Origin: a virus
IMG/VR virus record: IMGVR_UViG_3300046785_000069
Span: 1-26,396 of that record
Length of the DNA: 26,396 bases
Strand: one strand, 5' to 3'
This document shows positions 1 through 26,396 of this stretch, one piece after another. A program made the position numbers and the translations under genes. The notes under the pieces are model-generated. The model saw nothing but the letters and a program-made list of their open reading frames with translations, had not been told where the DNA came from and ran no database searches. Every line of letters begins with the position of its first letter. Within the stretch, counting starts at the first letter, position 1.

Positions 1-79
1 CATCATAAATAAGTGTTAGCAATCCTATCGTAATAGCGAATGCAATTATCAAGGATAAGAGTTCATAAATAATTATCAT
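1..79 (-). CDS. Small hydrophobic (membrane) protein, 5' part only
   Basis: On the minus strand an ATG at 79-77 opens a frame that stays open to the left edge (26 codons), so this is the N-terminal part of a gene truncated by the window. The visible residues begin MIIIYELLSLIIAFAITIGL and are almost all aliphatic, consistent with one membrane-spanning helix. The start overlaps the stop of the upstream gene as TAATG, which suggests translational coupling at the end of the minus-strand run. No family recognised. A phage small membrane protein is plausible but that is inference only. Confidence 0.5.
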   Translation of the reverse strand, partial: MIIIYELLSLIIAFAITIGLLTLIYD

Positions 80-273
80 TAGTATTTTAAAAGTTTTAGT
101 CTTCTTTCATATTTGCGAATAAGCTTCGCACAATTAACCATATACTTCGTAGTGTTTTCTGTCCAACCTACGTTTGTACTCTGCATTGTTGTGTTTATTA
201 TCTCCCAATGTAAGTCCCTTATCGTACTCTGTAAGTAAGATAAGTGTCTACGTTTTCTTAAATATCTTTTCAT
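79..273 (-). CDS. Hypothetical small basic protein (64 aa)
   Basis: The frame encodes 64 residues, strongly basic at both ends (MKRYLRKRRH at the N-terminus, KYERRLKLLKY at the C-terminus), with no membrane segment and a single Cys. It looks helical and could bind nucleic acid, but no family was recognised. Its ATG overlaps the stop of the upstream 200-aa gene as TAATG, and its own stop overlaps the next ATG in the same way, so it sits in a tightly coupled chain. That coupling is the main reason for believing in it. Confidence 0.6.
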   Translation of the reverse strand: MKRYLRKRRHLSYLQSTIRDLHWEIINTTMQSTNVGWTENTTKYMVNCAKLIRKYERRLKLLKY

Positions 274-875
274 TAGTGCCAGGAGTATTTGTTAGTTGGA
301 TAGAAGTCATCTTGGTCGAGAACAAGCTCATCGTTGTCCATATAATACCACTGATTATCTTCTGATTCCCAATACACTTCTTTACCATTCATCTCATCAA
401 TAAATGTAGGCTCCTCCTCAAGGAACACATCCTCAAAAGTAGATACATATATACCATATTCATTAGATTCTTCTTCACCTTGAATCTCAAAATCTAAGTG
501 AGAATATTTCTCTATCATCTTTACAATGATTGGTCGAGGGTCTGCCCAAGCAGTGCTTAGATTGTATTGATAGGAATACACATTTTCTAAATCAGAAATA
601 ACCCAACTATCATCAACCGATGCATTCCACTTTGTACCCCAATTATCTATATTCCAATTATACCAATTAGGTAGTCCATTGTCATCACAATGCTTCTCTT
701 CTTTGACTCCTAAATTACCTCTAAATATATTCTCGGGCTGAGGTATAAAATGGTTGAAGTCAAACTCATAACCCTCTGTGTCATAGTCCTTTGAACCTTT
801 AACATTCTGTACAAATTCTTGTACATCTTCTTTCTTTCCGCTCACATCTAGTGAGAAATAAAACCAATTAGGCAT
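273..875 (-). CDS. Api92/YubB-like ferredoxin-fold phage protein
   Basis: This 200-aa protein starts MPNWFYFSLDVSGKKEDVQEF, which fits the signature start of the Api92/YubB-like family (MPNW, a short beta strand, VSG, then a helix), usually annotated DUF1281 or 'ferredoxin-like domain in Api92-like protein'. The internal NWGTKWNAS stretch (about residues 78-86) also matches the family's conserved WGTKWD-type motif. The C-terminal third is very acidic (EEEP, DNDELVLDQDD). The family is common on phages and plasmids; its molecular function is not established as far as I know. It lies between the methyltransferase-like gene (6-bp gap) and a small basic protein. The family call rests on motif recall, not a search. 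Confidence 0.7.
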   Translation of the reverse strand: MPNWFYFSLDVSGKKEDVQEFVQNVKGSKDYDTEGYEFDFNHFIPQPENIFRGNLGVKEEKHCDDNGLPNWYNWNIDNWGTKWNASVDDSWVISDLENVYSYQYNLSTAWADPRPIIVKMIEKYSHLDFEIQGEEESNEYGIYVSTFEDVFLEEEPTFIDEMNGKEVYWESEDNQWYYMDNDELVLDQDDFYPTNKYSWH

Positions 876-881
876 AGTATT

Positions 882-1583
882 TTAATTTAATAAGTTAAAC
901 AATTCTCTTGTAATAGTGTAATCTTCAATAATAGCTGAAGACCATTGGTCAGCCATTGCCTTAGCAATACCATCAAAGGTCTTACTCCTAAGTGTTCTTC
1001 TTTCTTCGGGAGTCTTAGCATTTGATAGTGCATCGTAGTACCATTTTGCTTGACGTTTAATCTTTCCATTCTTGTCGATCCACTCTTTCATTTCTCCCTT
1101 ACCTACAACATCTGTGTGTACAAGGTCGGGCAAGTTCTTTGTCCAAAGACAAGTCTTCTTAGATGCCTCATCTCCAAAATGATACGGCTGAATAATTTGG
1201 TCGGGCTTTCGTATCTGAGTTGAGATAACGCTTACAGGATTTTCTATGGCTATATAGTTAATCGGAGCATCCATAAGTTTACGAACAAACGCTAAACCCT
1301 CAGCTTGTTTTACCCATCTATCCTCATTCCTACTTCCGTCTTTATTGTACAACCATCTTGCACCGCTAACTGCTAAGTAAGTACAAGGTGGGTGAGCTAT
1401 CATCAAGTCCCAATCGAATGAAGAATCGTATGCTACTTGTAAAGCATCTCCCTTGATGTGCCACTCAGGATTTCCACCACTGCTGTCCAATAAATCACAG
1501 CTATAAGCGTTATGTCCTAACGCTCTAAATTGCTTTGTTACTGCTTGAGATTCCTCACAAGCTACTAATACATTTAGTTTCAT
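882..1583 (-). CDS. DNA cytosine methyltransferase-like protein
   Basis: A 233-aa protein with a Rossmann-type start (NVLVACEESQAVTKQFRALG) followed by SCDLLDSSGGNPEWHIKGDA, the usual opening of the phage DNA (cytosine-5) methyltransferase-like family. AHPPCTYLAVSGARW (residues about 63-77) corresponds to the catalytic PC region (Cys67), and IENP (113-116) to the ENV-like motif VI. Full C5 methyltransferases are larger and have a target-recognition domain; here a compact C-terminal part (YHFGDEASKKTCLW, about 134-147) follows instead. No restriction endonuclease is seen next to it. It likely modifies phage DNA, perhaps against host restriction. Activity and target base are inference, since members of this family are annotated mainly by homology. 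Its ATG overlaps the preceding gene's stop as ATGA. Confidence 0.8.
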   Translation of the reverse strand: MKLNVLVACEESQAVTKQFRALGHNAYSCDLLDSSGGNPEWHIKGDALQVAYDSSFDWDLMIAHPPCTYLAVSGARWLYNKDGSRNEDRWVKQAEGLAFVRKLMDAPINYIAIENPVSVISTQIRKPDQIIQPYHFGDEASKKTCLWTKNLPDLVHTDVVGKGEMKEWIDKNGKIKRQAKWYYDALSNAKTPEERRTLRSKTFDGIAKAMADQWSSAIIEDYTITRELFNLLN

Positions 1584-1885
1584 AATTTACTATTTAATAA
1601 TTTACTATGTGTTTCTCTTAATAAGTCTAAGGCTTCCTTAGTTCCCTTGTACTTATAAGATAGACTCTGATACTCTTCACGAGCTTGGTCTACCTTATCT
1701 TTAAGCAAGATTAAATCGTTACATCTTGTCTCGTGTATAGACACAAATCTATCAAGCTTCTGTAACAATCTAATCATATCCTTACTATCCTCAAAGAGCT
1801 TGGATATTTCAACAAACTCTCCGAGAATAGAATACAATAGATTAAGGTCTGCGCTGATAATTAAATCATCTGCCGTCTTACGCAT
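1580..1885 (-). CDS. Hypothetical coiled-coil protein (101 aa)
   Basis: 101 residues, mostly predicted helical, with heptad-like leucine spacing (LNLLYSILGEFVEI, LLRETHSKLLNSKL) and a charged middle. No membrane segment or catalytic motif is seen. It overlaps the methyltransferase-like gene by 4 bp (ATGA) and follows the SH3-like gene with a 1-bp gap, so it belongs to the same transcription unit. No family recognised. An oligomerising accessory protein is possible but not supported beyond the coiled-coil appearance. Confidence 0.6.
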   Translation of the reverse strand: MRKTADDLIISADLNLLYSILGEFVEISKLFEDSKDMIRLLQKLDRFVSIHETRCNDLILLKDKVDQAREEYQSLSYKYKGTKEALDLLRETHSKLLNSKL

Positions 1886-1886
1886 T

Positions 1887-2168
1887 TCACTTTATCACTT
1901 TAGTTACAACAGAGTCGGTGTATTTATAACCACTGAAAGTTAAGCTGACAATTTTCTCTGGGATCATTGCAGTATAACGCTTACGATTATTGTCCCATAC
2001 AGTTAAAACTTTTGGACTACTAACTCCAGTTCCTTTGGTAAATTTATGCACTCCAAATCTTCCATTAATCTTGGTCGTAGTTCCATCTTTTTTGATGTAT
2101 TCTGCGCCAAAGATTTTACCGCTTTTCTTTAATGTCGGTACTACAATTTCTAGAATTTCTGCTTTCAT
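1887..2168 (-). CDS. SH3 beta-barrel-like small protein (DUF2693-like)
   Basis: 93 aa with beta-rich alternation: FGAEYIKKDGTTTKINGRFG (about 20-39), a short loop, then LTVWDNNRKRYTAMIPEKIVSLTFSG. This layout (strand, KKDGT turn, a GRxGV segment, LTVxD, RxI/V-P-E-KI) resembles the small SH3-type barrel proteins annotated DUF2693 in Bacteroidota and their phages. Function unknown; small barrels of this kind may bind nucleic acid or protein. Its leader is an A-rich run before the ATG, with no Shine-Dalgarno, as is usual for Bacteroidota. The family call is from memory of the pattern and is only moderately secure. Confidence 0.6.
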   Translation of the reverse strand: MKAEILEIVVPTLKKSGKIFGAEYIKKDGTTTKINGRFGVHKFTKGTGVSSPKVLTVWDNNRKRYTAMIPEKIVSLTFSGYKYTDSVVTKVIK

Positions 2169-2195
2169 TTTTTATTGTATTTTATTATTATTATT

Positions 2196-2453
2196 TTAAC
2201 AAGCACACCACGCCCAACCCACATATTCAGTTGTCGTATCTTTCATTACATATAGTACACGTTTCTCTCCGTTCTCGCATACCCAATCTTCAAACTCACT
2301 TTCTTTTAACTTGAAAGTTTTGTCTTCAAATTCGTGGCACGTATCAAACCAACCACTATATGGATCGTCTCCATATCCGCTATTCATAATTTTTACAGCG
2401 GCTTCCTTAGCCGTTGTTGCCTTTACTCTAATTGTTTCTAATGTTGCTCCCAT
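2196..2453 (-). CDS. Hypothetical protein (85 aa), Cys/Trp-rich C-terminus
   Basis: 85 aa, starting MGATLETIRVKATTAKEAAVKI, an alpha/beta opening of the kind seen in small accessory proteins. The C-terminus TTEYVGWAWCAC is unusual, with two Cys three residues from each other at the very end; a further Cys lies in DWVCENGE and another in DTCHEFED. Four cysteines and a His could bind a metal, but spacing does not match a zinc finger I recognise. It follows the 57-aa gene after 5 bp. No function assigned. Confidence 0.55.
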   Translation of the reverse strand: MGATLETIRVKATTAKEAAVKIMNSGYGDDPYSGWFDTCHEFEDKTFKLKESEFEDWVCENGEKRVLYVMKDTTTEYVGWAWCAC

Positions 2454-2458
2454 AATTT

Positions 2459-2632
2459 CTATAATACATTTGGTTTATTATCTTCAACTCTCTTCACAAG
2501 AATTGCTACATTAAGTTTTCCACTCATCATAAATTTATTTCTCACATCTCTCGCCTCTGACATAGTCGAGAATATAAAAGGAGCTATGATTTCTACTCCA
2601 TCTTTTTCATACATTACTCTGAACTCTTGCAT
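2459..2632 (-). CDS. Hypothetical small protein (57 aa)
   Basis: Read directly on the minus strand: ATG at 2632-2630, TAG at 2461-2459, 57 codons between. The product starts MQEFRVMYEKDGVEIIAPFI and ends VKRVEDNKPNVL, a strand-strand-helix-strand pattern with no Cys or membrane segment. It fits exactly between its neighbours (6-bp gap upstream, 5-bp gap downstream) in a region where all genes are packed this way, which is the main evidence. The pattern resembles small phage accessory proteins, but no family was recognised. Confidence 0.6.
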   Translation of the reverse strand: MQEFRVMYEKDGVEIIAPFIFSTMSEARDVRNKFMMSGKLNVAILVKRVEDNKPNVL

Positions 2633-2638
2633 ATCTAT

Positions 2639-2836
2639 TTATTTTACAGAGAATACGTGGTTGAACTCCAACATAGTCTTCTTGGTTACTGAATTATCTT
2701 TGTTCGCTTCTATCAACAAATCTGCGATAGCATCTTGTACAAAGAATAGGATGTCTTGGTCAAGCATATCTTTATATAAGAGTCCGCTCTCGTTGTGGAT
2801 TGCTGCTAATTTCTTAGCGAATTGATTGGTTGTCAT
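2639..2836 (-). CDS. Hypothetical helical protein (65 aa)
   Basis: 65 residues, beginning MTTNQFAKKLAAIHNESGLL, then DQDILFFVQDAIADLLIEAN and a short C-terminal strand. It reads as two amphipathic helices and is acidic overall. No domain recognised. It is separated by 39 bp from the Gp88-like gene upstream on the minus strand, with an A+T-rich leader. Good coding appearance and perfect packing with the 57-aa gene support it. Confidence 0.6.
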   Translation of the reverse strand: MTTNQFAKKLAAIHNESGLLYKDMLDQDILFFVQDAIADLLIEANKDNSVTKKTMLEFNHVFSVK

Positions 2837-2875
2837 AATGAATATATTTAGTTATTGTTTATGATTAATATTTGT

Positions 2876-3511
2876 CTAATGTTTGTGGTATAAAACTGTC
2901 TCTTCTGTCCAACAAGCTCTACAATCTTTGCACTCATTGTTTTGATTGGGAGCGGGACATTGCCTTCCATTTAATTCTGTATTTTTATCGATAACCCCAG
3001 AGGCATAACCCGTAATCTTATGGTTAGGCTGAGCATCATTCATATGGGCAGATATTCTTACAATAAGATTAGGCGCAAACTGATATAAATTCTGCCACGT
3101 TCTTACAATTTTTATCTCCCTTGTTGGCAACCAAAACTGTATGTGAGGTAACGCTAAAGCTATATTATTTATAGCAGTTAAGTGGTTCATATTTTGTAAA
3201 TCACCGCTGTCGTGCCACCTAAAATAATCCTTATCTCCCTTGCGATACTTGTCTATAAAGGTTGTCATATTTTTCTCCCATAAATCTGTATCCTCCATCA
3301 GAGAATTATACCTCTGATACAATGCACGTTCTACGTTAGGAAATCTGTACATTCCTTTCAATGCATAGCACCCACTACAAGTACTATTTTCTACACTAAC
3401 TAAACGACTACCAACATTGCATTCTTTTGCAGGTATTGAGTAGCTTGAGCAAGGCATTTTGCTTGGGGCTGATAGACTACCAACCGCTTCTTTAAGTTCT
3501 TTTAGTTTCAT
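2876..3511 (-). CDS. Gp88-family cysteine-rich phage protein
   Basis: 211 aa. Features matching the phage 'gene product 88' family: KMPCSSYSIPAKEC near the N-terminus (Cys21, Cys31), CSGCYALKG (Cys45, Cys48), FRWHDSGDLQ (98-106), FWLPTRE (126-132) and a C-terminal cluster CPAPNQNNECKDCRACW (Cys185, 194, 197, 200). The two groups of four Cys could bind zinc or an iron-sulfur cluster. The family occurs in phages of actinobacteria and other hosts; its biochemical role is unknown to me. It is expressed with the other minus-strand early-type genes, 5 bp after the 61-aa gene. Family call is fairly confident, function is not. Confidence 0.75.
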   Translation of the reverse strand: MKLKELKEAVGSLSAPSKMPCSSYSIPAKECNVGSRLVSVENSTCSGCYALKGMYRFPNVERALYQRYNSLMEDTDLWEKNMTTFIDKYRKGDKDYFRWHDSGDLQNMNHLTAINNIALALPHIQFWLPTREIKIVRTWQNLYQFAPNLIVRISAHMNDAQPNHKITGYASGVIDKNTELNGRQCPAPNQNNECKDCRACWTEETVLYHKH

Positions 3512-3516
3512 AATTT

Positions 3517-3702
3517 CTAGTCTTCTATGTTTGTAATTTCTGTCTTAGTAATTAATACTTTTTTCCACTCACTATTGTGGTCTGTAACATTACAATAAAT
3601 CCAGTCTTCAAGTAACTCTGAATCATTCCATGTTCGTTCATCTATGCTCTCATTAATTGTTAACTTAATTGTAACTTCTGCGTACAAATCTGCTCTTTTC
3701 AT
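3517..3702 (-). CDS. Hypothetical small acidic protein (61 aa)
   Basis: 61 aa starting MKRADLYAEVTIKLTINESI and ending KVLITKTEITNIED, with alternating beta strands flanking a Trp-containing helix (ERTWNDSELLEDWIY). No family recognised. It is the first gene after the terminator at 3797-3821 and the candidate promoter at 3751-3782, so it probably starts a transcription unit that continues through the Gp88-like and methyltransferase-like genes. Confidence 0.6.
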   Translation of the reverse strand: MKRADLYAEVTIKLTINESIDERTWNDSELLEDWIYCNVTDHNSEWKKVLITKTEITNIED

Positions 3703-3750
3703 TTGTATTATTTTTATAGTGTTAAAGTTATTCTCTTTCTTATTAACATT

Positions 3751-3782
3751 TCAATATACGAAATATCTTTGAAACCTCACAA
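3751..3782 (-). promoter_or_regulatory. Candidate Bacteroidota-type promoter
   Basis: On the minus strand TTG (3782-3780) is followed after 21 bp by TATATTGA (3758-3751). This partly fits the flavobacterial consensus TTG-N17-23-TAnnTTTG. It lies just downstream of a terminator and about 50 bp before the 61-aa gene. It shares the string CGTATATT with the candidate promoter at 5565-5595. Weak consensus, so moderate-low confidence. Confidence 0.35.
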
Positions 3783-3796
3783 TAAAGTTTTGGTGT

Positions 3797-3821
3797 AAAA
3801 AAGGGGACAATTAAGTCCCCT
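3797..3821 (-). terminator. Intrinsic terminator after the 85-aa early gene
   Basis: GGGGAC (3803-3808) and GTCCCC (3815-3820) form a perfect 6-bp stem around an AATTAA loop. On the minus strand the hairpin is followed by six T (3802-3797). It lies 8 bp beyond the stop of the gene ending at 3829, so it should end that transcript. Confidence 0.8.
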
Positions 3822-3828
3822 CTTATTG

Positions 3829-4086
3829 TTAGATTTCCCATAACATTACTGTACCAGGATCATTCCACTCAGCGTACCATCCTCTCTTCTCTAAGAAGTC
3901 ATCTAATGTTATCCTAACTCCCAATCCAAACGCTCTGCTTTCTGAATAATAATCAAAGTAGTATTCGTTCTCTAAGCACTCGGCTGATATCCAAACGCCT
4001 CCATCGGTTCCGTCAAATTCCTCAGTAGTTCCTCTGACAATGATACCCTTCTTTTCTAGGTTTTTAATTAGTGTTTCTCTTTTCAT
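3829..4086 (-). CDS. Hypothetical protein (85 aa)
   Basis: The frame has two ATGs. I take the inner one (4086), giving MKRETLIKNLEKKGIIVRGT, because it lies 1 bp after the stop of the upstream gene and has an A-rich leader; the outer ATG at 4110 would add 8 residues and overlap the neighbour by 23 bp. The protein has an N-terminal helix, then strands with several aromatic residues (YYFDYYSESR, WYAEWNDPG). No family recognised. It is followed directly by an intrinsic terminator, so it is the last gene of its unit. Confidence 0.6.
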   Translation of the reverse strand: MKRETLIKNLEKKGIIVRGTTEEFDGTDGGVWISAECLENEYYFDYYSESRAFGLGVRITLDDFLEKRGWYAEWNDPGTVMLWEI

Positions 4087-4087
4087 C

Positions 4088-4282
4088 TTATTTAGTATTT
4101 GATTGTTCAAGTTCTGCTATGCTCTTTTTATATTCATATCTTATGTAAGATAATTCTTGAAGAGCGCAGTCTATATAGATTTCCGCTTTGTGATTGTTAT
4201 CTTCTAACAGTCCCGATTGTACAAAGGTTAGTGTGCTTATTAGCTCATTAACTTGGTTAAGTATTTCCATTTTGTTTTCCAT
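4088..4282 (-). CDS. Hypothetical helical protein (64 aa)
   Basis: 64 aa, almost entirely helix-forming and acidic (MENKMEILNQVNELISTLTF, then CALQELSYIRYEYKKSIAEL). It could be a small coiled-coil dimer. No family recognised. Its leader contains two copies of AGAACA spaced 8 bp, the second running into the start codon, like the longer array before the gene at 4595-4810. Confidence 0.55.
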   Translation of the reverse strand: MENKMEILNQVNELISTLTFVQSGLLEDNNHKAEIYIDCALQELSYIRYEYKKSIAELEQSNTK

Positions 4283-4300
4283 GTTCTTATGTTCTTTAGT

Positions 4301-4525
4301 TTAATAATAGATGTTATTTAAATCGGCTAATCTTTGTGATTTAGCCTTCGGCATTCTAATGCTATCTTTCCAATTTCTATGGTACGCTCTGTCTGCTCGT
4401 TTCTGTTCTTTCTCTTTCTCTGTTAGCTTTACATATTTACTCTTGCTAACTTTACTTTCATTTGGAAGACGCTTGTACTTCTGTACATAATCTTGTGTAC
4501 TAATAATTTTGATTTCAAAGTTCAT
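4301..4525 (-). CDS. Hypothetical basic protein (74 aa)
   Basis: 74 aa beginning MNFEIKIISTQDYVQKYKRL, with a very basic and polar middle and end (KLTEKEKEQKRADRAYHRNW, MPKAKSQRLADLNN). No membrane segment or Cys. Its charge suggests a nucleic-acid or acidic-protein partner, but nothing more can be said. It is the first gene after the terminator at 4550-4586. Composition and packing support a real gene; function unknown. Confidence 0.55.
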   Translation of the reverse strand: MNFEIKIISTQDYVQKYKRLPNESKVSKSKYVKLTEKEKEQKRADRAYHRNWKDSIRMPKAKSQRLADLNNIYY

Positions 4526-4549
4526 ATAATTCTGGATTTATTGTTCAAT

Positions 4550-4586
4550 AAAAAATAAAGGGATCGTACAATTAAGTACAACCCCT
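4550..4586 (-). terminator. Intrinsic terminator after the 71-aa early gene
   Basis: On the minus strand GGGGTTGTAC (4585-4576) pairs with GTACGATCCC (4569-4560) through 10 pairs including two G-T wobbles, with a six-base loop (4575-4570). A T-rich tract follows. It lies 9 bp after the stop of the gene at 4595-4810. The loop sequence is the same as in the terminator at 3797-3821. Confidence 0.75.
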
Positions 4587-4594
4587 TTGTCATA

Positions 4595-4810
4595 TTACTC
4601 TTCGAAAGCTTCGACACTCTCTCTCGGAACTAAAATATAATCAGTAGCGATAGCATTCCACAATATGTAGAACCCTAAGTGTGCACTAAACTCGTTCATA
4701 CTGTCCACGTATTCGATAGCTTCTTGTAAACTCTTCTGAGCTACTAGTCCATTAACTTGAAGGCTTACTGACGCCTCACTTACTTCTTTAGATAACTTTA
4801 ACTTTTCCAT
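4595..4810 (-). CDS. Hypothetical protein (71 aa)
   Basis: Starting at the ATG at 4810, the product begins MEKLKLSKEVSEASVSLQVN and ends YILVPRESVEAFEE, with a helical middle. The frame is open upstream to a GTG at 4879, but that extension would be a low-complexity RTEHNRTEEHRTQEH run encoded by the AGAACA repeats, so I treat it as leader. A-rich DNA just before the ATG fits the usual Bacteroidota start context. No family recognised. It is followed by a terminator. Confidence 0.6.
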   Translation of the reverse strand: MEKLKLSKEVSEASVSLQVNGLVAQKSLQEAIEYVDSMNEFSAHLGFYILWNAIATDYILVPRESVEAFEE

Positions 4811-4829
4811 TTGTTGTTTTATTTGTTTA

Positions 4830-4873
4830 TGTTCTTGTGTTCTATGTTCTTCTGTTCTATTGTGTTCTGTTCT
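4830..4873. repeat. AGAACA hexamer array in an early-gene leader
   Basis: On the minus strand AGAACA (TGTTCT on plus) occurs six times: at 4830, 4838, 4845, 4853, 4863 and 4868 (plus-strand starts), spaced 5-10 bp, within 44 bp just upstream of the gene starting at 4810. Two more copies lie upstream of the gene starting at 4282. It could be a binding site array or a translation-enhancing leader. Confidence 0.6.
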
Positions 4874-4884
4874 GCTCACTTAGA

Positions 4885-4980
4885 TTACAAGTAATGCAGA
4901 ATGAAAGGAGTGCAAACTAATGCTAATAGTCCAATGATTAGAATAAAATCTATCATATCTGCTTTTGTTTCTTTGGTCAT
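4885..4980 (-). CDS. Small single-pass membrane protein (31 aa)
   Basis: From the ATG at 4980 the product is 31 residues: a short polar start (MTKETKADM) followed by one hydrophobic helix (IDFILIIGLLALVCTPFIL) and a short end. The frame continues upstream to 5070, but that part passes through the terminator hairpin at 5013-5044, so a start at 4980 is much more likely. Single-pass micropeptides occur often in phage early regions. Function unknown; interaction with the host membrane is inference. Confidence 0.5.
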   Translation of the reverse strand: MTKETKADMIDFILIIGLLALVCTPFILHYL

Positions 4981-5012
4981 TTTTCTGAGATTTAATTGTA
5001 CAATAAAATAGT

Positions 5013-5044
5013 AAAGGAGGGGACAGTTTCCTATCCCCTCCTTT
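5013..5044 (-). terminator. Strong intrinsic terminator
   Basis: AAAGGAGGGGA (5013-5023) pairs perfectly with TCCCCTCCTTT (5034-5044), 11 bp, with a 10-base loop. T-rich sequence follows on the minus strand, and a T run also follows on the plus strand. It lies 14 bp after the stop of the gene at 5058-5327. Confidence 0.8.
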
Positions 5045-5057
5045 TTAAATGATTGGG

Positions 5058-5327
5058 TTAAAGCTCCCAATCTAAAGCGGTTGTTTTCTTTACAATCTTC
5101 ACGGCTTCGATTGGCTTATCCCATCTTTCAGCAATGTGCTTTTTAATGCCGTTTAATTTGATAAGGGCTTCGTTGGTAATTTGAAACTCTTGCCCCGCTA
5201 CTTTGGCGGCTCCCTTGTCAATTAGTTGGTCAATTGCTTGAGTCATTAATTGGTGAGCAAGGTATCCAAAGATTTGACTTTCCGTTGCATCGTTTCCGTT
5301 CTGATTTACTACTTTAAATTTGTCCAT
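5058..5327 (-). CDS. Hypothetical protein (89 aa)
   Basis: 89 aa starting MDKFKVVNQNGNDATESQIF, with helices (GYLAHQLMTQAIDQLIDKGA, NEALIKLNGIKKHIAERWDK) and a short C-terminal strand VKIVKKTTALDWEL. No Cys, no membrane segment. No family recognised. It is the second gene of the unit starting at the divergent region and is followed by the strongest terminator of the minus-strand arm, so it may be highly transcribed early. Confidence 0.6.
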   Translation of the reverse strand: MDKFKVVNQNGNDATESQIFGYLAHQLMTQAIDQLIDKGAAKVAGQEFQITNEALIKLNGIKKHIAERWDKPIEAVKIVKKTTALDWEL

Positions 5328-5351
5328 TGTTTTATTATTTAGTTGTTATTA

Positions 5352-5534
5352 TTAGTGGTAGATTTGTGTATAAAGCTCGTCAGCTAGTTCTAGCTTGTCT
5401 GTTATAAGCTGCTGTAAGGCTGCTTTCGCATCAATCGTCCCGTAGTTATTCAAATCGTTTTGAATCTTTACTAGGATTTTTAGTTCACTTAGGTTTAAAC
5501 TACTGAACTCTTGCACTACTTTTTTCTTGTTCAT
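5352..5534 (-). CDS. Hypothetical helical protein (60 aa), first early gene
   Basis: 60 aa with a basic start (MNKKKVVQEF) and leucine-rich helices (SLNLSELKILVKIQNDLNNY, LQQLITDKLELADELYTQIY). It is the promoter-proximal gene of the minus-strand arm, with its ATG about 30 bp from the candidate promoter element at 5565-5595. First early genes of phages often encode regulators or host-takeover proteins, but nothing in the sequence identifies this one. Confidence 0.6.
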   Translation of the reverse strand: MNKKKVVQEFSSLNLSELKILVKIQNDLNNYGTIDAKAALQQLITDKLELADELYTQIYH

Positions 5535-5564
5535 CTTGTTGTTATTTTGTTGTTATTAGATATG

Positions 5565-5595
5565 CTAATATACGTATTGTTAGCGGTTCACGCAA
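5565..5595 (-). promoter_or_regulatory. Candidate early promoter, Bacteroidota type
   Basis: Minus strand TTG (5595-5593), 20-bp spacer, then TATATTAG (5572-5565), which matches 5 of 6 fixed positions of TAnnTTTG. The start codon of the first minus-strand gene is about 30 bp downstream. The CGTATATT string is shared with the candidate promoter at 3751-3782. Confidence 0.4.
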
Positions 5596-5721
5596 CTTTT
5601 CACAGACTTATTTTTGCAAAATTTATAGTGCAATTTTTCCCACAGCGCCTGGCTAGGGTACTGACCGAAAAAATACAGATCCTCTTCTACGCTGGTTGCT
5701 CGGAAGGGGCGGGGGATTTTG

Positions 5722-5751
5722 AATGCTGGACTTGGAAAATGCTCCACTTGG
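5722..5751. repeat. Tandem imperfect direct repeat (iteron-like)
   Basis: AATGCTGGACTTGG (5722-5735) and AATGCTCCACTTGG (5738-5751) match at 12 of 14 positions with a 16-bp period. A weaker partial copy (ATGCT) starts at 5757. The repeat lies at the edge of the A+T-rich palindrome cluster. Confidence 0.55.
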
Positions 5752-5769
5752 CAGAGATGCTTTGCCTTA

Positions 5770-5788
5770 TACTATTATAATAATAGTA
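5770..5788. repeat. Palindrome 1, A+T-rich
   Basis: TACTATTAT (5770-5778), one central A, then ATAATAGTA (5780-5788): perfect 9-bp arms. The left half-site TACTATTAT recurs at 5803-5811. Confidence 0.7.
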
Positions 5789-5811
5789 GAAGAGTAAAGT
5801 AATACTATTAT

Positions 5812-5846
5812 TATAATACTTTTACTATGGAAGTAAAAGTATTATA
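5812..5846. repeat. Palindrome 2, 15-bp stem-loop
   Basis: Perfect 15-bp arms (5812-5826 and 5832-5846; core CTTTTACT / AGTAAAAG) around a five-base ATGGA loop. It has no T tract of terminator type and no gene reads into it from the left on the plus strand, so an operator, origin or packaging role is more likely than termination. Confidence 0.7.
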
Positions 5847-5850
5847 CTAG

Positions 5851-5864
5851 TTTATTATAATAAA
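5851..5864. repeat. Palindrome 3, perfect 14-mer
   Basis: TTTATTATAATAAA is its own reverse complement. It is 4 bp from palindrome 2 and 67 bp before the first plus-strand gene, a good place for an operator dyad. Confidence 0.65.
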
Positions 5865-5930
5865 GGGGTTGTTTAGTGTGATGAATGGAAAAATTCATTA
5901 TCTTGTACATTGATTTAAAACAATCGTATC

Positions 5931-6230
5931 ATGACGAAGAAGCAAATATTCCTAGGACTAACTGGAAGTGGTTTGCCGAAAGGTGAGTTAAAGAAGGAGA
6001 TGTTTATTCTGCACAACTCTCTAGTGGGTAAGAGTAGATATATCCGTAAAGAGGAAAACCCAAATACGGCTTGCGGAAGTTGCATACAGAGGGTGAAGGT
6101 AAACTTGTGGAAGTGGTATCATTTTGATGAGTCTGCTCCATCGTACAAGGGACTAGTGTATGCGAATAAGAACGGTATATTTAATATGCCAATATACAGA
6201 TTGGATGATGCCAAGCAAGAGAAACAATAA
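5931..6230 (+). CDS. Hypothetical CxxC protein preceding terS (99 aa)
   Basis: 99 aa starting MTKKQIFLGLTGSGLPKGEL. A single ACGSCIQRVK segment (Cys48, Cys51) forms one CxxC knuckle, and an aromatic stretch NLWKWYHFDES follows. One CxxC could be half of a zinc site completed by dimerisation or by His64. It is the first gene of the packaging arm and overlaps terS by 23 bp, so a role in terminase function, regulation or packaging is plausible but unproven. No family recognised. Confidence 0.6.
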   Translation: MTKKQIFLGLTGSGLPKGELKKEMFILHNSLVGKSRYIRKEENPNTACGSCIQRVKVNLWKWYHFDESAPSYKGLVYANKNGIFNMPIYRLDDAKQEKQ

Positions 6231-6672
6231 GGGCGAGGTTATAAAGGGTAGCGGTAGCTCACTAACCACCCTACAGTCAGAGTTCCTTGAGCGTGTTGCT
6301 GATGAGGGAATGGAAGCAAGTGCAAAGATTGCAAGAGACTTGAACTATACTAGCTACTATCGTGATCGTAGAAATCATGGTACTGCGTTTCATAAGGAGC
6401 TTATGATGTTGGCTAATCAAGAGATGAAATCTATTGAGGCTGCTAAGGGAACAAACCTAAGTGCGTTGATTAAGATTAGGGACTTAGCTTTATCTGAAGG
6501 AGATATGAAGGCTGCTATGGATGCTATACGCATCATTAACGATATGCAAGGGTATAAGGCTCCTACTAAAGTTGAGCAGACTAAGATTGATATTACAGCG
6601 ACCATAGATTTAACAGCACCAAATGAAGAAGAAGATTATATTGATGTTGATGCTGATAGCATTGACGAGTAA
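6208..6672 (+). CDS. terS: Terminase small subunit
   Basis: From the ATG at 6208 the protein is 154 aa beginning MPSKRNNKGEVIKGSGSSLT; longer in-frame starts at 6160 and 6205 exist but the upstream gene covers that DNA. The layout fits TerS: a basic start, an N-terminal helical (HTH-like) part (LQSEFLERVADEGMEASAKI), a long central helical region, then DMQGYKAPTKVEQTKIDITA, a segment typical of Bacteroidota phage TerS proteins, and an acidic tail. TerS recognises phage DNA and loads TerL. The last 50 bp are overprinted in another frame by the start of the next gene. Position before terL supports the call; no HTH search was possible. Confidence 0.72.
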   Translation: MPSKRNNKGEVIKGSGSSLTTLQSEFLERVADEGMEASAKIARDLNYTSYYRDRRNHGTAFHKELMMLANQEMKSIEAAKGTNLSALIKIRDLALSEGDMKAAMDAIRIINDMQGYKAPTKVEQTKIDITATIDLTAPNEEEDYIDVDADSIDE

Positions 6673-7054
6673 GGCACAAGAGTGTAATCCATATCACCTT
6701 ATTCCTAAATACGAATACTCGGATAATAAGTCTTTCGGTCTTGGGTATGTAGCATGTCTACACGCCAGGGGTGTTGTAGCAGAGGTTGGATACGATAATG
6801 TATTCGTTGGTATACTAGCGATGGGTAGCGGTCATCACGGTGCAACGTATTCGTTTCTGCAGTATGATTATTCAATAGAAAGGTTGAGGTTGTATGTCGG
6901 CCCAGCCTACAGGTTGAATAACGACCCTCGATTAATCATCGGCAGGGTGGGATTAGATTGTTCCATCTATAAAAATATTTACATTACGATTAGTATATTG
7001 CAAGTAAAGCGTGATTTAAATTATCTTCATTGCGGATTAAAAATAAATTACTAA
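6623..7054 (+). CDS. Secreted beta-barrel-like outer-membrane protein
   Basis: 143 aa. The start MKKKIILMLMLIALTSKAQE is a classic signal peptide (KKK, hydrophobic core, SKAQ|E cleavage typical of Bacteroidota). Cys21 is not in a lipobox. The mature part has alternating strands (FGLGYVACLHARGVVAEVGY, RLRLYVGPAYRL, LIIGRVGLDCSIY, YITISILQV) and ends in aromatic NY, like small outer-membrane barrels. The first 50 bp overlap the terS end in another frame, and its TAA overlaps the terL ATG (TAATG), so it is coupled to terL. A secreted barrel here is unusual for a packaging operon. Superinfection exclusion or another envelope role is inference. If not a barrel, it may be a small periplasmic beta protein. 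Confidence 0.65.
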   Translation: MKKKIILMLMLIALTSKAQECNPYHLIPKYEYSDNKSFGLGYVACLHARGVVAEVGYDNVFVGILAMGSGHHGATYSFLQYDYSIERLRLYVGPAYRLNNDPRLIIGRVGLDCSIYKNIYITISILQVKRDLNYLHCGLKINY

Positions 7055-8310
7055 TGCAAATTAAATTATACAAACCTACTGAACCACAAAAGGATTTCCA
7101 TAGACTCATACACGATGAGAAGCCTTTTATCGGATGCATTGTTGCTGGTAGACAGACAGGGAAGACTTTCTTTATGCAGAACGATGCGGTGATGCGTGCA
7201 TTGAATAATCCTAAGCATAGAATGTTTTGGGTAAGCCCAATACAGGATCAGGCCAACAAGGTCATGAAAGACATTGAAGCTATGTTTAGCGGACATCAAG
7301 ACCTATGGGATAAAATCGTAAAGAGGTATGACCGAAAGGCAAACGAGATGTATTTCTATAACGGAAGTTTTATTAAGTTTAGGTCTGCTGACTCTGGAGA
7401 TAATCTTCGTGGGGCTACTCTAGACTACATCTACCTTGATGAAGCTGCTTATATGCGACTTGATTTCATTAACGAAGTTCTACTACCGATGGTTACAAGA
7501 ACAAATGGTAGAGTGTGTGCTGCATCTACGTTCAATGGCCCTAATTGGTTCTTCGACTGGTATAAAGACGGACAGGTAGAAAGTAATTGGAATCAGATTA
7601 AATCAATCAAGAAGACTTACCTAGACCTAAACGACCCCAAGGTATCAGAGACCGTACTGGGAATTAGGAAGTCTATGACTAGATCACAGTTTGACCAGGA
7701 GTTTTTATGCAAGCCTGTTAGTGCAAATACATTGTTCAGTAACATCGAGGAAGCTATATCTCCTCAAGAGGTAACTGATTACGAGAGCGTGTACATCGGA
7801 ATGGATATCGGTGTCGCTCAAGATTACACTGTGCTAACAGCTATAACCGGAGACTACCGTGTGGTAGGCATAGACAGGTTTAACTTCAAAGAAGAAGGCA
7901 TGGATGCCGAGGAGTTTAAGCAAAGGATTAAAAACTTCTACCTTCATTATGAAAAGACTGATAAACTCTATGCTTGTTACTTCGAGGTCAATAACAATGA
8001 CCTGCTGTTTGATGACCTTACTGATGATGACAGAATGTATAAGATGATTCCATTTATAACATCTACAAAGACTAAGCCTCTGATTATCAATAACTTAATA
8101 AAATTATTCGAGGAAAATATAATAAAGGTTCCGCAGAATGATGCGTTGGTTAAAGAGCTTTATGACTTCAAGTCAAAGAGAAATCCAATCACTGGTAACC
8201 TACAGTTTAGTAACACTGAGGGCAAGCATGATGATATGGTTATGAGTTTAGCAATTGCCGCCTATTGTGCTAACGAAGAACAAGACGGTGGTGTGACTAT
8301 GTTCCTATGA
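7054..8310 (+). CDS. terL: Terminase large subunit (ATPase and nuclease)
   Basis: 418 aa from the ATG at 7054, which overlaps the preceding stop; a TTG at 7030 would add 8 residues but lies inside the neighbour. Motifs: Walker A AGRQTGKT (31-38), Walker B YIYLDE (125-130), coupling motif ASTFNG (157-162), then an RNase H-like nuclease with YIGMDIG (Asp251), YFEV (Glu311) and EGKHDDMVMSLA near the C-terminus (Asp393/Asp394). All expected catalytic acidic residues are present, so it should power DNA translocation and cut the concatemer. The next gene begins within its stop (ATGA). Confidence 0.95.
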   Translation: MQIKLYKPTEPQKDFHRLIHDEKPFIGCIVAGRQTGKTFFMQNDAVMRALNNPKHRMFWVSPIQDQANKVMKDIEAMFSGHQDLWDKIVKRYDRKANEMYFYNGSFIKFRSADSGDNLRGATLDYIYLDEAAYMRLDFINEVLLPMVTRTNGRVCAASTFNGPNWFFDWYKDGQVESNWNQIKSIKKTYLDLNDPKVSETVLGIRKSMTRSQFDQEFLCKPVSANTLFSNIEEAISPQEVTDYESVYIGMDIGVAQDYTVLTAITGDYRVVGIDRFNFKEEGMDAEEFKQRIKNFYLHYEKTDKLYACYFEVNNNDLLFDDLTDDDRMYKMIPFITSTKTKPLIINNLIKLFEENIIKVPQNDALVKELYDFKSKRNPITGNLQFSNTEGKHDDMVMSLAIAAYCANEEQDGGVTMFL

Positions 8311-9032
8311 TTACATTTAAGCAGCATATAAGCATCTCTAATGGATTTTCTTTCTCGGATGATGGAAAGGTATTAGTTGAAGAAGAACGTCTCTTAGAAC
8401 GTCTTAATTTGATTCGTGACATGGAGTCGGTTTATCCGTTGAAGGATAGCAAGAGGATAACTCCGTACATAAAAGAGAATTTTAACGTAGGTAAATCAGT
8501 GAAAGAGTTAGTGCTTGGTCAGTTTATAATGATTGAGCAGATACTTACAGGCAAGCAAAAGTTTCCATCGGAAGAGGAAATGGAGCTAGCGATGCTACAA
8601 CTGTTGCTACGACCTAAACACCACAAAGAGTTTGACAACGAAAACCATTCAGAAGAACTTGAAAACAGAGAAATGATACTAAATTCTCCTGTTCAAGATG
8701 TGTACAATGTTTTGCACAGGTATCTGGACGATAGAGAAAGAGTCTTGTTCCATGAGTTCTCAGGTGTCTTCTATGAAAGAGACGAAGATACAGGTGAAGA
8801 AACACCAAAGCAAGACGAAGAGCTTGAAGAGCAGGAGGTTGCAGCACAGTTTACTCAGCAATGGTATTGGTACTCAATAGTCAGAATGTTAGCCAAAGAA
8901 GATGTAAGGGTGTATCCAGAAATATATATGCTTAAAATGGATATAGTATTGCCGGAGATGAGTTACCTAGCTCAAAAGAATAAAGTTGAGTCAGCTCAAA
9001 GAAGACAAGATGCAGCACTCAGTAAATTGTAA
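8307..9032 (+). CDS. Unassigned phage structural/assembly protein (241 aa)
   Basis: 241 aa starting MITFKQHISISNGFSFSDDG. It is highly charged: Glu-rich helices, an acidic stretch (DTGEETPKQDEELEEQEVAA, about 163-182) and a C-terminal helix ending SAQRRQDAALSKL. It overlaps the terL stop by 4 bp and comes two genes before the tail-completion candidates and the tape measure. Possibilities are an assembly chaperone or a connector-region protein. It is too short and lacks the pattern of a portal protein. No family recognised. Its stop codon lies inside the TTGTAAATTA motif at 9027. Confidence 0.6.
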   Translation: MITFKQHISISNGFSFSDDGKVLVEEERLLERLNLIRDMESVYPLKDSKRITPYIKENFNVGKSVKELVLGQFIMIEQILTGKQKFPSEEEMELAMLQLLLRPKHHKEFDNENHSEELENREMILNSPVQDVYNVLHRYLDDRERVLFHEFSGVFYERDEDTGEETPKQDEELEEQEVAAQFTQQWYWYSIVRMLAKEDVRVYPEIYMLKMDIVLPEMSYLAQKNKVESAQRRQDAALSKL

Positions 9033-9040
9033 ATTAAATA
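9027..9040 (+). promoter_or_regulatory. TTGTAAATTA intercistronic motif, copy 1
   Basis: TTGTAAATTAAATA lies between the stop of the 241-aa gene (the TAA is part of the motif) and the ATG at 9050. One of five copies in plus-strand gaps; role unknown. Confidence 0.5.
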
Positions 9041-9049
9041 AATGTAAGT

Positions 9050-9487
9050 ATGAACAACCTACTGTCGTTTTATGAAAAAATAAAGCAGTTCTGTGATGAC
9101 TATCACATGATCAATGAGTTCTTATTGCTTGGTTCGCCAGATGAGGTTAGAAGCAGAGAGTTCAATTACCGAAGCTTTATAATGATTCCATCAAACTCTA
9201 GTATGTCTAGAGACTTGAGTAGACCCATATACACCTTAAGTTTTGATTGCACCATATTAGATAAGTGTTCTAGCAATAGTGAGCTATCTTTTGTTGCATC
9301 GACAGAGGAAAATCTATTTGCTGTAGGTCAGTTACAAGACTTCCTAATACAAGAAGACGAGGGATGCTACATTGATGAGGTAGAGGTAGGATCGTTTTAC
9401 AATGAAGACGATAATGTTACAGCTGCATACTTTGAACTTACGGTATCGTTTGCTAGAAAAAACTATAACGCAGGAATTGATATTTAA
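9050..9487 (+). CDS. Putative tail-completion/terminator protein (145 aa)
   Basis: 145 aa: N-terminal helix (NLLSFYEKIKQFCDDYHMIN), then a beta-rich body (PIYTLSFDCTILDKC, VTAAYFELTVSFARKNYN). This helix-plus-beta layout and size resemble tail terminator/completion proteins, which cap the tail tube and join it to the head. Position two genes before the tape measure fits. No specific motif confirms this. A slippery-type A AAA AAC (9457-9463) lies near the 3' end, but a -1 shift there meets a stop at once. The stop overlaps the next ATG (TAATG). Confidence 0.5.
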   Translation: MNNLLSFYEKIKQFCDDYHMINEFLLLGSPDEVRSREFNYRSFIMIPSNSSMSRDLSRPIYTLSFDCTILDKCSSNSELSFVASTEENLFAVGQLQDFLIQEDEGCYIDEVEVGSFYNEDDNVTAAYFELTVSFARKNYNAGIDI

Positions 9488-10110
9488 TGCTTAGTGCAGC
9501 TCAACAACGTGGTAGGCTAAGGAGTCTAGTGGTGAGGTCGGTTAAGCGTTACAACATCGCTAGAGAATTTAAGTCCATGCTTTCCGGTAATAATCAAAGG
9601 GCATCTGGTTCGTTAGCTGGACAAATAGGTTATTATGGGAGAGATGTAAACGTATCTGTATCTTCAAACGTTGACAGTGGAACAGGATATATAGACGATG
9701 TTGAGGTAACAGTTGAAATCCCATGGGGAGACTACGGGAAAAAGCTAGACCAAGAAGCTGGGGACTCTGCTAATGCTGAGGGACAGATGATTCCCAGTAT
9801 AGATGCACTTGTACAGTGGATTGAAAGAAAAGGTATTCAAACAAGCATGACTGTAACTAGCAGTCTTAAGTCTGGTGGAAGTAAAGAATACACTTACACC
9901 GACACAATGTCCTCTAAGAAAAGAATGGCTTGGTTTGTTCAGCAGAATATCATAGACGAAAACGAGCTTAGAACTAGATATGATTACTCTGATTTAATTA
10001 GAGATGACTTACAAGTAATACTCGATGAAGCAGTCGAAGAGTGGTTCTCTGAAATAGGAGAAGATTTTATGGGAGATGTATTCGTTGAAATAGGAAATAT
10101 AATAGGATAA
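9487..10110 (+). CDS. Putative neck/tail-completion protein (207 aa)
   Basis: 207 aa starting MLSAAQQRGRLRSLVVRSVK, a basic amphipathic helix, then a beta region (VNVSVSSNV, DDVEVTVEIPWGDYGKKLDQ), a middle SIDALVQWIERKGI helix and an acidic C-terminal helix (VEEWFSEIGEDFM). This helix, beta, WGDYG arrangement recalls HK97 gp10-type tail-completion or minor capsid proteins, which sit between the connector and the tail in most siphoviruses. It directly precedes the tape measure with a 1-bp gap. The call is by position and general appearance only. Confidence 0.5.
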   Translation: MLSAAQQRGRLRSLVVRSVKRYNIAREFKSMLSGNNQRASGSLAGQIGYYGRDVNVSVSSNVDSGTGYIDDVEVTVEIPWGDYGKKLDQEAGDSANAEGQMIPSIDALVQWIERKGIQTSMTVTSSLKSGGSKEYTYTDTMSSKKRMAWFVQQNIIDENELRTRYDYSDLIRDDLQVILDEAVEEWFSEIGEDFMGDVFVEIGNIIG

Positions 10111-10111
10111 A

Positions 10112-13100
10112 ATGGCAAAGAAAACTCAAAGCACCAATAGCTTATCTTACCAAGTAAGTGAGATAAAGTCGTTAATGCAAGACCTACAAAACCAGGTGAA
10201 ACAACTTGGTGAAGAAGGTAAGGGTGTGGTTGACGTATTTAAAAAAATCAACGACCCATTAAGGACTCAAGTTTCCTCAATGGAAGCACTTTCTGAAGAA
10301 ATTAAGAAAGCAAAGGAGAGCATCATCAAGTTCATGGAGACCTCTCAATCGCAGGGTAAGCTTGATGAGAAAACCAGAGATCAACAAACAAAAGCTTTAA
10401 ACAGGTTAATAAGTTTAGAGGGACAGCTGCAGCGTTCTAAAAAGAGCGTATTAGGCGAGATACAAAATGTTGCAAAGGAAGAACAAAGGGTTCGTTCCTT
10501 AAAACAAAAGGCTTTTGAAGAAGAGTTTAATGCTAGCTCAAAGGCTAAGGCTGACCTACAAGAGATATCTGCTGGGGAGTCAGAAATAAATAGGCTTTTA
10601 AGAGAGAAGGCGGCACACGAATCTGACATTGCACAAGAAGTATATAAAAGACGTGAAGCTGAAAAGCAAGCTATACAGGATGAAAAGGAGGCTGAGAAAT
10701 TAAGATTAAAGTCTTTAGAAGAGCAGAGAGACCTTGAGCAGTTTATGCTTGAGAATAGTCTTAAAGCCCAGGCCGACAAGATTAAAAATGAAGAGGATTT
10801 AGCCGCACAAGCAGCACAAAGAAAAAAAGAACAAGCTGCAGAGGAAGCAAAGCTATCAAAGCAAGAAGCTTTAACAGCTATTGAGAATGCTAAGCAAGAG
10901 CAAAAGGTAGACGATCAACTTGGATTAGCAAAAATCCGCACATCTAAACAAACCGTAAACAAGAGGGCCGCTGCAGAAAAGGCTTATTGGGAAGAATTGC
11001 AGTCTAGATATGACAAAGATTCATCCGAGTACAAAGAGCTTGAAATACAAAAACTTAACGCTGCTAAGAAGTACGAAAAGGAACGTCAAGGAGTAGTAAA
11101 AAAATACAGATCTAGCAGACCAAAAGATAGTGCCGAAGAAAAAGGAGGATTCTTTTCTCAGTTTAGAGATGGGATTGTAAGTAAAAATATCGGAAAGACT
11201 CTAGGTAGGCTTACTGGTATTACTGCTGCTGTACAGATTTTTAGAGCGGTTTTACAAAACGTAAAGAAAGTTTTTGTTCAGTCGTTTAAGGCCGCTGTAG
11301 ATTTTGAAGCTCAGTTAGCAAACCTGCAAGCTGTTACTGGTATCAACAACAATCAGTTAGCAAAGCTAGAAAAGAACGTACTGTCTGTTGCTGGTAGTAC
11401 AAAGTTCACTTCCGAGGAAATTGTACAGCTACAAACTGAACTTGGTAAGTTAGGATTTAGTGTTAACGAAATTGAAGCAGCTACACTAGCTGTTGCCCGT
11501 ACAGCACAGGCACTTGGCGAAAAAGTAGGCCCAGTAGCACAGCGTATTGGACAAATACTTAATCAGTTTAATTTATCAGCTGCTGAGACAACAAGAGTTT
11601 CTGATAGTCTCGTATCTGTTATTAACTCTTCGGCTCTTTCTTTCGAGGGATTCAGTACAGCACTACAGTACATTGGGCCATTAGGAGCAGAGGTAGGTAC
11701 TACTTTTGAGGAAACAGCTGTTGCCATGGCTTTGTTAGCTGATAATGGTTTTACCGCATCTCGTATAGGTACAGGTCTTCGTGGTATTATGACAGAGCTT
11801 TCCAAGACTGGTAAAGACCTAAATACCGTTGTTTCTGAATTAGCAGATGAGGAAATCACATTGGCGGAAGCAGTCGACCTAGTAGGTAAAAGAAATGCAG
11901 CACAGCTGCTTACCCTTGTTGAAGCGGCTCAAAAACAAAAGGAAGTAGGAAAATCGCTTGAAGACTTAAATGATCAATACTTTGCTCAAGGATCTGCAGC
12001 AATTGCAGCTGCACAACAGGTAGATACCTTCCAAGGTAATTTAGATTTATTAAAGTCTGCTGTTAACCGTGTACAGATTTCTTTTGGTAACTTTTTAAAA
12101 ACTAGTAAGCTTTTAAGATTTGCATTAAAGCTTATTGATGAAGAGGGTTACAATGCAGCACTTGCAGCTGAGGCTATTGCCTCTACAGACCCTACAGCTT
12201 TTAGTCAAAAACTTTCAGAAGCCGCAGATGTGGTTGGTGGTCTTAAAAAAGAATTGACAGATGTAGCTGAGGTGAGAGCTTTTGAAGGAATAGCTGCTGA
12301 AAGAATAGCTAGGGAAACGATAATAAAACCACTAGAAGCTGAGCTTGCTGCTATGAAAAAGATTAAAGCTGCCAGAGAAGAAGCTCAAGATCTTAAAATA
12401 AGTGAGTTAAAAGCTGAAAGAGATTCTTTACCCATAGGAAAACAAAGAACGGATATTCAAAGAGAAATTGTTAGACTAGGAATAGAAAGATCAAAGAGAA
12501 CTCAAGAAACTATAGATGAGAGTGCTGCAATTGAGAAGCTAGAAAAGAGAATACAAGATAGAAAAAAAGAGGGTTTTGATGCTGAGATAGATTATATAAA
12601 GACTTTATTGGATGAAGTAGGTTTGCAAAAAGCCTTAGAGCTAGAAAGAAACGCAGTCATTCTTGAAAGAAAGGAAATCCTAGAGGATCTTCGCAATTTA
12701 GCTGATGATGAAAGCATATCTTTAAAGGAAGCTAACGACTTAAATGTTAAGTTGAATAAAGAATCAACTGGGTTACAAAATAAGATAAATGAACTTCTAG
12801 CCGAACAAGAAGATAGAAAAGAAAAAGGAAACGAAATTGTAGGTGAAGAGCTTTTATTGTTTGAAGCTAAATTAAATCAGTACAAACAAGAAAAAGATTC
12901 TTTGTCAAACTTAGTATTCCAAAAATCAAAGTTAGAGAAGTTAGCTCAAAAAGAATTTGAAAAAGAATTTAAGCAACTAGCAAACAGAATCAAGGCTAGA
13001 AAACAAGAACTAGAAGATGAGCAAGCACTCTTAGATGTAGCTATACTAACAGAACAAAATCTTTCTAAAAATGCAAGAACTGAGCAAGAACGTAGCGATG

Positions 13101-14446
13101 CTACTGAAAGATTAAGCACTCTTCAGCAGCAAAGACTTGCTAATGAAACAAAAGCTTTTAATGATTTAAATGGAATCACTAAAGAATATGCGGATTTAAT
13201 TGAAGATGTAGGAGTAGAGGTAGAAAGAGCAGGTCTTGACGGTAGGTTTATTGAAAAGGCAAATGAGAGATTAGATTCTTTTAGATTAGGATTTAATGCT
13301 CTAGCTTTAGATATTGGGGATATCGCAAAGGCCGGGGAAGATTTAGCTGATTCGTTATACAATGTATACAAAATTGACTTAGAGGCTGGTACCGAACTAG
13401 ATCCTAAACAGTTAGCTGATGTAGATAAACAAATCAAAGATTTAATAAGAAAGCTTTTACCTGGATTAGAGATTCTGTCTCCAGATGCTTTTGAGGCTAT
13501 ATACCAAAAGCTACAGCCTCTGGTAATGTCAAGACTTCTTCCAGATCCTAAAGATGATGAGAAGGAGCGTAAGAAAAAGATAAAAAAATTATTAGATAGT
13601 ATTCTTGACGAGCTTACTGATGCTGCTAAAGAATACAATGATACAATATTGCAGAACACTCAAGGCAGGTTAGATGCTGAACTTGAGGCTATAAAACAGC
13701 GTTACAAAACAGAGGAAGAAATCTTAAAGTCTCAATTAGACAATCAACTTATTACTGAGTCTCAGTACCGTGTTAAGTCTAATGAGATTAAAAGAAAACA
13801 GATTCAAGAGGAAAATGAGATAAACAAACAAAAATTTGAAGCCGAGAAAAAAGCAGACCTAGCTAATGTAGTCATAGACCTTGCTGAAGCTGTTGCAAGT
13901 AACTTGATTAACAACTTTGGTTCAACAGATACCGTAACTGCAACGGGACTTTCCGCTGCTGGTTACGCTGCTCTTGTAGGAGGTGCTGCACTTAAAGCCG
14001 ATGCTATCCGTAGACGTAAGTTCTTCCCTGTTAAGTTTGAAGAAGGGGGTATTGTACAAGGGCCATCTCATGATGCTGGAGGTGTTCCTTTCAGTGTTCA
14101 AGGTCAAGGTGGATATGAAATGGAAGGTGGTGAGTTTATTGTAAATAAAAAGGCTGCTCAATTCCATAGAAGTCTTCTTGAAAGAATAAATAATTCTGCT
14201 AAACCAAATACAAATATCACTCCTTTGAAATTTGCACAGGGTGGATTGGTGTCTGCACAAAGAGCCTCTCAAGTAAATGTAAAGGCTGATACTAAAGAAA
14301 GTGTAAATTACTTAAAGGCAATTGCAGAAGCAACTGTTTCTACAGCTATTAGCAGTAACAAGCCATTAAGAGCTTTTGTCTCTACTCGTGATTTAAGAAG
14401 TAGTGAGAACGAGAGAAGATTAAAAGAAAGAAACGATAGAATATGA
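10112..14446 (+). CDS. Tail tape measure protein (TP901 type)
   Basis: 1444 aa, the largest gene. Residues 1-350 are nearly continuous charged coiled coil (Lys/Glu/Ala-rich). About 355-390 is a hydrophobic, basic stretch (GKTLGRLTGITAAVQIFRAV). About 393-570 is the TP901-like core: VDFEAQLANLQAVTGINNNQ, then KFTSEEIVQLQTELGKLGFS, and further on GTTFEETAVAMALLADNGFT. Another coiled-coil region follows, then the usual C-terminal Gly-rich part FEEGGIVQGPSHDAGGVPF (about 1310) with EGGEFIVNKKA. The protein sets tail length and helps deliver DNA. At roughly 0.15 nm per residue it predicts a tail near 215 nm (inference). Antisense open frames inside are shadows. Confidence 0.93.
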   Translation: MAKKTQSTNSLSYQVSEIKSLMQDLQNQVKQLGEEGKGVVDVFKKINDPLRTQVSSMEALSEEIKKAKESIIKFMETSQSQGKLDEKTRDQQTKALNRLISLEGQLQRSKKSVLGEIQNVAKEEQRVRSLKQKAFEEEFNASSKAKADLQEISAGESEINRLLREKAAHESDIAQEVYKRREAEKQAIQDEKEAEKLRLKSLEEQRDLEQFMLENSLKAQADKIKNEEDLAAQAAQRKKEQAAEEAKLSKQEALTAIENAKQEQKVDDQLGLAKIRTSKQTVNKRAAAEKAYWEELQSRYDKDSSEYKELEIQKLNAAKKYEKERQGVVKKYRSSRPKDSAEEKGGFFSQFRDGIVSKNIGKTLGRLTGITAAVQIFRAVLQNVKKVFVQSFKAAVDFEAQLANLQAVTGINNNQLAKLEKNVLSVAGSTKFTSEEIVQLQTELGKLGFSVNEIEAATLAVARTAQALGEKVGPVAQRIGQILNQFNLSAAETTRVSDSLVSVINSSALSFEGFSTALQYIGPLGAEVGTTFEETAVAMALLADNGFTASRIGTGLRGIMTELSKTGKDLNTVVSELADEEITLAEAVDLVGKRNAAQLLTLVEAAQKQKEVGKSLEDLNDQYFAQGSAAIAAAQQVDTFQGNLDLLKSAVNRVQISFGNFLKTSKLLRFALKLIDEEGYNAALAAEAIASTDPTAFSQKLSEAADVVGGLKKELTDVAEVRAFEGIAAERIARETIIKPLEAELAAMKKIKAAREEAQDLKISELKAERDSLPIGKQRTDIQREIVRLGIERSKRTQETIDESAAIEKLEKRIQDRKKEGFDAEIDYIKTLLDEVGLQKALELERNAVILERKEILEDLRNLADDESISLKEANDLNVKLNKESTGLQNKINELLAEQEDRKEKGNEIVGEELLLFEAKLNQYKQEKDSLSNLVFQKSKLEKLAQKEFEKEFKQLANRIKARKQELEDEQALLDVAILTEQNLSKNARTEQERSDATERLSTLQQQRLANETKAFNDLNGITKEYADLIEDVGVEVERAGLDGRFIEKANERLDSFRLGFNALALDIGDIAKAGEDLADSLYNVYKIDLEAGTELDPKQLADVDKQIKDLIRKLLPGLEILSPDAFEAIYQKLQPLVMSRLLPDPKDDEKERKKKIKKLLDSILDELTDAAKEYNDTILQNTQGRLDAELEAIKQRYKTEEEILKSQLDNQLITESQYRVKSNEIKRKQIQEENEINKQKFEAEKKADLANVVIDLAEAVASNLINNFGSTDTVTATGLSAAGYAALVGGAALKADAIRRRKFFPVKFEEGGIVQGPSHDAGGVPFSVQGQGGYEMEGGEFIVNKKAAQFHRSLLERINNSAKPNTNITPLKFAQGGLVSAQRASQVNVKADTKESVNYLKAIAEATVSTAISSNKPLRAFVSTRDLRSSENERRLKERNDRI

Positions 14447-15042
14447 AAACAGAAGGTTACGATTTCTTAATTACACAAAGAAGTTCTATTTCTCCTGGTG
14501 GTCTAACAGATGTTGTTGGCCTTCGTTATAACGAGGTCACCGTTCCTATATCAAATGTAGATGTACTAGTAGATGACGTTATACATTTAAAGTATTATGA
14601 AAGTAATATACCTAAAGGTGTATATGGTGTTTGTACTTCTGTTGACATGGATGGTGTAAATCCTAACTTTGTTTTTAAGTTTGATCAAGATGTATACGAA
14701 CTTTTTAATAACATATTGCAGCAAGATGTAATAGGTATAGATAATTATAGAGGTACTGTATATGATAAAGTTTCTCAGTACGATATAACAGCAAGTGTAA
14801 ATCGTGCTACATACGGAGACGAATTAAAATCTTACTATACTTCTTTAGATTATAATCTTATAATTAATCAAGAGAATAGATTGTTTTTCAACGGATTCAA
14901 ACAAGTTATTACAGCGGATAAGATATTGTTTGCCGATTACTGCAAAAGCTTTGCTTATGGCGTATCTTTGTCCGAAGACAGTTATAATAATATAAATAAT
15001 GTCTTTAAACAATCTGTAAACTTTAATATAGCAAAACGATGA
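14443..15042 (+). CDS. Putative distal tail protein (199 aa)
   Basis: 199 aa, overlapping the tape measure stop by 4 bp (ATGA) and overlapping the next gene likewise. It is beta-rich at first (GLRYNEVTVPISNVDVLVDD) with many aromatic and Asp/Asn residues and no membrane segment. In siphovirus tail modules the genes just after the tape measure encode the distal tail protein and hub/tip proteins, so a tip or baseplate component is likely by position. No domain recognised; identity as the Dit-type protein is not shown by the sequence. Confidence 0.5.
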   Translation: MKTEGYDFLITQRSSISPGGLTDVVGLRYNEVTVPISNVDVLVDDVIHLKYYESNIPKGVYGVCTSVDMDGVNPNFVFKFDQDVYELFNNILQQDVIGIDNYRGTVYDKVSQYDITASVNRATYGDELKSYYTSLDYNLIINQENRLFFNGFKQVITADKILFADYCKSFAYGVSLSEDSYNNINNVFKQSVNFNIAKR

Positions 15043-17726
15043 GTTTCACCTTATCTATAAGCACAAACAATGTTTCATTCAACGAGGTCAATTTATTTCA
15101 AGAGCAAGAGCTTTTTTATGACGTTTCGTTTTACGATGATGTTGAAATTGATAAGATTAAAATACCTTTTTACACGTCACTAAATATACCGCTTACTGCT
15201 ACTAATAAAAATTTATTTGGCTATAATCCTGTTACGGATGACGCTATAAACTTTCCCTTATCGGAATACTATTTTAAAATAAATGTACACAATTCAAGCA
15301 GTACTCAAATCAACGGAGTACTAACGGTAAGCTCAATTGAATACAACTCTGATGCTCCTTACATGGAGGTAGAGCTTAAAGACTTTATAACGGTTTTTAT
15401 GACTGATTTAAATTCTTTGGGGATAGGAGATGTACTTACTGATTCTTATTACTCTACTCAACATACGTTTGACGATTTCACAAATACCACTGCTAATAAT
15501 GGTGAGGCTGGAACTCCAGACGTAGCACCAGACTTTACAAGACCAGTAAACTTTCCTTATGTTGATTTAGCAAATGACACATTAAAGTTCTCATATGAGG
15601 CAAGGCATTTTACTGAATATGGTGCTGGTATGTCTAGAAGCTGTTTTATACCTACTCTTTCTGTAAAGAATTATTTAGAAGAAATAGGAAACTATTTAAG
15701 TAATAGCAATAGACCTGTCGAGGTACGATCAAAGTTATTTGGAATAAACGACACTGTATTTAATTCTGATTTTGAGCCAGAAAAATTACAAGCGGTAATA
15801 CCGGCAAAACTATTAGCTGTCAATAGCGTTAACACCAGAGAGTTTCAGTTAACTCATGGGCCAGATAGAGTAAGGCCGAATGAGGATTTAGATATAAGCA
15901 CAAACCTAGACGGTTCTACAAAGCTAATGAGAACTCTTTGGTATGGAACCGGAGAGTCTTTTGGTAACTATGGAAGCACAGGTACATCTTATCAAAAGTA
16001 TGGTGTAAAAGTACAGGACACCTATAGCACTACTGTATATGAATTAGCTAATGAAAGATGGAGAAATGAGTTAGGATATTTCTGTCCTCATATGTCCTTC
16101 AGAGGCAGAGTTCAGTATTTAAGTGGAGACAGGTTTGAGTCTACTGGAGTTATAGATTTTCACTTGCCTACTATAGCTGAAGATAAAATGGTTTATAAGA
16201 TAAACAAGAACAGTAGTGATATGAAGTTCGGTTTGTTTGTCTGCATATACGAAGATGGTTATTTAAAAAGAGAGATTAGATTAAATGATTCTAATGGGGA
16301 TGCAATTGAATTAGATATAGCCAACGCAACAGTTGGAAGAAGTAACGCTTCTAAAGACCAAAATCAAATAACTAGTTTCTCTGCCGACTTTTTAGCTGAT
16401 GGTCAAGGAAACATTAGAGCTAGAATAAACACACTGACCTATCCTGGTATTGCGGATAAGCTCGAATTTCCAAGTGTAGATGTTTATTTACCTGTTGATG
16501 AGACTATAGATTTAGATATTAGTGGAGAAAGTAGATATGGCACGTCAATAGTATTGAAGCCTATTTATGGTCAGATTAATATTGAGTATGTCTCTAGTTA
16601 TGGACTTAATAATTCTATAGGGGGGTATGATGTCAAATTTGCGGATGCGATGTCAACAGATAATTTTGAAGTTGAGGACATAAGAAAAGCTAAGACAGAT
16701 ATAACAAATTTTGCTGATCTTAATTTATTAATTAAAGCGATAGAAGACTACAACTTGTATTTCCTTAATGATGAGTTTGTTATAAAAGATTCCCTAAATG
16801 AAACTACAGAGCTGTCTCCAGTAGATATAATTAAACACACCTCTAAAAGGTTTGGTTGTGGGTTGTTCTATGAGTTTGAAAACAACACTCACATTTTAAG
16901 AATTGATCCTATACACTTTTTAAGGAACAATACTATAAACGGTGATTATTATTTAGACGATGCAGTTTCTATAAAAGTATCTCGTCCTTCGGATATAATA
17001 AAAAACTTAATAGTTTCAAACGAGGATAAGAATCTTTTTTACGATAAGTACAGAGAGTATGATGATTATACTGCAGGCACAATAAATCAAGTAATAAACG
17101 AAAACGGTGTAAATGATTATTTAATTGAATTAAAATCATCCGTATACAGAAACTCATTGTGTGGTTCTATATTTTTTCAGACAAATCAAAATATAGATTT
17201 AGGCATTGTAAGTCCTTCAGAAGCTGGCCTTACCGATAATATATTTACATCATATAAAGATATAGGAATTAGATTTGCTTACTTAACAAAGCCTTTATAC
17301 AGAACAAATTTAAAAGTTCCTTATAGTATTGAAACTAGTAAACGACCTAATCTGCTTACAACTACACAGCGTATATATGTAAATATGTATGACTATGACA
17401 ATCAAACAGAATTGTACAAGCATACCTTTAATGGTAGGCTAACAAACGTAAACTCTAGTGGATTTGATTTATTAGGACAAGATAAAAATAATAACACTAC
17501 AGACTACTACGATTTGATATCTAATACAGAACAGGTCACATCTAAAGGTAAAGCATCTGTTGAGTTAAATTTAGTGATCCCTGTAAGCTCATTAAGCACA
17601 ACTAAGTTTATGCTTGACAAATATTCTTTATCGTTAGTTAACGGTCAAAATATACTTATAAAATCAGCAGAAGGACAAGTATACAATAACAACGCATACT
17701 TATCTGTAAAAGGTTTGATAGAATAA
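15039..17726 (+). CDS. Large tail-tip/baseplate protein (895 aa)
   Basis: 895 aa, beginning MSFTLSISTNNVSFNEVNLF, a beta-sandwich-like opening, then a long Tyr/Asn/Asp-rich beta body. The segment DIRKAKTDITNFADLNLLIK (about 550) followed by a helix-strand part and SRPSDIIKNLIVSN (about 650) recurs in the large tail proteins of Bacteroidota phages. Length and position after the tape measure suggest a tail hub or baseplate protein that may carry receptor-contact parts. No peptidase, lysozyme or carbohydrate-lyase motif was seen. The exact structural role is inference. Confidence 0.6.
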   Translation: MSFTLSISTNNVSFNEVNLFQEQELFYDVSFYDDVEIDKIKIPFYTSLNIPLTATNKNLFGYNPVTDDAINFPLSEYYFKINVHNSSSTQINGVLTVSSIEYNSDAPYMEVELKDFITVFMTDLNSLGIGDVLTDSYYSTQHTFDDFTNTTANNGEAGTPDVAPDFTRPVNFPYVDLANDTLKFSYEARHFTEYGAGMSRSCFIPTLSVKNYLEEIGNYLSNSNRPVEVRSKLFGINDTVFNSDFEPEKLQAVIPAKLLAVNSVNTREFQLTHGPDRVRPNEDLDISTNLDGSTKLMRTLWYGTGESFGNYGSTGTSYQKYGVKVQDTYSTTVYELANERWRNELGYFCPHMSFRGRVQYLSGDRFESTGVIDFHLPTIAEDKMVYKINKNSSDMKFGLFVCIYEDGYLKREIRLNDSNGDAIELDIANATVGRSNASKDQNQITSFSADFLADGQGNIRARINTLTYPGIADKLEFPSVDVYLPVDETIDLDISGESRYGTSIVLKPIYGQINIEYVSSYGLNNSIGGYDVKFADAMSTDNFEVEDIRKAKTDITNFADLNLLIKAIEDYNLYFLNDEFVIKDSLNETTELSPVDIIKHTSKRFGCGLFYEFENNTHILRIDPIHFLRNNTINGDYYLDDAVSIKVSRPSDIIKNLIVSNEDKNLFYDKYREYDDYTAGTINQVINENGVNDYLIELKSSVYRNSLCGSIFFQTNQNIDLGIVSPSEAGLTDNIFTSYKDIGIRFAYLTKPLYRTNLKVPYSIETSKRPNLLTTTQRIYVNMYDYDNQTELYKHTFNGRLTNVNSSGFDLLGQDKNNNTTDYYDLISNTEQVTSKGKASVELNLVIPVSSLSTTKFMLDKYSLSLVNGQNILIKSAEGQVYNNNAYLSVKGLIE

Positions 17727-17740
17727 TTGTAAATTAAATA
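17727..17740 (+). promoter_or_regulatory. TTGTAAATTA intercistronic motif, copy 2
   Basis: TTGTAAATTAAATA fills almost all of the gap between the tail-tip stop and the ATG at 17742; identical over 14 bases to copy 1. Confidence 0.5.
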
Positions 17741-17741
17741 G

Positions 17742-18134
17742 ATGGCAACATATAACGACTACCCACAATCAGCATCTAACAACGCCAAGAAAGTTCTTGA
17801 GTGGAAGAAGAAGTACAAGAATGAAGTTAAAGGAATGACTTCGGTGGGCTGGACTCGTGCAAACCAATTAGCTAACAAAAGAAAACTAAGTTATGAAACT
17901 ATTGCCAGGATGGCTGCTTTTAATCGTCACAAAAAAAATTCTGCAATTGACCCAAAGTATAAAGACACGCCTTGGAAAGATAGAGGCTATGTTGCTTGGC
18001 TTGGTTGGGGAGGAACAAGCGGAGTTAATTGGGCAATTAGAAAAGCTGAAAGCATTAGAAAAGGAAATGTCAAAGCCGGAGTAGATATAGCTGATCTACC
18101 ATATGGGGACAGAAAAAAGAAAGACAATGGATAA
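17742..18134 (+). CDS. Small protein associated with XkdF-type protease genes (130 aa)
   Basis: 130 aa. Patterns TSVGWTRANQLANKRKLSYE (34-53), TIARMAAFNRHKKNS and DRGYVAWLGWGGTSGVNWAI match a conserved domain (WTRAxQLAxRxxLSxxTIxRMxxFxRH ... AWGGxxGxNWA) found beside or fused to phage capsid proteases of the PBSX XkdF kind. It is very basic. It overlaps the protease gene by 8 bp. Its last part contains DLPYGDRKKK; the hexapeptide LPYGDR also occurs at the start of the major capsid protein. A role in capsid assembly or maturation is likely; the mechanism is unknown to me. Confidence 0.65.
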   Translation: MATYNDYPQSASNNAKKVLEWKKKYKNEVKGMTSVGWTRANQLANKRKLSYETIARMAAFNRHKKNSAIDPKYKDTPWKDRGYVAWLGWGGTSGVNWAIRKAESIRKGNVKAGVDIADLPYGDRKKKDNG

Positions 18135-19188
18135 AGATTTCCCATTATACGATATTACACTTGAGGATTTTGAACAGGGTATGTACAAGATTTCTCTCGT
18201 AGACAAACCTGCTATCGAAGAAAACTTCATCTACTTTAATAAAACTGAAGTAGTTGAAATGTTTGCTAATGATGAGAAGAAAGAAGTGATAGGGCCAATT
18301 ATGATTCCAAATAAGGAAATCCTACGCTTTAGTCCAGAGAATGGATATTACTATGTTAGGTTCACGGAAGAGACAATTCGTGATATTATGTATAACTACT
18401 CTAAAAAGGGTTTGTTTAACGAATTTGGTATTCACCACGAGTATGATACTCAAGATGTGGTGTTACTAGAAGTTTGGATGAAGGAGTCAGATAATGATAA
18501 GTCTAAGGACTATGGCTACGACCTTCCAAATGGAACAGTATTCGTAAAGACTAAAATTGAGTCTGACGAATTATTTAAAGCTATCAAAGAAGGTGAAGTC
18601 AATGGCTTTTCTATCGAGATACAAGCGGATATTAAACCTGTAAATAACGAACAAATGAATGAATTTGCTTTTGCTAAGGAATTAGGAAAAATGGAAGCTC
18701 AGTTTGAGTCCATGGTTTCTAATTTTGAAGCTAAGATTAAGTCTCTAGAAGATGAGAATGCTATTCTCCTAGAAACTATGACCTCTTTTGAAGAGAAATT
18801 TAATGGCATGGAAGAATTAAAAACTGCCCTTGAAACTATTCAGAAGTACATCGAGTCTGCTAATGCTCCCAAAGAAGAGGAAGAAGTTCCTGCTGATATG
18901 AGTGCAGATGCTGATAAAGATGAAGAAGAAAAAATGGCTGAGAAACCAGAAAAGGAAGTTGCTCCTGTAGGTGAAGATGCTGTTGAAGTTGAGTCTTCTA
19001 AAGAAGAAGAAGAAAAGTACGAGGCTACTGAGGAAGTTGTAAACGAATCAGAGTTAGAGGAACAATTTGCTGCAGAACAAAAAGCTGAAGAAGCTGAAGA
19101 AACTGTAGAAGATAAGACTGTCGTATTTAACGGAATCACTCCAGAGAAGATGAATATTGTAAATGACTTCTTTAGTCGTTTCAAATAA
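18127..19188 (+). CDS. XkdF-type prohead protease with scaffold-like tail
   Basis: 353 aa from the ATG at 18127; a start at 18103 would add 8 residues. Residues 1-170 match the Peptidase_S78_2/XkdF fold: MYKISLVDKPAIEENF (19-34), EVIGPIMIPNKEILR (53-67), YYVRFTEETI, GIHHEYD with His103/His104, and EVNGFSIEI with Ser162 as likely nucleophile. After about residue 180 it becomes a coiled coil and then an extremely Glu-rich acidic region (to about 320), as expected of a scaffolding segment. So protease and scaffold appear fused, and the protease would remove the scaffold during maturation. No separate scaffold gene is seen. It is followed by copy 3 of the TTGTAAATTA motif and then the capsid gene. 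Confidence 0.85.
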   Translation: MDKDFPLYDITLEDFEQGMYKISLVDKPAIEENFIYFNKTEVVEMFANDEKKEVIGPIMIPNKEILRFSPENGYYYVRFTEETIRDIMYNYSKKGLFNEFGIHHEYDTQDVVLLEVWMKESDNDKSKDYGYDLPNGTVFVKTKIESDELFKAIKEGEVNGFSIEIQADIKPVNNEQMNEFAFAKELGKMEAQFESMVSNFEAKIKSLEDENAILLETMTSFEEKFNGMEELKTALETIQKYIESANAPKEEEEVPADMSADADKDEEEKMAEKPEKEVAPVGEDAVEVESSKEEEEKYEATEEVVNESELEEQFAAEQKAEEAEETVEDKTVVFNGITPEKMNIVNDFFSRFK

Positions 19189-19203
19189 TTGTAAATTAAA
19201 TTA
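19189..19203 (+). promoter_or_regulatory. TTGTAAATTA intercistronic motif, copy 3
   Basis: TTGTAAATTAAATTA starts directly after the protease stop codon and precedes the major capsid gene by 27 bp. The remaining leader is A/T-rich. Confidence 0.5.
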
Positions 19204-19230
19204 AACGAATTTTTTTAAAATCTAAATAAA

Positions 19231-20121
19231 ATGTCTGTAACAATTTCAAACTTACCATACGGAGATAGACGTCCTAACTTGTTTATCGACTCTATGGTTA
19301 AATCTGCGGCTGTACTTAACCGCTTCCGTCTTATTGACGGTGTTAAAGCTAAAGTAAATGTACCAATCTTTGATGGCGCATTACAATTTGGCAACGACCT
19401 TTGTATATTCGATCCACAATCTACTGCTTCTATTGCTGAAAAAGAGATGACTGTTGAAACTTACAAGTGGGCTTTCCTAAACTGTAAGAATGCTCTTGAG
19501 ACTTCTTACCGTGGATTGTTATTGAAGAAAGGTCAGCACAACCCTGAGACTATGGACTCTGAGTTCAAAGACTGGGTATTTGATTTCTTCGCTAAAAAAT
19601 CAGCAGAACACGCTTTACAGTTGGCTGCTACTGAATTGACTCTTGAAATGGGCAACGATGCTGCTGTTATCGATACTCTTATCGGTGGTGCTGCTTTGAC
19701 TCCATTAAACATCTTAGACGAGATGGGTGCTGCTTATGCTGCAATGAGTGATGTAATGTTGGCTGCTGTTTACGGTGATGCTGATCGTGACTTCAAACCA
19801 TCTTTCTTCTTGGGAACTGCCGCTATGCAACACTACCAAGTTGCTATCGCTGAGAAGTACACTACTACTCCTCAAGGTATCGTAGAAGGAAACATTCCTG
19901 CATACTTCGGTATGGAGGTTGTTCACTTCCCAAGCCTTGGTGCTGACCAGTTTTTTGTATCTGCTCCACAAAACATCGTTATGTTGACAGATGACTACAA
20001 TGATGTACGTGCTATCGACATGAAGTACGAAGCTGAATTGTCAAGCGACAAAGTATGGGGTCAGTTCAAGTTAGGTTTCTCTTACTTGAAAGGTGAAGAA
20101 ATCGTTTACGCTCAAGCGTAA
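19231..20121 (+). CDS. Major capsid protein (HK97-fold)
   Basis: 296 aa starting MSVTISNLPYGDRRPNLFID. Position right after the protease/scaffold gene, size, and the Ala/Thr-rich composition fit an HK97-type capsid protein. The segment FFAKKSAEHALQLAATELTL is a likely spine helix, and the C-terminal part (GMEVVHFPSLGADQFFVSAP, NIVMLTDDYNDVRAI, FKLGFSYLKGEEIVY) follows the usual capsid pattern of a loop naming the target protein and two late strands. Codon choice looks more uniform than in neighbouring genes, as expected for an abundant protein (by eye). An intrinsic terminator follows 14 bp after the stop. Confidence 0.85.
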   Translation: MSVTISNLPYGDRRPNLFIDSMVKSAAVLNRFRLIDGVKAKVNVPIFDGALQFGNDLCIFDPQSTASIAEKEMTVETYKWAFLNCKNALETSYRGLLLKKGQHNPETMDSEFKDWVFDFFAKKSAEHALQLAATELTLEMGNDAAVIDTLIGGAALTPLNILDEMGAAYAAMSDVMLAAVYGDADRDFKPSFFLGTAAMQHYQVAIAEKYTTTPQGIVEGNIPAYFGMEVVHFPSLGADQFFVSAPQNIVMLTDDYNDVRAIDMKYEAELSSDKVWGQFKLGFSYLKGEEIVYAQA

Positions 20122-20135
20122 TTAATAAATTAATA

Positions 20136-20155
20136 GGAGGGGCTTCGGCCTCTCC
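20136..20155 (+). terminator. Hairpin with UUCG tetraloop after the capsid gene
   Basis: GGAGGGGC (20136-20143) pairs with GCCTCTCC (20148-20155), one G-T pair, around a TTCG loop closed by C-G. The following T tract is weak, so it may be a partial terminator or an mRNA-stabilising hairpin. Confidence 0.7.
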
Positions 20156-20182
20156 TTCATAACCCTTAAATAAAAAAATAAA

Positions 20183-20725
20183 ATGGCTTGTGTATTAACT
20201 CTTGCAGACGTAAACTTTTCTTGTGACGATCTTGGTATCGGTGGCTTGAAGTCTGTTTACTTGTCTAACAAAGCGGATATCTTATCTCTAGTATCTATAA
20301 CTGGAGGTGCTGTTACCGTAACTCCTGCTACAACAGGATTGTATACTGACGATGATGCTATCGCTGTTCAGTTTAACTTAAAAGACGGATTCTCTGTCTT
20401 CACTGATGTTAAAACTGTAACTGCTGATGGTATTGTATCTTCAGTTCCTACTATCTCAATTGAAATTCCTAAAATGTCTTCTGACCACCGTGATGCTCTT
20501 AACGACATCGCTAAACCAGGTGCTGAATTAGTTGCTTTCGTTGAGACTGCTGCTGGTACTTACCACATGGTAGGATTCGATTACGGTATGTATGCTTCTA
20601 CTGTTGACGGTACTTCTGGTACTGGTCGCTCTGAGAAGAACCGTTTCCAACTTACTCTTACAGGCGAGGAAGATAGTCTTGCTTATCACCTAGATGCTAC
20701 TAACTGGGGTAACGTCATCGGTTAA
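20183..20725 (+). CDS. Tail tube (major tail) protein, paralogue A
   Basis: 180 aa starting MACVLTLADVNFSCDDLGIG. Segments GGLKSVYLSNKADI (20-33), FNLKDGFSVFTDVKTVT (66-82), GIVSSVPTISIEIPKM and SGTGRSEKNRFQLTLTGEED (about 145-164) are beta-strand-rich, and the strand-loop-strand layout with a late F-x-L-T-L-T/S segment fits tail-tube proteins. It is flanked by terminators and lies next to the capsid gene, consistent with an abundant virion protein. The following gene is a divergent paralogue. Tube rather than head-decoration identity is inference from size, pattern and copy number. Confidence 0.65.
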   Translation: MACVLTLADVNFSCDDLGIGGLKSVYLSNKADILSLVSITGGAVTVTPATTGLYTDDDAIAVQFNLKDGFSVFTDVKTVTADGIVSSVPTISIEIPKMSSDHRDALNDIAKPGAELVAFVETAAGTYHMVGFDYGMYASTVDGTSGTGRSEKNRFQLTLTGEEDSLAYHLDATNWGNVIG

Positions 20726-20733
20726 TAGTAATC

Positions 20734-20746
20734 TTGTAAATTAATA
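20734..20746 (+). promoter_or_regulatory. TTGTAAATTA intercistronic motif, copy 4
   Basis: TTGTAAATTAATA directly before the terminator hairpin after tube gene A. Here the motif is 3' of a gene and just before a terminator, which argues against a simple promoter. Confidence 0.45.
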
Positions 20747-20748
20747 CA

Positions 20749-20780
20749 AGGGGGAGGGAATATTTCCCTTCCCCTTTTTT
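20749..20780 (+). terminator. Strong intrinsic terminator after tube gene A
   Basis: AGGGGGAGGGAA (20749-20760) pairs with TTCCCTTCCCCT (20764-20775), 12 pairs with one G-T, around a three-base loop, followed by a run of T. Confidence 0.85.
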
Positions 20781-20792
20781 ATTATAATTAAT

Positions 20793-21386
20793 ATGCCTTT
20801 TAACTGTAGTATTTTTCTTGAGGACATAGACATCAACTGCAATAAGTCTAATGCAGGTGGTATTAAAAAAGTTGTATTAGGTCTACAAAAAGATTTAAAC
20901 ATTGCACTTGACCCTATAGATGAAACTGTTGTTACCCAAGCACAACTATTAAATGCAGCAGTGTTTGAGCATAACAACAAAGATGGTGCTACAATATTTA
21001 CTGAGTCTAAAACTGTAACAAATGGGCTTGGAATTATAAATACTGAGATAACTGTTAGACTTCCTTTACTTGATGTAAAGATGAACAAGGTAGACTATAT
21101 GTCACGAAGAAACGATATCGTTTGTATTATGTACCATAACAATGGTACTGCTACTATTAGTGGTTGGATGGATGGACTTACTATGCAATACAAGGCTACA
21201 AGTGGTGCTTCAAGAAATGAGTTATCTTTTGTAGATGTTACTCTTTCTACAGATAGTTGGATAGCGTCATTTGCAATAAATGATAGCAGTATAATAAATA
21301 TAGGTCAAGTTGTCCCTGTGGGAGCGGTAAACCGTTGGAGTCCAAACTCTATTACTTGGAGTAATAATAATATTAATTGGTCATAA
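20793..21386 (+). CDS. Tail tube paralogue B with Trp-heptad C-terminus
   Basis: 197 aa. It lines up with paralogue A: CSIFLEDIDINC versus CVLTLADVNFSC, GGIKKVVL versus GGLKSVYL, NKDGATIFTESKTVT versus LKDGFSVFTDVKTVT, and TSGASRNELSFVDVTLSTD versus SGTGRSEKNRFQLTLTGEE. It then has an extra C-terminal tail ending RWSPNSITWSNNNINWS, with Trp every seventh residue. It could be a minor or tip-proximal tube protein, or an ancestor of an adaptor. The Trp tail recurs in two smaller proteins downstream. Its stop is followed directly by the next ATG (TAAATG). Confidence 0.65.
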   Translation: MPFNCSIFLEDIDINCNKSNAGGIKKVVLGLQKDLNIALDPIDETVVTQAQLLNAAVFEHNNKDGATIFTESKTVTNGLGIINTEITVRLPLLDVKMNKVDYMSRRNDIVCIMYHNNGTATISGWMDGLTMQYKATSGASRNELSFVDVTLSTDSWIASFAINDSSIINIGQVVPVGAVNRWSPNSITWSNNNINWS

Positions 21387-22559
21387 ATGAATTTAACTAA
21401 TACAATAATAGAAGATACATACGGAAATGTATTGACTACAGGCTCTACTGCTGGTACGCCAACAAGTGGTACTTTACAAAACGGTGCTGGTCAAAACATA
21501 ACGTCTCTTGGTGTGTCTGGAGCCTTGACAGCTACAACTATGTCTGCGGATATTTTAAATGTAAGAGATATAGTTATTACGCAAACAAACGTAGCTGCTA
21601 ACGGAACAACCTCGGCAGATGCTACATTGTTAACGGCTGGTACAAACCTCGTTACATCCTCCAGCACATCAAATATTGCGTTAAGACTACCCGTTCCAGT
21701 TTTTGGGGCAGTTGTAGGTATCGTAAACAATTCTACTAATGTACTTGAGTTGTTTCCTCATAGCGCAGCAGGTAGTGTTTCAACAGGTGCTGCAGGTGCT
21801 TCTTACAGTATCCCTGCTGATGGATTACTTTATACATTTACTTGTATTCAAAATCCAGTTGTAGGAGTATGGAGTGTGACTCTTCCTGTAGGCCCTTATT
21901 TAACAAAGACCTATACCTTAAATATGGTTGCAGATGGAACTTATGGAGGAAATACAAGTGTGTCGCATTCAGGAACTTACAACCCTCAAGCTACTGGACC
22001 GTTTGGAGTATCTCCCAATTTGGTATATTACCTTGAGTCTCCAGCCCCTAATGTTGATTTTCTTAACACTCCAGAATTTGATATCTTTACCCAACATAGA
22101 ATAATAGCAAGAACAGTAACGTCTAATATCCCTGCTGGCGATTTAACAACAAACGTTACTCAAGCGGTTCACACATTGATGGGTATTACTGCGAGTCAAC
22201 TTGGCACTATTGATTCAAGGATTAGAATAGGCTCTCAGAATCTAACACCTACTAATGGAAGCAGTGTGTCATCTAATGATTCTACATTATTCCTATTTGA
22301 TCCCCTTTATTCTCTTACTTATAATAATAATCCAAGTAGTTTAGGTATAAGAAGCCACTATATGAGAGGTGGTACATTGTGTCAACAAAACATAGCACCT
22401 TCACCAAGTGCTGCTTGGATTGATAACAAAATGAATGGAGTTAGAAGAATATACTATCAACCAAGATTACAGTACGGTAACTCATCAAATCCAGCAACTG
22501 GATTTCCTACTGGGTTTAAGTTTGAGTGTGAATTGAGTTTAACTTTTGAATTTAGATAG
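21387..22559 (+). CDS. Virion appendage/fibre-like protein (390 aa)
   Basis: 390 aa starting MNLTNTIIEDTYGNVLTTGS. Thr/Ser/Asn/Gly-rich, low in charge and rich in predicted beta strands (SLGVSGALTATTMSADILNV in the first part). The C-terminal part has a GVRRIYYQPRLQYGN stretch and ends FECELSLTFEFR. Composition and context (after the tube genes, before fibres) indicate a virion surface or adsorption protein, possibly a fibre or decoration protein. No receptor-binding or enzyme motif recognised. Starts immediately after the paralogue B stop. Confidence 0.6.
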   Translation: MNLTNTIIEDTYGNVLTTGSTAGTPTSGTLQNGAGQNITSLGVSGALTATTMSADILNVRDIVITQTNVAANGTTSADATLLTAGTNLVTSSSTSNIALRLPVPVFGAVVGIVNNSTNVLELFPHSAAGSVSTGAAGASYSIPADGLLYTFTCIQNPVVGVWSVTLPVGPYLTKTYTLNMVADGTYGGNTSVSHSGTYNPQATGPFGVSPNLVYYLESPAPNVDFLNTPEFDIFTQHRIIARTVTSNIPAGDLTTNVTQAVHTLMGITASQLGTIDSRIRIGSQNLTPTNGSSVSSNDSTLFLFDPLYSLTYNNNPSSLGIRSHYMRGGTLCQQNIAPSPSAAWIDNKMNGVRRIYYQPRLQYGNSSNPATGFPTGFKFECELSLTFEFR

Positions 22560-22574
22560 ACATAAAGAAATAGG

Positions 22575-22829
22575 ATGTACGCACCAATTAAAATAGGATA
22601 CTTTGCTAATGCTACACAAACAGATAAAGGATTTGTAGACTATGTGTTTCCTAATATTGATGCGTATAATAAAGATGCTATTCAATATGACAAGGGTATG
22701 GTTGATTACCTTATTGGTTCAACCGGATTATACTCAGATGTTTTAATTGAGCAATCTTCAGGATGGTCAGTGAATTGGGAATTAATAAATATGCAATGGG
22801 AAACCATTAATGTTAAATGGGAATTATAA
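22575..22829 (+). CDS. Small tail-region protein with Trp-heptad C-terminus (84 aa)
   Basis: 84 aa starting MYAPIKIGYFANATQTDKGF; it contains two related segments (TDKGFVDYVF and YDKGMVDYLI), a possible internal duplication. The C-terminus is SGWSVNWELINMQWETINVK followed by WEL, with W-x6-W-x6-W spacing as in tube paralogue B and the 44-aa protein. It is adjacent to the next gene without a gap. A small adaptor or cap protein is possible. No known family recognised. Confidence 0.55.
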   Translation: MYAPIKIGYFANATQTDKGFVDYVFPNIDAYNKDAIQYDKGMVDYLIGSTGLYSDVLIEQSSGWSVNWELINMQWETINVKWEL

Positions 22830-23093
22830 ATGGAAAACAACATAACTAAAGACAGAAACTATTACCAATCTTCTATGGGAGATTTTGGTTTCCGTAGAAT
22901 AGGTCCAGGCGAAACATCACCAGGAGGAGAGACTTATCGTGTTATCGTTTGCCTACAAGAGGCAAACATTAATGCTGAGTCAATGGTAGGTGACAGTCTT
23001 ACAGGACAGGTGCTTCCTACAGGAATGCAGGTCTTCGGTAAATTTACACAAGTATCTTGTTACCAGGGGGTTGTGTTAGCATACTTGGGATGA
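22830..23093 (+). CDS. Small conserved-looking tail-region protein (87 aa)
   Basis: 87 aa starting MENNITKDRNYYQSSMGDFG, with a Gly/Pro-rich middle (GFRRIGPGETSPGGETYRVI) and a beta-rich end (GDSLTGQVLPTGMQVFGKFT, QVSCYQGVVLAYLG). The pattern looks like a small beta-domain such as a trimeric cap or chaperone for a fibre. No family recognised. The ATG follows the preceding stop directly, and its TGA overlaps the ATG of the 44-aa gene (ATGA). Confidence 0.5.
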   Translation: MENNITKDRNYYQSSMGDFGFRRIGPGETSPGGETYRVIVCLQEANINAESMVGDSLTGQVLPTGMQVFGKFTQVSCYQGVVLAYLG

Positions 23094-23224
23094 TATTAGC
23101 ACTTGGCATATCGGTACACACTCAGTCGTTTATAGAAGATAATTATGAGTTTGACAACAGATACTGGCAACTAATATCTATGCAGTGGGAGACAATTAAC
23201 GATACTTGGGAAGAAGAAATATAA
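23090..23224 (+). CDS. 44-aa microprotein with Trp-heptad C-terminus
   Basis: ATG at 23090 overlaps the preceding TGA; the TAA at 23222-23224 overlaps the next ATG. The 44-residue product begins MILALGISVHTQSFIEDNYE and ends with WQLISMQWETINDTW plus EEEI. It matches the C-terminus of the 84-aa protein closely: INMQWETIN versus ISMQWETIN, with the same W-x6-W-x6-W spacing. Coupled start and stop and the shared motif make it a credible gene despite its size. Function unknown; presumably binds the same partner as the other Trp-heptad tails. Confidence 0.55.
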   Translation: MILALGISVHTQSFIEDNYEFDNRYWQLISMQWETINDTWEEEI

Positions 23225-23577
23225 TGGCAACACTAACAGGAAATAAACCAAAGGATACCTACAAAGGTCTTATTAAGACAGTTGATAGTGATGAGGTAAC
23301 AGGAGAGGTTCAACTTAGCGATGGTAACGGAAATGTGTTGCCGATAAATGTATCTCCTACTGAGGTAAGAATAAACGGAGAAAGGTCTTCGTTTGTATAC
23401 AACCAGTCAGTAGCGGAACAAGAGTGGACTGTTAATCACGGTATGGGCAAAAGACCTTCTGTCACTACTGTTGATTCAACCGATAGAATAGTTGTTGGCG
23501 AGGTCAACTATCTTGATAATGAAACCCTTGTAGTAATTTTTAAATATCCCTTTAAGGGAAAAGTGTACTTAAATTAA
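23224..23577 (+). CDS. Tail-fibre-type protein with C-terminal fibre domain (117 aa)
   Basis: 117 aa from the ATG at 23224, coupled to the preceding stop; an alternative TTG start at 23206 would only add residues read from the neighbour's frame. N-terminal half: MATLTGNKPKDTYKGLIKTV, beta-rich. C-terminal half: QSVAEQEWTVNHGMGKRPSV (about 57-76), VVGEVNYLDNETLVVIFKYP, GKVYLN, a well known phage tail-fibre/adhesin domain pattern (W-x-I/V-x-H-x-(L/M)-x-K-x-P-x-V ... F-x-x-P-x-x-G). Likely part of the fibre or its attachment. Confidence 0.75.
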   Translation: MATLTGNKPKDTYKGLIKTVDSDEVTGEVQLSDGNGNVLPINVSPTEVRINGERSSFVYNQSVAEQEWTVNHGMGKRPSVTTVDSTDRIVVGEVNYLDNETLVVIFKYPFKGKVYLN

Positions 23578-23588
23578 ATTAAATTAAA

Positions 23589-24497
23589 ATGGCTTTAAAA
23601 TATCTTGTTGATTTAGATTTAGGCGGAAACGAAATTCAAAACTTCGCCTTACAAACTCTTGCCACAGCACCGGAAACAGGTACTGTTGGACAAGTTTATT
23701 ATGACACACAGGCTCGGTCTGTATTTGTACATACTGGAACTGCATGGCAACGTGTAGGTCTTAGTGTTGATGGAACTACCATCACCGTAAGCGGTGGAGA
23801 AATCTCTGTAGGTGCTATTGCTATCAGCAATGTAACCGGATTGCAAACTGCGTTAAACACTAAATTAGTCGCTGCTGATCTTAACGGATACGCTACTGAA
23901 ACATATGTTACCAATGCTGATAATGCAGTAAAGAACGAACTCAATACTCGTATTGATGAAGACATCATACCTGTACTTGACTTAAAGGCAGATATAACGT
24001 ATGTTGATACTGCCGTTGCTGCTGTTGTTGATGCTGCCCCTGCTGCGCTTGACACTCTTAATGAGTTGGCTGCTGCTTTAGGTGACGATGAAAACTTTGC
24101 TACTACTGTATCTGCAAGTATCGGTACTAAACTTAACTCTTCTGCCTATACTGCCGCAGATGTATTAGCAAAATTATTGACTGTTGATGGCTCCGGAAGT
24201 GGTATTGATGCTGATAAGTTAGACGGTCAGAATGGTTCTTACTACTTGAACTGGACTAATGTAACGAACAAACCTGCAATCCCTATTCATTCGGTTATTT
24301 CTGTAACTGGGGAGGCTACTCCTTTTGCTATCGATTTAGGAACTGCTGGTATTAGTAGTTTCCCTACTGTTACTATCTATCAATCCGATACAGGAGAGAT
24401 TGTTCTCACTGGAGTTGTTTACGATTCTACAACAAACACTCTAACGGTAGATATTCCAGAGTCTATGGAAGTCAAAGTAGTCGTTGTTGGCTCATAA
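23589..24497 (+). CDS. Tail fibre protein 1 (302 aa)
   Basis: 302 aa. The N-terminus MALKYLVDLDLGGNEIQNFA followed by GTVGQVYYDTQARSVFVHTG resembles virion-attachment/fibre N-terminal segments (a GxxGQxxYxT pattern with AWxRVG). The middle includes PAALDTLNELAAALGDDENF, a repeat shared with the next gene, and the C-terminus is a beta domain (SSFPTVTIYQSDTGEIVLTG) comparable in pattern to the 117-aa protein's end. It is probably a receptor-binding fibre. It is followed by copy 5 of the TTGTAAATTA motif and a terminator. Confidence 0.75.
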   Translation: MALKYLVDLDLGGNEIQNFALQTLATAPETGTVGQVYYDTQARSVFVHTGTAWQRVGLSVDGTTITVSGGEISVGAIAISNVTGLQTALNTKLVAADLNGYATETYVTNADNAVKNELNTRIDEDIIPVLDLKADITYVDTAVAAVVDAAPAALDTLNELAAALGDDENFATTVSASIGTKLNSSAYTAADVLAKLLTVDGSGSGIDADKLDGQNGSYYLNWTNVTNKPAIPIHSVISVTGEATPFAIDLGTAGISSFPTVTIYQSDTGEIVLTGVVYDSTTNTLTVDIPESMEVKVVVVGS

Positions 24498-24500
24498 TAA

Positions 24501-24510
24501 TTGTAAATTA
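24501..24510 (+). promoter_or_regulatory. TTGTAAATTA intercistronic motif, copy 5
   Basis: TTGTAAATTA lies 3 bp after the fibre 1 stop and 7 bp before a terminator hairpin, as with copy 4. Confidence 0.45.
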
Positions 24511-24517
24511 TCTATAG

Positions 24518-24545
24518 AAGGGGAGGGTTAATCCCTCCCTTTTTA
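24518..24545 (+). terminator. Intrinsic terminator after fibre gene 1
   Basis: AAGGGGAGGG (24518-24527) pairs with CCCTCCCTTT (24533-24542), 10 pairs with one G-T, around a TTAAT loop, followed by T-rich sequence. Confidence 0.8.
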
Positions 24546-24565
24546 TTAAATCAAAAAATATTTAT

Positions 24566-26396
24566 ATGGCTGTTAAGTTTCTCAACGGTATTGATGTAGT
24601 AGGTTCAATGAATATCACTGCTAATGATATACCTGATCATAGCGCAAGAAAAATCACAAGTGATACATTAGATGCTGCGAGAATACCAGACCTTAGTGGG
24701 ACATATCAGCCGGTGGGTAACTACCTTACAAGCATTCCCTCAGAGTATCTAACTCAAACAGAGGGTGATGCGAGGTACTTACAGAGTCTTCCATCACATA
24801 ACCATAACACTCTATACGATGCTATTGGCTCTGCGGAGGCTGTACAGACTTTTGTTAACGAGCAAAACTTTGCCACCGATGCAGCAATATCTACTGCTGT
24901 ATCTAACTACTTGCCTTTAAGTGGCGGAACACTAAGTGGAAATTTAACAGTTGGTGCTGTAGGAAAAACTTCAGACACTGTTGTTAGGTCTTTAGCAGAC
25001 CAAAGTTATAAGGCAGGTTTTGAGGCTTATGGTAACGGTCAAGGAACAGGTTATGTGTATGTAGGTCAGTCATTAGACTATGGTGGTGGATTCTCTTACA
25101 ACGGAGATAACTCTCCAGGGTTTATAGGTGGAGAGACTGCAGATAATATCACATTCTTCAGAAGACAAGCCGGAACAAACACAGAAGTGTTTCATTACGC
25201 TTATAGCAATAATGATGTTTACTTTAATGGTGCTGTTGTTGCAAGTGGTAGTAACTCAAACAATTGGAATACTGCATACGGATGGGGAAATCACGCTTCA
25301 GCAGGATATTTAACATCACTACCTTCACACAACCACGACACATTATACGATGCTATTGGCTCTGCTAATGCAGTTAATGCTCGTATTGACGAAGAGGTTA
25401 TTCCTGCTATTAATGATTTGGGAAATGCAATTCCTACAAATAACAATCAACTTACTAACGGTGCAGGATACGCAACCACATCATATGTAAACACAGCCGT
25501 ATCAAATCTTGTATCCTCTGCACCTGCGGCATTAGACACACTCAACGAACTTGCTGCTGCATTAGGAGATGATGCTAACTTTAGCACAACGATTGCAAAC
25601 AACATTGGTGCTGTAAACACTCGAATTGATACAGAGGTGTTACCAGCAATAGATGCAAAGCAAAACGCAGGTAATTACTTTACCGATGGTGATACAGTTT
25701 TGAACATGGCCAATAACGATGGTCTTGTTTATGACGATACTACTAACAAAATGTATGTTAAGTTAGACGGTACTAACCGTGAGATTTACCATACAGGAAA
25801 CACATCATTCTTGCGTAGTGACCAGGCCGATACTATGTCTGGTACACTTACTATTACAGGAAGTAGCGGTGTAAGTAGACTAAGAATAGAGGGGACTACA
25901 CCAACTATTGACCTTGATGATGCTGATGGAGATAGTTTCTACATCCATGTAAACTCTAACAATTTCTATGTACTTACTGATAGAGATGGCGGAGGTGATT
26001 ATGGAACATGGGAAGGCTCTCATCCTATGCAATTGGAAGCAGATACCAACTCTGCTTATTTCTTTGGCAACAAATTAAACAGTGCTGCTTATCAAGCATC
26101 TTCTGCTTTTGATGCTGCAGGATCAGCAGATGCTGTTCAAACCTGGGTTGGAGAACAAAACTTTGCTACAGATGCAGCAATAAATACAGCAATAGGAACT
26201 GTTACCTTAGCAAGTTTGGGTTACACAGGGGCAACCAACGCTAACTACATTACCAATAATAATCAGTTAACTAATGGTGCTGGTTATATTACATCATATG
26301 TAAATACAACATATACGGCAGGTAGTGGATTAAAATTATCCGGAACCACATTTAGATTAAATGGAGGTGAAATTCCAGCAGGTGTAGATTTGAATA
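24566..26396 (+). CDS. Tail fibre protein 2, 5' part only
   Basis: The frame from the ATG at 24566 is open to the window edge (at least 610 codons), so this is a partial gene. It starts MAVKFLNGIDVVGSMNITAN. Typical fibre repeats: LPLSGGTLSGNLTV, NNWNTAYGWGNHASAGYLTS, and repeated SLPSHNHNTLYDAIGSA / SLPSHNHDTLYDAIGSA, NNNQLTNGAGY (twice), EQNFATDAAI (twice) and PAALDTLNELAAALGDDANF, the last shared with fibre 1. These occur in long trimeric side or tail fibres. The C-terminal receptor-binding or chaperone part lies outside the window. Confidence 0.85.
   Translation, partial: MAVKFLNGIDVVGSMNITANDIPDHSARKITSDTLDAARIPDLSGTYQPVGNYLTSIPSEYLTQTEGDARYLQSLPSHNHNTLYDAIGSAEAVQTFVNEQNFATDAAISTAVSNYLPLSGGTLSGNLTVGAVGKTSDTVVRSLADQSYKAGFEAYGNGQGTGYVYVGQSLDYGGGFSYNGDNSPGFIGGETADNITFFRRQAGTNTEVFHYAYSNNDVYFNGAVVASGSNSNNWNTAYGWGNHASAGYLTSLPSHNHDTLYDAIGSANAVNARIDEEVIPAINDLGNAIPTNNNQLTNGAGYATTSYVNTAVSNLVSSAPAALDTLNELAAALGDDANFSTTIANNIGAVNTRIDTEVLPAIDAKQNAGNYFTDGDTVLNMANNDGLVYDDTTNKMYVKLDGTNREIYHTGNTSFLRSDQADTMSGTLTITGSSGVSRLRIEGTTPTIDLDDADGDSFYIHVNSNNFYVLTDRDGGGDYGTWEGSHPMQLEADTNSAYFFGNKLNSAAYQASSAFDAAGSADAVQTWVGEQNFATDAAINTAIGTVTLASLGYTGATNANYITNNNQLTNGAGYITSYVNTTYTAGSGLKLSGTTFRLNGGEIPAGVDLN

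Follow-up and report, generated by a model that had tools for sequence, protein, structure and literature searches.

We show that a C-terminal tryptophan ladder, W-x6-W-x6-W, with three tryptophans at exact seven-residue spacing near the end of a protein, is linked to a conserved N-terminal domain of phage fibres, and that this linkage spans unrelated ladder-bearing bodies and three subtypes of the fibre domain. From the linkage, together with conservation, we infer that the ladder probably acts as a docking plug and the fibre N-terminal domain as its socket. The ladder was noticed in a single window, by which we mean the whole stretch of 26,396 nucleotides analysed, a 26.4-kb viral record (IMG/VR IMGVR_UViG_3300046785_000069). 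Its terminase is only about 28% identical to those of named phages, and tblastn against 50,697 named phages returned no match for its capsid-like protein. The window has no recognised portal gene, and in its gene order a 1,444-aa tape-measure-like protein precedes the protease and the capsid-like protein (10112-20121). Relatives were sampled as 80 loci that encode a relative of the capsid-like protein and 14 that encode a relative of the 84-aa protein, some contigs being in both sets.

Three plus-strand genes of the window end in the ladder, at the positions and with the spacing that a sequence-only reading had claimed. The first encodes tubeB (20793-21386), a tail-tube-like protein whose C-terminal end is WSPNSITWSNNNINWS, with tryptophan codons starting at 21336, 21357 and 21378. 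The 84-aa protein (22575-22829) ends in WELINMQWETINVKWEL, with codons at 22776, 22797 and 22818, and the 44-aa protein (ATG at 23090, stop at 23224) in WQLISMQWETINDTWEEEI, with codons at 23165, 23186 and 23207. The ladders fall into two subtypes. That of tubeB (WSPNSITWSNNNINW, 21336-21380), assigned from sequence and relatives and predicted by AF2 with low confidence, is of an I-x-W, Ser/Asn-rich type. Those of the 84-aa protein (WELINMQWETINVKW, 22776-22820) and the 44-aa protein (WQLISMQWETINDTW, 23165-23209) are acidic, follow W-x2-I-N-x2-W and have the string WETIN in common.

One tail alone is only mildly improbable: shuffling the last 30 residues reproduced the spacing in 0.4% of trials for tubeB, 1.5% for the 84-aa protein and 0.4% for the 44-aa protein. 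The evidence against chance therefore comes from relatives. Loss of the spacing in homologues would have spoken against a shared motif; instead, it is invariant in all distinct orthologous tails found for the 84-aa (n = 24) and 44-aa (n = 22) proteins, the ladder-to-stop distance is nearly fixed among relatives, and neighbouring residues vary while the ladder tryptophans stay fixed. In the comparison that the earlier reading had proposed, tails are more conserved than bodies, with identities of 65% against 44-49% for the 84-aa orthologues and 70% against 46-53% for the 44-aa orthologues. In the loci of relatives, ladder matches number 91 on the sense strand and 1 on the opposite strand.

The tail of tubeB is associated with a particular downstream gene. 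TubeB is a paralogue of the 180-aa protein (26% identity). It has no Pfam or PHROG match; in Foldseek searches its predicted body matched PDB tubes weakly (E 0.05-0.2), and among the BFVD matches is one called major tail protein (E 5e-6). At 21384-21389 the sequence TAAATG joins the tubeB stop at once to the in-frame ATG of a 390-aa fibre-like protein (21387-22559, plus strand); the same junction is seen in L006, L070, L071, L072, L075, L076 and L078, and in other relatives the two genes overlap out of frame. TubeB orthologues normally end without an extension. The ladder is present in 8/8 unique copies that precede a 390-type gene versus 0/46 copies elsewhere (by motif in 7/8, Fisher p=4.5e-8, with separate confirmation for L035, the eighth). 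A 390-type gene lies immediately downstream of every tailed copy, and in several genomes with two tubeB copies only the one before the 390-type gene has the tail. A blind scan for WSNxNIxWx-stop recovered, among real genes, only tubeB orthologues, all followed by a 390-type gene; a scan for further relatives of the 390-aa protein found nothing useful. The N-terminal segment of the 390-aa protein (MNLTNTIIEDTYGNVLTTGSTAGTPTSGTLQNGAGQNI, 21387-21500), with a T-Y-G-N-x-L core that is invariant across relatives, resembles a diverged version of the anchor domain described below (hhalign E=2.4e-5, probability 75%). TubeB and the 390-aa protein are thus one ladder/anchor pair of the window, with the weaker domain homology.

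The second pair consists of the 44-aa adaptor (23090-23224) and a 117-aa protein (23224-23577), both on the plus strand, with an anchor domain directly downstream of the ladder. The adaptor, delimited from its sequence and orthologues, has a short hydrophobic N-terminus (MILALGISV), and its start ATG overlaps the stop of the preceding 87-aa gene as ATGA. The N-terminal anchor domain of the 117-aa protein (MATLTGNKPKDTYKGLIKTVDSDEVTGEVQLSDGNGNVLPINVSPTEVRING, 23224-23379) aligns with the anchor-domain family, and its C-terminal domain is also found at the ends of other phage proteins. The 84-aa protein, which orthologue comparison resolves into a variable body, with repeat expansions among relatives, and the conserved ladder, is followed instead by the 87-aa gene (22830-23093, plus strand) and has no anchor domain directly downstream. 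The 87-aa protein, between two ladder proteins here, belongs to a family that also occurs in genomes without ladders.

Acidic ladders were also sought blind across the viral contigs of IMG/VR; among the matches listed were unrelated phages in which a fibre comes directly after the ladder protein. The fibre N-terminus downstream reads MGxxLTGxxPxxTYDxLIKVxDNGPxxGTxKxLSDGLGN..., and the 117-aa protein of the window begins with the same domain. For the family as a whole, the anchor domain was defined by the pattern [TS]-[YF]-x2-L-[LI]-[KQ] ... D-G-x-G ... S-T at the fibre N-terminus. Converse scans started from this domain and were blind to the sequence upstream. Among the matches listed, a ladder lies upstream of the LIKxxDNGP subtype in 101/117 occurrences (49/57 when made unique by a 30-residue key). 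It also lies upstream of 11/14 fibres of the LLQV subtype, with 2 more having interrupted ladders, and of 71/71 fibres (46/46 unique) of the SFQGLLK subtype, which is homologous to LIKxxDNGP (hhalign E=4e-13). Once all anchor fibres had been combined and reduced to those unique over 45 residues, a ladder protein ended at the fibre start in 105/118 among the matches listed, and four further fibres sat at contig edges; the background was 2/1,409 other ORFs of >=200 aa. The exact DNA patterns used in the scans favour related sequences, and these counts are not independent events, because the loci are phylogenetically related. The gap from ladder protein to fibre start ranges from -16 to +39 nt. 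As a negative control, the anchor pattern was run against genome contigs, where it found only unrelated proteins (some FtsH-like), none of them with a ladder.

The proteins that carry the ladder are diverse. They form at least nine unrelated groups of bodies in addition to tail-tube paralogues, and include a ~340-aa protein, a small protein with Trp/Gly repeats, Cys-rich and zinc-ribbon-like proteins and several short adaptors; 69 adaptor bodies gave nine sequence clusters, 40/69 falling in one of them, among the matches listed. Many short adaptors have a hydrophobic N-terminus of MxxGxGIxI type in common, seen at 23090-23130 of the window and in otherwise unrelated adaptors of L245, L256, L290 and L314. 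This N-terminus is a possible virion-insertion element, and with it the short adaptors resemble a pair of linear motifs with a linker between them. The linkage has exceptions. For the anchor fibres of L217, L285, L293 and L221, the sequence available shows no ladder, and those of L100 and L201 have no adjacent ladder protein. In L201 the ladder is on a tail-tube paralogue ~4 kb downstream of the end of the fibre gene, beside an untailed tube protein, which by its sequence would be an independent parallel to tubeB. In L220, L252, L270, L290, L345 and L348 the three tryptophans are kept with an insertion of one or more residues, a change that would be hard to accommodate in a strict heptad coil. 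Of the 182 loci that have both elements, 56 contain more ladders than anchor domains. On the minus strand of L110, just upstream of an anchor fibre, one protein has three successive ladders (nine tryptophans), perhaps one for each chain of a trimeric fibre. Several kilobases separate the anchor fibre from a Cys-rich ladder protein (GCLCKDNTYxxxCCDG) in L213, L215, L313 and others, where the gene after that protein begins MKANxILNRILAEL; in L116 a homologue of this protein directly precedes the fibre.

Structure prediction gives a partial picture of how the two elements might meet. In an AF2 model of a tail-plus-anchor read-through from L116, the ladder is predicted as a helix (residues 20-43, block mean pLDDT 86-89) that is amphipathic, with tryptophan at heptad position a and isoleucine at d, and the anchor core is a high-confidence unit made of a short helix around TYDALIK and two strands; with a pTM of 0.41, the placement of the helix against the anchor is not fixed by the model. 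The tubeB tail, predicted with low confidence, also has a low helical moment. We propose that the body of the ladder protein would sit in the virion, as tail tube, ~340-aa protein or small adaptor, the last held by its own N-terminal insertion element. The tail would project outward, in the acidic subtype as an amphipathic helix, and the fibre N-terminus, probably trimeric, would close on its tryptophan face. Since the plug is short and independent of the body, it could be grafted onto any virion protein upon the gain of a fibre, as may be the case for the tubeB tail and the 390-aa gene.

The sequence-only reading had suggested a common docking tag through which the three proteins could bind one partner or each other. 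The idea of a docking tag is supported by the kept spacing, by the tubeB tail that tracks the fibre gene and by the unrelated carriers. A single common partner is not supported, because the ladder subtype of tubeB is tied to the 390-aa fibre, and that of the 44-aa protein to the 117-aa protein. On balance, we think it somewhat more likely than not that a portable tag on tube, neck or small adaptor proteins is read by one widespread, unannotated family of fibre N-termini, with several tagged proteins per virion and more than one mounting site.

The most serious alternative is that the ladder self-associates, Trp(a)/Ile(d) helices from one or several ladder proteins packing into a short coiled coil. 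The adaptor would then be an oligomer that matches a trimeric fibre, and the fibre would contact it elsewhere. The heptad pattern and predicted helix, the finding that many loci have two ladder proteins for each anchor domain, and the WETIN string in both the 84-aa and 44-aa tails are compatible with this idea. However, the bodies are unrelated, so that no other part of the adaptor is common to all pairs, while the fibre N-terminal domain is; some ladders have insertions and those of tubeB type have a low helical moment. We regard self-association as unlikely, though deserving of attention. Trp/Ile heptad coiled coils have tryptophan at a and isoleucine at d, and the ladder is like them in these positions and in its predicted helix; it differs in having only about two heptads and some insertions, and in being linked to a heterologous partner family.

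Considerably less probable is that the linkage reflects inherited gene order only, with a few adaptor-fibre pairs passed on together and the tryptophan spacing serving the adaptor's own fold. Many loci do come from few clades, as the large cluster of adaptor bodies illustrates, but the ladder precedes one domain family on at least nine unrelated bodies, within genomes tubeB has or lacks it according to whether the 390-aa gene follows, and a tube paralogue at a distance from the fibre has it too. The fibre start is usually no more than a few tens of bases from the end of the ladder, with overlaps such as ATGA, and this proximity could suggest a cis-acting DNA or RNA element before the fibre start codon, for instance for translational coupling, that is read as tryptophan codons by accident. 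We consider such an element very improbable and reject it, because ladders also occur away from an anchor fibre (the 84-aa protein, the Cys-rich protein in L213, the tube paralogue in L201); moreover, the ladder is always in frame at a C-terminus and its gap to the fibre start varies. Chance spacing in tryptophan-containing C-termini, which the single-tail shuffle probability of about 0.4-1.5% would not make vanishingly rare, is scarcely credible and was rejected given three ladders in one cluster, their invariance in homologues, the strand bias and the linkage to fibres (105/118 versus 2/1,409, among the matches listed).

Docking of the fibre N-terminus on the ladder would have counterparts in known systems. 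Phage tail fibres and tailspikes are attached through a conserved N-terminus to a separate protein, either of the virion or an adaptor, which makes the receptor domains exchangeable. The pair described here would be similar in joining a conserved fibre N-terminus to a separate virion or adaptor partner, as judged from the genes, and would differ in its plug, a short peptide at a C-terminus that is marked by three tryptophans at heptad spacing. Among the known systems, the branched receptor-binding complexes of Ackermannviridae phages are an example; PMC11414711 describes such a complex. The ladder carriers of L100 and L201 are, by PHROG match, tube paralogues of the Phage_tail_2 / PHROG 1407 family of major tail proteins, and adjoin an untailed tube protein; what sets them apart is a C-terminal ladder, which tubeB has too. 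Neither the ladder nor the anchor domain matched Pfam or PHROG models or, by sequence, the PDB, and no description of either was found in the open-access literature. Short-query tblastn against the 50,697 named phages gave no match for tubeB, the 84-aa protein, the 390-aa protein and several anchor N-termini and ladder proteins. The pair is absent from the whole genome of Nonlabens phage P12024L and from the scanned regions of Cyanophage Cy-LDV1 and two other phages. These searches point to a putative docking pair that is undescribed in Pfam, PHROGs, PDB sequences and the open-access literature.

The phages that bear ladder/anchor pairs are mostly uncultivated, and many are otherwise unrelated. 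The mode of fibre fastening decides how easily receptor-binding proteins can be swapped among phages. If the docking proposal is true, the pair offers a sequence rule to find fibres and attachment proteins in uncultivated phages, where they are mostly unannotated, and would explain why the extension of a tail protein arrives along with a fibre gene.

Variation at the equivalent locus of other phages also concerns the C-termini of these small proteins. In relatives without the 84-aa and 44-aa genes, proteins at the equivalent positions have a different C-terminal module; in L026 (4885-5211 and 5476-5739), the two proteins flanking the 87-aa homologue share it as GRxLFDAYDxRVxxASGxTEARxCTINEL. 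In L064 (2954-4276), a related small-protein N-terminus (MGYLINDTGYNNDTIRI) continues directly, in one protein, into a lectin-like fibre region, and from its sequence it looks as if the docking step had been bypassed. Both the alternative module and the fusion fit a C-terminus that is an interchangeable attachment part. A look-alike of the 87-aa protein is also present in the unrelated phage L156 (3873-4142), where it precedes a ladder adaptor and an anchor fibre.
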